Part shown: positions 1 to 64,000 of the stretch, piece after piece
Position numbering within the stretch: position 1 is the stretch's first letter
Layout of the letters: the number at the start of each line of letters is the position of its first letter
Source: Geothrix sp.
GTDB lineage: Bacteria > Acidobacteriota > Holophagae > Holophagales > Holophagaceae
Assembly (NCBI RefSeq): GCF_020622065.1
Contig: NZ_JAHRYQ010000001.1
Coordinates: 372,001-436,000 of the forward strand
Length of the DNA stretch: 64,000 nt
Direction: 5' to 3'
The notes under the pieces: generated by a model
The model's database searches: none
The model's input: only the letters and a program-made list of their open reading frames with translations
What the model was told of the DNA's origin: nothing
Translations under genes and position numbers: made by a program

Positions 1-30
1 TCCGCAGAGGGCGACGAGGGGCAGTTTCAT
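1..30 (-). CDS. 5' end of a minus-strand gene cut by the window edge
   Basis: Read on the minus strand, an ATG at position 30 opens a frame coding MKLPLVALCG before the window ends. A charged residue followed by a hydrophobic run looks like the start of a signal peptide, so the product is probably exported. A purine-rich GGAAGG lies upstream. Only ten codons are visible, so the function cannot be judged. It is divergent from the gene starting at 130. Confidence 0.4.
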   Translation of the reverse strand, partial: MKLPLVALCG

Positions 31-129
31 AGTTGTTCCAAGCCTTCCAGTCTATCGGGCATGGGGCGAAAGGGCACGGGCGGATTTCGCAGGGGCGGCT
101 ACAGTGGACCGATCGTCCCCGGGGTGTCC

Positions 130-531
130 ATGATCCGTCCTCTGTCCATGTTCATCGTCTCCTCGATGCTGGTTGCGGCTCCCACCCCGAAGGTCCTCAG
201 CCCCACCGCCACGGTGCAGAAGCAGATCGAGACCTTCAATGCCCACGACCTGGAGGGCTTCCTGGCCCTCTTCGCGGAGGAGGTCGAAGTCTCCGAGATC
301 CCCGGCACCTCGGCCCCCACCGGCAAGGCCCGCCTCCGGGAGCTCTATGCGGCGCGCTTCCAGGCGAACCCGGACCTTCACGCCTCCGCCGAGGCCCAGA
401 TGGTGTCCGGCGACTTCGTGATCCAGAAGGAGAAGATCAAGGGCCGGGCGGGCAAGGGGCCCCTGGTGGCGGTCACCATCTACCAGGTGAAGGCGGGGAA
501 GATCGTGCGGATGTGGTCGTTGAGGGATTAG
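130..531 (+). CDS. SnoaL/NTF2-like small secreted protein
   Basis: The protein is about 133 residues. A hydrophobic leader (MIRPLSMFIVSSMLVAA) is followed by a domain with the NTF2/SnoaL pattern: an early helix (QIETFNAHDLEGFLALFAEE), a middle stretch with a GKARLRELY helix, and final strands ending in VKAGKIVRMWSLRD. SnoaL-like domains are cone-shaped and bind small ligands or act as isomerases, but no specific activity can be assigned. The ATG at 130 is chosen over an in-frame ATG at 61 because it begins the leader directly. The gene stands alone and is followed by a hairpin shared with the convergent tRNAs. Confidence 0.65.
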   Translation: MIRPLSMFIVSSMLVAAPTPKVLSPTATVQKQIETFNAHDLEGFLALFAEEVEVSEIPGTSAPTGKARLRELYAARFQANPDLHASAEAQMVSGDFVIQKEKIKGRAGKGPLVAVTIYQVKAGKIVRMWSLRD

Positions 532-622
532 GGGGACAGTCCCGCCCTTCATCTCGTCCGATACCAGGGATGACCAGCCCACTCGACGCTGGATCCCGGC
601 CGCGCATGCGCGGCCGGGGCGC

Positions 623-653
623 AAAAAAAACGCGCCCAAGGGGCGCGTTTTTT
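623..653 (-). terminator. Bidirectional hairpin terminator downstream of the tRNA-Asp/Val pair
   Basis: An A-run, the arms CGCGCCC and GGGCGCG, and a T-run form a symmetric terminator. On the minus strand it ends the tRNA-Val/tRNA-Asp transcript. On the plus strand it can end the SnoaL-like gene. Confidence 0.85.
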
Positions 654-655
654 GG

Positions 656-729
656 CGGGGCTGACGGGGCTCGAACCCGCGACTTCCAGCGTGACAGGCT
701 GGCACTCTAACCGACTGAGCTACAACCCC
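656..729 (-). tRNA. tRNA-Asp (anticodon GTC)
   Basis: The minus strand folds as a cloverleaf. Acceptor arms GGGGTTG and CAGCCCC pair, with G as discriminator. The anticodon stem CCAGC/GCTGG encloses loop CTGTCAC, giving GTC. The T arm contains GGGTTCGAGCCC. CCA is not encoded. It lies 31 nt downstream of tRNA-Val on the same strand and probably shares its transcript. Confidence 0.95.
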
Positions 730-760
730 TTGCGTTTGTTGCATTTCACCAGGTGACTGG

Positions 761-833
761 TGGGCGATGACGGGCTCGAACCGCCGACATGCTGCGTGTA
801 AGGCAGCTGCTCTACCGACTGAGCTAATCGCCC
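761..833 (-). tRNA. tRNA-Val (anticodon TAC)
   Basis: On the minus strand GGGCGAT pairs with ATCGCCC, with A as discriminator. The anticodon stem GCTGC/GCAGC encloses CTTACAC, giving TAC. The T loop TTCGAGC is normal. CCA is not encoded. It is the upstream member of a Val-Asp pair. Confidence 0.95.
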
Positions 834-1026
834 GAATCGCCGAACCCTGATGTTCACACACGATGCGGGAGGGGTCAAGGCCAAAGCTCTGCGTTGAGGG
901 ATCCAGACTGGTCTGGTAAGGTTTTAAGACTTCCGTGCCAGGGGTTCCCGCGGACCAACGCTGGTGTCGGTGTGACCCTGGTCGACCCATCGGCCGTGGC
1001 CTAGGGATGTTTCTGGAGGGTGGCCT

Positions 1027-1539
1027 GTGGCGCTGCTGGAACTGGCGAATCTGACGCTCCGAACCCCGGATGGGGACGGCCCCGTGGCGCGCATCCTGGC
1101 CCAGATGCCGGATCCCATGCGGCCGGATCTGCCGGCCATCCTGTTCGTGATCGTCCTGCTCGTGGTGCTCTACCTCTACCTCCGGGTGGTCTTCTTCCAG
1201 CCCATCACGAAGGTGATGGCGGACCGTGACCGCGACCTGAGCGCCGGCGGTGACGCCAAGGCCCAGGCCTCGGCGCAGCTCGAGGCCCGCCAGAAGGACT
1301 ACCAGGGCCGCCTGAAGGATCTGCGCGCCCAGGCCTTCGAGCGGCGCAAGGCCCTGGCGGATGCCGCGGGCCGGGAGAAGCAGGGCCTTCTCGATGAGGC
1401 GCGCACCAAGGCTCAGGCCGAACGGCAGGCGGCAGTGGCGTCCCTGAAGGCCCAGCAGGCGGAAGCCCGACAGAACCTGCTGGCCCAGGTGGATGCGCTC
1501 TCCGAGTCCATGGCCCAGTCCCTTCTGAAGCAGGCCTGA
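1027..1539 (+). CDS. atpF: ATP synthase F0 subunit b' (first b-type subunit)
   Basis: This 170-residue protein forms part of the peripheral stalk joining the F0 membrane part to F1. One transmembrane segment (about residues 38-57) is followed by a long charged alpha-helix rich in Ala, Gln, Arg and Lys, the usual b-subunit dimerising stalk. The start is GTG at 1027, with GGAGG 7-12 nt upstream. It is the first gene of b'-b-delta-alpha-gamma-beta-epsilon. Two different b genes in a row are known from Geobacter-type and photosynthetic ATP synthases, where the stalk is a heterodimer. No a or c subunit gene lies upstream. Confidence 0.9.
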   Translation: MALLELANLTLRTPDGDGPVARILAQMPDPMRPDLPAILFVIVLLVVLYLYLRVVFFQPITKVMADRDRDLSAGGDAKAQASAQLEARQKDYQGRLKDLRAQAFERRKALADAAGREKQGLLDEARTKAQAERQAAVASLKAQQAEARQNLLAQVDALSESMAQSLLKQA

Positions 1540-1541
1540 GC

Positions 1542-2303
1542 ATGACGATGCTGACCCGACTGACCCTCTCCGCCGCGCTGGCGCTCAGTCCCTTGGGGCT
1601 CGCGGCCCAGGCGCATGATGCCCACGCGGCCCCCGCCGCCGAAAAACACGAAGCCCAGCCTGCCGGCCATGAGGCCCAGCCCGCCGGGCATGACGCCCAA
1701 CCCGCCCATCACGGGGCTCCCGAGGCTGGCCATGAAGCCGCTCCCGGACACGGCGACACCCACGGTGGGGCCCACCACGGCCCGGCCATGAAGCTCTTCG
1801 GCAAGGAATACGGCAACCTGGGCGCCTTCCTGGTCCAGCTGATGAACTTCGCCATCTATGGCGCCGCCCTGTTCTTCATGCTGAAGGGTGCCCTGTCGGT
1901 CATGTTCAAGTCCCGCAAGGAAGAGCTGGAGACGCTGCTCGCCCAGGCGGCGAAGGACAAGGCCGAGGGCGAGGCCCAGATGAAGGACATGGAAGCGAAG
2001 ATGGCCGGGCTCGAAGGCGAGCTGGCGGGCATTCTCGCCAAGGCCGAGGCGGATGGCGAGGTCGAGAAGCAGCGCCTGCTCGAGGCCGCCAAGGCCGAGG
2101 CCGTCCAGATCCTGGCCCAGGCCCAGGCCGAGATCGGCTTCCAGAAGCGCCAGGCCGAACAGGAACTGCGCGCCCTGGTGGCGGAGCTGGCGGTGGAAGG
2201 TGCCGCCAAGCGCCTGGAGGCCAAGCTGCAGGGGCCCGAGGCCTCCAAGACCGCCGGCGGGGTCATTGATCGCGCCATTCAGCAGATTGGAGGCGCCCAG
2301 TGA
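1542..2303 (+). CDS. atpF: ATP synthase F0 subunit b with His-rich N-terminal extension
   Basis: The 253-residue product starts with a signal-peptide-like segment (residues 1-24). Next comes a low-complexity His/Ala/Pro/Glu stretch (about 25-82) containing 12 histidines and repeats of the type QPAGHEA. The membrane helix (about 95-115) and the long coiled-coil stalk follow. Ordinary b subunits are about 155-170 residues and lack this extension. From the topology I infer that the His-rich part faces the periplasm. The ATG lies 2 nt after the b' stop, and the 3' end overlaps atpH by 4 nt, so translation is probably coupled. Confidence 0.9.
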   Translation: MTMLTRLTLSAALALSPLGLAAQAHDAHAAPAAEKHEAQPAGHEAQPAGHDAQPAHHGAPEAGHEAAPGHGDTHGGAHHGPAMKLFGKEYGNLGAFLVQLMNFAIYGAALFFMLKGALSVMFKSRKEELETLLAQAAKDKAEGEAQMKDMEAKMAGLEGELAGILAKAEADGEVEKQRLLEAAKAEAVQILAQAQAEIGFQKRQAEQELRALVAELAVEGAAKRLEAKLQGPEASKTAGGVIDRAIQQIGGAQ

Positions 2304-2842
2304 GCAGCCGCCTGACCGCCCGGCGCTACGCCAAGGCCCTTCTCCAGATCGGCGACCAGCAGGGCAATGTGCCCCAGCTGCAGCAGGAGCTGGAAATGGT
2401 GGCCGCCGCCGTGACCGCCAATGCCGATCTCTCCCGCCTGGTGGCCTCGCCCCTGGTGCTCCCCACCAAGAAGGCGGAAGTCTTCGAGACCATCCTCGCC
2501 ACGGCCAAGGTCAGCCAGACCCTGCGGCACTTCTTCCGCGTGGTGGCCGAGGCCGGCCGCCTGAACCTCCTTCCGGAGCTCCGCCGGACCTTCGCGGATC
2601 TGGTGGACGAGCGGGCGGGCATCGTCGAGGCCAAGGTGGCCAGCGCCCAGCCCCTCAGCGAGGCCCAGGCCCAGGCGCTGGTGGCCTCCCTGGCCGCCCG
2701 CACGGGCAAGACCATCCGCCTCACCTGGAGCCAGGACGCCACCCTTCTGGGCGGCCTCAAGGTGCAGGTGGGCTCCACGGTCCTGGATGCCTCGCTCCAG
2801 GGCCAGCTCCGCCAGCTCAAGACCCAGCTTCTCTCCGCTTAA
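2300..2842 (+). CDS. atpH: ATP synthase F1 subunit delta
   Basis: Delta sits on top of F1 and binds the b stalk. The 180-residue length is typical of OSCP/delta. The N-terminal helical bundle begins with the family-like ARRYAKALLQIG. The C-terminal domain has the usual DATLLGGLKVQVG segment before the terminal helix. It starts with GTG overlapping the stop of the preceding b gene (GTGA). Confidence 0.95.
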   Translation: MSSRLTARRYAKALLQIGDQQGNVPQLQQELEMVAAAVTANADLSRLVASPLVLPTKKAEVFETILATAKVSQTLRHFFRVVAEAGRLNLLPELRRTFADLVDERAGIVEAKVASAQPLSEAQAQALVASLAARTGKTIRLTWSQDATLLGGLKVQVGSTVLDASLQGQLRQLKTQLLSA

Positions 2843-4447
<1,605 letters not shown>

Positions 4448-4451
4448 TCCG

Positions 4452-5333
4452 ATGGCCGGTCTCCAGGACATTCGCCGCCGCATCCGGTCGGTGAAGAACA
4501 CCCAGCAGGTCACCAAAGCGATGAAGATGATCTCCGCGGTCAAGCTGCGGAAGTCTCAGGAGCGCCTGGTGGCCCTGCGCCCCTACGCCGGCAAGATGAT
4601 GGAAGTCGTCCGCCGCGTCGTGGGGCGCATCAAGGGTGACGCCGAGATTCAGCCGGGTCCCGCCGCCCAGGCCTTCCTGTCCCCCCGCGAGGAGAAGCGC
4701 ATCCGCGTGGTTCTCGTGGCCTCCGACAAGGGTCTCTGCGGCGGCTTCAACGCCAATGTGCTCAAGGCCGCCAACGCCTTCGTGGCCGAGTGCCCCGCCG
4801 AGATCGTGCATCTGGATGTGGTGGGCAAGCGCGCGGCCGAATGGGCCCGGAAGCGCAACATGACGCCGGCCGGGGAATACCTCGGCCTCCCGCTCACGGG
4901 CTTCCAGCGGGTGGTGACGGAGATCTCCGGAAGCGCCGCCGCTCAGTACCATGCGGGCGAGATCGACGCGCTCTATGTGATCTACAACTACTTCAACAGT
5001 GCCGTGGCGCAGACGCCCACGGTGTTCCGGGTCTTCCCCATGGAGCTGGACCGCCGTTCCGAAGGCCGCGATGCCGTCGAGGTGTCCCACCTGCTCGAAC
5101 CCGATCCCAATGCGGTGCTGGAGACCCTGCTGCCCCGCTTCGTGGAGACGGAGCTGCTCCGCAACCTGCTGGAGAGCAGCGCCTCCGAGCATGGCGCCCG
5201 CATGGCGGCCATGGACAAGGCCAGCAGCAACGCCGGCGACATGATCGCCAAGCTGACCCTGACCATGAACAAGATCCGCCAGGCCAGCATCACCAACCAG
5301 ATCATCGAGATCGTGTCCGGCGCCAACGCCTAA
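4452..5333 (+). CDS. atpG: ATP synthase F1 subunit gamma
   Basis: Gamma is the central rotor shaft. The 293-residue product begins with the conserved IRRRIRSVKNTQQVTKAMKM helix and ends with the equally conserved NKIRQASITNQIIEIVSGA helix; these two form the coiled-coil axle. The middle carries the expected SDKGLCGGFN motif. It is the fifth gene of the operon, with short spacing to atpA. Confidence 0.98.
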   Translation: MAGLQDIRRRIRSVKNTQQVTKAMKMISAVKLRKSQERLVALRPYAGKMMEVVRRVVGRIKGDAEIQPGPAAQAFLSPREEKRIRVVLVASDKGLCGGFNANVLKAANAFVAECPAEIVHLDVVGKRAAEWARKRNMTPAGEYLGLPLTGFQRVVTEISGSAAAQYHAGEIDALYVIYNYFNSAVAQTPTVFRVFPMELDRRSEGRDAVEVSHLLEPDPNAVLETLLPRFVETELLRNLLESSASEHGARMAAMDKASSNAGDMIAKLTLTMNKIRQASITNQIIEIVSGANA

Positions 5334-6788
<1,455 letters not shown>

Positions 6789-6804
6789 CCTTGTCTTTCT
6801 CCAA

Positions 6805-6832
6805 CTCGGAATCCGCGCAGGCGGATTCCGAG
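6805..6832 (+). promoter_or_regulatory. Perfect 12-bp hairpin between atpD and atpC
   Basis: CTCGGAATCCGC (6805-6816) and GCGGATTCCGAG (6821-6832) are perfectly complementary around a 4-nt GCAG loop. No T-run follows, so it is not a standard intrinsic terminator. It lies in the 62-nt atpD-atpC gap, ending 18 nt before the epsilon start. It may be a processing or stability element, or a partial attenuator setting epsilon expression. Confidence 0.6.
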
Positions 6833-6850
6833 CCTTGAAAAGAGCCCGCC

Positions 6851-7273
6851 ATGTCTCAGACCATCAAATTGGAAGTGGTGACCCCGGAGCGGCCGGTGTT
6901 CTCGGCCGAGGTGGCCGAGGTGCAGTTCCCCACGGCCGCCCGCGGGTACTACGGCATCCTGCCGGGCCACACGCCGCTGATGACGGAAGTCGGCGACGGC
7001 CTCCTGTACTACATCCAGGAGGGCCAGAAACACTGGATCACGGTCTTCGGCGGCTTCGCTGAGGTGGGCCCCGACCGTGTCACCATCCTGGCCCGCGAAA
7101 GCGAGACGGTGGACATGATCGACCTGGAGCGGGCTGAAGCTTCCCGCCAGCGGGCCCTCACGCTCCTCAAGGAAGCCCAGACGGAGCACGACATCGCCGC
7201 CGCCCAGGCCAAGCTCAACGCCAGCCTCACCCGCCTGCAGGCCGCGGGCCACCCCGCCGGTCACGGATTCTGA
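6851..7273 (+). CDS. atpC: ATP synthase F1 subunit epsilon
   Basis: Epsilon joins the rotor to the c-ring and can inhibit ATP hydrolysis. The 140-residue product has the N-terminal beta-sandwich, with the family signature YYGILPGHTPL and GGFAEVGPDRVTILA, and a C-terminal helical hairpin from about residue 90. It is the last ATP synthase gene here. Confidence 0.97.
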   Translation: MSQTIKLEVVTPERPVFSAEVAEVQFPTAARGYYGILPGHTPLMTEVGDGLLYYIQEGQKHWITVFGGFAEVGPDRVTILARESETVDMIDLERAEASRQRALTLLKEAQTEHDIAAAQAKLNASLTRLQAAGHPAGHGF

Positions 7274-7345
7274 GCCTGGCCGCCGAGAGCGGGTTGATGA
7301 TGCGGATCCGGGTGATGCTGGATCCGCTCGTTTTCTGGAGACCTC

Positions 7346-7702
7346 TTGTCTGATCTGCTGATTCTCGATCCCAGGCCGCTGCGGGACCTCCTCGACATTG
7401 GGGCGGGACCGGAGCTGGTGCAGGAGCTGATCGGACTTCTGAAGGAGGATGCGCCCCCCCGTATCGCCTCCGTGCAGGCCGCACTGGCCTCCGAAGATGC
7501 CGCGACGGTCATCCAGGAAGCCCATCAGCTGAAGGGGGCCCTGGGCAACCTCGGGCTGCAGAAATTCGCGGGCCTCGCAGCCCAGATCGAGGCCCATGCC
7601 CGCGAGGGTTGCCTCGACCCGGCGCGCGCGCTGGCGGGGCTTCTGCCGGCCGCCTACGAAGAGGCTCTGGCCGCGCTTCAGGACGCCTTTCCGGAATCCT
7701 GA
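7346..7702 (+). CDS. Hpt (histidine phosphotransfer) domain protein
   Basis: This 118-residue all-helical protein carries the Hpt motif HQLKGALGNLGL; His60 is the expected phosphorylation site. Such proteins pass phosphoryl groups between hybrid kinases and response regulators. It starts at TTG 7346 with CTGGAG 6-11 nt upstream. No kinase or receiver gene is adjacent, so the partners lie elsewhere. It is convergent with the MBL-fold gene. Confidence 0.8.
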   Translation: MSDLLILDPRPLRDLLDIGAGPELVQELIGLLKEDAPPRIASVQAALASEDAATVIQEAHQLKGALGNLGLQKFAGLAAQIEAHAREGCLDPARALAGLLPAAYEEALAALQDAFPES

Positions 7703-7712
7703 CCGCCGGTTT

Positions 7713-8474
7713 CTACCAGACCAACCGCTCGTCCTGGGTCAGCAGGCGCACGCGGGCATCGCCCAGGGCCTCGAGCTGGGGCAGCATGGTGGCCTTGTCA
7801 CCGGGGGTGAGGTGATAGATCCTCACCGGCACGGCGCGGCTGAGTTTGGTGAGTTCGGCGCCCAGTTTGGCGGGGGTGAGGTGCTTGGAGGCTTCCGCCA
7901 GCCAGGCCTGCTCATTGGGGAAGCTGGCCTCCGTGATGACCAGCCGCAGGTTCGGCGTAGCGTTGGCCACCTCCCAGATGCGGTCGGTTTCGGCGGTGTC
8001 GCTGGTGAAGATGAAGGCGTCCTTCCCGTCGTCCACCTTGTAGCCCACGCAGGGCACCAGGTGGTTCACGCGGATGGGGGTGATGTGGAGGCCGCACACA
8101 TGGTACGAGCGCTCAGGCTCGACTTCCGTGTAGCGGATGGTGGGATCGTTGGGACTGGGGATCACGCTGAAATCGGGCCACAGCTCATCGTTGAAGAGAT
8201 GGCGCCGCAGCACATCGAGGGTCTCGGGCAGAGCGTGGATCTCCACGGCCTCGTGCGTGTGGCCGAAGATGTTCTTGGTGAAGAAGGGCAGCGTGCAGAT
8301 GTGATCCAGGTGCGAGTGGCTGAGGAACACATGCTGGATCTTCACCTGCTCAGCCACCGTCAGGGCGGCCGTGATGGAGCCTGCGTCGATGGCCACGCAG
8401 CCGTTCACCAGCAGCCCCGTCAGGCGCTCGCCGTCGGCTTCCCCGCCACTGCAGCCCAGGATCCGGAGTTCCAT
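7713..8474 (-). CDS. MBL-fold metallohydrolase, class II phosphodiesterase-like
   Basis: The 253-residue protein has the metallo-beta-lactamase zinc motif HSHLDH (about residues 52-57), an early LGCSGG strand, a second His in VNHLVPCVGY, and SDTAETDRIWE carrying the bridging Asp. The pattern resembles class II 3',5'-cyclic-nucleotide phosphodiesterases and RNase Z-like members. A substrate cannot be fixed from sequence; cAMP phosphodiesterase is one possibility. It lies downstream of, and on the same strand as, the beta-barrel gene, separated from it by a terminator. Confidence 0.75.
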   Translation of the reverse strand: MELRILGCSGGEADGERLTGLLVNGCVAIDAGSITAALTVAEQVKIQHVFLSHSHLDHICTLPFFTKNIFGHTHEAVEIHALPETLDVLRRHLFNDELWPDFSVIPSPNDPTIRYTEVEPERSYHVCGLHITPIRVNHLVPCVGYKVDDGKDAFIFTSDTAETDRIWEVANATPNLRLVITEASFPNEQAWLAEASKHLTPAKLGAELTKLSRAVPVRIYHLTPGDKATMLPQLEALGDARVRLLTQDERLVW

Positions 8475-8507
8475 CGTCCCTCGGAGAATGAGCCTCCATC
8501 ATACGGA

Positions 8508-8533
8508 AAAGGGGCGCTGGAAAGCGCCCCTTT
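8508..8533 (-). terminator. Intrinsic terminator of the beta-barrel gene
   Basis: AAAGGGGCGCT (8508-8518) pairs perfectly with AGCGCCCCTTT (8523-8533). On the minus strand it ends in a short U-run, 19 nt after the stop of the outer-membrane protein gene. Confidence 0.8.
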
Positions 8534-8551
8534 CACGCCCGGTGGCTCAGG

Positions 8552-9142
8552 TCAGAACCGGATGCCGCCGTAGACGCCGATCTGGACCTGGGGTGCCAGG
8601 GCTTCGGTGAGGTCCTGGCGCGTGCTGGTGGTGTCCTTCTTGGTGAGGGGCGCGGCCACCTCGAAGAGGAAGAAGGGGCTCACCACGGGGGTGGGGATGC
8701 TGAAGCCCACATTCACCCGGGCCCAGGGACGGCCCAGGGTGCTGTCGGTGCTGGCTCCGGAGGTGGGGCGGAAGCTGAGCTTCTCGGAGCGGTACTCCAC
8801 GCCGGCGCCCACATTGACGAGGAGCTTCCAGTTCACCATGGCGCCCGCAGCCCAGTACTGGTTCTCCAGCTCGCCGTACTTGGTGCCGCCGTAGGTCAGG
8901 TCGCCGGTGGTCTTGTTGTGCCAGGTGGCGTTCACCTGGAGGGCTGCCACCTTGAGGTCGAGCACATCGAAGCCTCCGCGGATGCCGAAACCCGTGGGAC
9001 TCACGGCGTCATATTTCTGGGTGCCGAGGGCACCCGACGCGGCCTGGGCTTTGCCCACCTGCTTGTCCAGCAGGAGGCCCACCTCGCCACCGAAGGCTGG
9101 AAGTACGGCCAGCATGGGCACGAACAGCAGCGTCTTTCGCAT
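8552..9142 (-). CDS. Outer-membrane beta-barrel-like protein
   Basis: The 196-residue protein has a cleavable signal peptide (MRKTLLFVPMLAVLPAFGGE). Alternating hydrophobic/polar strands follow, ending in GVYGGIRF, a typical C-terminal Phe of outer-membrane barrels. Strand-like stretches include FGIRGGFDVLDLKVAALQVNA and GAGVEYRSEKLSF. GGAGG sits upstream of the ATG. No precise family was recognised; an 8-10-stranded barrel is the best guess. Confidence 0.65.
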   Translation of the reverse strand: MRKTLLFVPMLAVLPAFGGEVGLLLDKQVGKAQAASGALGTQKYDAVSPTGFGIRGGFDVLDLKVAALQVNATWHNKTTGDLTYGGTKYGELENQYWAAGAMVNWKLLVNVGAGVEYRSEKLSFRPTSGASTDSTLGRPWARVNVGFSIPTPVVSPFFLFEVAAPLTKKDTTSTRQDLTEALAPQVQIGVYGGIRF

Positions 9143-9252
9143 GGGAAGCCTCCAAATCAGACGAATACTGCATCATCGGCCCGGAACCCCACCCGGTCAA
9201 CCTCCTTTGGATCGAGGATGTACGGTCCGGGTGACTTTGCTACCCTCCAGGG

Positions 9253-10296
9253 ATGCGGGCCCACCTGCGCTTCCTGATTCTGGACGATTTCGACCCCGAT
9301 ACCGGGGAGCTGGCGTTGCGTGTGGCCTTCCAGCCCGGCCCCGATCCCGGCCTGGAGTTGATCCGCCTCAGGCTCCACCTGGGCCGGGCGGGGAACCCGC
9401 TGGACCCCCTCAGCCGGGAGCTGCGGACCCATGTCCAGATGCCGGTGCCCCCCCTCTGGGAGCATGGCCTCAAGACGATCGTCCACGCCATCGAAGAGGA
9501 ACTGGCCGCTCCTGAGGGGCGCAATCCCCTGCGCTACCTGTGGGTGCGGACCCAGCTCCTCCATCCTGCCGACCCGGCCCACTCCACCCCGAACCATCCC
9601 GTGCCACGGCAGGTGGAGGTGCTCCGGGACTGGGCCAACCGGCTGGATCAGGAGGGGCAGACCCTGCGTGCCGCCGAGATCCTGGACCGCCTGCTGCTGC
9701 TGGCGCCCAAGGATGTGGCCAGCCTCGCCTACCTGGCCAGCTTCTTCCGGGCCCAGGGCATGGCCGAGGAGATGGCCGCGGTGGCGGAGCGGTGGATCAA
9801 GGCGGAGCCCGGGCGCGTGGAGGCGCACCTGCGCCAGGGGGAGGCCCTGCTGCGTCTGGGGCGCGCCCAGGAGGCCCGCGCCGCCTTCGAGGCCGTGCTG
9901 AAGATCCATCCCGTCCACCTCCTGGCCCACCTCGGCATGGCCCAGGCCCTCGGCCTGATGGGCGGGAATCCCTTTCCCCACCTGGACGCCGCGCAGGAGC
10001 TGGATCCGGCGGCCACGGCCTCGGTGCTGCGGGAGACCTTCGACTACCGGCTCCTAGTCCCCCCAGACGGGGACCGGCTCCACGGGCTGGATGGACTGCC
10101 CTCGCTGCTGGGCATCTCCGGGGCCGAGGTCCAGGACTTCGTCCAATTTCTCGGGCTTCCGCTCAGCGGACCCGAGGGGACCGTGCGCGAGTCGGAGCTG
10201 GCCCGCTGGGTGGGCGTCATGAACCGCTATGCCCTGCTGCCCGGCGGGCTGCACTGGTCCGCACCCACGCCGCGGCACCTCCCTGAACTGGCCTGA
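9253..10296 (+). CDS. TPR-repeat protein
   Basis: The 347-residue cytoplasmic protein has no signal peptide. Residues 1-110 form a domain I do not recognise. Residues about 120-260 contain three to four TPR-like helix pairs, such as AAEILDRLLLLAPKDVASLA and ALLRLGRAQEARAAFEAVLK. The C-terminal part is unassigned. TPRs mediate protein-protein contacts. The ATG at 9253 directly follows a CCAGGG stretch. It stands alone between the divergent barrel gene and purC. Confidence 0.6.
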   Translation: MRAHLRFLILDDFDPDTGELALRVAFQPGPDPGLELIRLRLHLGRAGNPLDPLSRELRTHVQMPVPPLWEHGLKTIVHAIEEELAAPEGRNPLRYLWVRTQLLHPADPAHSTPNHPVPRQVEVLRDWANRLDQEGQTLRAAEILDRLLLLAPKDVASLAYLASFFRAQGMAEEMAAVAERWIKAEPGRVEAHLRQGEALLRLGRAQEARAAFEAVLKIHPVHLLAHLGMAQALGLMGGNPFPHLDAAQELDPAATASVLRETFDYRLLVPPDGDRLHGLDGLPSLLGISGAEVQDFVQFLGLPLSGPEGTVRESELARWVGVMNRYALLPGGLHWSAPTPRHLPELA

Positions 10297-10403
10297 ACCC
10301 GGTGGATGACTCTGAAGGGCGGAAGGTCCGGCCGGGTTCTGCAGGGTCTGCTTGGCCTGGCGGTCCGGGTCTTGCGATGATGAGGTTTGCCCCGGGGAGC
10401 CCC

Positions 10404-11279
10404 ATGTCCGTCCTGCTCAGCACCGACCTGCCCTTTCCCGTTTTCCGTCGGGGCAAGGTCCGGGATGTGTACGACCTTGGGACCGAGCTGCTCATCGTCG
10501 CCACGGACCGCATCAGCGCCTTCGATTGCGTGATGCCCGAAGGCATTCCCGACAAGGGGCGCATCCTCACCGCGGTGGCGTCGTACTGGTTTGCGGCCAC
10601 GGAGGATCTGGTGCCGAACCATTTCCGCGGTCACCCCGGCTGGCCCGCGGCCCTGGAGGCTCACCGGAAGGACCTGGCCGGGCGCGCAGTCATCGTGGAG
10701 AAGACCCGGCCCCTGCCCGTGGAATGCGTGGTGAGAGGCTATCTGGCCGGCAGCGGCTGGAAGGAATACCAGGCCGGCGGCAGCGTCTGCGGCGTGGCGC
10801 TGCCGTCGGGGCTCCGCTTGGCGGATCGGCTGCCCGAGCCCATCTTCACGCCCGCCACCAAGGCTGAGGAGGGGCACGACGAGAACATCAGCTTCGAGCG
10901 CATGGCCGGCATTGTGGGTGGGGAGCTGGCGGTCCGGTTGCGGGACCTCAGCCTGGCTTTGTACCGGCGCGGCGCCGAACTGGCGGCCCGGAAGGGGATC
11001 CTGCTGGCCGATACCAAGTTCGAATTCGGCCTCAGCGCCTCGGGAGAACTGCTGCTCATCGACGAGGCGCTCACGCCGGACAGCAGCCGCTACTGGCTGG
11101 CCGACAGCTGGGCGCCCGGCCAGAATCCGCCGAGCCTGGACAAGCAGTACCTCCGCGACTACCTGGAGACCCTGCCCGATTGGGACAAGCAGCCCCCGGC
11201 GCCGCACCTCCCGGAGGCTGTGATTCAGGGCATCCGCGCCCGCTACCTGGATCTCGCGGGCCGCTTCGGCATCGACTAG
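10404..11279 (+). CDS. purC: Phosphoribosylaminoimidazole-succinocarboxamide synthase
   Basis: PurC joins CAIR and aspartate using ATP in de novo purine synthesis. The 291-residue product shows RGKVRDVYDLG near the N-terminus, TDRISAFDCVMPEGIPDKG, VVRGYLAGSGW, and LADTKFEFG with the catalytic region. The length matches the longer yeast-like PurC type. The ATG at 10404 has GGGGAG 5-10 nt upstream and starts just before the family's conserved region. Its stop overlaps the convergent M16-like gene. Confidence 0.97.
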   Translation: MSVLLSTDLPFPVFRRGKVRDVYDLGTELLIVATDRISAFDCVMPEGIPDKGRILTAVASYWFAATEDLVPNHFRGHPGWPAALEAHRKDLAGRAVIVEKTRPLPVECVVRGYLAGSGWKEYQAGGSVCGVALPSGLRLADRLPEPIFTPATKAEEGHDENISFERMAGIVGGELAVRLRDLSLALYRRGAELAARKGILLADTKFEFGLSASGELLLIDEALTPDSSRYWLADSWAPGQNPPSLDKQYLRDYLETLPDWDKQPPAPHLPEAVIQGIRARYLDLAGRFGID

Positions 11280-12559
11280 CGTTCCTTCAGGACCCCGGGG
11301 TCCCCCGTCAGGCCGAGGCGCAGGCGGGCGGGCTCCAGCCAGCGCCGCAGGGCGCCGTTCAGGGCTCCCAAGGTGAGGGTCTCCAGGCGGGCGGGATGGA
11401 CGGCCCGGCCGCGGACCTCGTTCATCGCCTCGGCGATCCGGGCCTCCGGATGCAGGGTGAGCAGGGCGCGGCCCGCGGTCCAGGCGGCGCGGGCGCGGCG
11501 CAGATCCACTTCGGTGAACCCGCGCTGCCGCAGGGCTTCCAGTCGCGCACCGAGGCTGGCCCGGGCCGCGGGGGCTGAGGTCTCGCCATCCAGCGTGGCC
11601 ACCAGGCACGGCGGTTCGATTCGCAGCTTCACGGGGTAGAGGGCGGGATCCTCGGGCAGCAGCAGCATGAGCAGGGCTTCCGCCTCCGGCGCGAGGTCGG
11701 CGGGGGCGGCGGCCACGGCCTGGACCCGCAGAGGGGCACCGGTTGCGGGGACCAGAAGCGGGTTCGGCACCGTGGCGGCCGGAGTGGGTGCGGCCGGGGC
11801 CGTGGATGTCGGGGCATTGGTTGCAGGGGCGGTGGAGGCCGGGGGTGCCGGGGGCGTGGCCGTCCAGGTGCCGAAACTCAGCAACACGAGCCGCTTCGCC
11901 TGTTCCAGACCCAGGTCGCCGTGCAGGATCAACACGGCCCGGTCGGGGCGGAAGGCCCGGGCCCGGAAGGCCAGCAGATCCTCCAGGGTGACGGCGCCCA
12001 GGCCGGCGATGGTCGGCGTCCGGAGCGACTGTTCCGGTTCGAGGGCGCGGCGCAACCGCGCATGGGGCGAAGCGTCCAGGCGGCCGGCTTCCCGCCAGCA
12101 GGCGAGGCGCTGGACCTCCAGGACGAAGGGATCGAAGACCGCCCGGAGCACCCGGTCCGCCAGCAGGCCGAGGGCCCGGTCCTGGTCTCGGCTCCGGGCC
12201 ACCAGGCGCCAGGAAATGCCCTCGTGGTCCAGCCCTTGAACCAGCCGGATCCCCGAGCCCTCCAGGGCTTCATCGATGTCCTGGGCCTTCAGGGATCCCG
12301 CATCGGCCTGGTCGAGCATGCGCAGGGCCAGGACCGCGAGTTCGGGACGGCCGGGCGGCCCGTCGCCGGGTTCCAGGTCCAGTTGGAGGCGGATCCGCAC
12401 CAGGGGCCGCTCGTGATCCTCCAGGTGCACCACGCGAAGGCCGTTGGGCAGGGTGAACCGTTGGACGCCGACGGGACCCGCGGGCGACTGGGCCCAGATC
12501 AGGCCCGGGAGGGCGAGGGTGGCCCAGGCGGTGGTCAGGGCCGTGGCCAGGGGTCTCAT
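11276..12559 (-). CDS. M16-family-like protein without zinc motif (second of pair)
   Basis: The 427-residue exported protein has a signal peptide ending in WAQS. It has the M16 (pitrilysin/processing peptidase) start FTLPNGLRVVHLEDHERPLVRIRLQLDL and a typical domain boundary (ILHGDLGLEQAKRLV), then an Ala/Pro/Thr linker (about 240-275). The HxxEH metal motif is absent where it should follow (LAVLALRMLDQAD). M16 partners without the motif normally assist an active partner. The start overlaps the upstream M16-like gene by 4 nt (ATGA), so the two are co-translated. Confidence 0.8.
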   Translation of the reverse strand: MRPLATALTTAWATLALPGLIWAQSPAGPVGVQRFTLPNGLRVVHLEDHERPLVRIRLQLDLEPGDGPPGRPELAVLALRMLDQADAGSLKAQDIDEALEGSGIRLVQGLDHEGISWRLVARSRDQDRALGLLADRVLRAVFDPFVLEVQRLACWREAGRLDASPHARLRRALEPEQSLRTPTIAGLGAVTLEDLLAFRARAFRPDRAVLILHGDLGLEQAKRLVLLSFGTWTATPPAPPASTAPATNAPTSTAPAAPTPAATVPNPLLVPATGAPLRVQAVAAAPADLAPEAEALLMLLLPEDPALYPVKLRIEPPCLVATLDGETSAPAARASLGARLEALRQRGFTEVDLRRARAAWTAGRALLTLHPEARIAEAMNEVRGRAVHPARLETLTLGALNGALRRWLEPARLRLGLTGDPGVLKER

Positions 12560-14235
12560 CGTTTCTCCGGAGCGAGCTGGGCCTCGAGCAGCTTGAGGGT
12601 GCGGAGGCGTTCGCTGGCATTGAGCATCCGGAGCTGCCGGAGGCCTTCGGCCACCAGGTGCTCGCGCTGGGCGAGGTCCTCGATGCGCGTGGCGGCCAGG
12701 GCCTTCAGGACCCGCGCCATCTCGGCATCCAGCGGGTCCTTGCCCTCGTCAGCGTCCGGTTGCAGCAGGACGGTGGTGCGGTGGGTGGGTCTCAGCCAGG
12801 TCCGTGCCGCGGCCTGGACGGCCTCGGGGCCGAGGGTCCGCAGGCGCTGGATCTCCAGGTCCGAGAGACGCCAGTCCCCGCCCTCGACCCAGGCGAGGCC
12901 CAGGCTCCGGGCCAGGTTGGCGGGGTCATCCTGGGCGACCAGGTGATCCACCTCGAGGCGGGCCAAGGCCTTCTGCCATTCGTCCAGGGGGATGGGCTCC
13001 TGCTGGAGGCGCAGGATCTCCGTATGCAAGGCGCCTTCCACTTCCGCGAGGCTGTGCCCCTCGGCTGGAGTCAGGTCGGCGACCAGGAGGCCCCGCAGCC
13101 GGCCGCCGGGCACATCCAGCTGGATTTCCGCATGTTCGGCCAGGGCCTTCTGGGCCACGAGCTTGAGGGGCAGGCGGCTTGACCGGCCACCCCCGAGCAG
13201 CTGGGCCGCCATGCAGAGGGCGAGGTGGTCGGCCTGGGCCCGGGGGGGGATGCGCCAGCCCACCAGCAGGCGGGGGGCCGCCCCCAGGGCGGCCTGGACC
13301 CGCCGATCCCCCAGGTCCGCCGGGATCTCCGGGAGGATCGGATCCTCGACCTCCTTGGTGGCCGGCAGGAGGCCGAAGTGGCGCTCCACGACGGGCCGCA
13401 CCGCATCCATGCCGAGGCTGCCCACGACGATTAGGATGAGGCGCTCCGGACCGCAGGCATGCCGCGCCCAGGCCCGGAGGTCGGAGCGGCGCAGGGCCTC
13501 GATCGCCGGCAGGTTGTCGGCCAGATCGCGGCCATAGGGGTGGCCGGGCAGGGCGGCGCCCCGCAGCAGGGCGATGCCCTGGCGCCCGGGCAGCCGCAGG
13601 TCCGCGATGAGCGCCGAGCGGGCCTGCGAGAAGCGGCTCAGCTGGAGTGTGGCCAGGCGCTGGGCCTCGGTGCGGCACCAGAACTCGAAAGCCTCGGTGG
13701 GAAGCTCAGTCTGCACCACGAGGGCATCCGGCCCGGCGCTGGCGGTCTGGTGCCCACCCCTGGCCGCGTAGGTGTCCGCCAGAGGCGAGGCTGAAAACCG
13801 GACCCGCAGGGCGGCCTGCAGGGCCTGGAGACTCGACTCCAGGGCTGGGGCCTGGGTGGCCGTGGCAGGATCCTTCTGTAGGCGCAGCCGCTCCAGGCGG
13901 AGGGCCTCCAACAGGCCCTCCTCCTGCTGCAGGAGGGCATCCAGGGAGGCCGGCCCATGGGCGGAATCCAGGTCCTCGGGCCAGGTGGCGCCATAGAGGG
14001 CCCGGGCCAGCAGATCCGTGGCGCCGGCCAGGGCCGGGGGCTCCTCGGCCCGGCCCCGGCGGAAGACCAGGGTCGCGTGGAAGGCCGTCAGGTCGCGCCG
14101 CTCGACGACCAGGAGGCGGATCCCGTTCGCCAGCCGCCGTTCCTGGACATCGCTCAAGCCAGGGGCCTGGGCCCGCAGGCTGGAGGGGGTGAGAAGCCCG
14201 GAGATGGCGACAAGGATCGGGACCAGGAATCGCAT
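12556..14235 (-). CDS. M16-family-like protein without zinc motif (first of pair)
   Basis: The 559-residue product starts with a signal peptide (MRFLVPILVAISGLLTPSSLRAQ). It carries M16 hallmarks: RRLANGIRLLVVERRD, VFRRGRAEEPPALAGATDLLARAL, HPYGRDLADNLPAI and LLGGGRSSRL. At the expected HxxEH position the sequence is GATDLLARAL, so it should be catalytically inactive. A longer reading frame exists upstream, but the ATG at 14235 begins the signal peptide. It is the first gene of a two-gene M16-like operon. Confidence 0.8.
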   Translation of the reverse strand: MRFLVPILVAISGLLTPSSLRAQAPGLSDVQERRLANGIRLLVVERRDLTAFHATLVFRRGRAEEPPALAGATDLLARALYGATWPEDLDSAHGPASLDALLQQEEGLLEALRLERLRLQKDPATATQAPALESSLQALQAALRVRFSASPLADTYAARGGHQTASAGPDALVVQTELPTEAFEFWCRTEAQRLATLQLSRFSQARSALIADLRLPGRQGIALLRGAALPGHPYGRDLADNLPAIEALRRSDLRAWARHACGPERLILIVVGSLGMDAVRPVVERHFGLLPATKEVEDPILPEIPADLGDRRVQAALGAAPRLLVGWRIPPRAQADHLALCMAAQLLGGGRSSRLPLKLVAQKALAEHAEIQLDVPGGRLRGLLVADLTPAEGHSLAEVEGALHTEILRLQQEPIPLDEWQKALARLEVDHLVAQDDPANLARSLGLAWVEGGDWRLSDLEIQRLRTLGPEAVQAAARTWLRPTHRTTVLLQPDADEGKDPLDAEMARVLKALAATRIEDLAQREHLVAEGLRQLRMLNASERLRTLKLLEAQLAPEKR

Positions 14236-14261
14236 GGTCCCCAGGGTAGCCCGGGAGGGCG

Positions 14262-15167
14262 TTATTTGACTCGGATGCTGCCGTTGGTGGTCTCGAGGCG
14301 GATCGCCTGCGACCGTCCGGGCACTTTCAGATGGGCGCTGTGCTTGGAGATCTCGATCACCTGGGCCCCGGGCACCTTGATGTCCAGTGAGCCATTGCTG
14401 TTCTCGGCGACCAGGTCGCCCGTGGCCCTGCCCAGCTCGACTTCGATGCTGCCGTTGGTGGACTCGAGATGGATGCCTTCGCCCCACCCGTCCAGGTTGC
14501 GGGCGCGGATGCTGCCGTTGGTGGTCTCGAGGTTGATGCCGCCCTCCACATCCTCGAGCACGATGCGGCCGTTGGTGGTGCTGCCCCTGAGGCGGGCGGC
14601 CAAGCCGCGGCCCTCGATGGGGCCGTTGGTGGTGTCGACCTGTACTTCACCGCGGACGCGGGTGATGAGGATGGCGCCGTTGGTGGCCTCGCAGCGGGCG
14701 TAGCCCTCGAGGTTCTCCACGGCCACCGTGCCGTTGGTGGTGCGGAAGTGGCCCAGAAGCTTCCGGGGCACCTGCAGGGTCATCTCGCAGCGGGGGCTGA
14801 TGTAGACGCCGAAGCTCCAGGAGGGCTGCTGGAAGACCGCCTCGATGTCGAGGTCCTGTCCCTTCCGCTGGAGCACCAGCTCAACCCGGCGCCGCTCGCT
14901 GTCGCGGATCTGTGCGGTGAGGGCCACCTCATCCCGCTCCCAGCCGGTCACCCGGATGCCGCCGTTGCGGTTCTTGACCCAGAGTTTCGATCCCTGGGCC
15001 AACTTCTCCGTCCGCTGCTCCGTGCGCGATCCCGTCGGCAGGTCCACGCCGATCATGGGCGCTGGCGGGGCCGGGGGCGCGGGCGGCGGTGGGGGGGGCG
15101 GCGGAACCTGCGCCAGCAGCGCACTCCCGACCAATAATAGGGGGATCCAGCGGCTGGAAACGGTCAT
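14262..15167 (-). CDS. DUF4097-like secreted repeat protein (TTNGSI type)
   Basis: The 301-residue protein has a signal peptide, a Pro-rich linker (about residues 22-37), then repeated strands built around T-T-N-G-S/P/R-I (at least eight copies of NG-I spaced about 20-25 residues). This is the DUF4097/putative-adhesin pattern, predicted to form a right-handed beta-helix. The ATG at 15167 has GGGAG 5-9 nt upstream. A paralogue with T-V-N-G-G-I repeats lies at 27512-28324. The function is unknown. Confidence 0.75.
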   Translation of the reverse strand: MTVSSRWIPLLLVGSALLAQVPPPPPPPPAPPAPPAPMIGVDLPTGSRTEQRTEKLAQGSKLWVKNRNGGIRVTGWERDEVALTAQIRDSERRRVELVLQRKGQDLDIEAVFQQPSWSFGVYISPRCEMTLQVPRKLLGHFRTTNGTVAVENLEGYARCEATNGAILITRVRGEVQVDTTNGPIEGRGLAARLRGSTTNGRIVLEDVEGGINLETTNGSIRARNLDGWGEGIHLESTNGSIEVELGRATGDLVAENSNGSLDIKVPGAQVIEISKHSAHLKVPGRSQAIRLETTNGSIRVK

Positions 15168-15277
15168 GGCGACTCCCGTGGGAGAAAGAACCAGGGCGGG
15201 CCTGGGTGAGAAGTTCACGCTCCGGGGTCGGAGGCGTTTAGTCAGGTTAACCTGGAAGGTCCCCCCGGGAGTCCGCC

Positions 15278-16450
15278 ATGTCCGCTTATGTCCTCTCTGC
15301 CACCCGCACCGCCGTCGGCTCCTTCGGGGGTGCCCTGAAACCCCTGAATGCGGTGCAGATGGGCGCCCTGGCCATCGCCGAGGCCCTGGTCCGGGCCGGG
15401 GTGGAGCCGGCTGCCGTGGGTGATGTGGTGCTGGGCAATGTGCTCCAGGCCGGCAGCGGCCAGAATGTGGCCCGCCTGGCAGCGCTCAAGGCGGGCCTGC
15501 CCCACGCCACGCCGGCCCATACGCCCAACCAGGTCTGCGGATCGGGCCTCAAGGCCGTCGCCCTCGGCGCCCAGTCCATCCTGATGGGCGATGCGGACTT
15601 CGTGGTGGCCGGCGGCACCGAGAGCATGTCCAACGCGCCCTACCTGCTGCCCGCGGCCCGCTGGGGCGCTCGGATGGGCCACGCCCAGCTCGTCGACAGC
15701 ATGATCCAGGACGGCCTCTGGTGCGGCCACGGCGACACCCACATGGGCATCACCGCCGAGAATGTCGCCGCCAAGCACGGCATCACGCGCGAAGCCCAGG
15801 ATGCCTTCGCGCTTCAGAGCCAGCTGAAAGCCGCCGCCGCCCAGGCTGCCGGGGCCTTCGACCGGGAGGTGTTCGCGGTCACCTTGGCGGGCAAGAAGGG
15901 CGACACGGTCTTCAACCGCGACGAGTACATCAAGACCGACGCCTCCGCCGAGGGACTGGCCAAGCTCAAGCCCGCCTTCAAGAAGGACGGCACGGTGACC
16001 GCCGGCAACGCCAGCGGCATCAATGACGGCGCCGCAGCCCTGGTGCTGGCCACCGAAGCCGCCGCGAAGTCGCACCAGCCCATCGCCCGCATCCTCGGCT
16101 TCGCCCAGGCAGGCGTGGACCCCGCCACCATGGGCCTGGGGCCCGTGCCCGCCATCCGGAAGCTCCTGGCGAAGACCGGCGTGAAGCTGGCCGACATCGA
16201 CCTCTTCGAGCTGAACGAGGCCTTCGCTGCCCAGAGCCTGGGCGTGCTGGCGGAACTGCCGGAGCTCGATCCCACCAAGGTGAACCTGCGCGGCGGCGCC
16301 ATCGCCCTGGGCCACCCCATCGGGGCCAGCGGCACCCGCATTCTGGTGACCCTCCTGCATCTGCTCCAGGACGAGCGCAAGAAGCTCGGTCTCGCCGCCC
16401 TTTGCATCGGCGGCGGCCAGGGCGTGGCCATGCTGGTCGAGCGCCTCTAG
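15278..16450 (+). CDS. atoB: Acetyl-CoA C-acetyltransferase (thiolase)
   Basis: The 390-residue enzyme interconverts two acetyl-CoA and acetoacetyl-CoA, or cleaves 3-ketoacyl-CoA. All thiolase residues are visible: the nucleophilic Cys in [17 protein letters not shown], the His in [14 protein letters not shown], and the second Cys in CIGGGQG. The short length and those motifs fit the biosynthetic/degradative acetoacetyl-CoA type; substrate chain length cannot be told. A short gap separates it from ftsE. Confidence 0.93.
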
Positions 16451-16467
16451 ATGAGGATCGGGCTCCC

Positions 16468-17154
<687 letters not shown>

Positions 17155-17196
17155 GGCGTGGTTGGCGGTAGTCTGGAAGCTGCAGACTGGATTCCC

Positions 17197-17784
17197 ATGG
17201 CCCAACCCCTCACCGATGCCAAGTTCGTCACTTCCGCGGCCGACGCGAAGAAGCTCGGGGTCTGCCACGCGGAGGTGGCTTTCGTGGGGCGCAGCAATGT
17301 GGGGAAATCCTCCCTGCTGAACGCCCTGGCCAACCAGAAGCAGCTGGCGCGGGTGTCCAAGACGCCGGGCCGCACGCGACTCATCAATGTGTTCCTCACC
17401 GGCCCCGACCGCTGGATCGTGGACCTGCCGGGCTACGGCTTCGCCACCGGCCCCGCGGCCGAGCGGGCCACCTGGCAGAAGATGGTCGAGGGCTACCTCA
17501 CGGGGCGCGCCACGCTGCGCATGGTCTTTGTGCTGGTGGATGCGGAAGTGGGTCCCACCAAGCTGGACCACCAGATGATCGAGTGGCTGCGCGCCGAGAG
17601 CCTGCCCCACCGCATCGTGGCCACCAAGGCCGACCAGGTGAAGCCGAGCAAGGCCCTCAAGCAGCGCAAGGATGTGGCGGCCGACCTGGGCCTGCACGCC
17701 AACGACATCGCCTGGGTGAGCGCCGGCAAGGGCACCGGCATTCCCGAGCTGCGCCGCGAAGTGGCCGACCTACTGAATCTTTAG
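17197..17784 (+). CDS. engB: Ribosome biogenesis GTPase EngB (YihA/YsxC)
   Basis: EngB is an essential small GTPase in large ribosomal subunit assembly. The 195-residue protein has all G motifs: GRSNVGKSS (G1), TPGRT (G2), DLPGYG (G3), TKAD (G4) and SAGKG (G5). The ATG at 17197 is preferred to a GTG 39 nt upstream because it matches the family's N-terminus (AKFVTSAA). It overlaps the convergent VanZ/LpxH-like gene by 4 nt. Confidence 0.95.
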   Translation: MAQPLTDAKFVTSAADAKKLGVCHAEVAFVGRSNVGKSSLLNALANQKQLARVSKTPGRTRLINVFLTGPDRWIVDLPGYGFATGPAAERATWQKMVEGYLTGRATLRMVFVLVDAEVGPTKLDHQMIEWLRAESLPHRIVATKADQVKPSKALKQRKDVAADLGLHANDIAWVSAGKGTGIPELRREVADLLNL

Positions 17785-18851
17785 AGATCCTCGACCCGAC
17801 CGTTCCGCCACACCATGAACCGCCCCTCATGCGCCCAGGGCAGGGCGAGGCCGTTGGCCTCCCCTTCGCGGGTGTGGAAGTGGCCGGTGAGGAAGGTCGT
17901 GCCAGGATGCGCTTCAGCGGCGGCGCGGAAGGCCTCGCGGGGGAAGGCCAGTTTGTAGGCGGCGTTGGTGGTGCGGAGCTTCCGTTCCATCCAGGCGGAA
18001 ACCCGGCGGGCCGTGCCACCGGGCATGAGACGGAACACCAGCCACAGCAGGCCCGAGCGCGAGGCCAGGTTCCACAGCCGGTACTGTCGGTCCGCGGTGT
18101 TGATGAGGTCGCCGTGCTCCCAGGTCAGGGCCTCGCCTTCGAGGGTGCCGCCGATGCCTTCACCCATCAGGTCGAACCGCGCGGCGTGGGGATCCAGGAA
18201 GTACTCGCGGTTCCCCAGCCACAGGCCCACCCAGCGGCCGGCGGCGCGGCGCGCCGCCACCCAGGCGAGGAAGGTCCGCTGACCCTCGGTCTCCATGCCC
18301 GGAAGACCCACCCACACATCGAACACATCGCCGAGGAAGAGCCAGTCGGCTTCCGGGTGGGCGGCGGTGGCGGCGTCCAGACCCGTGAGGGTGGCGCCCC
18401 AGTGGGGATCGGCCACAAGGATGAGCTCCCGGGCGGGATCGGGCCGCTTCCTCTCGCCCCGCCACCAGGACAGGGCACCCAGGCGCCGCGTCGCCAGGAG
18501 GTGGAGAGAACCCGCGGTCAGCGCCAGGATGCCGCCCGTGGTATCGGCCACCCAGTCGCCGAACTCACAGGCGCGGCCGGGGACGAAGAACTGGTGCCAC
18601 TCGTCCGAAGCGCCGTAAAGGGACACGGCGGCCAGCACCAGGAGGTGGCGGCGGTACAGGGGCAGGTCGGGTCGGGTGATCCGCAGGGTCAGGTCCAGCG
18701 CCAGCGCCAGCGCCCCGAACACGGTGGCGTGGGCGCATTTGTCCAGGGGCGGTGGCAGCTGGATGCCGCCCGGATATTGCGATTGCGCGCTCAGCGAAAA
18801 AATGGCCGCAGCCACCGCCAGGGGAAGGATCCAGAGCCATCGCATGCGCAT
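17781..18851 (-). CDS. Fusion: VanZ-like membrane domain + LpxH-like phosphoesterase
   Basis: The 356-residue protein joins two domains. Residues 1-125 are VanZ-like: several membrane segments plus the signatures DKCAHATVFGAL and GASDEWHQFFVPGR...GDWVADTTGG. Residues about 143-356 resemble UDP-2,3-diacylglucosamine hydrolase (LpxH). The metal ligands D148 and H150 (ADPH), GDVFD, GNRE, EHGD and GHFH are all present, and a lid-like helical insert (NTADRQYRLWNL...MERKL) follows HGD. LpxH makes lipid X in lipid A synthesis. GNRE replaces the usual GNRD/GNHD. Enzyme identity is inferred; a related phosphatase is possible. Confidence 0.75.
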   Translation of the reverse strand: MRMRWLWILPLAVAAAIFSLSAQSQYPGGIQLPPPLDKCAHATVFGALALALDLTLRITRPDLPLYRRHLLVLAAVSLYGASDEWHQFFVPGRACEFGDWVADTTGGILALTAGSLHLLATRRLGALSWWRGERKRPDPARELILVADPHWGATLTGLDAATAAHPEADWLFLGDVFDVWVGLPGMETEGQRTFLAWVAARRAAGRWVGLWLGNREYFLDPHAARFDLMGEGIGGTLEGEALTWEHGDLINTADRQYRLWNLASRSGLLWLVFRLMPGGTARRVSAWMERKLRTTNAAYKLAFPREAFRAAAEAHPGTTFLTGHFHTREGEANGLALPWAHEGRFMVWRNGRVEDL

Positions 18852-19083
18852 GATTCATCGAACCACAGGCGGGGCGGGGAAGCGAACCGGCCCCGGGCCT
18901 CGTTACTTTGGGCGGGCATGAACCCGGCGCGAATGATATATTCGTAACTTACTTGTTTAAAGCAATTGGCATAAACCTGTCGGCGTCCACGGACAGATCC
19001 CCACCGGGTCCTCTGGGTTTTCCCTCCGGGCGGCGGGGAAGGGATCATGATGCAGATCCGGCACCGCCGATTCCCGACTCGCC

Positions 19084-20334
19084 ATGTCCACCGCACCTCT
19101 CAAGGCTGATCTCCGGCATGTGACCTACGCGCTTTCGGACGCGCTGGATCTGGTCGGCCTGAATGATGTCGGCCACGGCAAGCGGGTCGGCATCGTGGCC
19201 TACGCATGCGCCAGGCAGAAGGGGATGAGCGAGGCGGAGGCGACCTTCCTCTTCGACCTCGGCCTGCTGCACGACATCGGCGTGTCCTCCACCGAGGTCC
19301 ACCGCAGCCTCCTGGCGGAGTTCGACTGGGTGGGCTCTCCGCTGCACTGCGAGATCGGCTACCAGCTGCTGCAGGCCTTCCCGCCCCTGGCTGCCCTGGC
19401 GGTGCCGGTGAAGTACCACCACACGCGCTGGGACCAGGTCCCCACCTCCGGGGTGGGGCCCATGCAGGCGTGGCAGGCCAACCTGATCTTCCTGGCCGAC
19501 CGGGTCGACGCGCTGGCCGCGCCGTTCCACGGGGCGGGCACGGTGCTCCTGCACACCGGGGAGATCCGGGCTTTGATCCAGCAGCGTTCCGGGACCTTCT
19601 TCGCTCCCGAGCTGGTGGAGCTGTTCCTGGAGGCCTCCCGCTCCGAGGCGTTCTGGCTGCGCCTGGAGCCCCGCTCCGTCCAAACCTTCATCCAGGACAT
19701 CCTCGACCAGGGGGCGAGCTACGAGGCCTCCATGGGGGACCTCCGGCAGCTCGCAGAGATCTTCTCGCGGATCGTGGACGCCAAGAGCCCCTTCACGGCG
19801 GAGCATTCCCTGGGGGTGGCGGGACTTGCCCGGCTGCTGGCGGAGCGGTCGGGGCTGAGCGCCGACAGCTGCGCCAAGATCGAGATCGCCGGCCTTCTGC
19901 ACGATGTGGGCAAGCTCCGGGTTCCAGACGGCATCCTGGACAAGCCCGGCGCGCTGGATCAGCAGGAGCGGCAGATCATCAACACGCACAGCTTCGAGAC
20001 CTACCAGATCCTGCGCCACATCAAGGGCTTCGAGGAGATCACCCCCTGGGCCGCCTACCACCACGAGGAACCCGGAGGCAGCGGCTATCCCTTCCGCCTG
20101 GACGGCAGGACCCTGCCCATCGAGGCCCGTCTCCTCCGCGTGGCGGACATCTTCCAGGCGATGGTGCAGGACCGGCCCTACCGGAAGGGCCTGGACCGCG
20201 AGCAGGCGCTGGGCTTCCTGGAGCACCTGGTGGCCGCGGGCCGCCTGGAACCGGAGCTCGTGTCCCTGGTCGCCGCCTGCGGCGAGGAGGCCATGATCGC
20301 TGCGCAGCCGGGCCTGCGGACCAGCGCAGGCTAA
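19084..20334 (+). CDS. Tandem HD-domain protein with C-terminal HD-GYP
   Basis: The 416-residue cytoplasmic protein has two HD domains. The first (about residues 20-165) has LLHDIG and KYHHTRWD. The second (about 220-400) is HD-GYP: AEHSLGVAGLAR, GLLHDVGKLRVP, NTHSFETYQIL, YHHEE and GSGYP. HD-GYP domains hydrolyse cyclic di-GMP (or cGAMP), and the GYP motif is complete apart from the family variant GSGYP. No receiver or membrane sensor is fused, so the first HD may be regulatory. It is preceded by an AT-rich promoter-like stretch and followed by a terminator. Confidence 0.85.
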   Translation: MSTAPLKADLRHVTYALSDALDLVGLNDVGHGKRVGIVAYACARQKGMSEAEATFLFDLGLLHDIGVSSTEVHRSLLAEFDWVGSPLHCEIGYQLLQAFPPLAALAVPVKYHHTRWDQVPTSGVGPMQAWQANLIFLADRVDALAAPFHGAGTVLLHTGEIRALIQQRSGTFFAPELVELFLEASRSEAFWLRLEPRSVQTFIQDILDQGASYEASMGDLRQLAEIFSRIVDAKSPFTAEHSLGVAGLARLLAERSGLSADSCAKIEIAGLLHDVGKLRVPDGILDKPGALDQQERQIINTHSFETYQILRHIKGFEEITPWAAYHHEEPGGSGYPFRLDGRTLPIEARLLRVADIFQAMVQDRPYRKGLDREQALGFLEHLVAAGRLEPELVSLVAACGEEAMIAAQPGLRTSAG

Positions 20335-20362
20335 GACGGAAGGCGCAGACCCCTGATTGAAC

Positions 20363-20382
20363 GCCCCGCGACGGGGCTTTTT
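20363..20382 (+). terminator. Intrinsic terminator after the HD-GYP gene
   Basis: GCCCCG-CGA-CGGGGC followed by TTTTT, 29 nt after the stop codon. Confidence 0.9.
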
Positions 20383-20419
20383 CGATGCATCCGGCAGTGG
20401 CCCAACGGGGGACAAGGCT

Positions 20420-20480
20420 CTAGATCGAAGTATCTAAATAAAGAATATAGTAATGTTATTTTTGTTTTTTCATTGCATCG
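20420..20480 (+). promoter_or_regulatory. AT-rich promoter-like region
   Basis: This stretch is strikingly AT-rich against its GC-rich surroundings and lies just upstream of the small membrane protein gene. A possible -10 box TATAGT is at 20446-20451, without a convincing -35. The next 48 nt carry the leader up to AGGAGG. Confidence 0.35.
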
Positions 20481-20528
20481 TCACCTCGGAGATCTATGCT
20501 GACTCATCTACACCTTCAGGAGGTCACC

Positions 20529-20696
20529 ATGAGCTGGTTCCCGCTTTTCGCTCCCATCGCCATCGCGGTCGTGACCTTCTTCGGCGTCGACAATCCCAGC
20601 CGGGCCATCGCCCTGCTCCCCTATTTCGCCATCGTCAGCCTCATCTGGTTCGTGGTCGAAGGGCGGAAGGGCCTGAGGGTCGTCCGCACGCGGTAA
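20529..20696 (+). CDS. Small membrane protein, 55 residues
   Basis: The product is about 55 residues with two hydrophobic segments (about 3-20 and 26-42) and a basic C-terminus ending RKGLRVVRTR. The ATG at 20529 has a strong AGGAGG 6-11 nt upstream, which argues that it is translated. No family was recognised. It has its own AT-rich upstream region and lies between the HD-GYP gene and the tRNA pair. Confidence 0.6.
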   Translation: MSWFPLFAPIAIAVVTFFGVDNPSRAIALLPYFAIVSLIWFVVEGRKGLRVVRTR

Positions 20697-20769
20697 ACCA
20701 TCCACCTTCAGACTGGACCCGGGACGGTGGCATTCATCGCCCGGATCACCCGGACTAAACGAGCTGGGT

Positions 20770-20796
20770 GATCCTCCCTCAACACGAAGGAGGATC
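20770..20796. promoter_or_regulatory. Hairpin whose 3' arm is a perfect Shine-Dalgarno sequence
   Basis: GATCCTCC (20770-20777) pairs with GGAGGATC (20789-20796) across an 11-nt loop. The 3' arm sits in AAGGAGGATCC, and an ATG follows at 20803. It may be a weak terminator of the small membrane protein, or an SD-sequestering leader. The reading frame after the ATG runs into a terminator and antisense to tRNA-Glu, so a real gene is doubtful. Confidence 0.35.
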
Positions 20797-20911
20797 CGAA
20801 AAATGGGATGCCTTCCTTCCTGTGGCGATGCTCACAGGCAGAGGCATCCGAGAGGTGTGCCCAGGCTCGTCTACCTGCGCACCATCCATGGCTTCGATTC
20901 CCCATGGGACA

Positions 20912-20937
20912 GAAAAAGGCCCGGCGTGAGCCGGGCC
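20912..20937 (-). terminator. Intrinsic terminator of the tRNA-Gln/Glu transcript
   Basis: On the minus strand GGCCCGGC-TCAC-GCCGGGCC is followed by five T. It lies 8 nt downstream of the tRNA-Glu 3' end. Confidence 0.9.
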
Positions 20938-20945
20938 GTGTTTGG

Positions 20946-21017
20946 TAGTCCCAAGGGGAATCGAACCCCTGTTCCCGCCGTGAGAGGGCGGTGTACTAAC
21001 CGCTATACGATGGGACC
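20946..21017 (-). tRNA. tRNA-Glu (anticodon CTC)
   Basis: On the minus strand GGTCCCA pairs with TGGGACT (one G-T), with A as discriminator. The D stem is GTAT/GTAC and the anticodon stem CCGCC/GGCGG encloses CTCTCAC, giving CTC. The T arm is AGGGG/CCCCT. CCA is not encoded. It is 20 nt downstream of tRNA-Gln, probably on one transcript. Confidence 0.93.
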
Positions 21018-21037
21018 ATCGAACAAGTTGTGAATGG

Positions 21038-21109
21038 TTGGGGAGGAAGGATTTGAACCCTCACCTGACGGTACCAGAAACCGTTGTCCTACCATTAGAC
21101 CACTCCCCA
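21038..21109 (-). tRNA. tRNA-Gln (anticodon CTG)
   Basis: On the minus strand TGGGGAG pairs with CTCCCCA, with A as discriminator. The anticodon stem ACGGT/ACCGT encloses TTCTGGT, giving CTG. The T loop TTCAAAT is normal. CCA is not encoded. Confidence 0.93.
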
Positions 21110-21204
21110 ACGAGTGGAAGATCCAATGTATCAGGTGCGGGGCAAAAGGCAAGGGGGGGTTCTGCCGATGGGCGCAGTAACCTTCCAATGATAGAGGGGA
21201 CGAC

Positions 21205-21753
21205 ATGGCGGAATCGATCAAACTGGCCTATTTCATGGCAGTCAAGGAGGGGGCGAGCTACCTGGGGGGCCTCCTGGTGACGGATACCTCGGGCATCCCC
21301 CTGGACTTCCGCTACACCGAACCGATCACGCCCACCCGGCTGCAGGGCATCCTCTACGGCAAGTCGCTGGAGCCGCACCTGAAGGAGGAGGTCATCCAGA
21401 AGACGCTCCTCAAGGAGCTGAAGGCCGCCCCGGACCTGTTCATCCTGAGCGCCTCCGAGCTGGCGGGAGGTTGGGCGGGGGACGCGAAGTACCCCGTGAT
21501 GGCGGTGCAGAAGAGCCAGGAATCCCCGTTGGCGAAGGTGGGTGATGTGTTCCGCGCCGGACCGCGGGATCTGCTGATCCAACTGGCGGAGGGGGCGGCG
21601 CCGTTGCGCGTGATGTTCGCCACCTCGGTGGATGCGGCGGCCCAGGAGCAGGCCGTGCCGAAGCTGCTGGAGGCCGGCTACCACATGGACCTCGTGGAGC
21701 CCCTGGAGCGCGTGGGCGCGGCCCTCCAGAGCCTGGTGGTGAAGGGTTCCTGA
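21205..21753 (+). CDS. Conserved-looking hypothetical protein, 182 residues
   Basis: I do not recognise this protein. It has no signal peptide or membrane segment and a regular alpha/beta composition, with strands such as YLGGLLVTD, APDLFILSA and RVMFATSVDAAAQ. The ATG at 21205 follows GGGGACGAC. Its stop overlaps the next gene by one base (TGATG), and that gene in turn overlaps the FHA-GGDEF gene, so all three form a tight operon and are likely to work in one signalling process. Confidence 0.6.
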   Translation: MAESIKLAYFMAVKEGASYLGGLLVTDTSGIPLDFRYTEPITPTRLQGILYGKSLEPHLKEEVIQKTLLKELKAAPDLFILSASELAGGWAGDAKYPVMAVQKSQESPLAKVGDVFRAGPRDLLIQLAEGAAPLRVMFATSVDAAAQEQAVPKLLEAGYHMDLVEPLERVGAALQSLVVKGS

Positions 21754-22538
21754 TGTTCGGACGGGTGAAGGAGGCGATGTCGGACGCAGCGGAAACGCTG
21801 CGGCGGGCATTCTCCAGCCTGGCGGTGGTCGAGGCCTCACCGGAGCCGTTCGTTCCGCATAGCCACGGATCCTCCGAGCTGGGCGCGGTGGTGCGGGCGG
21901 GGCTGGAGGCGCCTCGTGCCGACCTGCGGGACATGCCGCTCTTCCGGGAGGCGGTGGAAAGCCGGGCCCTGGAACCTTTCGAGGCCACGCTGAGGGCCGA
22001 GTCCGGCTGGGCCCGCTGGGGAACGGAGGCCACCGTGCTCCGCATGGCGCCGCTGGAGCCGGGCCGGGCCACGCAGGTGGGCGTTCCTCCCCTGCCGCGC
22101 AGGGTCCCGGTCGCCGGCCAGGCGGACCCGCTCGCGCGCCCGGCGGCGCGGCGCCTGTCGGATCCTCTGCTCCGGCCGGGCGTCCGGCGCCTGGATCCCG
22201 CCCTGGAGGGCGGGATGGCCCGGGCCGGGCTGGCGGCCGCTTTCGCGTTGCCGGTGCCCATCCGCGGCGAGGACATCCACCACCTGCCCAAGGGGTTGTG
22301 GATGCGGTACAGCCTCCAGCTGGTGCGGGGCACGGGTGAGAATGTCCGGAACCTCGAGGTGCTGGGCCTGTTCCGGATCCCCCGCAAGGGCGTGGCCGAT
22401 CTGCGGCATGATCCGCGATCGGGCCGGATCTTCGTCCATCTGGAGCCCGTGGCGGCCTCCGCTCCGCGCGCGCCCTTCATCCTGGCCCGGCGGAAGGACG
22501 ACGGCGCGCTGGTCAGCTGTTTCGTGGAGGAATCTTGA
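21753..22538 (+). CDS. Hypothetical protein, 261 residues
   Basis: This protein is not recognised. The first half is rich in Ala, Arg, Pro and Glu and looks poorly structured. The second half (about residues 155-261) looks like a folded alpha/beta domain (ALPVPIRGEDI, LWMRYSLQLVRGTG, VLGLFRIPRKG, GRIFVHLEPV). It overlaps its upstream neighbour by 1 nt and the FHA-GGDEF gene by 4 nt, implying coupled translation and a shared role. Confidence 0.55.
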   Translation: MFGRVKEAMSDAAETLRRAFSSLAVVEASPEPFVPHSHGSSELGAVVRAGLEAPRADLRDMPLFREAVESRALEPFEATLRAESGWARWGTEATVLRMAPLEPGRATQVGVPPLPRRVPVAGQADPLARPAARRLSDPLLRPGVRRLDPALEGGMARAGLAAAFALPVPIRGEDIHHLPKGLWMRYSLQLVRGTGENVRNLEVLGLFRIPRKGVADLRHDPRSGRIFVHLEPVAASAPRAPFILARRKDDGALVSCFVEES

Positions 22539-23473
22539 AACGGACGCATCCACCCGGACCTGCGGAACCGGCCCTGCCGGCGGCGTCGGTTTCTCCCGAG
22601 ATGCCCACGATGGTGCGCCCGAAGACGGAAGCGGAGATCTCGGCCCTGCCGGCAGAATGGGCCCTGGTGGCCTATGCGGGCGCGGCCCTGGGGCGCATCT
22701 TCCCGCTGCCGCCGGGAGAGTCGCTGATCGGCCGGGCGCCCCAGGCCCAGGTGGCGTTGCTGGATGGCGAGGTGAGCCGGCTCCATGCCCGGCTTGTCCT
22801 TCAGGAGGGACGGGTCGCGCTGGAGGATCTCGGCTCCACCAATGGGACGCTCGTGAACGGGGAGCGCGTGCGGGGGATCACCACGCTCCAGGCGGGAGAC
22901 CGCCTGTCCATCGGGGGCCATGTGCTGAAGCTGGTGGCTCTGGATGCCCTGGAGCGGGCCTTCCACGAAACCCTGCTCGACCTGAGCACCCGGGACCCGC
23001 TGACGGGCCTGGCCAATCGCAGCAGCGCCCTGTCGGAGCTGCAAACCCGGTTCGGCCTGAGCCTGCGGTACGACCGGCCCCTGTCCGTGGCGGTGTGCGA
23101 CCTGGATCGCTTCAAGCAGATCAACGACACCCTGGGCCATGGCGCCGGGGATTTCGTGCTGCGGGTCATCGGGGAGCGCCTGCTGGCCACCCAGCGCGAA
23201 GCCGATCTGGCGGGGCGCATCGGCGGCGAGGAGTTCCTGATGGTCCTGCCCGAGACCGACCTGGGCGGTGCCCTGACCTTTGCCGAGCGCCTGCGGAAGG
23301 CCGTGGCCTCGGCGCCGGTGCCCCTGCCCGGAGGCGGGCTGGAAGTCACCTGCAGCCTCGGCATCGCCGAGCGCCTCCCGGGGGATCAAGATGCGGGCCA
23401 GCTGCTGGCCCGGGCCGATGCGGCCCTCTACCGGGCCAAGGCCGGGGGGCGCAATCGCGTGTGCCAGGGCTGA
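22535..23473 (+). CDS. FHA-GGDEF protein, predicted active diguanylate cyclase
   Basis: The 312-residue protein has an N-terminal FHA phosphothreonine-binding domain (about 45-140: SLIGRAP, VSRLHARL, LGSTNGTLVNG). A GGDEF domain follows (about 155-312: DPLTGLANR, DLDRFKQINDTLGH, GGEEF). The inhibitory I-site RxxD lies five residues before GGEEF (READLAGRI). It should make cyclic di-GMP from two GTP and respond to threonine phosphorylation, perhaps by the kinase encoded 1 kb downstream. It starts with TTG, with GGAGG 5-9 nt upstream and a 4-nt overlap with the preceding gene. Confidence 0.88.
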   Translation: MKRTHPPGPAEPALPAASVSPEMPTMVRPKTEAEISALPAEWALVAYAGAALGRIFPLPPGESLIGRAPQAQVALLDGEVSRLHARLVLQEGRVALEDLGSTNGTLVNGERVRGITTLQAGDRLSIGGHVLKLVALDALERAFHETLLDLSTRDPLTGLANRSSALSELQTRFGLSLRYDRPLSVAVCDLDRFKQINDTLGHGAGDFVLRVIGERLLATQREADLAGRIGGEEFLMVLPETDLGGALTFAERLRKAVASAPVPLPGGGLEVTCSLGIAERLPGDQDAGQLLARADAALYRAKAGGRNRVCQG

Positions 23474-23517
23474 GCCAGGGCTGAGCCAGGGCTGAGCCAG
23501 GGCTGAGCCAGGGCTGA
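23463..23517 (+). repeat. Five perfect tandem copies of an 11-bp unit
   Basis: GCCAGGGCTGA is repeated exactly five times. The first copy holds the TGA stop of the FHA-GGDEF gene. Because 11 is not a multiple of three, each copy puts TGA in a different frame, so together they stop all three frames. It lies in the 107-nt gap between the two FHA-GGDEF paralogues. Confidence 0.95.
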
Positions 23518-23580
23518 GGTTGGCCGCCCCGTTTGCCCGGGGCATTCTCATTCCCCCGGCAGCCTCCTAGACTGGGAGGG

Positions 23581-24495
23581 ATGACCCCCGAACCCGAGCC
23601 GCTCGAACCCAGGCCACCCGGTTCCGCCGATGCCCCGGGGGGGCTCGGGGCCCGCGCGTGGGTCCTGGTGCGGTACATCGGCCAGCCTCTGGGCGAGATG
23701 GTCACCCTGCCCTTGGAAGGGCTGGAGATCGGGCGGGCCCCGGAATGCGGGATCTGCCTCCCGGAGCCTGAGGTGAGCCGTCGGCATGCGCGGCTCGAGG
23801 TCGCCGAGGACGGGGAGTCCCTGGCGCTGCTGGATCTGGGATCCACCAATGGCGTCTATGTGAACGGCCGCAAGGCCCTAGCGGCTCCGACTCCCGCGAC
23901 CCTCCGGCCCGGCGATGTGCTGCGGGTGGGAGGGCACGCCTTCAAGCTCAAGTGGCTCGACCCGCTGGAGCGGCGGTATCACCAGGCCCCGGAGGCGCCC
24001 TCCGCGCTGGATGCCTGGACGGGCGTGAGCAGTCGCGCCGCGGTGCTGCACCAGCTGGAGGCCCACTTCGAGTGGGCCCGCCGGCACCACCGGCCCCTGT
24101 CGGTGATCCTGGCGGACCTCGACCACCTCGGGCGCCTCAATGGGACTCACGGTGCCTCCGCCGGTGACCGCGTGATCCGGGCCTTCGGCGGGCACCTGCT
24201 CCGGCGCCTCCGGGACCGGGATTCCGTGGGCCGGCTGGGGGGAGCGGAATTCCTGGCCGTCCTTCCCGGAACCCCCTCCGAGCTGGCCCTCCCCGCGGCC
24301 GACGACCTCCGCCTGGCCCTGGCCGAGCGCGGGGTCGAGTTGGAAGACGGCCGCCTAGTCCAGGCCACCTGCAGCCTGGGCGTCGCCGATCTGAAGACCG
24401 CCGACTCCTGTGGCGGCGCCGTTCTGGCACGGGCCGACGCCGCCCTCCACCGCGCGAAGGTTGAGGGACGGAACCGCGTCGCCCAGGCGCCATGA
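23581..24495 (+). CDS. FHA-GGDEF paralogue with degenerate cyclase site
   Basis: The 304-residue protein has the same layout as its neighbour: FHA (EIGRAPECG, VSRRHARL, LGSTNGVYVNG), then a GGDEF fold. The catalytic motif is GGAEF, with Ala for the Asp/Glu that binds metal and GTP. The DxDxFKxxND region is also changed (DLDHLGRLNGTHGA). An RxxD I-site is kept (RDRD, five residues before GGAEF). It is probably not a cyclase but a cyclic di-GMP receptor or a regulator of its partner. The ATG at 23581 follows GGGAGGG. Confidence 0.82.
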   Translation: MTPEPEPLEPRPPGSADAPGGLGARAWVLVRYIGQPLGEMVTLPLEGLEIGRAPECGICLPEPEVSRRHARLEVAEDGESLALLDLGSTNGVYVNGRKALAAPTPATLRPGDVLRVGGHAFKLKWLDPLERRYHQAPEAPSALDAWTGVSSRAAVLHQLEAHFEWARRHHRPLSVILADLDHLGRLNGTHGASAGDRVIRAFGGHLLRRLRDRDSVGRLGGAEFLAVLPGTPSELALPAADDLRLALAERGVELEDGRLVQATCSLGVADLKTADSCGGAVLARADAALHRAKVEGRNRVAQAP

Positions 24496-24543
24496 GCGCC
24501 GGCGGAGAATGGATGCCATGAGTGCCCGCAAGGAATCGACGCC

Positions 24544-25959
24544 ATGAGCGCCTTGCGGCCCCCGGCCCAGATCGGCAGCGTGCGCCTGTTGGAACCCCTG
24601 GGTGAAGGGGGGATGGCCCTGGTCTTCCGCGGCGAGGATCGCTTTCGCGGCATCTCGTCCGCCGTGAAGCTGCTCCGCCCCGAAGTGCATGGAGACGCCG
24701 GCCTGGTGCGGCGCTTCCTTCGCGAAGGGGAGGTGCTCACGCACCTGTCCCACCCGCACCTGGTGGAGATCTTCGCCTTCGGGCGCAGCGGCGTCTGGCC
24801 CTACCTGGTGATGGAGCTCCTTCCGGGTGGCAGCCTGAAGGCCTGCCGGGGCGAAGCTCCGGCGGCCCTGGTCCGGCGCCTCGTCCCCATCTGCGATGCG
24901 CTGCGGGTGGCCCACGGCGAGGGCGTGATCCACCGGGATCTCAAGCCCTCCAACCTGCTCTTCGCCCCCGATGGCCGTCTGAAGGTCACGGATTTCGGGG
25001 TTTGCCTCTGGGAGGGCGGCGAGGGCCGCACCCGCGCGACCCGGAGCCACATGGTGGTGGGCACGCTGGGCTACATGGCCCCCGAGCAGCACGGCGATCC
25101 CCGCCGCGTGGACGGCCGCTGCGATGTCTATGCCCTGGGCGCCATCCTCTACGAGTTCACGACGGGCCAGGCCTATGCCCAGGTCCAGCTGCCGCCAGCC
25201 GCCGCGCGGACGGGCTTCCCTCCCCGGCTGGCGGGACTGATCCTGCGGGCCCTTCAGCCGGAACCCTCGAAGCGCCTCCCGGACATGGAGGCGTTCGGAC
25301 AGGAACTGTCCACTTGGCTGGACAGCGCCGAAGCCGCCGGGTGGGGTGAAGAACCCCTGCCGGGCTATCGGACCGTGGACCGGGAGACCGCTACCCTGGC
25401 GGGCCCGCGGGATGAATCCGGCCCCGAGGAGCGCCTGGGGCCGTACCTGGATGCCCTGGCCACGGGCCCCGTGGGCATCCGCCGATCCGCTGCCGAGGGG
25501 CTCTGCGGGGCCGCCCGGCCCGTGGATGCACCCTGGCTGCTGGAAGCGCTCGACCGTGGGCCTGAAGGCTCCCGGTTCGCCCTGGTGAAGGCCCTGGGCC
25601 GCGTGGGCGATGCCTCCGCCCTGCCGGCCATCCTCGCCCTGGTGCCCGATCCCTTCACTCAACGGGAGGCCGTGGAGGCTGCTGCCGACCTGGCCCTCCG
25701 AGCGGGCAGGGTCGGCGAGGTGCGGGCGGCGCTGCAGGAGCCCGGGCTCGGCTCGGCTTGGCGTTGGGCCTCCCGGGCGGCCCTGGGGGACGCGACCTGG
25801 GTCGAGGCACTCCTGGCGGCCTGGCCCGCCCTGGCCCAGCCTTTCCGGGTGCAGGCCCTGGAGGCCGCCCAGCGCCTCCCCTCCGACCTTCGCGCCCAGG
25901 TGAAGGCGGGGACGGCAGACGCCTCGGGGAATGCGCGCCATGCCTGGGATGGCCTCTGA
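24544..25959 (+). CDS. Hanks-type Ser/Thr protein kinase with HEAT-like tail
   Basis: The 471-residue protein carries an N-terminal kinase domain (about 10-265): glycine loop GEGGMALVF, catalytic lysine K42, HRDLKPSN at 130-137, DFG at 150-152, APEQ. No transmembrane segment follows. Residues about 300-470 are helical repeats of HEAT/PBS type (RRSAAEGLCGAA, SRFALVKALGRVGDASALPAI). It is cytoplasmic. Next to two FHA proteins, it is the natural candidate for producing the phosphothreonine they bind. The ATG at 24544 has AAGGA about 10-15 nt upstream. Confidence 0.88.
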   Translation: MSALRPPAQIGSVRLLEPLGEGGMALVFRGEDRFRGISSAVKLLRPEVHGDAGLVRRFLREGEVLTHLSHPHLVEIFAFGRSGVWPYLVMELLPGGSLKACRGEAPAALVRRLVPICDALRVAHGEGVIHRDLKPSNLLFAPDGRLKVTDFGVCLWEGGEGRTRATRSHMVVGTLGYMAPEQHGDPRRVDGRCDVYALGAILYEFTTGQAYAQVQLPPAAARTGFPPRLAGLILRALQPEPSKRLPDMEAFGQELSTWLDSAEAAGWGEEPLPGYRTVDRETATLAGPRDESGPEERLGPYLDALATGPVGIRRSAAEGLCGAARPVDAPWLLEALDRGPEGSRFALVKALGRVGDASALPAILALVPDPFTQREAVEAAADLALRAGRVGEVRAALQEPGLGSAWRWASRAALGDATWVEALLAAWPALAQPFRVQALEAAQRLPSDLRAQVKAGTADASGNARHAWDGL

Positions 25960-26028
25960 AGACAGGCCGCAGGGGCTGGGCTACCATCGCGGTTCCGGGA
26001 AACGGCTTCCCGGGGGCTGGAGAACCAC

Positions 26029-26502
26029 ATGGTCCTGGTGTTCATCCTCATGGCGTTCGTGATCGGGCTGGTCATCCCCCTGCAGTCGGCCATCAACAGT
26101 TCGCTGCGGGACACCCTGCACAGCGGGTCGGTGTTGGCGGCGCTCGTCTCCTTCGCCGTGGGCACCCTCGCCCTCCTGGTGGCCTCGGTGCTCACGGGGC
26201 AGCCCTTCGCGGCCCTCGGCGGCCTGCCGAGGGTGGCCTGGTGGGAATGGCTGGGCGGCGCCCTGGGCGCCTTCTTCGTGTTCGGCTCGACACTGCTGGC
26301 GCCCCGCATCGGCGTGGCGGCCATGATCGCCCTGATCGTGGCGGGGCAGGTGATCTCCTCCCTGGTCTTCGACCGCTACGGCCTTCTGGGCCTGCCGGTG
26401 CGAGGCATCTCCGGCATCCGCCTCGCGGGCGCCGTGCTGATCCTGGCGGGGGCCGTGCTGGTGAACTTCGGCGACCGCTGGCTGGGGTCCCAGCCGTCCT
26501 GA
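26029..26502 (+). CDS. YdcZ/DUF606-type DMT-superfamily membrane protein
   Basis: The 157-residue protein has five hydrophobic segments. It begins with the family-like GLVIPLQSAINSSLRD and contains GGALGAFFVFGSTLLAPRIGVAAMIALIVAGQVISSL. DUF606 proteins are half-length drug/metabolite transporter relatives with unknown substrates. It is a single gene; the next gene is convergent. Confidence 0.8.
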   Translation: MVLVFILMAFVIGLVIPLQSAINSSLRDTLHSGSVLAALVSFAVGTLALLVASVLTGQPFAALGGLPRVAWWEWLGGALGAFFVFGSTLLAPRIGVAAMIALIVAGQVISSLVFDRYGLLGLPVRGISGIRLAGAVLILAGAVLVNFGDRWLGSQPS

Positions 26503-26509
26503 GCCCTTC

Positions 26510-27049
26510 CTAGCGGGCCCCTGCGGGCAGCGGGAATCCGAAGCCCGCGGCCCGGCTCAGGTCCCTGGCCCGGCCGGAACGCCGCTCCCAAGTCCGATCG
26601 GCGGTCGCGGGCCGGACCGCGGGAAGCTGGGCCAGGCCCAGCTCCGGGAATTCCAGGGAATCCTCGAACCCGGGCGCCATCCAGTCCTGGGCGAACACCC
26701 AGAGGCCATCCGACAGGAGGCCGACGCTTTCGCGACCCAGCAGGGCCCGCATGTCGCCGTGCATGCTGCTCGGCCGGGGGGCATGCAGGTTCACGATGGG
26801 CGTGCTCCGCAGATCCGCGAGCAGCTCCGGCCGGTCCAGCAGCAGGTGGACCACCTTCCGCCGGCCCGTGCGATCCGTCAGGGAAATGAAATCGAAGCCC
26901 GCGGCCCGCTGGGGCAGCCGGTCACGGAACACCATCACCGGCCGGGTGCCGACCTGGGCGAGCTGCAGGCCAAAGAAGGCCTCGATCCGGGGCCAGGCAG
27001 AGCGATCCTCCTCGACCACCAGGATCCTGACGCTCAGCCTGCGGCTCAT
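26510..27049 (-). CDS. Hypothetical protein, 179 residues
   Basis: This protein is not recognised. The N-terminus RLSVRILVVEEDRSAWPRIEAFF could be the first strand and helix of a receiver-like or other alpha/beta fold. No phosphoacceptor pattern is obvious, and the rest does not match a receiver. No membrane segment is seen. The ATG at 27049 is preceded by GGAGAG with good spacing, which favours it over a GTG 45 nt further upstream. Confidence 0.5.
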   Translation of the reverse strand: MSRRLSVRILVVEEDRSAWPRIEAFFGLQLAQVGTRPVMVFRDRLPQRAAGFDFISLTDRTGRRKVVHLLLDRPELLADLRSTPIVNLHAPRPSSMHGDMRALLGRESVGLLSDGLWVFAQDWMAPGFEDSLEFPELGLAQLPAVRPATADRTWERRSGRARDLSRAAGFGFPLPAGAR

Positions 27050-27125
27050 GGTGCTCTCCAGGCATCCGGCCGCCAGAGGAACGGCCTTTTCCACTCCTCG
27101 ACCAGGATACTGCAGGCTTTAGGAT

Positions 27126-27401
27126 TCAGGCTTTCCGGGCCCGTTCGGCCACCTTGTCGAGCATGTCCCAGATCTGGTGGCAGTCCTCGCAGGAGGAGCG
27201 GGGGTCCCCGCAGGGGAAACCTTCGATCCCGATGCCCTGGCAGCGGGGGGTCCGGAAGAAGAAGAGCAGTTCGCCCAGGGAGGTCTCCATCCGCCCCCGG
27301 AGTGCCTCGTCGGGAAGGGCGCGCAGGCCCTGGATGAGCTTCCATTCGGAGGGGCTGAGGTTCGGCTGGTCGATGCTTTGCGGCATGGGGGTCTGCGGCA
27401 T
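27126..27401 (-). CDS. Small Cys-containing hypothetical protein
   Basis: The product is about 91 residues. A helical N-terminal half (LSPSEWKLIQGLRALPDEALRGRMETSLGELL) precedes a short region with four cysteines (RCQGIGIEGFPC...SCEDCHQIW), which could bind a metal. The single CEDCH resembles a c-type heme site, but there is no signal peptide, so covalent heme is unlikely. The ATG at 27401 with GGGAG upstream is chosen; frames extend further upstream. Function unknown. Confidence 0.45.
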   Translation of the reverse strand: MPQTPMPQSIDQPNLSPSEWKLIQGLRALPDEALRGRMETSLGELLFFFRTPRCQGIGIEGFPCGDPRSSCEDCHQIWDMLDKVAERARKA

Positions 27402-27511
27402 GGGAAGCTCCCGGGGCGCCCCAAGTATACGGAGATCCGGCGGGGGATCTAAACCTGCTCCGAAACCCTTCGTAATCAAGGTCACGATCTCTGACATCCC
27501 AGGAGGCTCCC

Positions 27512-28324
27512 ATGGCCCTCGCCCGTCCCCTCGCCGCGGCCGTCGCCGTCGTCATCCTCTGTGCCTCGCTCGGGGCCCAGACCCAAGTGATCCAGCCCGC
27601 CAAGGCGGAGAAGGCCACGGAAACCCGCACGGTGCCCCTGGCCTCCGGGTCCTCCCTGCGGGTGAAGAATGTCAACGGCTTCATCCGTGTGGAAGCCTGG
27701 GACCGGGAGGAGGTCCAGTTCACGGGGGAGTTCAAGCCCAGCAGCCAGGATGAGCAGGTGAAGGTGGTGATCGAGCCGGGCAAGGACAGTCTGGAAATCC
27801 GGGGCGAGTACCCCAAGCACCACGGCTGGGGCTCGTACCGGGGGCCCCAATGCCAGATGACCCTCAAGGTGCCGCGTCGGGTGGCGGCCACCCTCGGCAG
27901 CGTGAACGGCGAAGTGACCCTCACTGGCACCCAGGGCGCTGCCGTCCTCACCACCGTGAACGGCGGCATCCGCGCCACCAGCCTGGATGATTCGCTGAAG
28001 GCCACGACGGTGAACGGGGGCATCACCCTGGAGGGCGTCCGGGGCGGACTGTCCCTGCAGACCGTGAACGGCGGCATCAAGGGATCGGGCCTGGACGGCC
28101 AGGGGAAGGGCGTCAAGGCCGAGACCGTGAATGGGGGCATCCACCTGCAGATCGCTGGCCTCAAGGGCCGCCTGAAGGCCTCCACGCTGAACGGCGGGAT
28201 CACCTTCAACGCCAAGGGGGCCGAGCAGGTCGAGGTGAGCAAGCGACGCGTGAGCGCCGTCTTCCCTGGTGGGGACCAGAGCATCGAATTGGAGACGGTG
28301 AATGGCGGCATCACGATCAACTGA
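27512..28324 (+). CDS. DUF4097-like secreted repeat protein (TVNGGI type)
   Basis: The 270-residue protein has a signal peptide ending in LGAQ. About eight repeats built on T-V-N-G-G-I with about 20-residue spacing follow. The domain order matches the gene at 14262-15167: a strand with LRVKNVNGFIRVEAWDREEV, CQMTLKVPRR, then the repeats. A beta-helix is expected, exposed in the periplasm or on the surface. Two paralogues with differently fixed repeat residues are present in this window. A terminator follows. Confidence 0.75.
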   Translation: MALARPLAAAVAVVILCASLGAQTQVIQPAKAEKATETRTVPLASGSSLRVKNVNGFIRVEAWDREEVQFTGEFKPSSQDEQVKVVIEPGKDSLEIRGEYPKHHGWGSYRGPQCQMTLKVPRRVAATLGSVNGEVTLTGTQGAAVLTTVNGGIRATSLDDSLKATTVNGGITLEGVRGGLSLQTVNGGIKGSGLDGQGKGVKAETVNGGIHLQIAGLKGRLKASTLNGGITFNAKGAEQVEVSKRRVSAVFPGGDQSIELETVNGGITIN

Positions 28325-28344
28325 TCGCCACCTCATCTGAGGAA

Positions 28345-28368
28345 GGGCCGGCTGAGCCGGCCCTTTTT
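28345..28368 (+). terminator. Intrinsic terminator after the DUF4097-like gene
   Basis: GGGCCGGC-TGA-GCCGGCCC followed by TTTTT, 21 nt after the stop. Confidence 0.9.
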
Positions 28369-28483
28369 GTTGGCCCGGGGCTCGATGGAGGAACTTTTTT
28401 TGATATCGGATTGACAGGTCCGTTTTTTGTTTCATCCTGTTCCGGTGCGAGGCCGGAACCCCGCACATTCGGATGGACACCCC

Positions 28484-28981
28484 GTGAGCGGAAAGCGTCG
28501 CCTGTTCTTGTTGAGCATCCTTGCCAGCGTCTTCGCCGGCGTGTTCCTGGGGTCCGGGGCCTATACCTTCGTCTCGGCCCACGGCACTTCGTACCTGTCG
28601 AACGACCCCTCCGTGTGCGTGAACTGCCACATCATGCGCGAGGAGTACGACGGCTGGCGGCACGGGTCCCACCACGCCGTGGCCGTGTGCAACGACTGCC
28701 ACCTGCCCCACGACAACCCCGTGAACAAGCTCTTCGTGAAGGCCAGCAACGGCTATCACCACTCGAAGGCCTTCACCCTGCTGAATTTCCCCGAGCCCAT
28801 CCGCATCAAGCCCTCCAACGCCCAGGTGCTGGAGGACAACTGCCTGCGCTGCCACGGCGAGCTGGTGGGCGAGATCACCGCCCACGGCACCCTCGGCGTG
28901 CCCTCGGACCCGACGCAGAAGGCCGATCTCTACGGGTGCGTGCGCTGCCATCAGGAGGTGGGCCATGGGCCGACGCGCTGA
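28484..28981 (+). CDS. nrfH: Cytochrome c nitrite reductase small subunit (quinol dehydrogenase)
   Basis: NrfH is a membrane-anchored NapC/NirT-family tetraheme cytochrome that takes electrons from menaquinol and passes them to NrfA. The 165-residue product has one N-terminal membrane helix (about 5-28) and four CxxCH motifs (CVNCH, CNDCH, CLRCH, CVRCH). GTG at 28484 is chosen as the start because it precedes the membrane anchor; no strong Shine-Dalgarno is seen. A T-rich stretch with TTGACA (28411-28416) lies upstream. nrfA follows after 83 nt. Confidence 0.92.
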   Translation: MSGKRRLFLLSILASVFAGVFLGSGAYTFVSAHGTSYLSNDPSVCVNCHIMREEYDGWRHGSHHAVAVCNDCHLPHDNPVNKLFVKASNGYHHSKAFTLLNFPEPIRIKPSNAQVLEDNCLRCHGELVGEITAHGTLGVPSDPTQKADLYGCVRCHQEVGHGPTR

Positions 28982-29064
28982 TGTCCAGACGACTCACCAA
29001 GCCTTGACCTTCAACCCCTGACTCACCATTGGCGCGTGGAAACCCACGCGGGAGGACCTCCCCG

Positions 29065-30555
29065 ATGACCGACAACCCTACTCCGCTGCTCTCCCGTCCG
29101 GTGGTCCGGATGGGCCTCATCGCCGCCGGTGCGGCCTTGGCCACTGTGTTGGTGATGTCGCTGTATGCCAGCATCACCAACCGCAAGGCCGAGGCGAAGC
29201 AGACCAGCTTCAAGCTGGTGGACCTCGACGAGAAGACCGTCGATCCGGCCGTGTGGGGGAAGAACTTCCCCCGCCAGTTCGACGCCTACCAGCGCACCGC
29301 GGAGAAGTACAGCACCAAGTACGGCGGGGCCGGCAGCGAGGGACTGCCCAAGAGCCGCATCCAGGAGGATCCCCGGCTGGTGACGATCTTCGATGGCTAC
29401 GCCTTCGCCATCGACTTCAACCAGCGCCAGGGGCACGCCTACATGCTGGATGACCAGCGCAAGACCAAGCGCGTCACCGAGCGCAAGCAGCCCGGCGCCT
29501 GCCTCCACTGCCACGCCTCCAACACCGTGGCCTTCCGCGAGGTGGGCCTGAAGGGCGGCGCCCCCGGCACCCTGGACGAGGCCTTTACCAGCCCGAATGC
29601 CCAGGCCCAGCTCATGGCCGGCTTCGAGGCCATCTGCAAGATGCCCTACGCCGAGGCCAGCCAGCTCGTGAAGCATCCTGTGGCCTGCATCGACTGCCAC
29701 GATCCCAAGAACATGGCCCTTCGCGTCACCAAGCCCGGCTTCATCCGCGGGATCGACGCCCTGGCCAAGAGCGGCGAGCCTGTGCCGCACCTGCCCTCCA
29801 TCGAGAAGTGGCGCAAGGGCGACAAGACCGTGGCCTACGATGCCAACCGTGACGCCTCTCGCCAGGAGATGCGCTCCATGGTTTGCGGCCAGTGCCATGT
29901 GGAGTACTACTGCGGGCCCAAGGTCACGCTGTTCTTCCCTTGGAACAAGGGCCTGAAGGTCGAGCAGATCGAGGCGACCTACAACGACTACAAGTTCCCC
30001 GATGGCGGCCGCTTCTTCGACTGGAAGCACAGCAAGACCGGCGCGGAGGTCCTGAAGGCCCAGCACCCCGAGTTCGAGATGTGGAGCCAGGGCGTCCATG
30101 CCCGTTCCGGCGTGTCCTGCGCGGACTGCCACATGCCCTACCAGCGCGAGGGCGCCCTCAAGATCAGCGACCACCAGGTGCGGAGCCCTCTGCTTAACAT
30201 CTCCCGGGCCTGCCAGACCTGCCACCGCTTCCCCGAGGAAGAGCTGAAGGCCCGCGTGACGACCATCCAGGACCGCACGAAGGCCCTCATGGACCGGGCC
30301 GAGGACGCGGTGGTGGACCTCATCAACAACCTCGAGGCCGCCAAGAAGGCTGGTGTGGATGAAGCCAAGCTGAAGCCCATCTATGAGCTTCAGCGCAAGG
30401 CCCAGTGGCGTGTGGACTTCGTGAATGCCGAAAACTCCATGGGCTTCCACGCCCCCCAGGAAGCCGCCCGCATCCTCGGCGAGGCCATCGACTTCGGCCG
30501 CCAGGGCCAGGTCGCCCTGCGCGACCTGGGCGCGGCCAAGGTGGCCAAGAAGTAG
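29065..30555 (+). CDS. nrfA: Ammonia-forming cytochrome c nitrite reductase (NrfA), all-CxxCH type
   Basis: NrfA reduces nitrite to ammonium with six electrons in the periplasm. The 496-residue protein has an N-terminal membrane or signal segment (about 13-35) and five heme sites: CLHCH (146-150), CIDCH (208-212), CGQCH (274-278), CADCH and CQTCH. The catalytic-site Tyr is in CHVEYY and the His in GVHARSGVSC. In the best-known NrfA the first site is CxxCK, with Lys as heme ligand; here it is His, as in a minority branch of the family. GGAGG lies upstream of the ATG. Confidence 0.93.
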   Translation: MTDNPTPLLSRPVVRMGLIAAGAALATVLVMSLYASITNRKAEAKQTSFKLVDLDEKTVDPAVWGKNFPRQFDAYQRTAEKYSTKYGGAGSEGLPKSRIQEDPRLVTIFDGYAFAIDFNQRQGHAYMLDDQRKTKRVTERKQPGACLHCHASNTVAFREVGLKGGAPGTLDEAFTSPNAQAQLMAGFEAICKMPYAEASQLVKHPVACIDCHDPKNMALRVTKPGFIRGIDALAKSGEPVPHLPSIEKWRKGDKTVAYDANRDASRQEMRSMVCGQCHVEYYCGPKVTLFFPWNKGLKVEQIEATYNDYKFPDGGRFFDWKHSKTGAEVLKAQHPEFEMWSQGVHARSGVSCADCHMPYQREGALKISDHQVRSPLLNISRACQTCHRFPEEELKARVTTIQDRTKALMDRAEDAVVDLINNLEAAKKAGVDEAKLKPIYELQRKAQWRVDFVNAENSMGFHAPQEAARILGEAIDFGRQGQVALRDLGAAKVAKK

Positions 30556-30579
30556 CCAAGGCGCCGTAGGGAACGAAGG

Positions 30580-30606
30580 AAGGGGCCGGCGCAACCGGCC
30601 CTTTCC
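30580..30606 (+). terminator. Intrinsic terminator after nrfA
   Basis: GGGCCGG-CGCAA-CCGGCCC followed by a short T-rich stretch, 27 nt after the nrfA stop. It also lies just past the end of the convergent lipoprotein gene. Confidence 0.7.
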
Positions 30607-30610
30607 TTCA

Positions 30611-31204
30611 TCATTTGGCGGTAAGAGATCCGAAGGCGATGTCGATGGGTGCGATCACACCGCCATTCGACAGGTTGTTCCCCGCGGAGAGGGTGAGGGG
30701 GACCGAGACACCCGTACCCACGGCGCCCGAGTTCAGGGCGAGGCAGACGCGGACGAGCGGTTGGCCGAGGGGGATGCTTCCCGAATTCTGGTACACCGCG
30801 CCGTGAAGGCTGCCCCCTCCTTTATCGAGTCCCACAAGGGCCTGGGGTCCAGGGAGGAGGTTGAATGCGACATTCTGCACCAGCCCGGAAGCCGTGGAAG
30901 GCGCAACCCAAGTGACCTTCGAGGCGTCTGTTTTCAGGATGAAGCTCAGGCCTTGACCGCTTTGCGCCGCCGGTCCCACGAGGTCCAGTACGAGCCGCGT
31001 GGGGGTGGAAAGGGCCTGGTTCGCCACGAAGCGGAACCCGTTGCCCGAGGGCGGATCCGCATAGACCAGCGCACTGGCCCAGGGCGAGGCGGGCGGGGTG
31101 GTGGAAGGAGCGGAAGTCCCACCACCACCTCCGCCCCCCCCGCAGGCGAAGGTCATCAAGAGCGCACACACGCAAATTCCTGGGTGGAGTCGAGTCCGGT
31201 TCAT
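30611..31204 (-). CDS. Putative lipoprotein with cohesin-like domain
   Basis: The 197-residue protein has a signal peptide ending in a relaxed lipobox (TFAC) followed by eight glycines, a typical exported-linker feature. The rest is all-beta and resembles a cohesin in length and layout: STPTRLVLDLVGPAAQSGQGLSF early, DASKVTWVAP, then GQPLVRVCLAL and a terminal PIDIAFGSLTAK strand. It starts 9 nt after the stop of the M4 protease gene, whose protein ends in a dockerin-like pair. I infer that it could anchor that protease at the surface. Cohesin identity is by eye only; another Ig-like fold is possible. Confidence 0.5.
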   Translation of the reverse strand: MNRTRLHPGICVCALLMTFACGGGGGGGGTSAPSTTPPASPWASALVYADPPSGNGFRFVANQALSTPTRLVLDLVGPAAQSGQGLSFILKTDASKVTWVAPSTASGLVQNVAFNLLPGPQALVGLDKGGGSLHGAVYQNSGSIPLGQPLVRVCLALNSGAVGTGVSVPLTLSAGNNLSNGGVIAPIDIAFGSLTAK

Positions 31205-31213
31205 GGGGGTTTC

Positions 31214-34200
31214 CTACAACGCGGCGATCAGGAGGGCAAGGTCGACATCATCCACGAACCCATCCCCGTTCAGATCCACGGGCGAGGTCGCGACGGCAAC
31301 TCCGGGCGCATAGGCCCGCATGAGAAAGGCGAGATCGAGCACATTCACGATGCCATCCCCGTTCAGGTCGCGACTCTTGGGGGAGACCGTCAGCGTGGCG
31401 TCGCCGCTGATGGCACTCCCGGCCCCGTTCGTGACCCGCACCGAGAATCGGGCGCCGTGGTCTGCTTGGCTGGTCGTGAATGTGTAGGCTGGCGCCGTCG
31501 CGGCGGAGATGTCCGTGTCGTTCTTGCGCCATTGATAAGACAAGGGCGTGGAGCCCGTGGCCGTCACGCTGAAGGTGATGGCGCTCCCAGGCACGGCGGA
31601 CTGGCTTTGGGGCTGAGTCGTGATGGTCGGGGCGACGAGGGCTGCAGTCACGGTCACGGTGGCGACGGAACTCAGGACGCTTCCCGCCGCATTGGCGACC
31701 CGGACCTGGTAGTTGCCTGCATCCGTTGCCTGGGCGGACGCGACCGTGAATGTGGAACTGGTGGCGCCGGTGATGTCCGAGCCGTCCTTCCGCCACTGGT
31801 AGGCGAGTGGGGCTGATCCCGTGGCGGATACGCCGAGGGTGATGAGAGTCCCGGTGGTCACGGATTGGCTTTGAGGCTGAGTCGTGATGGTCGGGGCGAC
31901 GAGGGCTGCAGTCACGGTCACGGTGGCGACGGAACTCAGGACGCTTCCCGCCGCATTGGCGACCCGGACCTGGTAGTTGCCTGCATCCGTTGCCTGGGCG
32001 GACGCGACCGTGAATGTGGAACTGGTGGCGCCGGTGATGTCCGAGCCGTCCTTCCGCCACTGGTAGGCGAGTGGGGCTGATCCCGTGGCGGATACGCCGA
32101 GGGTGATGAGAGTCCCGGTGGTCACGGATTGGCTTTGAGGCTGGGTCGTGATGGCTGGGGCGACGAGAGGGGGGAGGGTCACCGTCAACAGGGCGGCTGA
32201 ACTGGCGACGGTGCCAAGGCCGTTGCTGACTCTGACTTCATAGCTCCCTGCATCCACTTCGCGGACGGCCGCGAGGGTGAATGTTCGATTGGTGGCGCCG
32301 GGAATGTCGGAGCCATCCTTCCGCCACTGATAGGTAAGGGGGGAAGTGCCCGAAACATCGACGGAGAAAGTGACCGAGGCGCCCACCAGCGCAGACTGGC
32401 TCAAGGGTTGAGTCCGGATGGTGGGGGGAAGGGCGGCCTGGACGATCAGGTCGACCCTGTCCAGGTTGATGGCGAGGCCCTTGATCCCTCCGCCTGGCGG
32501 CAGATAAAGGGCATTGACGACAAGGGCCACGATCACTTCCTGGCCGCGATAGCCCTTCAGATCCACCTCTGCATTCCCGTAGAAGGGGTCTGTACCTGGT
32601 GGGGTGAACGAGGCCAGGGTCTCTTTCAGTGAACCATCGAGACCCCAAACCTGGACTTTCAGGGCATCATCCGGGGGATTGGAGAGGGACTGCATCCCAT
32701 AGCTGAACTTCAGCTTGGCCGAGTTGACCTCCAGGGGGATGGTGACGCGCTGGGACAGAGTCGCCAACGAAGGGGAGGTGCTGCCCCCATTGCCCACCAT
32801 GGTGGTCACCTGTGGGTCGTAGATCGACGATAAAAAGATGATGCCCCAGTTGGCGAAGGCCCACCCGGAATCCCCGAAATCGAAGCTGGGATTGTTCAAG
32901 AGCTGACTAAAGGTGTTGTCTGTCTGAAAGCTAATGGCGGGCGATGTGCCTTTGTTGCCAGCCTGGTCGTAAGCGTTCACCGAGAGCGCGTGGGCACCAT
33001 CGGAGAGAATCCGAGAATCGAAGAGGATGGTACGGGGGCCGTGGGTGGCCGTTCCCACCACCTGACCATCGACCAGGAAATCGACTCGGGTGATGGCGAG
33101 GTTGTCGCTGACATCGGCCGTGAGGTTGAGGGCTCCAAAAGTACCCGGAACGCCGCGGGCGCTGACGATGGGGGGCTCTGCATCCAGGACCTCCCCGATC
33201 CGGAGTGAAACATTGTCCAGCAGGAATTCCGTCAGCCCGACACCGGAGGTGTAGGCGCCGCCGGCGGCGCGTTCGATGGCCTCCATCGCATGGGGCCGTT
33301 CCGGCGCTGGCCATGGGAGTGCCAAGGGGGCTGTTGCGGCGACTGGCGCTTCCGCACCGTGGGGGAAGGAGGGGGTGGGGTGTGCTGCGTCTTCCTTCCC
33401 TTCGAACCAGAGTTGGATGGTCTTGCCCCGGTAGGCCGACAGATCGAGGGATCGCTGGAAGTAGTCCTTTTGTGCCGGAATGGCAATGGGGATCAGGCTG
33501 CGGTCCAGGTTGGAGTAGGTCGCCAGGGTTTCGATCAGCTCCCCGGCGGCGGATCGGACCTGAACTTGGAAGGTGTCTCTGGCCAGGCCATCCCGTTCTT
33601 GCGAGAAGACCTGAAGCCAGAAGGTCAGGACGGCGCTCTGGGCCTCGGCGGGGATGGTGATGGTTTGATGGATGGACTGGGTATTGGCGTCGCCCAAACC
33701 GCAAAAGGCCGCACACCACCGTCCGAGATAAGCTGTGCCAGGCCAATCACCCGTGATGATGCCCTGGGGATCCACCCAGGCCATGTTGTGCTTGTCGATG
33801 CCGCCATCCCAGACGCTGCCGTATTCGAAATCGCCTTGAAGCAGCAGCTCGTAGAAGGCGTTTGAGGTGGAGAAGGGGACTTCGGCCGAGCGGGTGGTGT
33901 TTCCCACCGAGTCGGTGGCCACCACGGTCAGAACATGGCTGCCCTTCGGGATTCTCCGAGAATCGAAGGATAGGTTCAGCGTCACATCGGTCTGGCCGCC
34001 CCCATTCGTGGTTTCGATCCTTTGCTGATCCACATAGAAGATCAGGCTGCCCACTCCGGTGTTGTCCTGGGCGTGAACCCCGAGAGCGATCATCCCCGTG
34101 GAACCGCTCACCGAGCCCGAGACCATCGGAGGGGTCAGGTCATCGCCGAGGCCCGAGGCGTATCCGACATTGATGGCGGCGAAGGCGTTCCGGACGGCCT

Positions 34201-35785
34201 GATATTCCGCGGAGCCTGCGCCGTAGAGATCGATGGCCGATCGAAGCGCGGCCATGCGTGCATGCAGGTAGTTGCTCGAGGAGGTGAGGTAGGTGGCCAG
34301 GGCCCGGTACCAGATCCGAGTGGCCCGGTCATTGCCGATCCCCGTCATACCCGCGGGAAGATAGGAGGAGAAGGCCGTCGAGGCAGAGTTGGAAGCAGCC
34401 CCTTGGGAAAGAAAGTAGAAACAGCGGTTCATGGGGCCGCTGCCGTAATGGACATCCAGGTTGAGGAGGCTCGTCGACCAGGCATCCGGGCTCATGCCGT
34501 CGAGACTCGGCTTGTACATGTACCGTAGCGGCCGGTCGAAGGCAGGGGTCTTCATCTGCTCGCCGATGGTCCAGTTCCCGCCTGCATCCGGAAGGACCGC
34601 GCCAGCGCCCCCGGCGCCTCGGGCGTAGAATTCGACCATGGTTCCGAGGATGTCCGAGGTTGCTTCGTTCAGGGATCCGGACTCTCCCATGTACACGAGA
34701 TTGGCCGTGGTCGAAGTGACGCCATGGCTGAACTCGTGGCCGACCACATCCAGCGCGGTCAGGGTCAGGAACTTGTCTCCGTCACCGAAGGTGAGGCAGA
34801 AGCACTCGTTCCACCAGAAGGCATTGTCGTACTGGCTTCCGAAGTGAACACGGGCCCGGGTGGGCGTTCCCTTCCCGTCGATCCCATTCCGACCCAGGAC
34901 CTGCTGATAGAAATCCCAGGTCACCTGAGTGCCAAAATGCGCATCCACAGCGGCCGTCTGCCCGTTGGTGGAATTCGTCGGAGTGCCGATGGCATACTGA
35001 AGGCCATCTCCCCAGACATTGTCGGCATCCGCGTAGAGGCTCCCCGCAGACGCCATGTCCCAGCTGTGCCCCAGATCCAATGTCGCATTGCCGGCCCGGC
35101 TGAGGTCCCTCAGTTCGAAGCCCGGGCCCCCCGCGGTGGTGGATAGGGTGACGGTTCCGTTGTACTGGGAGTTCCCGGTGCCGAGGGTGCTCTGCAGGGC
35201 GTTCCATTTGCGCAGGATGGACCCGTCATGGGCATCCACCAGGTAACCGGCGGAGATCACGCCATCCCGGCTGTTGCCGAAGGCGGCCTCGACGAAATAG
35301 GCCAATCGGTATCCGGTGGGCTTTTCCAGGATTTCGACGGCGTTGAGAGGATCACCCGCCCGGACCGGCAGACCGGTCGTTCGATGGAACCGTTCCACTT
35401 GAGGCAGGACGACCAGCTCGACCTTCGGCTCTTTCGCGAAGGGGCCCGCGCTGTTCAGGTCCGCCGACACGATCCAGAGGGCCTCCGACGCCGTCAGGCT
35501 GGGACTCGTGTTGAGGGGAATCTCACCGGGCGTCGGGTCGGTGATGAGGTAATCCCCCCCCTTGGTCCGGGAGTGGATGATGCCGTCGCCACCCCACACG
35601 CGGAGGCCCTGGTGGGTCCGAAGGAACCGGGTGTGCGTCGATTCGTCCCGGTCCTGCTGGATGGATAGGATCCGTCTTTCGCCGGAGTCCCTCGGTACCG
35701 TTCCCCAGGCGCTGCTGGTGAGGGTCAGGCCCAGGAGCGTGAGGGCGGCGAGTTGGGATGTGGCAGGCCGTAATTTGGGGCGCAA
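31214..35785 (-). CDS. Secreted M4 (thermolysin-family) metallopeptidase with Ig-like repeats and dockerin
   Basis: The 1523-residue protein has a signal peptide (1-28) and a propeptide (about 35-200). The M4 catalytic domain (about 205-545) has zinc motif HEFSH at 350-354, the third ligand E374 in NEATSD, and the later active-site His in VHYGSGPMN. Beta domains with LxFDSRxxxxGxHxLxVxAxD repeats follow (about 550-1090). Four Ig-like modules come next (about 1110-1460, each with YQWRK). The C-terminus has two calcium-loop repeats DLNGDGIVNVLDL and DLNGDGFVDDVDL, as in type I dockerins. The start is TTG 35785, with GGAGGG upstream. It should be secreted and zymogen-activated; the dockerin suggests docking to a cohesin partner. 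Confidence 0.88.
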   Translation of the reverse strand: MRPKLRPATSQLAALTLLGLTLTSSAWGTVPRDSGERRILSIQQDRDESTHTRFLRTHQGLRVWGGDGIIHSRTKGGDYLITDPTPGEIPLNTSPSLTASEALWIVSADLNSAGPFAKEPKVELVVLPQVERFHRTTGLPVRAGDPLNAVEILEKPTGYRLAYFVEAAFGNSRDGVISAGYLVDAHDGSILRKWNALQSTLGTGNSQYNGTVTLSTTAGGPGFELRDLSRAGNATLDLGHSWDMASAGSLYADADNVWGDGLQYAIGTPTNSTNGQTAAVDAHFGTQVTWDFYQQVLGRNGIDGKGTPTRARVHFGSQYDNAFWWNECFCLTFGDGDKFLTLTALDVVGHEFSHGVTSTTANLVYMGESGSLNEATSDILGTMVEFYARGAGGAGAVLPDAGGNWTIGEQMKTPAFDRPLRYMYKPSLDGMSPDAWSTSLLNLDVHYGSGPMNRCFYFLSQGAASNSASTAFSSYLPAGMTGIGNDRATRIWYRALATYLTSSSNYLHARMAALRSAIDLYGAGSAEYQAVRNAFAAINVGYASGLGDDLTPPMVSGSVSGSTGMIALGVHAQDNTGVGSLIFYVDQQRIETTNGGGQTDVTLNLSFDSRRIPKGSHVLTVVATDSVGNTTRSAEVPFSTSNAFYELLLQGDFEYGSVWDGGIDKHNMAWVDPQGIITGDWPGTAYLGRWCAAFCGLGDANTQSIHQTITIPAEAQSAVLTFWLQVFSQERDGLARDTFQVQVRSAAGELIETLATYSNLDRSLIPIAIPAQKDYFQRSLDLSAYRGKTIQLWFEGKEDAAHPTPSFPHGAEAPVAATAPLALPWPAPERPHAMEAIERAAGGAYTSGVGLTEFLLDNVSLRIGEVLDAEPPIVSARGVPGTFGALNLTADVSDNLAITRVDFLVDGQVVGTATHGPRTILFDSRILSDGAHALSVNAYDQAGNKGTSPAISFQTDNTFSQLLNNPSFDFGDSGWAFANWGIIFLSSIYDPQVTTMVGNGGSTSPSLATLSQRVTIPLEVNSAKLKFSYGMQSLSNPPDDALKVQVWGLDGSLKETLASFTPPGTDPFYGNAEVDLKGYRGQEVIVALVVNALYLPPGGGIKGLAINLDRVDLIVQAALPPTIRTQPLSQSALVGASVTFSVDVSGTSPLTYQWRKDGSDIPGATNRTFTLAAVREVDAGSYEVRVSNGLGTVASSAALLTVTLPPLVAPAITTQPQSQSVTTGTLITLGVSATGSAPLAYQWRKDGSDITGATSSTFTVASAQATDAGNYQVRVANAAGSVLSSVATVTVTAALVAPTITTQPQSQSVTTGTLITLGVSATGSAPLAYQWRKDGSDITGATSSTFTVASAQATDAGNYQVRVANAAGSVLSSVATVTVTAALVAPTITTQPQSQSAVPGSAITFSVTATGSTPLSYQWRKNDTDISAATAPAYTFTTSQADHGARFSVRVTNGAGSAISGDATLTVSPKSRDLNGDGIVNVLDLAFLMRAYAPGVAVATSPVDLNGDGFVDDVDLALLIAAL
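31611..32138 (-). repeat. Perfect 264-bp tandem duplication inside the M4 protease gene
   Basis: Positions 31611-31874 and 31875-32138 appear identical base for base. The unit is 88 codons and encodes one whole Ig-like module, so copy-number change keeps the frame. The flanking Ig-like modules are similar in protein but diverged in DNA, so this duplication is recent or maintained by gene conversion. Confidence 0.93.
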
Positions 35786-35948
35786 AACAGAACCCTCCGT
35801 CGGTTGCTTCGAATGGTGGCTGGGTCTTGAATCATGAATTGGCAGGGAGCGGTGTTAGAAGATAAGTCTATCTGGAAACGAGGAACGGATGTCGCCACTT
35901 GCCGCGGCCCATCGTAGGGGGGCGGCTTGCAAGGGGAGGCGGCCGTCC

Positions 35949-37007
35949 CTATCGGTACCGTGCGGCCATGGCCTTCAGGGTGGCGGCCAGATGGGTGCGC
36001 AATGGCTTGGGGTCGAGAACTTCGGCCTCGGCTCCCACCTGCAGCACGAAGCGGGTGGGCCCCTGGAAGTCGGTGGCCATGAAGCTCAGCAGCACGGTGC
36101 CGCCCTTCTCTTTGCGGACCTCGACGCCAGGCAGGGCAGGGGGCGCGTCCAGGAGGGCCTGGGGCCAGTTGGAGCCACCGATCCGCACCCGGACCTGGAA
36201 GGGGGTGCCGGGGCTGAACCAGCCGCCGATCTGGAGGTCCCGCGCCTGCTCCAGGGGGCGCTTGTCGGGGATGAGGCCGCGCTTCGCCGAGGCCCTGGCC
36301 TCCTCGATGCGGGCCAGCCGGAAGTGGCGGGGCTCCTGCTTGGCGGGGTCCCAGGCCAGCAGGAAGGCGCCGCCGGAGAAGACATCGTGGGTGAGGGTGA
36401 AGGGGATCACGGTGCGGGCGCTGGTGCGGCCCGTGGAGGCGGCGCGGTAGGTGAGCTCGAGCTCGCGCGGTCCATCGGGATGGCCAAGCGCCAGAAGCAC
36501 CTGGGTGAGCATCCGGGTGTCGAGGGCCTGCTGGTCGTCGGCGCTGCCGCGCACGCAGACATGCTCCTGCAGGGCACGGAACAGGTCGCGGTCGCGGGTG
36601 CTCAGGTGGCTGTCGGCCAGGGTGCGCAGGCCTTCCAGCTGGTCGTACCACAGCTCGGTGGCGGTGCCCTCCAGGGCCATGAGGGCGACCTCCAGCGCCA
36701 TGCGGGCGTGGGGGGTGATCTTGCTGTCCCAGTCCGGTGCCTTCTCCAGGGTGAAGTGGATGACGGCAGGCCGACCCTCGCGCGCCTTGCCGAAGCGGGC
36801 CCCCTGCTCCTCCAGCAAGGCGATGGCGCGGTCCACGGTGCGCATGGCCGTGCCGCCCAGCTTCCGCGCGAGCCCCGCCTTGGTGATGCCGCGGTCCCCA
36901 GAGTCGCGGACGGCCTCCAGCACCGCCTGGAGTCGCTCGGGCTTCACCAGATGGCCGCCATCGGGACGGGGCGATTCGAGGGCCTTGCGGTGCGCAGTCC
37001 GAGCCAT
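35949..37007 (-). CDS. HTH-WYL domain transcriptional regulator
   Basis: The 352-residue protein has an N-terminal winged-helix region (ERLQAVLEAV...GITKAGLARKLGG...RTVDRAIALLEEQG). A WYL domain follows with the pattern ELTYRAASTGRTSARTVIPFTLTH, and a C-terminal WCX-like domain. WYL proteins bind nucleic acid ligands or small molecules and control transcription. GGAGGAG lies upstream of the ATG at 37007. The divergent or downstream targets are not clear. Confidence 0.8.
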   Translation of the reverse strand: MARTAHRKALESPRPDGGHLVKPERLQAVLEAVRDSGDRGITKAGLARKLGGTAMRTVDRAIALLEEQGARFGKAREGRPAVIHFTLEKAPDWDSKITPHARMALEVALMALEGTATELWYDQLEGLRTLADSHLSTRDRDLFRALQEHVCVRGSADDQQALDTRMLTQVLLALGHPDGPRELELTYRAASTGRTSARTVIPFTLTHDVFSGGAFLLAWDPAKQEPRHFRLARIEEARASAKRGLIPDKRPLEQARDLQIGGWFSPGTPFQVRVRIGGSNWPQALLDAPPALPGVEVRKEKGGTVLLSFMATDFQGPTRFVLQVGAEAEVLDPKPLRTHLAATLKAMAARYR

Positions 37008-37106
37008 GGCAGTCTCCTCCGCATCATGATTGGTCAGTGACTGTCGAGAAGCAAGGCGCAGGGGGCCTCGGCGACCGACGATGAGGTGGCATCGGCTGAT
37101 GTTTTT

Positions 37107-37721
37107 CTAGTCTGTCCAGAAGGCGGTGAAGGGCGCCGGATCCCACTCGGTCTTCGATCGTTGGAATCGGGCCAGCAACCCCCGCGATGCTGGTACCTCC
37201 ACCAGGACGGCATGGCCTCCGGCGTAGAGGAGGCTCCACAGCGCGGCGCGAAGGGGATTCTCGCGGAGGTGGGCCAGGGGCAGGTCCACGCGGGTGTCGT
37301 GGTCCCAGCCGAGGGTCCGGTTCAAGCGCTGGAGGCGCAGCATCAACTCGCCGTGGGAGAGCCCCGCGGAGAAGGGCGTGGACACGGAGACGCTCTGTTC
37401 CCGGGTGTGGTAGGGGCCCCGGCCTTCGTCCAGGTTGAACCGGGACCCCCCGAGAATCTCCCAGGGCACGGCCCACCCTTCAGCGTCCCAGGCCAGGCCC
37501 GAGGCCGCGGCCGCCAGCTCGGCGGCCCAGTCCCAGGGCGTTCCGGTGGCGCTGAAGACCACCGGGGCTGGCGAGGCGGCCAATAGGCCCAGGGCCACGC
37601 CCTCGGCGCGGTTGCGGAGCTGTGCGTAGGACAGGGTGCCCCACCCCGGGGCCGTCAGGGCCGGGCGGCCCTGGAGCCGCGCCGCGCGCTGGATGAGGAG
37701 GTCCCGCAGGGTCGACGCCAT
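37107..37721 (-). CDS. Truncated adenylate-forming (ANL) domain protein
   Basis: The 204-residue protein starts like an acyl-CoA synthetase N-terminus (LRDLLIQRAARLQGRPALTA...LSYAQLRNRAEGVALGLLA) and has the later LPLAHLRENPL...LLYAGGHAVL segment. The ATP-binding YTSGTTGxPKG loop is replaced by STPFSAGLSHGEL, and the whole C-terminal half of the family is missing. It is probably not an active synthetase; either a relic or a protein reused for another role. The start at 37721 lacks a clear Shine-Dalgarno. Divergent from the DUF4382 gene. Confidence 0.6.
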   Translation of the reverse strand: MASTLRDLLIQRAARLQGRPALTAPGWGTLSYAQLRNRAEGVALGLLAASPAPVVFSATGTPWDWAAELAAAASGLAWDAEGWAVPWEILGGSRFNLDEGRGPYHTREQSVSVSTPFSAGLSHGELMLRLQRLNRTLGWDHDTRVDLPLAHLRENPLRAALWSLLYAGGHAVLVEVPASRGLLARFQRSKTEWDPAPFTAFWTD

Positions 37722-37854
37722 GGCGAAGTATCGCAAGGCGAGGGCCGGATCCGCAAAATCAAACCGCCTCAACCCTCCTCCTGGGGGGTGGGTCAGTGGG
37801 GTATCCGTTTCCCTCTCCCTCCCGGAGCCTCGGCTCCGCCCCTTTGGAGATCCC

Positions 37855-39522
37855 ATGCGTCCCGCGTTCCGAAGTCTTTCCCTGGCGGCGCTTCCCCTCA
37901 GCCTAGGCGCCTTGGCGCTTGGTCTGGCCTGCAGCGGCGGTTCTTCTGGTGGCTCCGCCGCGACTCCGGCCTCCACCCCCATGGGCGCCGCCTCGATCAT
38001 CCTCACGGACGCCCCCTCGGACCAGTGGTCGGCCATCGAGGTGGTCGTCACCAGGGTGACCTTGCTGAACAAGACCGACCATAGCAAGGAAGTCGTGGCC
38101 TTCCAGGGTGCCACCGCCAAGATCAACCTCGTGGATCTCGACAGCGTGGGCGAGTTGCTCGCCACGGCTCAGATCCCCGTGGGCACCTATGACGCCTTGC
38201 GCATCACGATCGATCCCGCCAGCGTGAACCTGGTGAAGGCCGACGGCAGCTCCGTGCCCAGCAACCTGGTGCGCGTAGCGGGTTCCACAGTGCAGGTGGG
38301 GTTGAGCTCGGACCTGGTGGTGACAGCCAGTGGCAACAATGCCGTGCAGCTGGACTTCGACCTCGGGCATCCGCTGTTCCTGGTGCCGCTGCCGGACGGC
38401 TCCTGGGTCATGAACCTCCAGGTGAAGCACCGCCCCAACGCCAACGGCATGATGGGCATGGCTCAGATGGCTTTCCGCCACCGCCGCGGCACCATCGCCT
38501 CCGTGGGCGCCTCGAGCTTCGTTCTGCACACCGACAGTGGGAACGATCTCACGGTGAATGTGGATGCGGGCAGCTGGTTCTTCGATGCGGATGCCAAGGC
38601 CGTGGGCAGCTTGGCAGGCCTGGCCCCAGGCAAGAACGCGCTGGTGTCACTGCGCATGCAAGCCGACGGCAGCCTCTGGGCCGTGCGCGTGTGGTACGGC
38701 GCCAACGCCCTGCCGGGCTGGACGCCCGAAGGCCATGTCTATGGCGTGGATCAGGCCATGGGTCGCCTGCTGGTCAGCACCAATGCCAGCACCCCCCGGG
38801 CCATTGCCATTGATGCGGATACCGCCTTCACCTTCCGCACGAGCCAGACCCTTGGCACAGGCCCGGCGGCCCTCGCCAACCTGTGGACGGGTTTCAAGGT
38901 GCAGGTCGAAGTGAAGGACCCGCTCCAGGTGCCCATGCATGCCAAATCGGTGAACATCCAGCGGGCGGTGGACGGAGGCGTGATCAAGGCGGCCACCGCC
39001 ACCTCCTTCACCTACCAGCATTTGCTGGCCGGCGATCGAATGCATGCCTACGCCAATGCCTTCTCCTGGTGGTATCTCGGCTTCCCCGGCGCGACCTCCG
39101 GGAGCAGCGGCGCCTTCGCGGCCGCTGTCACCGGTGCGGGTGATGTGCGCGTGCAGGGCGTGAGCGACCTGGTGTGGAACGGCGGCACCAGCGCCTGGGA
39201 TGCCAGCAACGCCATCTTCCTGCCCGTGGCCCTGCCCCAGGGCGCCATCAGCACCTCGTACAGCGGCGGCCAGATGGGGTTCACCTTCACCAATTCCACT
39301 GTGGCCACCCAGACCATCTCGGTCAGCCTGAACACCGTCGTGGGGGCCCAACCGGTGGTGTTGGAAGTGGTCAACCAGGCCGGTACGGTCACGGTCCTGC
39401 CCCTCGATGCCAGCACCTGGGGCGCCAAGCTCGTCAGTCCCGCCAAGGCCCGCGTGGCCGTCGTGCCCAAACCCGATGGAAGCTTCGCCGCCTACGCGGT
39501 GGTGGTGTTCACCGGGTTCTGA
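37855..39522 (+). CDS. DUF4382-domain lipoprotein
   Basis: The 555-residue protein has a signal peptide with a lipobox-like LGLACSGGSSGG and a Gly/Ser linker. A DUF4382 domain follows (about 45-190: GAASIILTDAPSDQWSAIEVVVTRVTLLN...IPVGTYDALRITIDPA...VQLDFDLGHPLFLV). The remaining 350 residues are beta-rich, with DUF5666-like strands. Function is unknown; such proteins are expected on the outer membrane. The ATG at 37855 has TGGAGA 7-12 nt upstream. A long hairpin follows the stop. Confidence 0.75.
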   Translation: MRPAFRSLSLAALPLSLGALALGLACSGGSSGGSAATPASTPMGAASIILTDAPSDQWSAIEVVVTRVTLLNKTDHSKEVVAFQGATAKINLVDLDSVGELLATAQIPVGTYDALRITIDPASVNLVKADGSSVPSNLVRVAGSTVQVGLSSDLVVTASGNNAVQLDFDLGHPLFLVPLPDGSWVMNLQVKHRPNANGMMGMAQMAFRHRRGTIASVGASSFVLHTDSGNDLTVNVDAGSWFFDADAKAVGSLAGLAPGKNALVSLRMQADGSLWAVRVWYGANALPGWTPEGHVYGVDQAMGRLLVSTNASTPRAIAIDADTAFTFRTSQTLGTGPAALANLWTGFKVQVEVKDPLQVPMHAKSVNIQRAVDGGVIKAATATSFTYQHLLAGDRMHAYANAFSWWYLGFPGATSGSSGAFAAAVTGAGDVRVQGVSDLVWNGGTSAWDASNAIFLPVALPQGAISTSYSGGQMGFTFTNSTVATQTISVSLNTVVGAQPVVLEVVNQAGTVTVLPLDASTWGAKLVSPAKARVAVVPKPDGSFAAYAVVVFTGF

Positions 39523-39540
39523 GGCCATCAGCCCACTTCA

Positions 39541-39578
39541 CCCAAAGGAAGCGGCGCTCCGGCGCCGCTTCCTTTGGG
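39541..39578 (+). terminator. 17-bp perfect hairpin after the DUF4382 gene (paired element, copy 1)
   Basis: CCCAAAGGAAGCGGCGC (39541-39557) and GCGCCGCTTCCTTTGGG (39562-39578) are perfectly complementary around loop TCCG. There is no T-run after it, but it lies 18 nt past the stop. The inner 11 bp are the same as in the hairpin at 45426-45465. Confidence 0.75.
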
Positions 39579-39648
39579 AGGTAGGGACGCCGGGGGGGCA
39601 AGGCCCGAGCATTCCCGGAGCCGGGCCCATTCGGGTAGTCTGGGGGCG

Positions 39649-39957
39649 ATGCTGAGGCCCCCCTCTCGAGCGCTGGATCGGCCCTTCCTGCGGCGCTGGG
39701 TGGCGATTCTTCTGCTCTGCCTGACGGGGATGTACCTGGGTGCCACCAGCCTGGATGCCTGCGTGGAAGGCCCAGGCGACGACTGTGCGCCCATCTGCCA
39801 CATTCTCTGTGCGGATGGATGTGCCACCGTGCCCGTGCCGGAACCGCCGGCTCCCCCCTCGCCTGATGCCCTGCCGGATCGCTGCTTCCTGGCGGAACGG
39901 GCGGGATGTCTCGTCAACCTGGACATCGAACCGGAAAAGGATCCTCCTCGAGCCTGA
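39649..39957 (+). CDS. Small Cys-rich membrane/exported protein ahead of the RND operon
   Basis: The 102-residue protein has a hydrophobic segment (about 16-32: VAILLLCLTGMYLGATSLDA) as signal or anchor. A cysteine cluster follows (ACVEGPGDDCAPICHILCADGCATV) with five Cys and one His in about 25 residues, then a Pro-rich stretch and two more Cys. The cluster could bind a metal ion or form disulfides in the periplasm. It lies 72 nt before the outer-membrane factor gene of the efflux operon, on the same strand. No family recognised. Confidence 0.55.
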   Translation: MLRPPSRALDRPFLRRWVAILLLCLTGMYLGATSLDACVEGPGDDCAPICHILCADGCATVPVPEPPAPPSPDALPDRCFLAERAGCLVNLDIEPEKDPPRA

Positions 39958-40029
39958 GGGATTGAGCGTGCGAATGCATGGCCGGGCCTCGCCCTGCCAT
40001 GCCATCCCTCCATTTCCCATGAGGCTCCG

Positions 40030-41205
40030 ATGCGACCCTTTCTCCTGGGGGCGATGCCCTGCCTGCTCTTGGCACAGGCGCCGCCCCTCTCTTTTGACGA
40101 CATCCTTCAGCGGGCCCGGACCAGCCCTGGACAATTCCGGGTGGAAGCCCTGCTGGCCGAACGCCACCGGGCGCTGAGCGGCACCCAGGGATTCCTCCGC
40201 GAAGGCCCCTCCCTGGGCTACTCCGCAGGCCCCCGTACCAACCCGGCCGCGCCCACGACGACGGACCAGTCCGTGGACTTGGACCTGCCGCTGTTCCTGT
40301 CACCCGCCACCCGGCATCGTCTCGAAGAGGCCCTCGGGCAGGCACACCCAGCCCTGCGGGAGGCCGCCAAGATCGAGACGGGGTTCCGCCTCCGCCAGGC
40401 CTACCTGGACGCCTGGCTGGCCGAGCGCCTCCTGCAACTCCGAGAAGCGGACCTCACCACGGTCCAGGCCTGGCTCAAGGCCGCCCAGGCGCGGCTGGAG
40501 GCCGGGGCGGAGCCTGGATTCCAGGCCAGTCTCGTGGAGGGCGAAGTGCTTCGCACCCAGGCGGATCTGGATGAATCGCGGAGACAGAGGCTGAATGCCT
40601 GGGCGGGTCTCCGGGCGATGGCGGATGTTCCGAGGTCCCCCGTCCCCCTCGCCGATCCTGGCGATGCGCAGATCCTCCCTGCCGATGGGCTCCAGGCCAG
40701 GTTCGAGGCCGGCGCCCTGCGTCAAGCGATCCAGAGCCGCCTGAACCTGGAGCAACAAGCCCTGCGACACCAGGAAGCCCTGGCCGGCAGCCGTTGGAGC
40801 CTCCGGGGCAGCTACGCCAAGGAGGGTGAAGAGCGCATCGGCAAGATCGGTCTGGCCTACCGCTTTTCCCGCCCGGGGGAAGGTCGGGCCATTCATCGCG
40901 AAACGGAGGCCACCCTCCAGGCCGCCAAGCGAGAGCTGGAGATCGTCCTCCTGGAGCTGGATGCCCGTTTCCAGTCAGCGTGGACGCGGCTCCAGACGGC
41001 CCCGCCGCCCACCCGTTTCAAAGGCTTCGACCGGTCTCTCATGGCCGTGAGCCTGCGCCTCAGCGAAGGCAAGGAGCGTCCCTCCGAGGCGCTCCCCATC
41101 CGGCGCCAGCTCCTGGAGGCCCAAGCCGCTTCCTACCGGCGTCTTCAAGCCGCCCACCTTCTGTCTGCCGAGCTCCAGGCCCTTACATCCGAGGTGAACC
41201 CATGA
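40030..41205 (+). CDS. Outer-membrane factor of RND efflux system (CzcC/TolC-like)
   Basis: The 391-residue protein has a signal peptide and the two-repeat helical pattern of outer-membrane efflux proteins (LSFDDILQRARTS; LRQAYLDAWLAERLLQLREADL; later long helices ELEIVLLELDARFQSAWTRLQT). It forms the exit duct for the pump. It is somewhat shorter than typical TolC/CzcC members (about 420-470). The stop overlaps the next start (ATGA). Confidence 0.82.
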   Translation: MRPFLLGAMPCLLLAQAPPLSFDDILQRARTSPGQFRVEALLAERHRALSGTQGFLREGPSLGYSAGPRTNPAAPTTTDQSVDLDLPLFLSPATRHRLEEALGQAHPALREAAKIETGFRLRQAYLDAWLAERLLQLREADLTTVQAWLKAAQARLEAGAEPGFQASLVEGEVLRTQADLDESRRQRLNAWAGLRAMADVPRSPVPLADPGDAQILPADGLQARFEAGALRQAIQSRLNLEQQALRHQEALAGSRWSLRGSYAKEGEERIGKIGLAYRFSRPGEGRAIHRETEATLQAAKRELEIVLLELDARFQSAWTRLQTAPPPTRFKGFDRSLMAVSLRLSEGKERPSEALPIRRQLLEAQAASYRRLQAAHLLSAELQALTSEVNP

Positions 41206-42332
41206 ACCCCGTCATCCGACATTCCCTGCTGACACTCGCGCTGGTAGCCACAGGGGCCTGCGAACGCAAGGCCGCACCGACCGAGGCCAAGGCATCCCAT
41301 CAGGTGGAGGGCGTCCACGACGACGAGGGGGCCCACCTCCCCCTGAAGGACATCCGGGGTCTCCGCTTCCTGGTGGTTTCCGAGCCCAAGGCCGAGGGCG
41401 CCTGGTATCCCGCCGAGGCCATCGGTGACGAATCCGCCCAGGCCATCCTCAGCAGTCCGGTGAAGGGCATCGTCTCGGCCATCCAGGTTGCTCCCGGTCA
41501 GCGCGTCGGTGCAGGGGCCGGGTTGTTCACGCTCCAGAGCCCCGAGCTGGCGCGCCTGAAGGCGGACTGGCTGTCCACCCGGGCCAAGCGCGACCGCGCC
41601 GAAGGCGAACTGGCCCGGGAACAGCGGCTCTACGAAGCCCAGGCCGGGTCCCGCCGCGACCTGGAAGCCGCCAAGAGCGAAGCGGCCACGGCGCGGGCTG
41701 ACGAGGAAGCCGCCCGGCTCGCCCTGGACGCCCGGGGACTGAATCCCGAGACGGCGGGTGCCGTGATGACCGTGAAGGCGCCGAGGGCGGGCTCCGTCAC
41801 GGCCTACAAGATCCAGCCGGGTCAGGGCATCGAGGCCGGCCAGGAATTGGGCCGCTTCCAATCGGCCTTCGCCGCCATCGTGCAGCTGGAACTGCCCCTC
41901 CCCGCGCCCGACAACTGGCAACCCGGCACCGTGACGGAGGCCCGGAAGGGCGACGGCCAGCGGTGGAAGGCCCGCCTGGAGGGCACGCCCATGACCCTCA
42001 CCACGGACACGCGGCGGCTGAGCTATCGCCTGCGCTTGCTGGGCAACCCTCTGCCGATCCCCGGCACACCGCTGGAGGTCCATGTCCCCCTGGCGAAGAC
42101 GGTCGTGCTTCCTCAGAGCGCCCTGCAACAGGTGGAAGGCACCTGGGGGGTCTTTGTGAAGACAGGGGAGGAGGCCGAGTTCCGTCCTGTGCGCCGAGGC
42201 CCTGAGCTGGGTACCGATGTGATGGTGCTCGAGGGCCTGAAACCTGGCGAGACCGTGGTGGGCGAGGGTGCCTACCTGCTGAAGTCGCTCCAGATCAAGC
42301 GCAAGAGCGGGGGAGAAGACCATGACCATTGA
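41202..42332 (+). CDS. Periplasmic adaptor of RND efflux system (CzcB/CusB-like)
   Basis: The 376-residue membrane fusion protein has a signal peptide with lipobox-like TGAC. It has a lipoyl-like half motif (AILSSPVKGIVSAIQVAPGQRVGAGAGLFTLQSPEL), a coiled-coil hairpin (about 115-175), and a C-terminal segment ending GGEDHDH. The His/Asp tail and an N-terminal VHDDEGAHLP suggest metal contact. It links the inner-membrane pump to the outer-membrane factor. It overlaps its neighbours on both sides. Confidence 0.85.
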   Translation: MNPVIRHSLLTLALVATGACERKAAPTEAKASHQVEGVHDDEGAHLPLKDIRGLRFLVVSEPKAEGAWYPAEAIGDESAQAILSSPVKGIVSAIQVAPGQRVGAGAGLFTLQSPELARLKADWLSTRAKRDRAEGELAREQRLYEAQAGSRRDLEAAKSEAATARADEEAARLALDARGLNPETAGAVMTVKAPRAGSVTAYKIQPGQGIEAGQELGRFQSAFAAIVQLELPLPAPDNWQPGTVTEARKGDGQRWKARLEGTPMTLTTDTRRLSYRLRLLGNPLPIPGTPLEVHVPLAKTVVLPQSALQQVEGTWGVFVKTGEEAEFRPVRRGPELGTDVMVLEGLKPGETVVGEGAYLLKSLQIKRKSGGEDHDH

Positions 42333-45300
42333 TGGTTCATCCTCCCAACATCGTTCCCCCATCCGGCGCTGGTTCGACTGGATGCTCCCGCGCAAGGGCT
42401 GGGTGTTCGCGCTGGCCATGGTGTGGGGGATCGCTGGCCTCGCCAGCTTCGTCACCCTGAAGCGCGACCTCTTCCCCGATCTCACCCTCCCCAGCCTCAA
42501 CCTCCTCATCCAGAGTCCGGGACGCGCTGCCACGGAGCTGGAATTGACCGTGGCCCAGCCGGTAGAGCAGGCCATCGGCGGCCTTCCCGGTGTCAAGCGC
42601 GTGGTGAGCACCGTGCAGGCCGAAGTGGTCCAGGTCGTGGTGTCCTTCGAAGGTGGCACCGACCCCTGGCGGGCCCGACAGCTCGTGGCCGAACGCCTCG
42701 CGGGCATCGTCGGCAACTTCCCCGAGGGGACCCGGGCCCCGCTCGTCTCCAGCGCCGCCGGGCGCCTCCAGGAGATCATGGAGATCGTGCTGGAGGGCCC
42801 GACCACGGATCCCATGAAGCTGCGGGATCACACGGAGAAGGTGCTCATCCCCCGGCTTCAGGCCGTCCCCGGCGTCGCCCGCGTCGAGCGGCTGGGAGGC
42901 GAGGAGCGCCAGCTCCAGGTCATCGTCCAGCCCGAGCGGATGCGACTCCAGGGGGTGAGCCTGACCCAGATCCTTGAAGCCATGGATGGCACCCACCAGG
43001 ACAGCGCCGCCGGGGTGATGGAGATCCAGGACAAAGGCTGGTTCATCACCGTGGGCAGCCTCGCGGCCCAGCCCGAGGCCGTGAAGAAGCTCCGCCTGAA
43101 GACACCTCGGGGGACGGTTCTCCTGGGCGATGTCGCCGAAGTCCGCGAAGGCGCGGGTTTCCGGCGAGGACTCGCCCGTCACCAGGGCCACGAGGATGTA
43201 AGCCTCCGGGTGGTCCGGCAACCCACGGCGGAAACCATGACCGTCTCTCGTGAGACGCGGAAGGCTCTGGATGAACTGCGCCAGAGCTTGCCCGAAGGTA
43301 TGGAACTGACTCTGATGTACGACCAGGGGGGGCTCGTCACCCACGCCTTGAACGGCGTGACCCTGGCGCTCCTGCTCGGTGGGCTCTTCGTCGCCCTGGT
43401 GCTGGTGCTCCTGCTGGGGAATCTCCGGGCGGCCCTGATCGTCATCGCCGTGCTGCCCTTGGCGACGCTTGGGGCGGCGATTCCCCTGAACGCCGCCGGC
43501 ATGGGGCTCAACGCCATGACCCTGGGCGGCCTCGCCATCGCCGTGGGCCTGCTGGTGGATGCCGCCGTGATCATGGTGGAGAACCTCGCGCATCGCCTCC
43601 ACGAGCACAAGGATCATCTGGAACCCCGGCGGGTCGCCCTCACCCGCGCCGCGGCCGAGGTGGGCGTTCCCATCCTCACGGCGGTGCTGGTCATCCTGGC
43701 CGTCTTCATCCCCTTGCTGGCCATCGGGGGCCTCGCGGGCAGGCTCTATGCGCCCTTGGCCGTGGCCATCGCGGCAGCCATGACCCTCAGCCTGGTGCTC
43801 AGTTTCACCTTGGTGCCCGCCCTCGTGGAGCGGTTCCTCCCCCCGGGCTCCCTGCTCGAAGAACCCCGGCTGGTGGTCGCCTTGAAGCGCCTCTACCGCC
43901 CGGCCCTCGAATGGGCCATGGGCCATGGCGCCATGGTGCGGGTGCTGGCCCTGGGCCTGACCATCCCCAGCCTATGGCTGGCCTTGCATCTGGGGAGCAA
44001 CTTCCTGCCCAACCTGGATGAAGGGGCTCTCCTCCTCAACAGCATCCTGCCGGCGGAAACCAGTCTTGCCGCCGTGGACGAGGCCAACTTCCAACTCGAA
44101 CAGAAGCTCGTGAAGCTTCCTGGTGTCTCGTCTGTCTATCGACGCACGGGCCGTTCTGAACTCACCGAGGACCCCATGCCCCACACGATCTCAGATGTGC
44201 TGGTGGTGTTGGACGGCACGCGCCGGACGCCCGAGATCCAGAAGGAAGTGGCCGCGATGGCGGATGGGCTGCCCTATCCGGTGGAGTTGACCACGCCCAT
44301 GCAGATGCGCATCGCCGAGGGCATCGGAGGCACGCCGGCGGACATCCAGGTGAAGTTCTTCCACCCGGACCTGGCCGCCCTGCAGGCTCGGCTACCCGCC
44401 CTCCAGGAGGTGCTGGGGAAGGTGCCCGGCGTGGCGTCCATCACCCCCGAAGGCGCCGGTGTCCTGCCAAAGTGGACCGTGGTGCCCGATGAGGATGCCC
44501 TGCGTCGTCTCGATGTGCCTCGGACGCTCATCGTGAAGACCTTGAAAACAGCCCTTCAGGGCATTGAGACCTCGCCCCGCTTCGAGGGCCCCCAGCGCAT
44601 CGAGCGGGTGGTGCGCTTTCCCGACGATGGTCGCACCAGTCCCGAGACCCTCAAGCGTCTGCCCCTGGTGCTGGATGATGGCCGGGTGGTGGACCTGGGC
44701 CAGGTGGCCCGTTTCGAGGAGGCCACCACGCCAAGCCTGATCCGGCGTGAATCCGCTCAGCGGCGCCTGGCCCTGAATGTCCGCACCACGGGCGACCTCG
44801 GCGGCACCGCGGATCGCCTGGAGCTGGCCCTCAAGGGGCTGAACCTGCCGAAGGGCACCGTGGTGAAGCTGGGCGGCAAGATCGAGGACGCCCGGGAGAC
44901 CCAGAAGCGACTGATGGTGGCCATCGGAACCGCCCTGGCCCTCGTGGTCGGCCTGCTCTACCTGGCCCTGGGGCGCTGGCGCGAAGTGGCGGTCGTCGTG
45001 CTGACCCTCCCCGATGCCTTCGCCGGGGGGCTCTTCGCCCTCTGGCTCGCGGGGGAAACCTGGAACATCAGTTCCATCGTCGGCATGATCGGACTTTTTG
45101 GCGTGGCCGTGCAGAACAGCCTCGTGCTCATCTCCCAGGCCAAGCACCTGGTGGCTGCCGGGAAGCCGTTTCACGAGGCCCTCAAGGAGGCCAGCCTCGG
45201 TCGCGTCCGCCCCAAGCTCATGACCGCGGGAAGCGCCATCCTCGGCCTCATGCCCATGCTGCTCGGGCTTGGCGGCAGTGAGTTGGAACGCCCCCTGGCC

Positions 45301-45411
45301 ATCGTCATGGTGGGCGGACTCATCACGAGTACGCTCTTCACCCTGCTGGCGTTGCCGAGCTTCTATGCTTGGGTGGGGAACCCGGGGCCGGAGAACGGTC
45401 CTCCGGATTGA
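42322..45411 (+). CDS. RND inner-membrane efflux pump (CzcA/CusA-like)
   Basis: The 1029-residue protein has the RND layout: TM1, large periplasmic loop, TM2-6, second loop, TM7-12. It groups with heavy-metal pumps by operon order and similarity in the loops. In TM4 the metal-pump motif DFGxxVD reads AVGLLVD: the first Asp is Ala407, while Asp413 is kept. This changes the proton-relay region known from CzcA, so the substrate (metal, drug or other) is uncertain. A short overlap with the adaptor gene couples their translation. A long hairpin follows. Confidence 0.87.
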   Translation: MTIDGSSSQHRSPIRRWFDWMLPRKGWVFALAMVWGIAGLASFVTLKRDLFPDLTLPSLNLLIQSPGRAATELELTVAQPVEQAIGGLPGVKRVVSTVQAEVVQVVVSFEGGTDPWRARQLVAERLAGIVGNFPEGTRAPLVSSAAGRLQEIMEIVLEGPTTDPMKLRDHTEKVLIPRLQAVPGVARVERLGGEERQLQVIVQPERMRLQGVSLTQILEAMDGTHQDSAAGVMEIQDKGWFITVGSLAAQPEAVKKLRLKTPRGTVLLGDVAEVREGAGFRRGLARHQGHEDVSLRVVRQPTAETMTVSRETRKALDELRQSLPEGMELTLMYDQGGLVTHALNGVTLALLLGGLFVALVLVLLLGNLRAALIVIAVLPLATLGAAIPLNAAGMGLNAMTLGGLAIAVGLLVDAAVIMVENLAHRLHEHKDHLEPRRVALTRAAAEVGVPILTAVLVILAVFIPLLAIGGLAGRLYAPLAVAIAAAMTLSLVLSFTLVPALVERFLPPGSLLEEPRLVVALKRLYRPALEWAMGHGAMVRVLALGLTIPSLWLALHLGSNFLPNLDEGALLLNSILPAETSLAAVDEANFQLEQKLVKLPGVSSVYRRTGRSELTEDPMPHTISDVLVVLDGTRRTPEIQKEVAAMADGLPYPVELTTPMQMRIAEGIGGTPADIQVKFFHPDLAALQARLPALQEVLGKVPGVASITPEGAGVLPKWTVVPDEDALRRLDVPRTLIVKTLKTALQGIETSPRFEGPQRIERVVRFPDDGRTSPETLKRLPLVLDDGRVVDLGQVARFEEATTPSLIRRESAQRRLALNVRTTGDLGGTADRLELALKGLNLPKGTVVKLGGKIEDARETQKRLMVAIGTALALVVGLLYLALGRWREVAVVVLTLPDAFAGGLFALWLAGETWNISSIVGMIGLFGVAVQNSLVLISQAKHLVAAGKPFHEALKEASLGRVRPKLMTAGSAILGLMPMLLGLGGSELERPLAIVMVGGLITSTLFTLLALPSFYAWVGNPGPENGPPD

Positions 45412-45425
45412 CCCTTCTCCGGTAC

Positions 45426-45465
45426 CCAGACAGGAAGCGGCGCCCAGGCGCCGCTTCCTGTCTGG
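45426..45465. terminator. 18-bp perfect hairpin after the RND operon (paired element, copy 2)
   Basis: CCAGACAGGAAGCGGCGC (45426-45443) and GCGCCGCTTCCTGTCTGG (45448-45465) pair perfectly around loop CCAG. It lies between the convergent ends of the pump and methyltransferase genes and may stop both. Its core GGAAGCGGCGC equals that of 39541-39578; the outer pairs differ but stay complementary. Confidence 0.78.
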
Positions 45466-45468
45466 AGG

Positions 45469-46632
45469 TCAGGCGAAGGCGGACATGGCGCCCACGGTGA
45501 AGCTGGGGTGCTGGTCCATCAGGGGGCGGGGCGGGGGGATGCACTCGACCCGCGAGAAGCCCGCGTGACCCAGGGCCTCGCGCCAGGCTTCGGGGGTGAG
45601 GAAACCGTGGCGGGGGCGCCAGCGCGGGTCGAGTTTCACCTCCGTGAAGCTCTTGATGAAGCTGAAGAAGAATTCCAGGTAGAGGGGGGCATCCAGGGTG
45701 GGTTTCAGGCATTCGCCCAGGACCAGGCGGCCGCCGGGCTTCAGGCGGCCACGTAGGTCCCGCAGGGTGGCTTCCAGATCCTGGGCCACATGCAGCACAT
45801 TGATCCCGACGATGGCGTCCAGGCTCGCCGCTTCGATGCCCTGGTCCCCGAGGGGCCGGTTCATGTCCAGGGCCTGGAAGCTGACGGGCAGTCCGGGCGC
45901 GACGCTCTTCAGGTCCCTCTGGGCCCGTCGCAGGAAGGTGGGAGCCACATCGGTGAAGCGGTAGTCCGCGATGCGGCCAAGCCAGCCCGCTTCGGCCCCC
46001 GTCTGGGCGACGAGCTGGGCGAAAGATCCGGCGCCGGCCCCCAGCTCCAGGATTCGCGCGCCTTCCGGGAGCCCCTCGCGGAGGGCCAGCAGGGTGAGCC
46101 AGTTGTTGGGGAAGTATCCCAGGTTGCCATTGCGGAAGTAGGCGAGCCAGAGGGGGAACAGGGCCAGGTCGAACAGGAGGCTGTCACCGCTCTTCCCTTC
46201 GGTGAAGAAGGGCTGGATGTGGGAACGCACGCCGTCCAGCAGGTCGAAGTTGGACCCGTGGCCAGGGGCCTCGGCTTCCACCTGCTCCCGGAGGCCGGCG
46301 AGGTCCAGGTCGGGTTCGCCCGCCAGCGTGAAGCGCTCGCCAGTCCGTTGCAGCAGGCCCTCCGAGGCGAGGAAGGGGAGCATCCAGGCCAGGGGCTTGC
46401 GGGCCTGGGCGGGGAGCCCCTCGCAGAGCGCGTCGAGGGTGGTGCCACCGCGTAGCCGGGCCTCCCAGCCCAGGTCCATGAGCAGCAGCAGGCAGGTTCG
46501 GGCGGTGTACAGACCCGAGGCCCGGTGGAGCACCAGGAAGGGCCGGGTGAACAGGCGGGCGATCTCGGGACCGAGGGGCCCGAGCAGGTCGAGGGCCGGC
46601 GGCGCCTCGATGGGGCCGAGGCGCGGGGGCAT
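45469..46632 (-). CDS. Class I SAM-dependent methyltransferase
   Basis: The 387-residue protein has an N-terminal helical region (about 1-165), possibly a winged-helix dimerisation part, and a Rossmann methyltransferase domain. That domain shows motif I LELGAGAGSFAQL, DVAPTFLRRAQRDL, DAIVGINVLHVA, and LKPGGRLVLGECLKP. The layout resembles O-methyltransferases or PKS-associated Methyltransf_12 enzymes. The substrate is unknown. Its start overlaps the prs stop by one base, so the two are cotranscribed. Confidence 0.8.
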   Translation of the reverse strand: MPPRLGPIEAPPALDLLGPLGPEIARLFTRPFLVLHRASGLYTARTCLLLLMDLGWEARLRGGTTLDALCEGLPAQARKPLAWMLPFLASEGLLQRTGERFTLAGEPDLDLAGLREQVEAEAPGHGSNFDLLDGVRSHIQPFFTEGKSGDSLLFDLALFPLWLAYFRNGNLGYFPNNWLTLLALREGLPEGARILELGAGAGSFAQLVAQTGAEAGWLGRIADYRFTDVAPTFLRRAQRDLKSVAPGLPVSFQALDMNRPLGDQGIEAASLDAIVGINVLHVAQDLEATLRDLRGRLKPGGRLVLGECLKPTLDAPLYLEFFFSFIKSFTEVKLDPRWRPRHGFLTPEAWREALGHAGFSRVECIPPPRPLMDQHPSFTVGAMSAFA

Positions 46633-47579
46633 CAGTCCATCATCTCACTGATGCTGCGGCCCCCGTGGATGCGAAGGATGGCATCCCCGAAGAGGGCGGC
46701 GGTGGAAAGCACCCGCAGGTTCGGAAGGGCCTTGGCGCGTTCGGGCGAGATCGGAATGCTGTCGGTGACCACCAGCTCATCCAGGTTGGCGGAAGTGAGG
46801 GTCTCCAGTGCGTTGCCGGAGAGCACCGGGTGGGTGACGCCCACGCGCACCGTGCGGGCACCGAACTCGCGGAGGATGCGGGCCGCCTCCTTGATGGAGC
46901 CGCCCGTGGCGATCTCGTCGTCGTAGATGATGGCGTCCTTGCCCTTCGCGTCGCCGATCAGGGCCACGCTCTGGGCCTTCTCGGAGTCATCGAAGCGGCG
47001 CTTGTCGATGATGGCCATGGGCACGGACAGCCGCTTGGCGAAGTGGCCGGCGAACTTGGCCGCTCCGGCATCTGTGGCCACCACCACGGCATTGGAGAGA
47101 TCCTTGGTCTTGAAGTAGTTGGTGAGGATGGGCGTGGCCAGGAGTTGGTCTGCGGGCTTCCGGAAGAAGCCCAGGATCTGCGGGGCGTGCAGGGTCATCG
47201 TGAGCACGCGGTCGGCCCCGGCGGTCTCCAGCAGGTCGGCCACCAGGCGGGCCGTGATGGAGATGCGCGCCTCGTCCTTCTTGTCGCTACGGGCATAGGG
47301 AAAGTAGGGCAGCACCGCCGTGATGCGGGCCGCGGACGCGAACTTCAGGGCGTCGATGAGGATCAGCAGCTCCAGCAGGTTGTCGCTGACGGGCGGGCAG
47401 GAGGTCTGGATCACGAAGACATCCGATTCGCGGACATTCTCCTCGACCTTCACCTTGATGTTCTCGTTGGAGAACCGGGTGACCTTCAGCTTGCCGAGGG
47501 GCATGCCCATGTGCGTGGCGATGCCTCTCGCCAAGTCCGGGTGGCTGCTCCCGGAAAAGACCTTCATCTCGCCGAACAT
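46632..47579 (-). CDS. prs: Ribose-phosphate pyrophosphokinase
   Basis: Prs makes PRPP from ribose 5-phosphate and ATP for nucleotide, His and Trp synthesis. The 315-residue protein has FSNENIKVKVEENVRESDVFVIQ, LPYFPYARSDKKD, the catalytic-loop KRR region and the PRPP-binding DDEIATGGS. The common form of that last motif is DDxIDTGGT; here Ala replaces the second Asp and Ser the Thr. The ATG at 47579 has GGGGGA upstream and fits the usual N-terminus. Confidence 0.95.
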   Translation of the reverse strand: MFGEMKVFSGSSHPDLARGIATHMGMPLGKLKVTRFSNENIKVKVEENVRESDVFVIQTSCPPVSDNLLELLILIDALKFASAARITAVLPYFPYARSDKKDEARISITARLVADLLETAGADRVLTMTLHAPQILGFFRKPADQLLATPILTNYFKTKDLSNAVVVATDAGAAKFAGHFAKRLSVPMAIIDKRRFDDSEKAQSVALIGDAKGKDAIIYDDEIATGGSIKEAARILREFGARTVRVGVTHPVLSGNALETLTSANLDELVVTDSIPISPERAKALPNLRVLSTAALFGDAILRIHGGRSISEMMD

Positions 47580-47678
47580 GGATCCCCCGATCTCGGACCC
47601 AGTGTAGCCGACCCCCCGCGTGGAGGTCGTCACAGGGATGAAGCGGAAGCAGCCTGACCCGGTTTCCGGGGGAGGAAC

Positions 47679-48182
47679 TCAGCTTTCGTCGGCGCTGGGG
47701 CCGTAGATGGAGGGGACCGGCACATCCAGCAGGCGGAGATAGACGGCGAGCTGGGCCCGGTGATGGATGAGATGGTTCATCACGAAGCTGCGGTAGACCG
47801 CGGCGCGCGGCATGGCCAGGATCACCACGCCCTCGTTCTTGAGGGTCCAGACCACCTGGAAGGCCTCATCCGGGGTCTTGGCCAGGACTTCCAGCGCCCC
47901 CTCCACGCCCTGGTCCAGGGTCCGGAGCAGCCCCTCGACGGTGTCGCTCGGCTTCGGCTGGCTGGCGCGGGTCTCGGGCAGGCCGAAATCCAGCTCGGTG
48001 CGGGTCAGGGTGCTGATGGTCCAGCCGGGAATCGTGACCAGGTGATTCGCTAGGTCGCCCAGCGTGAAGGACTTGGGGTGGGGGCGGTAGTCCATCCGGC
48101 CGGCGGGGATCCGCTCGATCACGCGGCGGAGGCTCGCCATTTCGTGCTGGAACTCGGGGAGGAGGGCTTGGGAGAGCGGCAT
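47679..48182 (-). CDS. DinB/YfiT-family protein
   Basis: The 167-residue four-helix protein carries the DinB metal pattern: a His in LANHLVTIPGW and the paired His in MNHLIHHRAQLAVYLR near the C-terminus. DinB-like enzymes are thiol-dependent transferases or hydrolases with a bound divalent metal; the substrate is not predictable. It follows a YafY-type regulator on the same strand, a common pairing. AGGAG precedes the ATG. Confidence 0.85.
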   Translation of the reverse strand: MPLSQALLPEFQHEMASLRRVIERIPAGRMDYRPHPKSFTLGDLANHLVTIPGWTISTLTRTELDFGLPETRASQPKPSDTVEGLLRTLDQGVEGALEVLAKTPDEAFQVVWTLKNEGVVILAMPRAAVYRSFVMNHLIHHRAQLAVYLRLLDVPVPSIYGPSADES

Positions 48183-48266
48183 CGGGGCTCCTTGGATGAG
48201 GGAGACCCAGGATAGGACAGGGCTCCTGACAACCTGGTGGCAGGAGGGTTCATCCCCGGAGCGGGG

Positions 48267-48953
48267 TCACCGGGAAGGTCCCGCCCGGAATTGTCCAAGG
48301 TAGTCCTCCAGGCCCTGGCCAGGGGTCGGCTCGAAGGGGTCGAGCACCTCGCTGGACTGGATGCGGTCCACGCGGAAGGTGCGGAGGGCTTCGCGCAGCT
48401 CGCACCAGGCCGCGAGGTGCCACCGGTAGCCCCAGAAGACCAGGCCCAGGGGCTGCAGCACCCGGGTCGAGGCGGTTCCGTCGGCGCGCGCGTAGGTGAT
48501 CCGGACGCGGCGATGCTCGCGCAGACCCCGGCGCAGCTCGCCGAGGAAGCGGGCGGTTTCCGGGGGGACATGGAAGTCCGGCACCAGGAAGGGCAGGTCC
48601 GACAGCGACCGCCTCCGGTCCGGCGGCAGGACGGCCTCGACTTTCCGGAGGAGGCTCTCTGCGGCCTCCCGGAGCGAGGGATCGCCCCAGGCGGCCACGA
48701 CGCGAGCACCCAGAAGCAGCGCCTCGCCCTCCTCCGCGTTGAGCATGAGGGGAGGGAGGTCGAAATGCCGGGGGAGGCTGTAGCCCACACCGGCTTCACT
48801 CTCGATGGGCACGCCCGAGGCCATGAGGTCCGCGATGTCGCGGTAGAGGGTGCGCTCGCTGACACCGAGCTCCCTGGACAGGCGGGCGGCGGTACTGATG
48901 CGGTCCCGCCGCAGCAGCTGCACGATCTGGAACAGGCGGTCGGCGCGGCGCAT
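48267..48953 (-). CDS. YafY/DeoR-type HTH-WYL transcriptional regulator
   Basis: The 228-residue protein begins with a classical helix-turn-helix (RLFQIVQLLRRDRISTAARLSRELGVSERTLYRDIADL) and continues with a WYL domain (RVRITYARADGTASTRVLQPLGLVFWGYRWHLAAWC). It probably controls the neighbouring DinB-like gene, as in many genomes; that link is inference from adjacency. Confidence 0.85.
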   Translation of the reverse strand: MRRADRLFQIVQLLRRDRISTAARLSRELGVSERTLYRDIADLMASGVPIESEAGVGYSLPRHFDLPPLMLNAEEGEALLLGARVVAAWGDPSLREAAESLLRKVEAVLPPDRRRSLSDLPFLVPDFHVPPETARFLGELRRGLREHRRVRITYARADGTASTRVLQPLGLVFWGYRWHLAAWCELREALRTFRVDRIQSSEVLDPFEPTPGQGLEDYLGQFRAGPSR

Positions 48954-48986
48954 GGGTTTCCGAGGGCGGGCGGGGCGCGCGGTCGG

Positions 48987-50288
48987 CTAGACCTTGCCGC
49001 CACCCACCCGCTCGATGCGGGCCCCGACGCCCTGGAGCTTCTTCTCCAGGCCGGCATAGCCGCGGTCGAGATGATAGATGCGGTCGACGATGGTCTCGCC
49101 CTTGGCCACGAGGCCGGCGATGACCAGGGCGGCGCTGGCGCGGAGGTCTGTGGCCATGACCGTGCACCCGGTCAGGTCCGCTGGGCCGGCCACGATGGCG
49201 CGGTGGCCGTCCGTGCGGAGGTTCGCGCCCAGGCGCTCCAGCTCCATGGCGTGCTGGAAGCGGTTCTCGAAGATGCCTTCATTGATGACGCTGATGCCGC
49301 AGGCCTGTGTCATGACGGCCATCACCTGCGCCTGCAGGTCCGTGGGGAAACCAGGGTAGGGCAGGGTGGTGACATCCTTGGACCGCAGCTTCTGGCCGGG
49401 CTCCCGCTGGATGCGGAGCTGGCGGCCGTCCTGGCCCTCCCGCTCGGTGACCAGGCAGCCCGCCCGCTCCAGCAGGTCCAGCAGTGCGCGCAGGTGCCCG
49501 GGCTCGCAGCGATCCAGCACCACATCGCCGCAGGCCGCGGCCACGGCGCAGAGGTAGGTGCCGGCCTCGATGCGGTCGGCGATGACCGCGTGCTCGCAGC
49601 CATGGAGCTTCGCCACACCGGTGATGGTGAGGGTTCCCGTGCCGATGCCCTCGATCTGGGCGCCCATCTTGACGAGCAGCTGGGCCAGGTCGCCGATCTC
49701 GGGCTCCATGGCCGCGTTGCGCAGGACCGTGGTGCCCTTGGCCAGGGCCGCGGCCATGAGGATGTTCTCCGTGGCGCCCACGCTCACCTTCTCGAAGGCG
49801 TGGTCGATGGCCTGCAGGGGGCCCTTCACGGTGGCGTGGATGTAGCCATGGCTGATTTCGATGGAGGCGCCCATGCGCTCAAGGGCCTCCAGGTGCAGGT
49901 TCACGGGGCGGGCGCCGATGGCGCAGCCGCCGGGGAGGCTCACGGTGGCCTTGCCGAAGCGGGCGAGCAGGGGCCCCAGCACCAGGATGGAGGCCCGCAT
50001 GGTCTTCACCAGGTCGTAGGGGGCCTTGGGATCCTCGCTGCCGGCGCAGGCCAGCCGGGCGGTCAGCTCGAAGCCCTCGCCTTCCGGTTCCAGGGAGGCT
50101 TCCGTGCCCAGGGCCTGCAGCACCTTCACCATGGTGCGGATGTCGGCCACGGCGGGCAGGTTGGACAGGAGGACCGGGTCGGGCGTCAACAGGGTCGCCG
50201 CGAGGCAGGGCAGGGCCGCGTTCTTGGCCCCCGACACCCGGATGCGCCCCCGCAGGGGATGTCCACCTTGGATCACCAGTCGGTCCAT
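48987..50288 (-). CDS. murA: UDP-N-acetylglucosamine 1-carboxyvinyltransferase
   Basis: MurA adds enolpyruvate from PEP to UDP-GlcNAc, the first committed step of peptidoglycan synthesis. The 433-residue protein has RVSGAKNAALP near the N-terminus (Lys and Asn of the active site) and the loop PGGCAIGARPVNLHL with the catalytic Cys, the residue attacked by fosfomycin. CTGGAG precedes the ATG. Confidence 0.97.
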   Translation of the reverse strand: MDRLVIQGGHPLRGRIRVSGAKNAALPCLAATLLTPDPVLLSNLPAVADIRTMVKVLQALGTEASLEPEGEGFELTARLACAGSEDPKAPYDLVKTMRASILVLGPLLARFGKATVSLPGGCAIGARPVNLHLEALERMGASIEISHGYIHATVKGPLQAIDHAFEKVSVGATENILMAAALAKGTTVLRNAAMEPEIGDLAQLLVKMGAQIEGIGTGTLTITGVAKLHGCEHAVIADRIEAGTYLCAVAAACGDVVLDRCEPGHLRALLDLLERAGCLVTEREGQDGRQLRIQREPGQKLRSKDVTTLPYPGFPTDLQAQVMAVMTQACGISVINEGIFENRFQHAMELERLGANLRTDGHRAIVAGPADLTGCTVMATDLRASAALVIAGLVAKGETIVDRIYHLDRGYAGLEKKLQGVGARIERVGGGKV

Positions 50289-50328
50289 CGAATCTCCAGC
50301 CCTCCAGCGTAGCCCAACCGCGCCCCGG

Positions 50329-50760
50329 CTAGAGGATCCGGCCTCTCATGGCGGTCCTGGGGAGGGGGCCCCATTGCCGCCCATCCTGGCTCTCCGGCCG
50401 GTTGTCGCCCAGGACCAGATAACCCCGGTTGCAGATTTGGTGCCCCTCTCCTCCCCGTTCGGGGTGGACCACCCAGGGCTCGTCGATGCGTCGGCCGTCG
50501 ATCCAGAGATCGGGACCCTGCCAGGTCAGGGTCTCGCCGGGCAGGCCCAGCACCCGCTTCACGGAGGAACCGTGCGGTCCTTCGACCAGCCAGACCTCCC
50601 CCCGCCGGGGCGGGGGAATCACCCAGGCCCGCAGGACCCAGCGCAGGCGGCCGTTGGCCAGGTTCGGTTCCATGCTGCGCCCGGACACGCGCACCGGGTG
50701 GATCACGGCCAGCGGCGAGAGGGCCAGGGCCAGGGCAGCGCCGGGGATCCAGGGACGCAT
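50329..50760 (-). CDS. lepB: Signal peptidase I, short form
   Basis: The 143-residue protein has one N-terminal membrane segment, the nucleophile Ser in VSGRSMEPNL, the general-base Lys in SSVKRVLGLPGE, and the box LGDNRPESQDGRQWG. It cleaves signal peptides at the periplasmic face. It is short compared with common LepB (about 170-320) but has all catalytic boxes. The ATG at 50760 begins the membrane segment; an earlier in-frame start would add 17 residues. It lies between a QueD-like gene and murA. Confidence 0.88.
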   Translation of the reverse strand: MRPWIPGAALALALSPLAVIHPVRVSGRSMEPNLANGRLRWVLRAWVIPPPRRGEVWLVEGPHGSSVKRVLGLPGETLTWQGPDLWIDGRRIDEPWVVHPERGGEGHQICNRGYLVLGDNRPESQDGRQWGPLPRTAMRGRIL

Positions 50761-50776
50761 GAGGGTCAGCCCAGCC

Positions 50777-51130
50777 TCACGAAAGCACCACCATCCTCCG
50801 TCCCCGCCCATCCGTCAGGGCCACCTCCTTGAGGCGCGCGGGGGACGGGACGAAGGGGGCCAGCTCGGCCAGCAGGCGCTGGGCCAGGGCCAGGGGGCCG
50901 TCCAGCCCCAGCTCGGAGAGGAGCCTGCCCTGCAGGGGGGCCAGGCTGCGGTCCAGGGCGGCCTCCAGGTCGCGGAAGTCGACCACGACATCGAAGCCGT
51001 CCAGGCCCTGCCGTGTGGCCACCACCTCCACCGTGTAGTCGTGGCCCTCCCAGGCTTCGCCCGCCCGGAACACCACCGACAGGGGGCGGGTGACGGCGGC
51101 TTCAAAATGGAGGGCGGAGGTGCTTCCCAA
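50777..51130 (-). CDS. 6-pyruvoyl-tetrahydropterin synthase/QueD-like protein with reduced metal site
   Basis: The 117-residue protein follows the QueD/PTPS fold order: first strand ALHFEAAVTRPL, EGHDYTVEVVATRQG, VVVDFRDLEAALDRSLAPL, a middle helix, then final strands EVALTDGRGRRMVVL. The family needs three zinc His and a catalytic Cys. Only the His in EGHDY remains clearly, so catalysis as in QueD is doubtful. The start is TTG at 51130, with GGAG 6 nt upstream. Confidence 0.6.
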   Translation of the reverse strand: MGSTSALHFEAAVTRPLSVVFRAGEAWEGHDYTVEVVATRQGLDGFDVVVDFRDLEAALDRSLAPLQGRLLSELGLDGPLALAQRLLAELAPFVPSPARLKEVALTDGRGRRMVVLS

Positions 51131-51271
51131 GTCTGACTCCAGGTCGGGCCTTCAGTTTGTCATGCCCATGGCTACACTGTCCCTTCGACTGCATACCTGA
51201 TAGCCGGGTGAGACAATGGGCGGCGCCGCGCCACGGCCCGTTCCGATTGATGACTGCAAGGAGGGACCGCC

Positions 51272-53308
51272 ATGAAGGCCCTGGAAATCGCGCTGTTCTG
51301 GATCATGACGCTGGCTGCGGCCGGGTTCTTCGCCTGGACCGTGCGGAAGCGCCTGGCCACCCTGAGGGCCGGCCTGCCGGACAACCGCTTCGACCAGCCC
51401 TGGGTGCGCCTGAAGGGGGTCTTCACCCTGGCCATCATGCAGAAGCGCATGGTCCGCGACAAATACGCGGGCTTCTACCACATCCTCATCTTCTGGGGCT
51501 TCTGCGCCCTGGCCCTGCGGTCCATCGGGCTGGTGCTGGAAGGGCTCTTCCCCGCCTTCCACATGACCGAGGCCCTGGGCGCCTTCGGCTACGGCTACCA
51601 GGCCACCAAGGATGTCTTCGAGGTGCTGGTGCTGCTGGGGCTGGGCCTCGCGACCTTCCGCCGCCTGGCCGCCAAGCCCTGGCGCCTGGAGAACTCCTGG
51701 GACGCCTGGGCCACCCTGAGCCTCATCGGCACCCTGATGATCACGGACCTGCTGGCGGACGGGGCCTACATCTGGCTGCACAACCCGGCATGGAAGGCCT
51801 GGGCCCCCGTGAGCCTCTTCGTGGCGAACCAGCTGCGGGACATGGGCGGCACGGGGCTGCTGGTGCTCTACAAGAGCATGTGGTGGCTGCACCTGGCGAC
51901 CCTCTACTTCTTCGCCAATTTCCTCCCCTATTCCAAGCACTTCCATGTGTTCACCTCGCTCTTCAACATCTACTTCCGGGAACTGGAGCCCCAGAAGAAC
52001 CTGAAGCCCATGGATCTGGAGGCCGAGCACTTCGGCATCAACAAGATCCAGGACTTCTCCTGGAAGCAGATGCTCGACTTCTACACCTGCGTGGAGTGCG
52101 GCCGCTGCCTGGAGAACTGCCCCACCACGCTTACCGGCAAGCCGCTCCGGCCCAAGGATTTCGGCAATGACCTTCGCGACTACCTGAAGGCCACGCCCCT
52201 GGAGCAGATGGGCCAGGACCAGCCCGTCCCCGAGGACCGCAAGCTCATCGGCGGCCCCGTGCCCGAGGGCTCCTACTGGAAGCGCGATGACGAAGTGGCG
52301 CCCTGGAGCAAGGCACAGCTGGAAGGCTGGATCAGCCAGGACACCATCTGGGCCTGCACCAGCTGCGGCTACTGCGAGTGGGCCTGCCCCCTGCAGATCA
52401 GCTTCGTGGACAAGATCATCGGCATGCGTCGCTACCTCACGCTGGAGGAGAGCGACTTCCCCGCCGAGGCCCAGACCGCCTTCAAGGGCATGGAGCGCCA
52501 GGGCAACCCCTGGAACCTGCCCCAGGCGGACCGCGCCAAGTGGGCCGAGGGACTCGAAGTGCCCACCTTCGCCGAGAACCCCGAGGCTGAGTATCTGTTC
52601 TGGGTGGGCTGCGCCGGTTCCTACGACGCCGCAGGCCAGAAGGTCTCCCAGGCCCTGGTGAAGCTGCTCAAGGCCGCGAATGTGTCGTTCGCGATCCTCG
52701 GCACCGAGGAGAGCTGCACCTGCGAATCCGCGCGGCGCCTGGGGAACGAGTACCTCTACCAGACGGCCACGGAGGCCAACATCGAGGTCCTCAAGGGCCA
52801 TGGTGTGAAGAAGGTCATCACCAACTGCCCCCACTGCCTCAACACCCTGAAGAACGAGTATCCGGCCTTCGGGGGCGACTTCGAAGTGGTGCACGGCACC
52901 GAACTGGTGGCGAAACTCATCAGCGAAGGCAAGCTGAAGATGGAACAGACCGTGGATGTGGACCTCACCTACCACGATCCCTGCTACCTCAGCCGCATCA
53001 ACGGCCAGGTGGAGGCGCCGCGGGCCATCCTGGATGCCATCCCCGGCGTGAAGCTCACCGAGATGGAGAAGCACGGGGAGGCCACCATGTGCTGTGGCGC
53101 CGGCGGCGGCCGCTTCTGGCTGGAGGAGCACCTGGGCAAGCGCGTCAACCATGAGCGCTTCGAGCAGGCCATGGAAACCAAGGCCACCACCATCGCCGTG
53201 GGCTGCCCCTTCTGCAATGTGATGCTCAACAACGCGGCGGGGGAGACGAACCACGAGGGCGTGGCCACCACCGATGTGCTGGAGCTGGCGGCGAAGGCCC
53301 TGAAGTAG
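51272..53308 (+). CDS. Membrane Fe-S oxidoreductase, heterodisulfide-reductase/EtfD-like
   Basis: The 678-residue protein has several N-terminal membrane helices (about 1-235) with His residues suited to heme b. Two [4Fe-4S] motifs follow (CVECGRCLENCP and CTSCGYCEWACP), then two CCG-type domains (HDPCYLSR...MCCGAGGG). Such proteins move electrons between an electron-transfer flavoprotein or another soluble donor and the menaquinone pool; the exact donor is inferred. No Etf or dehydrogenase genes lie beside it. A strong hairpin terminator follows. Confidence 0.85.
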   Translation: MKALEIALFWIMTLAAAGFFAWTVRKRLATLRAGLPDNRFDQPWVRLKGVFTLAIMQKRMVRDKYAGFYHILIFWGFCALALRSIGLVLEGLFPAFHMTEALGAFGYGYQATKDVFEVLVLLGLGLATFRRLAAKPWRLENSWDAWATLSLIGTLMITDLLADGAYIWLHNPAWKAWAPVSLFVANQLRDMGGTGLLVLYKSMWWLHLATLYFFANFLPYSKHFHVFTSLFNIYFRELEPQKNLKPMDLEAEHFGINKIQDFSWKQMLDFYTCVECGRCLENCPTTLTGKPLRPKDFGNDLRDYLKATPLEQMGQDQPVPEDRKLIGGPVPEGSYWKRDDEVAPWSKAQLEGWISQDTIWACTSCGYCEWACPLQISFVDKIIGMRRYLTLEESDFPAEAQTAFKGMERQGNPWNLPQADRAKWAEGLEVPTFAENPEAEYLFWVGCAGSYDAAGQKVSQALVKLLKAANVSFAILGTEESCTCESARRLGNEYLYQTATEANIEVLKGHGVKKVITNCPHCLNTLKNEYPAFGGDFEVVHGTELVAKLISEGKLKMEQTVDVDLTYHDPCYLSRINGQVEAPRAILDAIPGVKLTEMEKHGEATMCCGAGGGRFWLEEHLGKRVNHERFEQAMETKATTIAVGCPFCNVMLNNAAGETNHEGVATTDVLELAAKALK

Positions 53309-53322
53309 CCGGATGGCTGACC

Positions 53323-53357
53323 GGAAAGGGGGGCGCCACCGGCACCCCCCTTTCCTT
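53323..53357 (+). terminator. Intrinsic terminator after the Fe-S oxidoreductase gene
   Basis: GGAAAGGGGGG pairs with CCCCCCTTTCC, and an inner GCC/GGC pair extends the stem. TTTG follows. It starts 15 nt after the stop. Confidence 0.85.
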
Positions 53358-53517
53358 TGTGACCTGGAGCACGGCTGCTCCGCCGGGGTTCCCGGGCCCG
53401 GGCGGCCCCCCGCCAAACCGTGTCACCCTGAGGGCCTGATCCTCAGATGGGTTGGGTGAGGAACCTGGCTTTCCCGTCCGCCCGGTCCTCCACCGCACCA
53501 TTTCCCGCAGCGAATCC

Positions 53518-56220
53518 ATGCCCCCCGTCCCTGGAACCCGCATCGGCCCCTACGAGATCCTGAGCCCCCTGGGTTCCGGTGGCATGGGGGAGGTCTTCAA
53601 GGCCCACGATCCGAAACTGGACCGTTTCGTGGCCATCAAGGTGCTGCCCCAGGCGCTCTACCAGGACCCCCGGACCCGGGCCCGCTTCGAACGCGAGGCC
53701 AAGGCGGTGGCGGCCCTCTCTCATCCCAACATCCTGGGCATCTTCGACTTCGGCTGGGATGGCAGCCGGGCCTACGCGGTGATGGAGCTGCTGGAGGGAA
53801 GCAGCCTCCGGGAGATCCTGAGGGATGGCGCCGTGCCCCCCCGGAAGGCCGTGGAGTGGGCCATCCAGATCGCCCGTGGCGTGGGGGCCGCCCACGAGAA
53901 GGGCATCATCCACCGGGACCTGAAGCCGGACAATGTCTTCATCACGGAGGATGGCCAGGTCAAGGTGCTGGACTTCGGGCTGGCCAAGACGCTGGAATCC
54001 GGGCGCGGCCAGATGGCGACCCTGAGGCCCGGATCCGAGCACCCGACAGAGCTCAGCGAGGCCGGAATGCTCATCGGGACGGTGGGCTACATGAGCCCTG
54101 AGCAGGTGCGGGGTGAGCCGGCGGACACCCGCTCGGACATCTTCAGCCTGGGGGTGGTGCTCTTCGAGATGCTCACCGGACGGCGGCCATTTGCCGGACC
54201 CAGCGGCGCCGAAACCTTTTCGGCCATCCTCCGGGACGCGCCCCCGGAGCTCGAGGGTCTCCGGGGCGCCTTGGCCCCCGGGCTGGACCGGCTCGTCTTC
54301 CGCTGCCTGGAGAAGCGCCCCCAGGACCGGTTCCAGAACATGAAGGACCTGGCCTTCGGGCTGGAGGCCCCCCTGTCCATGGCGAGCCCCCTCCCCGCGT
54401 GGGGCCCGGGGCTCCGATGGCCGGCCTGGCGGCGCCGGGTCCTCCTGGGCTCCGCCCTCGGGCTGGCCCTGACCGGGGGCGGGCTCGCCTGGGCTTTCCG
54501 CGGCACCCCGGCAGCGCTTTCGGCGCCCGCCTTCCAGCGGCTCTTCTTCACGCCGGGGACCGTGGAATCCGCCTTCTTCGGGCCCGATGGCAAGACCATC
54601 TTCTTCTCGGCGAGGCTCGGAGGCGGCGATTCGGAGACCTTCGTCATCGACCCCCGAAGCCTGGAACCCAAGCCCCTGGGGTTGAAGGATGCCCTGCTGG
54701 TGGGGGTGTCCGGGAACAACGACCTGGCCCTGATCCGGCACCCCCGCCGCTGGCTGCTGGGGCGCTACCGCGGCACCCTCGCCCGGGTGCCTGCGGGTGG
54801 AGGGGCGTTGCGGGACCTCCAGGCGGATGTGCTCGAGGCGGCCTGGGACGGCCAGGGTCTGGCCCTGCTGACCAGCGACGACGCGCAGCGGGGCCGCCTG
54901 GAGTTTCCGATCGGACGGGCGGCCTTCGAGTCCAACGGCATCAGCCATACCGCCAAGCTGATCCGGCTGTCTCCGGGCGGAGACCGGATGGCCATGGTCG
55001 AGACCCAGGGTGGAAGCGCCAAGGTCGTGCTGCTGGACCGGGAGGGCCGGCGGACCGTGGTGTTCGAAAAGCCCGGAGACGGCTTCGGTGACACCCTCAC
55101 CGGACTCGCCTGGGGGCCTGGGAATGATCTGTGGCTGAGCGAACTCCAGGCGGATCAGACGGCCCTGTGGTCGATCCGGCCGGGATCTCCGGCGCGCCTC
55201 CTGTGGCGTGGGGACGGCTCCAAGCAGCTCATGGATGTCTTTTCCGATGGGCGGGCCCTCCTGGCCAACCATCAGGTGCGGCGTGGCGTGTTGGTGCAGC
55301 GGGCCGGGGAGCTGACCCACCAGGAACGCTCGGTCCGCGGCGGCACCCAGGTCCAGGGGCTGAGCCCGGATGGCGGGCGGCTGCTCCTGCTCGAATCGCC
55401 AGCTTTGGATGGGGGAACCGCCCTGGATGAAACCTATCTCGCGGATTTCGCGGGTGGGCCCGCCCTGAAGCTGGCCAAGGGCAACCCCTACGGATTCTCC
55501 CTGGGGGGACGCTGGATTCAGCTGAACCTCAACGGACTCAGCCCGAAGGATCTCGACACCGGCGTGACCACGGGGCTCCTGAAGGCGGGCCTGAACCCTG
55601 CGGCCGTCCTGGATCCCGCCTCGCCCAGGCCCTGCCTGGTGTTCCTGTCCGTGGGGCAGGACCAGCCCATCGTGGTGCCCCTGCCCCAGCGGTTCCGGGC
55701 GGTCGGGTGCGCCTTCCTCCTGCCGGATGGACATCGCGCGCTCTTCCAGGGGAGCGAGGGATCCCAGGGGTTGAAGTACTACCTGGTGGAGCTCAAGGGC
55801 GGCGAGCCCCGGGCCATCACCGAGGAGGGCTTCGGTCACAACATCGTGGGCAGCAGTCCCCTGTCGCCCGACGGGAAGCGTCTCTTCATCACGAGCGACC
55901 GCAAGACCTGGTTCATCCTGCCGGTCGATGGGGGGAAGCCTGTGCCCATCCGGGGGGTCCAGGCCGAGGAACGGCTCATCAGCTGGGCGGCGGATGGCCG
56001 GAGCCTCTTCGTCCGCCCGGAACTCTCCCTCCTGCCGGTGACGGTCCACCGCCTGGATCCCGTCACGGGGAAGCGGGTGGAGGTCCACCGCTTCATGCCG
56101 CCCGATGCCGCAGGCTACCTGCAGACGCGGACGGCCTATGCCACGCCCGACGGGAAGGCCTTCGCCTTCACCTACGACCGCAAGCTCAGCGCCCTCTACC
56201 TGGTCGAGGGGCTCCGGTAG
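53518..56220 (+). CDS. Ser/Thr protein kinase with periplasmic beta-propeller domain
   Basis: The 900-residue protein begins with a Hanks kinase: GSGGMGEVF, K41, HRDLKPDN at 132-139, DFG at 152-154, GTVGYMSPEQ. A membrane helix (about 310-330) separates it from about 570 residues of TolB/WD40-like blades (SAFFGPDGKTIFF, SPLSPDGKRLFI). The layout fits a transmembrane receptor kinase, common in Acidobacteriota. The ATG at 53518 starts the kinase domain; the Shine-Dalgarno is weak. It is monocistronic between a terminator and a convergent gene. Confidence 0.88.
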   Translation: MPPVPGTRIGPYEILSPLGSGGMGEVFKAHDPKLDRFVAIKVLPQALYQDPRTRARFEREAKAVAALSHPNILGIFDFGWDGSRAYAVMELLEGSSLREILRDGAVPPRKAVEWAIQIARGVGAAHEKGIIHRDLKPDNVFITEDGQVKVLDFGLAKTLESGRGQMATLRPGSEHPTELSEAGMLIGTVGYMSPEQVRGEPADTRSDIFSLGVVLFEMLTGRRPFAGPSGAETFSAILRDAPPELEGLRGALAPGLDRLVFRCLEKRPQDRFQNMKDLAFGLEAPLSMASPLPAWGPGLRWPAWRRRVLLGSALGLALTGGGLAWAFRGTPAALSAPAFQRLFFTPGTVESAFFGPDGKTIFFSARLGGGDSETFVIDPRSLEPKPLGLKDALLVGVSGNNDLALIRHPRRWLLGRYRGTLARVPAGGGALRDLQADVLEAAWDGQGLALLTSDDAQRGRLEFPIGRAAFESNGISHTAKLIRLSPGGDRMAMVETQGGSAKVVLLDREGRRTVVFEKPGDGFGDTLTGLAWGPGNDLWLSELQADQTALWSIRPGSPARLLWRGDGSKQLMDVFSDGRALLANHQVRRGVLVQRAGELTHQERSVRGGTQVQGLSPDGGRLLLLESPALDGGTALDETYLADFAGGPALKLAKGNPYGFSLGGRWIQLNLNGLSPKDLDTGVTTGLLKAGLNPAAVLDPASPRPCLVFLSVGQDQPIVVPLPQRFRAVGCAFLLPDGHRALFQGSEGSQGLKYYLVELKGGEPRAITEEGFGHNIVGSSPLSPDGKRLFITSDRKTWFILPVDGGKPVPIRGVQAEERLISWAADGRSLFVRPELSLLPVTVHRLDPVTGKRVEVHRFMPPDAAGYLQTRTAYATPDGKAFAFTYDRKLSALYLVEGLR

Positions 56221-56253
56221 GGGAGAGCACCGGCCCGCCTACCGTTGCGGGGC

Positions 56254-57327
56254 TCATCCACGCCGTTCCGGCAGGGCATCTTTCAGCAGGTTCCGGGCCT
56301 CCCGGAGCAGGGTGGCCGTATCCTCCCAGCCGAGGCAGGCGTCCGTCACGGAGCAGCCGTAGCGCAGGGTGGCGAGGTCGGCGGGAATGGGCTGGCTACC
56401 CTCTTCGAGGAAGCTTTCCACCATCAACCCGACGATGGACCGGTTGCCGCGGAGGATCTGGTGGGCGCAGTCCAGGAAGACCAGGGGCTGGAGCCGGGGA
56501 TTCTTGTGGCTGTTCGCGTGAGAGCAGTCCACCACGATGTTTTCGGGCAGTCCCGCCTTGCGCAGGGCGGCCTCGGCCAGGGCGATGCTGACGGTGTCGT
56601 AGTTGGGGCGACCCCCGCCGCCGCGCAGCACCAGGTGGCCATGGGCATTCCCCCGAGTCCGCACGATGGCGGCGGAGCCCTGGTCGTTGAGGCCCAGGAA
56701 GCTGTGGGGACGGGCGGCCGAGAGGATGGCATTCACGGCGGCCCCCAGGTCGCCGTCCGTGGCGTTCTTGAAGCCCACGGGCGTGGACAGGCCGCTGGAC
56801 ATCTCCCGGTGGGTCTGGGATTCCGAGGTCCGGGCCCCGATGGCCGTCCAGGCGATGAGGTCGCCGATGTACTGGGGCGTGTTGGGGTCCAGGGCCTCCG
56901 TGGCGGCGGGCAGACCGATCTCCCCGATGCGCAGCAGGAACTCCCGGGCCTTCCGCATCCCCTCCTCGATGTGGAAGGAATCGTCCATCCGCGGATCGTT
57001 GATGTAGCCCTTCCAGCCCGTGGAGGTGCGCGGCTTCTCGAAATAGACCCGCATCACCAGCAGGAGTGAATCCGAGACCTCCTCCGACAGAGCCTTGAGC
57101 CGGGTCGCGTACTCCAGCCCCGCCGCGGGGTCGTGGATGCTGCACGGTCCCACCACCACCATGAGCCGGGGGTCTTCGCGCGCGAGGATGCGCTGGAGGT
57201 CCCGGCGCCCGCCGGCCACGGTGTCGGCCACGGCGTCCGGGACGGGAAGGGCCGCGTGGACTTCGGCCGGAGAGGGCATCCGGTCGAAGGCATCGATGTT
57301 GAGGTTTTCGAGGGTGTGATGAGTCAT
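56254..57327 (-). CDS. aroG: 3-deoxy-7-phosphoheptulonate synthase, class I
   Basis: DAHP synthase condenses PEP and erythrose 4-phosphate, the first step of aromatic amino acid synthesis. The 357-residue protein has GPCSIHDP, RVYFEKPRTSTGWKG, and DCSHANSHKN with metal ligands, typical of the AroF/G/H type. Which amino acid feeds back on it cannot be told from sequence. No upstream attenuator was noticed. Confidence 0.95.
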   Translation of the reverse strand: MTHHTLENLNIDAFDRMPSPAEVHAALPVPDAVADTVAGGRRDLQRILAREDPRLMVVVGPCSIHDPAAGLEYATRLKALSEEVSDSLLLVMRVYFEKPRTSTGWKGYINDPRMDDSFHIEEGMRKAREFLLRIGEIGLPAATEALDPNTPQYIGDLIAWTAIGARTSESQTHREMSSGLSTPVGFKNATDGDLGAAVNAILSAARPHSFLGLNDQGSAAIVRTRGNAHGHLVLRGGGGRPNYDTVSIALAEAALRKAGLPENIVVDCSHANSHKNPRLQPLVFLDCAHQILRGNRSIVGLMVESFLEEGSQPIPADLATLRYGCSVTDACLGWEDTATLLREARNLLKDALPERRG

Positions 57328-57494
57328 GGCCGGGGCTTTCCGGAAGGGCTAAGGTAGGAGTTTCTCATGCCGTGCGGGTGGCACCCGGGCAGAGGCTGCG
57401 AACCGGGAGACTGCGGTCTTCCAGCCGATTCCCTGCGCCACCCGAAAGGGATGCGTTCGCAGGCACGGCGAAAGACAGGGTCCAGGGAGTACGG

Positions 57495-58619
57495 ATGCAG
57501 GAAAAGCACGCCATCAAGCACTTTGCGCCAGGCTGGTTCGCCGTGATCATGGGCACTGGAGGGCTGGCGAACATCCTGTTCCTCTGGGAGGGCCAGATCC
57601 CGGGGCTGTGGCGCTCGAGCCTGGTCGTGGCGGCCCTGGCCGATGTCGGATTCTTCATCGTGCTGATTCCGTGGCTGCTCCGCTGGGTGCGCCACTTCGA
57701 CTATGTGCGGCGCGACCTCCACCATCCCGTCTCGTCGAACTTCTTCGTCACGATGCCGGTGGCCACCGTCATCCTGGGCACGAACATCCACCTGATCTGG
57801 GGGCCCCACCTGAACCGGGCGTGGGCCTTTGGGCTGATGCTGGCCTGCTGGGTCATCGCCGTCGCCGGCGTGGCCTTCTTCACCCTCTTCACGACCTTCC
57901 GGTTCATCCGCGCCGAAGCACCGCCTGATCCCGAGACCATGAACTTCTCCTGGATCATGGCGCCCATCGCCAACATGGCCCTGCTGCTTCTGGGGAATCC
58001 GGTGCTGGGACAGGCCCTTCAGTTCCGGCCGGACTGGTGCCTGACGATCTTCGCCGTCAACGCCGCGATGCTGGGCATCGGCTTCTTCCTCTTCCTGTTC
58101 ATCGGCGCCATCATCTTCGTCCGGCTGGCGCAGCACCCCCTGCCCCCGGCGGAAACGACGCCCACCTTCGGCATCTTCCTGAGCGCGGCGGGGCTCGCGG
58201 TGAGCTGCCTCCTGGACCTGGGCATCCATGCCCGGAGTCTGGGGCTCGTCACCGAAACCGGGCTCTTCTCCGTCGGCGCCGCCACCCTCTGGGGCTTCGG
58301 CATGTGGATCCTGGCCATCATCCTGATCATTTGCCTCCACCAGGTCCGCCGCGGGGGGATCCCCTTCAGCCTGGGCTGGTGGGCCTTCGTGTTTCCCCTG
58401 GCCGCCTACACCATCGGCAGCCAGAAGATCGCCTTGCGCTTCCCCTCCCCCCTCACGCGGGGCTACGCCCTCCTCCTGACGGTCACGCTGGTCGGCCTCT
58501 GGCTCTACATCCTGGCGAACACCCTGCGGGGCGTGGCGCGGGGCACGCTGTTTCTGGGTAGGCCCCTCGACCTGCCCGCGGGAGGGGAGCGGGCCCCGGG
58601 GGCGAGCCAATTCCGATAA
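57495..58619 (+). CDS. TDT/SLAC1-family carrier
   Basis: The 374-residue protein has about ten membrane helices and begins with IKHFAPGWFAVIMGTGGLAN, the mark of tellurite-resistance/dicarboxylate transporters (TehA, Mae1) and SLAC1 anion channels. The transported ion (dicarboxylate, nitrate, chloride or sulfite) cannot be decided. The ATG at 57495 has AGGGAG 5-10 nt upstream. Confidence 0.87.
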   Translation: MQEKHAIKHFAPGWFAVIMGTGGLANILFLWEGQIPGLWRSSLVVAALADVGFFIVLIPWLLRWVRHFDYVRRDLHHPVSSNFFVTMPVATVILGTNIHLIWGPHLNRAWAFGLMLACWVIAVAGVAFFTLFTTFRFIRAEAPPDPETMNFSWIMAPIANMALLLLGNPVLGQALQFRPDWCLTIFAVNAAMLGIGFFLFLFIGAIIFVRLAQHPLPPAETTPTFGIFLSAAGLAVSCLLDLGIHARSLGLVTETGLFSVGAATLWGFGMWILAIILIICLHQVRRGGIPFSLGWWAFVFPLAAYTIGSQKIALRFPSPLTRGYALLLTVTLVGLWLYILANTLRGVARGTLFLGRPLDLPAGGERAPGASQFR

Positions 58620-58628
58620 GCTACCCCC

Positions 58629-58796
58629 ATGCCGCTCGATCCCCGCCTCCTCGAGATCCTCTGCTGTCCGGCCTGCCACGGCGACCTGCTGGAGAAGGCG
58701 GAGGGACTGCACTGCCAGGGCTGCGGCCTGCTCTACCCCATCGAGGACGGGATTCCCGTGATGCTGGTGGACCAGGCGAAGAAAGCCCAGCCATGA
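58629..58796 (+). CDS. Trm112-like small zinc-binding protein
   Basis: The 55-residue protein shows the Trm112/YcaR pattern: LLEILCCPACHGDLLE, HCQGCGLLYPIEDGIPVML. Two CxxC pairs bind zinc. Bacterial members occur near lipopolysaccharide or tRNA-modification genes with unclear roles. Its stop overlaps the rfaE1 start (ATGA), so they are translated together. Confidence 0.88.
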   Translation: MPLDPRLLEILCCPACHGDLLEKAEGLHCQGCGLLYPIEDGIPVMLVDQAKKAQP

Positions 58797-59797
58797 GGCT
58801 CGACCGGGCCCAGGCCGAATCGCTGCTCCGGCGCATGGAAGGCCGCAAGGTGGCCGTGCTGGGCGATGTCATGCTGGATGAGTACCTGTTCGGCGAAGTG
58901 AGCCGCATCTCGCCAGAGGCGCCCGTACCGATCGTCCGGGTGGTGCGGGAGCACGCCGTGCTGGGCGGCGCGGCCAATGTGGCGGCCAACCTCAAGGCCC
59001 TGGGCGCGGAGCCCCTCCTCATCGGCACCCTGCAGAAGGATGGGGCGGGCGACCGGGTGCTCAGCCTGCTGGGCCGCCTGGGCATCTCCATTTCGGGCCT
59101 GGTGCTGGATGCCTCCCGGCCCACCATCATCAAGACCCGCGTCATCGGCCAGCAGCAGCAGATGCTCCGCATCGACCGAGAGGAATCAGGACCGAGGGAG
59201 GCCGCCGTGCTGCTGGGCCTCAAGGACCGTCTGGACCGCGCCCTGAGCGAGGCCTCGGCCCTCATCGTGTCCGACTACGCCAAGGGCGCCGTGAACGAGA
59301 CCGTCATGGAGGCGGTGCGGGAGTTCTGCGCCGCGCGGAACCTGCCCTGGATCGTGGATCCCAAGCCAGCGCACAAGGCCCTGTACCGGGGCGCCACCCT
59401 CATGACGCCCAACACCAAGGAGGCCTCGGAGCTGGCCCACGCGCCGGCCCGGACCGATGCGGAGGTGGCCGAGGCGGGCCGCGCCATCATGGCGGAGCTG
59501 GGCCTGAGGGGCCTGTTGGTCACGCGCAGCGAGCGGGGCATGGCCCTCTTCGCGCCAGACGAGGACCACGCGGCTCCCTGGATGGTTCCGACGGAAGCCC
59601 GGGAGGTCTTCGATGTGAGCGGCGCGGGCGACACGGTCATCGCCGCGTTCAGCGCCGCCGTGGCCGCGGGGGCGGACTGGCGCGAAGCCGCCATGCTGGC
59701 CAACGCCGCCGCAGGCGTGGTGGTCGCCAAGGTGGGCACGGCCACGGCCACGCCGGCGGAGATCCTCGCCCACTACCACGAGCAAGAAGCGAATTAG
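58793..59797 (+). CDS. rfaE1: D-glycero-beta-D-manno-heptose 7-phosphate kinase
   Basis: This PfkB-family kinase makes heptose 1,7-bisphosphate for the ADP-heptose of the lipopolysaccharide inner core. The 334 residues include GDVMLDEYLFGEVSRISPEAPVP, LGGAANVAANL, and the catalytic DVSGAGDTVIA. It is the kinase half only; the adenylyltransferase domain of fused HldE is missing, so that enzyme is encoded elsewhere. It overlaps the convergent secreted-protein gene by 4 nt. Confidence 0.93.
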   Translation: MRLDRAQAESLLRRMEGRKVAVLGDVMLDEYLFGEVSRISPEAPVPIVRVVREHAVLGGAANVAANLKALGAEPLLIGTLQKDGAGDRVLSLLGRLGISISGLVLDASRPTIIKTRVIGQQQQMLRIDREESGPREAAVLLGLKDRLDRALSEASALIVSDYAKGAVNETVMEAVREFCAARNLPWIVDPKPAHKALYRGATLMTPNTKEASELAHAPARTDAEVAEAGRAIMAELGLRGLLVTRSERGMALFAPDEDHAAPWMVPTEAREVFDVSGAGDTVIAAFSAAVAAGADWREAAMLANAAAGVVVAKVGTATATPAEILAHYHEQEAN

Positions 59798-60285
59798 TTC
59801 CTGAGTTCGATGGTGAGCAGGAACCGGTCGCCCTTGGCGAGGCGCTCCTTCACCTGGGTGAAGTTCAGATCGAAGGTCTCGGTTTCGCCAGGCTTGATGG
59901 TGCCGACCTTGGTGCCGCCGGAGGCCGCGCCCAGAAGCTTCCCGTCCTTATCGAGAACGGCCACGGCAAAGCCGGGGATCTTCGGATACTTGCCCGTGTT
60001 GGTCACCTCCACCTGGGCCCGGGTGCCGAACTCGGCGCCCTTGAGCAGGTTGAAGAAGCCGGGTTCCACCACGCGCTTGTTGAAGAAGATCTGGGTCACC
60101 TTGAGGCCGTCGAGGTTCACCGTGAGGGGGATCACGCGGTCCCAGGCGAAGGCGAAGCTCTCGGAGTAGAACGAGAGCGAGGCCTCGGGGGCGGAGAGGG
60201 GCGCGGAAACGGCGACGGGCGGCGCCGGTTGGGTCGGCGGGACCTGGGGCAGGGCGAGGAGGGCGGCGAGGGCGAGGATCTGCAT
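59794..60285 (-). CDS. Secreted hypothetical protein, 163 residues
   Basis: The protein has a signal peptide (MQILALAALLALPQVPPT) and a Pro-rich linker. An Ig-like beta domain follows: VIPLTVNLDGLKVTQIFFNKR, RAQVEVTNTGKYPKIPGFAVAVLDKDG, and GTIKPGETETFDLNF. The pattern recalls FxLYD-like periplasmic domains. Function unknown. It lies 1 nt downstream of the zinc-ribbon gene and is probably cotranscribed with it. Confidence 0.65.
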   Translation of the reverse strand: MQILALAALLALPQVPPTQPAPPVAVSAPLSAPEASLSFYSESFAFAWDRVIPLTVNLDGLKVTQIFFNKRVVEPGFFNLLKGAEFGTRAQVEVTNTGKYPKIPGFAVAVLDKDGKLLGAASGGTKVGTIKPGETETFDLNFTQVKERLAKGDRFLLTIELRN

Positions 60286-60286
60286 G

Positions 60287-61417
60287 TCAGTTCTTGCCGA
60301 AGAGGCCGCCGAAGAGGCTCTTCTTGGGGGCGATCTCCATGACCGGGGAATCCAGGGAAGGAGCGCCGCCGCTGCGCTCGCGGCGGAGGCGCTCGAAGAC
60401 TGGGCGCAGGCCCGGAACTTTGTGCGCCTCCAGCCAGTTTTCGCTGTGCTGCCGGGCCACCAGGTGGTTCTCCAGGATGCGGCCCTCCTCCACCCAGGCG
60501 ATGATCTGGGACATGGTGAGCCCGGGGTAGATCTCCTCGCCGATCTTCAGCCGCAGAAGCTCGGCGCCCGCATCCGTGGCCAGCGAAGTCGGAAACAAGT
60601 CCGAAGGGGAGAGGGACGGCGTCGACGGTGCGGCCGCTTTGCGCGCTTCGGGAGCCGGGACTGGCTCAGGGGACCGGAAGGACGAAGGCTCCTGAGGCGC
60701 AACGGCCAAGGCGGCCCGGAGATCCTCCTGGGAGAGACGCACCGTGGTGCTGGAGGCAGCCTGGGGGCCTTCAGTCGGGTGCCCGGAAGCGGTGGGGCCT
60801 TCGTCAGACCAGTGGGCCTCCCCGGGGGGGGTGGGCATCTCACCGCCGCCCAGGGTGGCTTCCAGGGCGGTGAGGGTGGCCTCCATGTCCATGGCGGACG
60901 AATCCTTGGTGATCTTCAGACCCGAGGGCTGGGCCGGGGCATCCCCGAACAGCTTGTCGATGGCGTCCCGGGCGGAGGTGTAGCCGGACAGGGTGGTCTC
61001 GGTGATCTCGGGGGGGAAGGGCGGGACCGCGGGCGCCGTCTCAAGCGCCCTCTCAGGCGCCGGGGCCTGCTGGGCCTCGGGCAGGGCGGCGGGAGTGTCC
61101 ACGAGGGTCTTCTCGAGGATCTCCGCGTCTGTCCCCTCCAGGTCGCCCAGCGTGAGGGAGGGGGGTCCATCCGAGGGCTGGAAGTCGGGGAGGTCCCCCA
61201 GCTCAGAGCCCGGGCGGGACTCGAGGCCGGATTCGAGGTCTGCGCCGAGGTCGAAGTCATTTGCTTCTGCTGGCGCCAGCAGGCGGGCCACGATGTCACC
61301 CACGGGAAACACGCCGCCGCAGGAGAAGCACCGGGCCCGGCGGATGGCCGGCCGGAGCCGCTCGGGGCGGAGGCGGTAGCGGGTGGAGCAGCTGGGGCAA
61401 TGGATCGCTTCGGCCAC
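60287..61417 (-). CDS. Zinc-ribbon (MJ0042-type) protein with long acidic linker
   Basis: The 376-residue protein starts with a zinc ribbon (HCPSCSTRYRL...RCFSCGGVFPV), followed by a low-complexity Pro/Ala/Glu/Ser linker (about 50-265). A small folded domain (about 275-345: LRLKIGEEIYPGLTMSQIIAWVEEGRI) looks like a GYF_2-type module. It ends in a Phe/Gly-rich tail. MJ0042 proteins of this type are often annotated as gliding or adventurous-motility-related; I cannot support that here. The start is GTG 61417, with AGGAG 7-11 nt upstream. Confidence 0.7.
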   Translation of the reverse strand: MAEAIHCPSCSTRYRLRPERLRPAIRRARCFSCGGVFPVGDIVARLLAPAEANDFDLGADLESGLESRPGSELGDLPDFQPSDGPPSLTLGDLEGTDAEILEKTLVDTPAALPEAQQAPAPERALETAPAVPPFPPEITETTLSGYTSARDAIDKLFGDAPAQPSGLKITKDSSAMDMEATLTALEATLGGGEMPTPPGEAHWSDEGPTASGHPTEGPQAASSTTVRLSQEDLRAALAVAPQEPSSFRSPEPVPAPEARKAAAPSTPSLSPSDLFPTSLATDAGAELLRLKIGEEIYPGLTMSQIIAWVEEGRILENHLVARQHSENWLEAHKVPGLRPVFERLRRERSGGAPSLDSPVMEIAPKKSLFGGLFGKN

Positions 61418-61538
61418 CTGGAACTCCTGGAGTTTCGAGCAGGATAGCACTCCGCATGAGCGCGGGCCAAACCTCCCGACACACCTCGGCCCGCCGCCGG
61501 CCGCCCCTCGCCGGGTATCCTCATCGGACGGAGGTCCG

Positions 61539-62204
61539 GTGCGCGGCGTGTTCATCACCATCGAGGGTGTGGAAGGCTCGGGCAAGTCCACCCAGCTGCT
61601 CCGGCTGTCCGAGCGCCTGCGGCGCCTGGGCCTGCCCCTGGTGGTCTCGAAGGAGCCCGGCGGCACGGCCCTGGGTCGGGAGTTGCGCCGCCTGCTGCTG
61701 GAGCGCCACGCCAGTGGCGAGACCTGGTGCGCGGACGCGGAACTGCTGCTCTTCTACGCCGACCGGGCCCAGCATCTCGAGACGGTGATCCGCCCCGCGC
61801 TGGCGGAAGGAAAGGTCGTGCTGGTGGATCGCTTCGAGGATTCCACCCGGGCCTATCAGGGCGCCAGCGGCGTGCCCGAGGCGGCCCTGGACCGCCTCAG
61901 CGAGCTGGTCCTGCGGGGACTCCGCCCCAGCCTCACCGTGGTGTTGGACATGGATCCCGAGCTGTCGCTCCAGCGCGTGGAGGTCCGCAACCTCTCCCTG
62001 GGGGCCGAATTCGCGGAAACGCGCTTCGACAACGCCGCCCTGGAGTTCCACCGCAAGGTGCGCAACCGCTTCCTGGCCATCGCCCAGAGCCACCCCGGCC
62101 GCGTGGCCCTGGTGCCCGCCCGGGATCCCGTCGACCAGGTGGAAGCGGCCATCTGGGCGCGGGTGACGCCCCTGCTGCGCAGCGCCGGCTTCGGGGTCGA
62201 TTGA
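61539..62204 (+). CDS. tmk: Thymidylate kinase
   Basis: Tmk phosphorylates dTMP to dTDP for DNA synthesis. The 221-residue protein has P-loop EGVEGSGKST, the DR motif in VDRFEDSTRAYQG, and KEPGG. GTG at 61539, with GGAGG 5-9 nt upstream, gives the standard N-terminus MRGVFITIEG. Its stop overlaps the holB start (TGATG), a common gene pair. Confidence 0.95.
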   Translation: MRGVFITIEGVEGSGKSTQLLRLSERLRRLGLPLVVSKEPGGTALGRELRRLLLERHASGETWCADAELLLFYADRAQHLETVIRPALAEGKVVLVDRFEDSTRAYQGASGVPEAALDRLSELVLRGLRPSLTVVLDMDPELSLQRVEVRNLSLGAEFAETRFDNAALEFHRKVRNRFLAIAQSHPGRVALVPARDPVDQVEAAIWARVTPLLRSAGFGVD

Positions 62205-63217
62205 TGTTCGCCCCGGACATCGCCGGTCACCGGGCCCTCCGTCAGCGCCTGCTGGATCGCCTGCAGGCCGACCGGATCCGCGGCTCACTGCTCTTCACCG
62301 GGCCGGAGGGCATCGGCAAACGCCGCGTGGCCCTGGAGCTGGCCCAGCGCGAGATCTGCTTCCGCCGGAATGCCTGCGGCCAGTGCGAAGGCTGCCGGAT
62401 GTTCCTGGGCGATGACCTGCCCTTCGAGCTGCCCAACCTGCTGCGCATCACGCCCGAGGGCAAGGCGGGCGTCATCCGCATCGACCAGATCCGCGAAGGC
62501 CTGGACTCGAACAACCAGCCCCGCTTCAGCCGCGGTGTCATCGAGTGGGCCTCCCTGGCCCCGCCCTTGGGATGCCACCGCTGGATCCTGGTGGAGGAGG
62601 CCCACCGCCTCAACGAATCCAGCGGCAACATCCTGCTCAAGACCCTCGAGGAGCCCCCCGAGGGTACCCACTTCATCCTGGTGACCCACCGGCCCGAGGC
62701 CCTGCTCCAGACCATCCGCAGCCGCTGCGAGCGCATCCCCTTCGCGCCCCTGCCGCCGGAAGAGGCTTGGGCGGTGGCGATGCGGCAGGGGTGGGGCGAG
62801 GACGATCGGGCCCGCTGGGCCGCCCTGGGGGAGGGCAGCCTGCGCTTCCTGGAAGAACCCGCCTTCCGCCGGGCCGAGGCCCAGGTGGAGGCCTGGATCG
62901 CCCTGCTGGGGGGCCGCGCCTTCAGCGAGGTGGGGGAGGCCCTGCTTCCCGAAAAGGACTCGGTCCTGGCTCAGGGGGAACAGCTGCGGCAGCCCTTGGA
63001 GCTGCTTCTGCGCCTGCTGGCGGATCTGGCCCGGATCCAGGCGGGGGAGGCCCCGGCCCTCGAGCCTTGGCGCGGGGCCCTGGAGCCGCTGGCCGCCAAG
63101 TTCCGGGACCTCAAGACCCCCCAGGAGGCTGTCCTCGAGTCCCTGCGCCACCTGCCGCGGAACCTGAGCCCGGAGCCCCTGCTGCGGGAAGTGGGTCTGA
63201 CCCTCCAGGCCTCCTGA
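62204..63217 (+). CDS. holB: DNA polymerase III subunit delta'
   Basis: Delta' is part of the clamp loader. The 337-residue AAA+ protein has a P-loop GPEGIGKRR, a zinc module CGQCEGC, the Walker B-like WILVEEAHRLN, and the sensor/SRC-like region TIRSRCERIPF. Lys in place of the normal Lys-Thr/Ser in the P-loop end suits delta', which usually does not hydrolyse ATP. It overlaps tmk by one base. Confidence 0.92.
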   Translation: MFAPDIAGHRALRQRLLDRLQADRIRGSLLFTGPEGIGKRRVALELAQREICFRRNACGQCEGCRMFLGDDLPFELPNLLRITPEGKAGVIRIDQIREGLDSNNQPRFSRGVIEWASLAPPLGCHRWILVEEAHRLNESSGNILLKTLEEPPEGTHFILVTHRPEALLQTIRSRCERIPFAPLPPEEAWAVAMRQGWGEDDRARWAALGEGSLRFLEEPAFRRAEAQVEAWIALLGGRAFSEVGEALLPEKDSVLAQGEQLRQPLELLLRLLADLARIQAGEAPALEPWRGALEPLAAKFRDLKTPQEAVLESLRHLPRNLSPEPLLREVGLTLQAS

Positions 63218-63340
63218 TCCTGACCGCGGCCCGGGCGGCTCTGGCCATCTCAGGCAGGCTCGGGAGCGGGCGTGACCCGGATCACCCCACCCTGGGCTAA
63301 ACTTGATTCAGGAGTCAGCGCTCCTGAACCGGAGACCCCC

Positions 63341-63583
63341 ATGTCCGATCCCCTTTACGGCCACGACCTGCTGTCCCTGGTGATGGAGCGCGGCGGATCC
63401 ATCCCCGTCGAGGATCTCCGGACCGCCGCCCTCGCCGTCCATGGGCCTGATCCCGTCTATCACAACTGCCACGGCGACTCCTTCGACTTCGACGGTGTGC
63501 TGGCCTTCCTCGGCCAGAAGGGCAAGATCAACCTGGCCGACGGTCGGGTGACCCTGGGGCCCGCCCCGGCTTGCCAGCACTGA
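63341..63583 (+). CDS. YecH-like metal-binding protein
   Basis: The 80-residue protein matches the DUF2492/YecH pattern: YGHDLLSLVMERG, VEDLRTAALAVHGPDPVYHNCHGDSFDFDGVLAFLGQKGKI. The conserved His and the NCHG region are the likely metal site. Function in the cell is not known. The ATG at 63341 has GGAGA upstream; an upstream frame extension without such a site is less likely. Confidence 0.8.
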   Translation: MSDPLYGHDLLSLVMERGGSIPVEDLRTAALAVHGPDPVYHNCHGDSFDFDGVLAFLGQKGKINLADGRVTLGPAPACQH

Positions 63584-63645
63584 TTCCAGGGGTCAGAGGC
63601 CGGACTCCAGTAGGATCTCCAGGAAGTCTTTCCACCGCGGACCTC

Positions 63646-64000
63646 ATGGACGCCCACCCGGTCGATCTCGATTCACCCTTCGCCCCCCGGTCCTTTCTGA
63701 TCCGGCTGAGCGCGGGGATCCTGATCCTGAACCTGTTCGTCATCCTCATGGCGGTGGTCTCCCTCCGGCAGAGCTGGCGCAACCACCAGGATCGGGCCAT
63801 CGTCACGGGCCAGAACCTGGCCCAGGTCCTTGATCGCTATGTGGCCGACACCTTCATCCGGGCCGATGTGGCGGTCTTGGCCGTGAAGGACGAGGTGGAG
63901 CGGTCCGTGGCCGGCCCCAAGGGTGACCGCCGCGATCTGGATGCCTTCATCCGGCGGCAGTACGAGCGGGTGCCGGGGTTGCTGGCCCTGCGCACGACCG
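63646..64000 (+). CDS. Membrane sensor protein, N-terminal part (cut by window edge)
   Basis: The frame opens at ATG 63646 and runs off the end (118 codons seen). Residues about 17-42 form a membrane helix (FLIRLSAGILILNLFVILMAVVSL). The following extracytoplasmic segment (SWRNHQDRAIVTGQNLAQVLDRYVADTFIRADVAVLAVKDEVER) has the helical start of a Cache-type sensor. The output domain (histidine kinase, GGDEF or other) is outside the window. Confidence 0.7.
   Translation, partial: MDAHPVDLDSPFAPRSFLIRLSAGILILNLFVILMAVVSLRQSWRNHQDRAIVTGQNLAQVLDRYVADTFIRADVAVLAVKDEVERSVAGPKGDRRDLDAFIRRQYERVPGLLALRTT

Follow-up and report, generated by a model that had tools for sequence, protein, structure and literature searches.

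A conserved five-gene cassette

There are five genes, here designated g1 to g5, that lie on one strand at positions 21205-25959 of the window, which is the whole 64,000-nucleotide stretch of a Holophagaceae (Geothrix-type) genome that was analysed. These genes and the features associated with them are as follows.

21205..21753, + strand: g1, 182 amino acids (open reading frame list)
21753..22538, + strand: g2, 261 amino acids (open reading frame list)
22535..23473, + strand: g3, TTG start, 312 amino acids, putative FHA-GGDEF diguanylate cyclase (Pfam FHA 64-127, GGDEF 152-308)
22598..22618, + strand: motif E-M-P-T25-M-V-R28 in the N-terminal tail of g3, a candidate phosphothreonine site for an FHA domain
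23463..23518, + strand: 11-bp tandem repeat, 5.1 copies, 100% identical, spanning the g3 stop codon
23526-23543, + strand: terminator-like hairpin just after the 11-bp repeat
23581..24495, + strand: g4, FHA-GGDEF paralogue of g3, apparently degenerate here (Pfam)
24544..25959, + strand: g5, 471 amino acids, predicted Hanks-type Ser/Thr kinase (Pfam)

The overlaps that the initial annotation reported among the first three genes are real, amounting to 1 nucleotide between g1 and g2 (TGATG) and 4 nucleotides between g2 and g3 (TTGA). The start of g4 is most likely the ATG at 23581, which lies behind GGGAGG, rather than the TTG at 23533, and this choice leaves a gap of 107 nucleotides after g3. 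The gap between g4 and g5 is 48 nucleotides. The hairpin is the one terminator-like site found, versus 1.4 expected by chance. Nothing resembling a sigma-70 promoter came up in a consensus scan, and the region 5' of g1 shows no clear sigma-28 promoter. An AAAA-N16-GCCGATGG element is present 5' of g1 in most Geothrix-type loci and absent from other Holophagaceae genera, yet its AAAA sits where the promoter of the divergent tRNA-Gln gene is expected, and we do not claim it as a sigma-28 promoter.

The order g1-g5 is complete in 35 of 39 Holophagaceae-type loci, and thus the grouping is not due to chance. The genes are not scattered in relatives, and the single-strand cluster that had been described from the window alone holds across the family. 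Two of the other loci lack g4 (L066 and L089), and in two the cassette is cut by contig ends (L082 and L085). Within the genus Geothrix the cassette occupies one stable site, and relatives were found neither in a viral_contigs scan nor on plasmids. Simpler versions exist in other Acidobacteriota, with the order g1-X-(single FHA-GGDEF)-kinase in loci L135 and L136 and g1-X-kinase in Acanthopleuribacteraceae-type loci. The five genes are a conserved signalling cassette, and its presence follows that of the flagellum.

The kinase and the FHA-GGDEF proteins

Pfam finds the expected domains in g5, g3 and g4, in agreement with the initial reading of one kinase gene beside two FHA-GGDEF genes. The kinase motifs AVK, HRDLKPSN, DFG and GTLGYMAPE are present in g5, and the kinase core is found in 37 of 39 Holophagaceae-type loci, with the two misses (L082 and L085) ending early. 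The C-terminal region carries HEAT-like repeats (HEAT_2 at 26.1 bits vs a cut-off of 27.7), and there is no plausible transmembrane segment, the top 19-residue mean hydropathy being 1.28. Judged by these sequence features, g5 is a soluble Hanks-type Ser/Thr kinase.

A GGEEF active site and an RxxD inhibitory site are kept in all 38 orthologues of g3 that were read, and the phosphothreonine-binding residues of its FHA domain are intact and conserved. By its motifs, g3 looks like an active diguanylate cyclase with an RxxD feedback site. Its N-terminal tail carries a Thr in 37 of 37 loci with a readable tail among L053-L091 (L066 and L085 being unread) and an Arg three positions later in 36 of these; the g3 tail of the window has both. 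Among relatives that lack the kinase (six genomes), the tail Thr is found in 6/6 and the Arg in 0/6.

The g4 protein of the window reads GGAEF and has lost DxDxFKxxND, and it keeps RxxD. Among its orthologues in L053-L091, of which 35 of 36 were read (L082 was left out at a contig end), GG[DE]EF is present in 34 and GGAEF only in L053, a sister locus almost identical to the window. Thus the decay is local, and the notion that g4 is a pseudo-enzyme in general is ruled out. The g4 of L055 is unmatched by the DxDxFK pattern, which indicates that the decay may reach wider in the clade. The two FHA-GGDEF proteins do not look equivalent, as g3 appears active and the g4 of the window appears catalytically degenerate.

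A close precedent is DgcB of Bdellovibrio bacteriovorus, for which the available part of the published account proposes activation by FHA binding of the protein's own disordered N-terminal tail, leaves open the kinase that acts on this tail, and mentions M. xanthus FHA-GGDEF proteins alongside (PMC6733907). As far as that part goes, g3 resembles DgcB in its FHA-GGDEF order, its N-terminal tail with a conserved Thr, its consensus phosphothreonine-binding residues, and its GG[DE]EF and RxxD motifs. It differs in that a kinase gene lies in its own cassette, the +3 residue is Arg rather than Val, the FHA-GGDEF gene occurs in two copies coupled to g1-g2, and the cassette is tied to flagella rather than to prey invasion. 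The tail pattern of g3 fits a DgcB-like switch between phosphothreonine tail and FHA domain that may be driven by g5. The path from phosphothreonine to cyclic di-GMP suggested in the initial annotation is therefore well supported as a hypothesis, because the kinase motifs and FHA binding residues are intact, because the tail Thr is conserved and its +3 Arg is absent from the kinase-less relatives, and because DgcB provides a precedent. What did not stand is the treatment of the FHA-GGDEF pair as equivalent.

The two leading proteins

Neither g1 nor g2 has a match in Pfam, NCBIfam, PHROGs or PADLOC, and their description as proteins of no known family has held up. When 40 members of the g1 family were compared with Pfam at E values up to 1, there were only scattered matches, with at most two members per family, and the Endonuclease V (EndoV) model PF04493 matched none of the 40. 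A profile-profile comparison of g1 with EndoV gives E 0.0088 but a probability of 4.6%. A profile match to Crov588 (6nyr), in which no single stretch passes the limit, was taken as a repetitive-protein artefact.

The AF2 model of g1 (pLDDT 91.2, pTM 0.86) matches the EndoV fold in Foldseek with E 4.3e-8. Structural comparison (VIA) aligns it with the EndoV 3ga2 (Z 13.1, rmsd 4.2, 171 aligned), with A. fulgidus Piwi 1w9h (Z 12.6, rmsd 3.9, 166 aligned) and with 2qh9 (Z 11.8, rmsd 4.0, 141 aligned), which we take to be a DUF99 protein. This likeness spans nearly the whole chain, at about 10-17% identity to the fold matches. Thus g1 is predicted to adopt the EndoV/PIWI (RNase H-like) fold shared with Endonuclease V, the Argonaute PIWI domain and DUF99. 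A distant paralogue of g1, in genome G049, adjoins a gene for an SNF2-type helicase.

The catalytic triad of EndoV is Asp/Glu/Asp, corresponding to D35, E82 and D103 in E. coli. In the register of the weak profile alignment, columns 7-12 hold no acidic counterpart of the beta-1 Asp (D35) in any of the 40 g1 sequences, the column of D103 is acidic in only 6/40, and E61, in register with Glu82, is Glu in 33/40. Outside the triad, D27 (38/40), D34 (39/40) and E165 (40/40) are near-invariant. Unlike Endonuclease V, g1 has no Pfam match, belongs to a flagellar genome context, and seems from these alignments to be without the triad.

The g2 protein has an N-terminal helix, a long low-confidence linker that is probably disordered in view of the model, and a small alpha/beta C-terminal domain (approximately residues 160-258). 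A fold search gives a best Z of 2.7, although the fold may still be a known one, and the PDB profile matches, which involve designed proteins with E values no better than 0.068, were rejected. The position of g2 is taken by protein X in Acanthopleuribacteraceae-type loci and by protein Y in Synergistota, and both have a similar C-terminal pattern. In hhalign, g2/X gives E 0.062, g2/Y E 0.056 and X/Y E 0.015 over 12 columns, and at the accompanying probabilities of 0.9-3% we do not claim homology among the three.

Association with the flagellum

The initial annotation gave no output for the cassette. Gene neighbourhood and presence/absence data point to the flagellum, by way of g1. In a 396-genome sample of the phylum Acidobacteriota, FliG is found in 33/34 genomes with g1 vs 91/362 without it; in 185 Synergistota genomes it is found in 109/114 vs 18/71, and in hand-chosen genomes in 37/38 vs 1/21. 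These counts score FliG at E up to 0.001, retain G049 throughout, and include ten weak matches among the 124 FliG-positive Acidobacteriota, none of them in a genome with g1; kinship is handled inside the Geothrix group only (one loss), and the Fisher tests on g1 and FliG ignore it. The exceptions are the 18 Synergistota and 91 of 124 Acidobacteriota that have FliG and lack g1, and the five Synergistota genomes and G049 that have g1 and lack FliG.

Six flagella-less genomes of the Geothrix group carry g3 at the cassette site without g1, g2, g4 and g5. On the tree this loss maps to a single event, and thus inside the genus the joint loss of the genes and the loss of the tail Arg count once each. 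Since g3, with its tail Thr, is retained where both the flagella and the kinase are missing, it must serve some other role or be served by a different kinase.

FapA, FliA and CheD identities could be assigned for genes near g1 in Synergistota and Muiribacterium, and g1 lies directly behind fliA (sigma-28) and fapA in 18 of the 21 such loci that have 2.8 kb or more of upstream sequence. These g1 relatives belong to the fliA-fapA operon and the five genes of the window do not; in the window genome, FliG is on another contig and the cassette lies outside any flagellar operon. The arrangement is of the same operon type as the sigma-28/FapA/YjfB/FlgV sub-module of flagellar superoperons, in an account whose available part makes no mention of g1 or g2 (PMC11607428). 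Unlike that sub-module as described there, the g1 and g2 genes of Acidobacteriota adjoin kinase and FHA-GGDEF genes. Across Acidobacteriota and Synergistota g1 tracks flagella, and this connection is new here, as are the fold prediction for g1 and the Thr/Arg pattern in the g3 tail. An earlier description of the cassette or of a flagellar EndoV-fold protein was not found in the part of the open-licence literature that was covered, and this absence is weak evidence because only open-licence literature was included.

Possible functions

The reading that we favour, by a modest margin of confidence, is that the cassette is a flagellum-linked converter of protein phosphorylation into cyclic di-GMP. 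Its observed basis is the gene order, the domains and motifs, the fold prediction, the co-occurrence of g1 and FliG, and the joint absence of g1, g2, g4 and g5 from the flagella-less clade. From these we infer a kinase-target pairing, a binding step, a flagellar output and a role for g1 and g2. Perhaps g5 phosphorylates the conserved Thr in the tail of g3, whereupon the tail would dock on an FHA domain, either that of g3 itself, that of a dimer partner, or that of g4. Docking would turn the diguanylate cyclase on, as proposed for DgcB, and the RxxD site would give feedback. The g1 and g2 proteins would be the flagellum-side partners, with g1, its EndoV triad lost, serving as a binding platform that g2 connects to other components. 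The output would be flagellar assembly or motor activity.

Cyclic di-GMP often controls attachment as well as motility, and one alternative is a general biofilm or attachment switch whose tie to the flagellum is statistical, through a common lifestyle, with g1 and g2 acting on exopolysaccharide or adhesion. The retention of g3 in genomes without flagella and the many FliG-positive Acidobacteriota (91/124) without g1 are in keeping with this idea. However, g1 lies directly behind fliA-fapA in Synergistota and Muiribacterium, and there its loci have no kinase or FHA-GGDEF match save GGDEF-type matches in L095; we consider such a switch unlikely. Somewhat less likely still is the idea that g1 is no dead scaffold but a working nuclease from a new EndoV-like family, with flagellar transcripts or DNA as its substrate. 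The near-invariant D27, D34 and E165 and the retained E61 would suit an enzyme, but the missing beta-1 Asp and the rarely acidic D103 column, both read in a weak register, speak against it.

It is improbable that the cassette is a nucleic-acid or defence system in which an EndoV/PIWI-fold protein is paired with a kinase in the manner of kinase-based phage defence. The predicted fold of g1, the helicase gene beside its G049 paralogue, and the matches of g5 to kinase models in PADLOC, PD-T4-6 and mad6 among them, would be compatible with defence. These matches, those to the PD-T4-6 and MADS kinase defence systems included, however, cover only the kinase domain common to Hanks kinases, and g1-g4 match no PADLOC model. 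The single site in the genus, the absence of relatives from viral contigs and plasmids, and the strong tie to FliG also argue against defence.

A fuller version of the converter model, which we hold tentatively, is that a non-cutting EndoV/PIWI-fold protein was recruited to the flagellar system, with descent or transfer accounting for its present occurrence in Acidobacteriota, Synergistota and Muiribacterium. Within Acidobacteriota this protein would have come, with g2, under a dedicated switch running from kinase to phosphorylated tail to diguanylate cyclase, which would set flagellar assembly or activity.

Bacterial Ser/Thr kinases and cyclic di-GMP have mostly been studied separately. In this cassette, genes for a kinase, for its likely diguanylate cyclase target and for two proteins linked to the flagellum stand next to one another, and thus there is a concrete, testable candidate, in a related architecture, for the kinase that the DgcB model leaves open. 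Because the cassette tracks the flagellum and g1 is uncharacterised, it has the look of a swimming-control system that has not been studied before. As a new family with an unexpected nuclease-like fold, g1 would add to the known flagellar components in two or more phyla.

A conserved five-gene cassette

The initial annotation placed five same-strand genes at 21205-25959 of the window, and ORF calls bear out both their positions and the claimed overlap of the first three (g1/g2 by 1 nt, g2/g3 by 4 nt). The gene g4 probably starts at ATG 23581. Within this 3.35 Mb Geothrix genome, g1 (182 aa) and g2 (261 aa) have no family match in four libraries (Pfam, NCBIfam, PHROGs and PADLOC). Both FHA and GGDEF domains are found by Pfam in g3 and g4, and g5 encodes a protein kinase with HEAT-like repeats that score slightly below the Pfam cut-off. 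None of the five proteins has a plausible transmembrane segment. Features in and around the cassette are as follows.

19084-20334, + strand: HD-domain gene (HD_5, E 3e-38) containing an HHE..GGSGYP stretch
20943-21109, - strand: tRNA-Glu and tRNA-Gln genes, divergent from and immediately upstream of g1
23463-23518: five perfect 11-bp copies (GCCAGGGCTGA) spanning the g3 stop codon
23526-23543: terminator-like hairpin 3' of the 11-bp repeat
24488-24552: g4/g5 junction with 2.5 copies of a 26-bp repeat, which together contain ATGAG[CT]GCC three times

The HD_5 match and the HHE..GGSGYP stretch make the HD-domain gene a likely HD-GYP c-di-GMP phosphodiesterase; a tblastn survey of the 39 Holophagaceae-type loci described below saw it adjoin the cassette in just one, the near-identical L053. 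The tRNA-Gln end is present upstream of g1 in most relatives. Short tandem repeats occupy both the g3/g4 and the g4/g5 gaps. In many relatives g4 and g5 touch, so an ATGA-type coupling may have been disrupted here by the 26-bp repeat.

A scan of genome contigs that used a g1 alignment as query yielded 67 loci, which is a lower bound because the scan was based on two peptide patterns and is not exhaustive. There are 39 loci of the Holophagaceae type (L053-L091, including two filed under other phylum names), five from Acanthopleuribacteraceae-type Acidobacteriota, 22 from Synergistota and one from Candidatus Muiribacterium. All five genes are present in identical order in 35 of the 39 Holophagaceae-type loci; L066 and L089 are without g4, and L082 and L085 are truncated by contig ends. 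At L064, g1 (8001-8549) and g2 (from 8820) do not touch but are separated by about 270 nt. The more distant Acidobacteriota loci L135 and L136 carry g1, a gene X, a single FHA-GGDEF gene and the kinase gene, and Acanthopleuribacteraceae-type genomes carry g1, X and the kinase gene. X equals g2 in length and position, with homology between the two not established by profile comparison. Because these simpler arrangements have one FHA-GGDEF gene or none, the g3/g4 pair looks like a duplication within Holophagaceae. In L046 the kinase gene has a PP2C-type gene nearby.

Among 25 Geothrix-group genomes (G000-G024), g1 is found in 14, g2 in 15 and the kinase in 16. The extra g2 is that of G009, where a contig end truncates it, and the extra kinases are those of G009 and G020. 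None of the three occurs in the remaining nine genomes. Six near-complete genomes among these nine (G005, G006, G007, G014, G017 and G024) lack the flagellar marker FliG and carry a g3 orthologue alone at the cassette's site, between a VanZ-like gene and YdcZ/toastrack/NrfHA. In the tree these six form a single clade adjoining the window's species, and therefore represent one loss event. The Geothrix group shows that g1, g2, g4 and g5 are lost or kept as a set, and that g3 has some use independent of them.

Association of g1 with flagella

In 21 of the 23 Synergistota and Muiribacterium loci the sequence extends 2.8 kb or more upstream of g1, and fliA and fapA lie directly upstream in 18 of these 21 (exceptions L105, L113 and L118), usually preceded by cheD. 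The identities of FapA, FliA/WhiG and CheD were confirmed with Pfam and NCBIfam for tested examples.

With FliG (PF01706) as the marker, a sample of 396 Acidobacteriota genomes has g1 in 34 and FliG in 124, with FliG in 33 of the 34 genomes carrying g1. Of 185 Synergistota, 114 have g1 and 127 have FliG (109 with both, 5 with g1 alone, 18 with FliG alone, 53 with neither). Fisher tests that ignore relatedness of the genomes give p = 2e-17 and 8e-25, respectively. Among 59 hand-picked genomes, FliG is present in 37 of 38 with g1 versus 1 of 21 without it. By these counts, the genomes with g1 fall almost entirely within the flagellated ones, and g1 is not a universal flagellar gene. The one exception among the 38, G049, has only a distant g1 relative (L143, 8872-9429, - strand). 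This gene directly adjoins a large gene that looks like an SNF2-type helicase, a hint that g1 may belong to a broader superfamily whose members have other roles too.

Proteins g1 and g2

The AF2 model of g1, built from 40 sequences, is confident (pLDDT 91.2, pTM 0.86), and its best PDB matches are Endonuclease V (EndoV) and the PIWI domain: 3hd0 (Foldseek E 4.3e-8), 3ga2 (VIA Z 13.1, rmsd 4.2, 171 residues), A. fulgidus Piwi (VIA Z 12.6) and 2qh9 (VIA Z 11.8). When profiles are compared, g1 matches a set of eight EndoV proteins weakly, although the alignment spans 141 columns (E 0.0088, probability 4.6%). We take the E. coli EndoV catalytic triad to be D35, E82 and D103. In this weak alignment, the D35 register has no acidic residue in any of the 40 g1 sequences, the D103 column is acidic in six, and E82 aligns with g1 E61, which is E in 33. 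Judged from the residues in these registers, the EndoV triad is not kept in g1. The invariant residues G21, F35, T38, G52, Q126, P133, E165, P166 and R169, with near-invariant D27 and D34 (40 sequences), mark a different site, and g1 may have another activity.

The g2 model has a mean pLDDT of 62.3, and its only confident stretches are parts of a helix at the N-terminus and a domain at the C-terminus; a fold search gave no match worth naming. Thr15, within E-T-L-R-R (residues 14-18), is invariant in 17 aligned Holophagaceae-type proteins, and this stretch resembles the T-x-x-R of the g3 tail described below. Thr15 may be another kinase site, though it falls within a predicted helix.

A putative phospho-tail switch in g3

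GGEEF and RxxD are kept in all 38 g3 orthologues read, and 35 of the 38 match the FHA pattern searched for. The N-terminal tail is highly variable except for one Thr at a fixed distance ahead of the FHA domain. This Thr is present in all 37 of the L053-L091 loci whose tail could be read (leaving out L066 and L085), with identical spacing in 36 and a shift of one residue in the other. An Arg follows at +3 in 36 of the 37, and L060 has Ser. The six genomes with g3 alone, which are without the kinase, all retain the Thr and none has the Arg; as they are a single clade, this loss counts as one event, not six.

In DgcB, an FHA-GGDEF protein of Bdellovibrio bacteriovorus, the FHA domain recognises a Thr and its surroundings in the protein's own tail, with +3 as a key position, and the enzyme is activated by locking the tail on the FHA domain; the kinase acting on this tail was unidentified in that study (PMC6733907). 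By this parallel, g5 is suggested as a candidate kinase of g3.

The g4 protein of the window has GGAEF, has lost the DxDxFKxxND pattern and retains RxxD. GG[DE]EF is present in 34 of the 35 g4 orthologues with a readable motif, and GGAEF otherwise occurs only in the near-identical L053. In this species, g4 may be a reader of c-di-GMP or pThr, or else may be decaying.

Except for g1 and g2, the parts of this cassette are of known kinds, and their combination was not found in print in the open-licence literature searched. The five genes form a real, conserved cassette, which is best read as a flagellum-linked module, running from a kinase to FHA-diguanylate cyclases, with two new proteins.

Follow-up and report, generated by a model that had tools for sequence, protein, structure and literature searches.

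A secreted thermolysin-type protease of Geothrix and the short lipoprotein encoded directly behind it very probably constitute a private cohesin-dockerin tether. The observed dockerin of the protease, the observed lipobox of its neighbor and the adjacency and co-divergence of the two genes stand together with a predicted cohesin fold in the lipoprotein; that the two proteins bind each other, and do so pair by pair, is inferred. The initial annotation had proposed a two-gene device in which a cohesin of the lipoprotein holds the secreted protease, and this proposal is supported by the dockerin, the predicted cohesin fold and the adjacency, with binding and surface display resting on inference. 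It holds and it reaches wider than first stated, the pairing being found across the Holophagaceae. Dockerins are scattered through bacteria without a recognizable cohesin and, to our knowledge, the binding partners of such dockerins are usually unknown.

Organization of the protease and lipoprotein genes

The features of the locus are compiled in Table 1, with positions referring to the window, i.e., the whole stretch of 64,000 nucleotides of DNA that was analyzed (G000:C1:372001-436000). From its named relatives the genome is assigned to Geothrix within the Holophagaceae, Acidobacteriota. The protease contains the Pfam domains FTP, Peptidase_M4, Peptidase_M4_C, Big_7 repeats, four immunoglobulin domains and Dockerin_1. 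With scores of 142 bits for PF01447 and 146 bits for PF02868, and with the HEFSH motif and a downstream glutamate, it satisfies the criterion for an M4 peptidase. A type I dockerin is defined by a duplicated DxNxDGxxxxxD loop plus helix at a protein terminus, and this is satisfied by the protease end: all calcium positions are occupied in both loops, and an AlphaFold2 single-chain model predicts a helix after each of them. Dockerin_1 (PF00404) reached 33 bits in the protein scan and 39.5 bits in the genome scan, the Pfam cut-off being 22.9 bits. Thus, the two calcium loops with type I dockerin spacing that had been noticed at the protease end were borne out, as was the short gene nine nucleotides past the protease stop with its signal peptide, relaxed lipobox and poly-Gly stretch, which is evident from the open reading frames and the sequence.

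Table 1. Features of the protease-lipoprotein locus in the window
Feature	Position	Strand	Basis
M4 (thermolysin-type) protease, secreted, 1523 aa, TTG start, signal peptide, dockerin-ended	31214..35785	-	ORF, Pfam
FTP propeptide motif of the protease, residues 38-73	35567..35674	-	Pfam
Peptidase_M4 and Peptidase_M4_C catalytic domains, residues 202-540, HEFSH...E active site	34166..35182	-	Pfam, sequence
Protease stalk of four immunoglobulin domains (I-set/Ig_3), residues ~1120-1468	31382..32428	-	Pfam
Type I dockerin of the protease, residues 1473-1523	31217..31369	-	PF00404
First calcium loop of the dockerin, DLNGDGIVNVLD	31334..31369	-	Sequence
Second calcium loop of the dockerin, DLNGDGFVDDVD	31241..31276	-	Sequence
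Intergenic spacer, 9 nt, protease TAG stop to lipoprotein ATG, one frame	31205..31213	-	Sequence
Lipoprotein, 197 aa: signal peptide, lipobox, Gly linker, cohesin-fold domain	30611..31204	-	ORF, AlphaFold2, Foldseek
Signal peptide and relaxed lipobox MTFAC, Cys21	31142..31204	-	Sequence
Lipoprotein linker, poly-Gly and Ser/Thr/Pro-rich, residues 22-39	31088..31141	-	Sequence
Predicted cohesin-fold beta-sandwich domain, residues 40-197 (158 aa)	30614..31087	-	AlphaFold2, PDB fold matches

The lipobox of the window copy is relaxed by a threonine at position -3, its orthologue in genome G032 reads ITLAC and most relatives have LLAC or LTAC. The lipobox pattern was matched in 88 of 99 family members and most of the others were recognized by eye; the cysteine is usually followed by glycine, and a signal peptide is likewise present in nearly all members. 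Since there is no aspartate at position +2 after Cys21, anchoring is most likely in the outer membrane. The distance from the cysteine to the domain varies from 9 to more than 300 amino acids across members, and the added part of the long members consists, where identifiable, of InlB-type or Ig repeats. Such extra repeats between lipobox and cohesin domain, forming longer stalks, were seen at L036, L013, L016, L012 and L046. That the C-terminal domain stays constant while the stalk changes in length is what one would expect of a tether.

Predicted cohesin fold of the lipoprotein domain

Residues 40-197 of the lipoprotein were modeled by AlphaFold2 as an all-beta domain with a pLDDT of 93.2 and a pTM of 0.89 from an alignment with 34 homologues. 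A Foldseek comparison with the PDB gave 19 matches at E ≤ 1e-3, every one of them a cohesin (19/19), the best one being the Acetivibrio cohesin 5nrm_A, the structure of which was solved in complex with a dockerin. The target-normalized TM-scores of the PDB matches lie mostly between 0.5 and 0.7, and two CBM2 chains are found among the lower-ranked matches. In a second AlphaFold2 model based on a different alignment cohesins again ranked first. The fold of the domain is therefore predicted with high confidence to be that of a cohesin, as the initial annotation had supposed.

At the level of sequence profiles the two partners differ: the dockerin lies above the Pfam cut-off and the lipoprotein has no match to the cohesin family PF00963. 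Searches of Pfam, NCBIfam and PDB sequences returned no named relative of the lipoprotein, and no match to PF00963 was obtained for any of 46 lipoprotein members. A profile-profile comparison by hhalign with 18 Pfam-type cohesins gave a probability of 1%, which is not significant, with a plausible aligned register. Because both the PF00963 search and the profile comparison were negative, the domain is termed cohesin-fold and not a member of PF00963. Common descent with the known cohesins is likely, albeit not shown.

As both genes share one frame, reading the TAG stop as glycine gives a single chain of dockerin, linker and cohesin. For this read-through chain AlphaFold2 returned a pTM of 0.67 with a good cohesin and with the two dockerin helices at a pLDDT of 55-72, using a block alignment with only three fused rows. 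No confident complex was obtained in this way, an outcome that speaks neither for nor against binding.

Every assessable C-terminal PF00404 dockerin in the genus genomes scanned has a lipoprotein neighbor

Only two PF00404 dockerins are encoded in the 3.35 Mb genome, and each is adjoined by the lipoprotein or its paralogue. In the second pair (G000:C2:692644-695775; L002 19-2264) a sortilin/BNR propeller protein, whose dockerin is of a different type, is followed by a lipoprotein paralogue that is 40% identical to the window copy; the stop of the sortilin/BNR gene overlaps the lipoprotein start. A Pfam search of the same genome found no PF00963 cohesin. In the own genome plus 36 genomes of the same genus 40 PF00404 dockerins were found, of which three were left out, namely two internal dockerins in long proteins (L050, L054) and one cut by a contig end (L006). 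All assessable C-terminal dockerins (37/37) adjoin a lipoprotein member.

Several apparent exceptions were dismissed. The long same-genus proteins at L050 (G029:C243) and L054 (G030:C403), in which dockerin-like repeats lie internally and Pfam-type cohesin domains are present, represent a separate system. The dockerin at G015:C30 is not without a lipoprotein, which is its upstream gene, and the lipoproteins of G005, G011, G019, G028 and G034 are not dockerin-less, their dockerins being divergent or below the threshold. At L106 1900-2450 (G036:C237) a lipoprotein is reduced to its C-terminal half, and protease, dockerin and lipobox are missing. This remnant adjoins a WYL regulator gene, seemingly the one that also borders the protease in the window, and is apparently a deletion relic.

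Pairing across the Holophagaceae as seen from the lipoprotein

A search starting from the lipoprotein in Holophagaceae and a few other genomes, with the neighborhoods read, yielded 101 distinct sequences. Two were excluded: L221, which was rejected as a family member having a weak partial match only, and L208, which is cut off. Among the assessable members 98 of 99 adjoin a gene on the same strand with a dockerin or dockerin-like end. This number includes two members that are the halves of a single frameshifted gene, four with weak profile scores, L212/L213, where the dockerin match is not at the extreme end of the gene, and L141:2640-3473, where the dockerin gene lies downstream and outside the overlap limit of the script. 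The dockerin profile was partly derived from the same loci, including six divergent ends, so that the divergent dockerin calls are less independent than those by PF00404. The dockerin gene lies upstream of the lipoprotein in 87 members and downstream in at least 10, and the partner dockerins at L099, L100 and L197 have degenerate calcium loops. The sole real exception is L134 (PLUC01000054.1, 5854-6474), for which no dockerin gene was present within the fetched contig flanks. Frequent occurrence of the lipoprotein without a dockerin gene had been named as an outcome that would refute the tether, and it is not what is found.

This near universal adjacency also bears on the question whether the cohesin-like jelly-roll binds something else, such as a glycan, matrix or substrate, with the dockerin binding another protein. 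This is very unlikely. Cohesins, which bind dockerins, make up all of the best fold matches; moreover, the genome offers no other recognizable cohesin for its two dockerins. What can be said for a different ligand is that the cohesin fold is common to CBM2/CBM3-type modules, including the two lower-ranked CBM2 chains, that sequence homology to cohesins is not detectable and that the AlphaFold2 complex of the read-through chain is without confidence.

Tandem arrays in which the lipoprotein alternates with a dockerin-ended gene, an M4 protease where classified, occur at L141, L193, L197 and L198 and carry a divergent dockerin type (DALDLGPIAFSW...). The same pair type is present at L146, L148 and L138 in metagenome-assembled genomes labeled Betaproteobacteria or Proteobacteria, which reflects either inter-phylum transfer or contig misbinning.

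Partner classes and co-divergence

The partner proteins comprise M4 thermolysin-type, M6, C1 papain, C10 streptopain, C39-like and pro-kumamolisin (S53-type) proteases and sortilin/BNR proteins, the latter being the commonest class with 35 of 63 classified pairs. YWTD-like propellers, named by eye without a Pfam match, are also among the partners. As the partner classes are this diverse and the dockerin is their common element, no single catalytic fold accounts for the lipoprotein.

Distances between lipoproteins correlate with those between dockerins (r 0.77, p 5e-4, 82 pairs), and the agreement falls from 0.83 to 0.50 (p 0.002) when dockerins are shuffled between the paralogues within a genome. 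With the catalytic class held constant the partial correlation of lipoprotein and dockerin distance is 0.71, whereas it is 0.14 for lipoprotein distance and class with the dockerin held constant. C10 and M6 proteases with dockerins of 63-74% identity have lipoproteins that are 60-62% identical, and M4 proteases with unlike dockerins (17-23% identity) have lipoproteins of about 30% identity. As judged from these sequence comparisons, the lipoprotein diverges with the dockerin and not with the catalytic class. Linkage may supply some of the correlation, because linked genes co-diverge and the dockerin end usually adjoins the lipoprotein start; the swap and class tests lessen this effect and do not remove it.

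It was considered that the lipoprotein might serve the adjacent protease as its dedicated inhibitor, foldase or immunity protein and make no contact to the dockerin. Protease inhibitors or chaperones are often encoded by small neighboring genes and numerous partners are proteases with propeptides, but the top partner class is a non-protease, one lipoprotein type is common to unrelated catalytic folds with a common dockerin type, and lipoprotein divergence tracks the dockerin and not the class. The predicted cohesin fold of the domain likewise speaks against this idea, which was rejected on the catalytic-class test and appears hardly tenable.

Up to four to five lipoprotein members are encoded per genome, and the cohesins of cellulosomes accept many dockerins, both of which would suit a larger scaffold in which the lipoprotein takes up the dockerins of many enzymes and not that of its neighbor alone. 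This remains unlikely, as there is a single cohesin domain per member, every dockerin is accompanied by a neighbor of its own and the paralogous pairs diverge jointly. The long members were rejected as multi-domain scaffoldins, their identifiable repeats being InlB or Ig stalks and not further cohesins.

Proposed tether

In the private tether that is favored here, the exported protease would carry a calcium-loaded dockerin at its C-terminus, and the lipoprotein would be held by a lipid anchor at Cys21. The outer membrane is its most likely site, with the leaflet, and thus display at the cell surface rather than on the periplasmic side, being inferred. Secretins are present and type II export of the protease is possible. 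The single cohesin-fold domain of the lipoprotein, borne on a flexible linker rich in glycine, would then catch the dockerin, a step that gene pairing and co-divergence support and for which there are no binding data, and the captured enzyme would be kept on the envelope rather than lost by diffusion. The presumed benefit is that products of proteolysis are kept close to the cell. Each dockerin gene has its own cohesin lipoprotein next to it and several paralogous pairs could therefore work in parallel.

Comparison with known cohesin-dockerin systems

The clostridial cellulosome type I pairs (PF00963/PF00404) resemble the Geothrix system in the enzyme-borne C-terminal dockerin with two calcium loops and in a partner of cohesin fold. 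In contrast, the Geothrix system has no scaffoldin and no repeated cohesins, and the partners scanned include no carbohydrate enzymes; the dockerin is matched with a lipoprotein of a diderm that contains a single cohesin, is not matched by PF00963 and would serve as a private socket per enzyme, and the dockerin halves differ at loop positions 10-11 (VL and DV). A scaffoldin is characterized by several cohesins and/or a carbohydrate-binding module and by carbohydrate-active partners, which the lipoprotein family does not meet. The cohesins of Clostridium perfringens glycosidases (2jh2, 2o4e, 2vo8) are likewise non-cellulosomal and among the best fold matches of the lipoprotein; however, they form part of the enzyme, in a Gram-positive organism, whereas the Geothrix cohesin would be the membrane anchor.

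Among published ideas, the hypothetical planctosome of the Nemodlikiaceae (Planctomycetes) comes nearest, in which peptidases are proposed to be tethered to the outer membrane by cohesin-dockerin pairs outside cellulose degradation (PMC6461901). Unlike the Geothrix system it involves a 2210-aa lamin-tail anchor, an adaptor protein and M12B/M14 peptidases (PMC6461901). The lamin-tail anchor with P-domains and cohesin and the adaptor define the planctosome; the 197-aa lipoprotein has none of these domains, and in the Geothrix type every partner gene shares an operon with its short lipoprotein anchor. Non-cellulosomal cohesins and dockerins at the cell surface are also described for ANME archaea and their sulfate-reducing partners, which are recognized by domain libraries, in some cases contain several cohesins and are viewed as adhesion or assembly factors, with no universal operon pairing reported in the accessible parts of these sources (PMC9012536, PMC10553843).

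In the literature searched, from which subscription papers were mostly absent, there was no paper on this lipoprotein family, and the sole paper naming both Geothrix and dockerin merely counts domains. On balance we favor the broader view that the Holophagaceae use mutually specific, sequence-cryptic cohesin-dockerin pairs, one operon each, to array several secreted proteases together with propeller proteins at the outer membrane, and that orphan dockerins elsewhere may likewise pair with unrecognized cohesin-fold neighbors. A whole bacterial family has a predicted cohesin-fold partner unseen by domain libraries, one per dockerin and nearly always adjacent, which opens the orphan-dockerin question to direct testing. 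It would be a second protease-tethering system alongside the hypothetical planctosome. For surface display in Gram-negatives it would provide dozens of naturally occurring cohesin-dockerin pairs that may be orthogonal and whose lipid anchors are short.

Two further observations concern the surroundings of the locus. Convergent to the lipoprotein gene, NrfH/NrfA-like multihaem cytochrome genes, named by eye, lie at 28427-30555 (+) of the window, and at 37636-39522 (+) a DUF4382/DUF5666 protein is encoded in which a lipobox-like cysteine is followed by a Ser/Gly-rich stretch.
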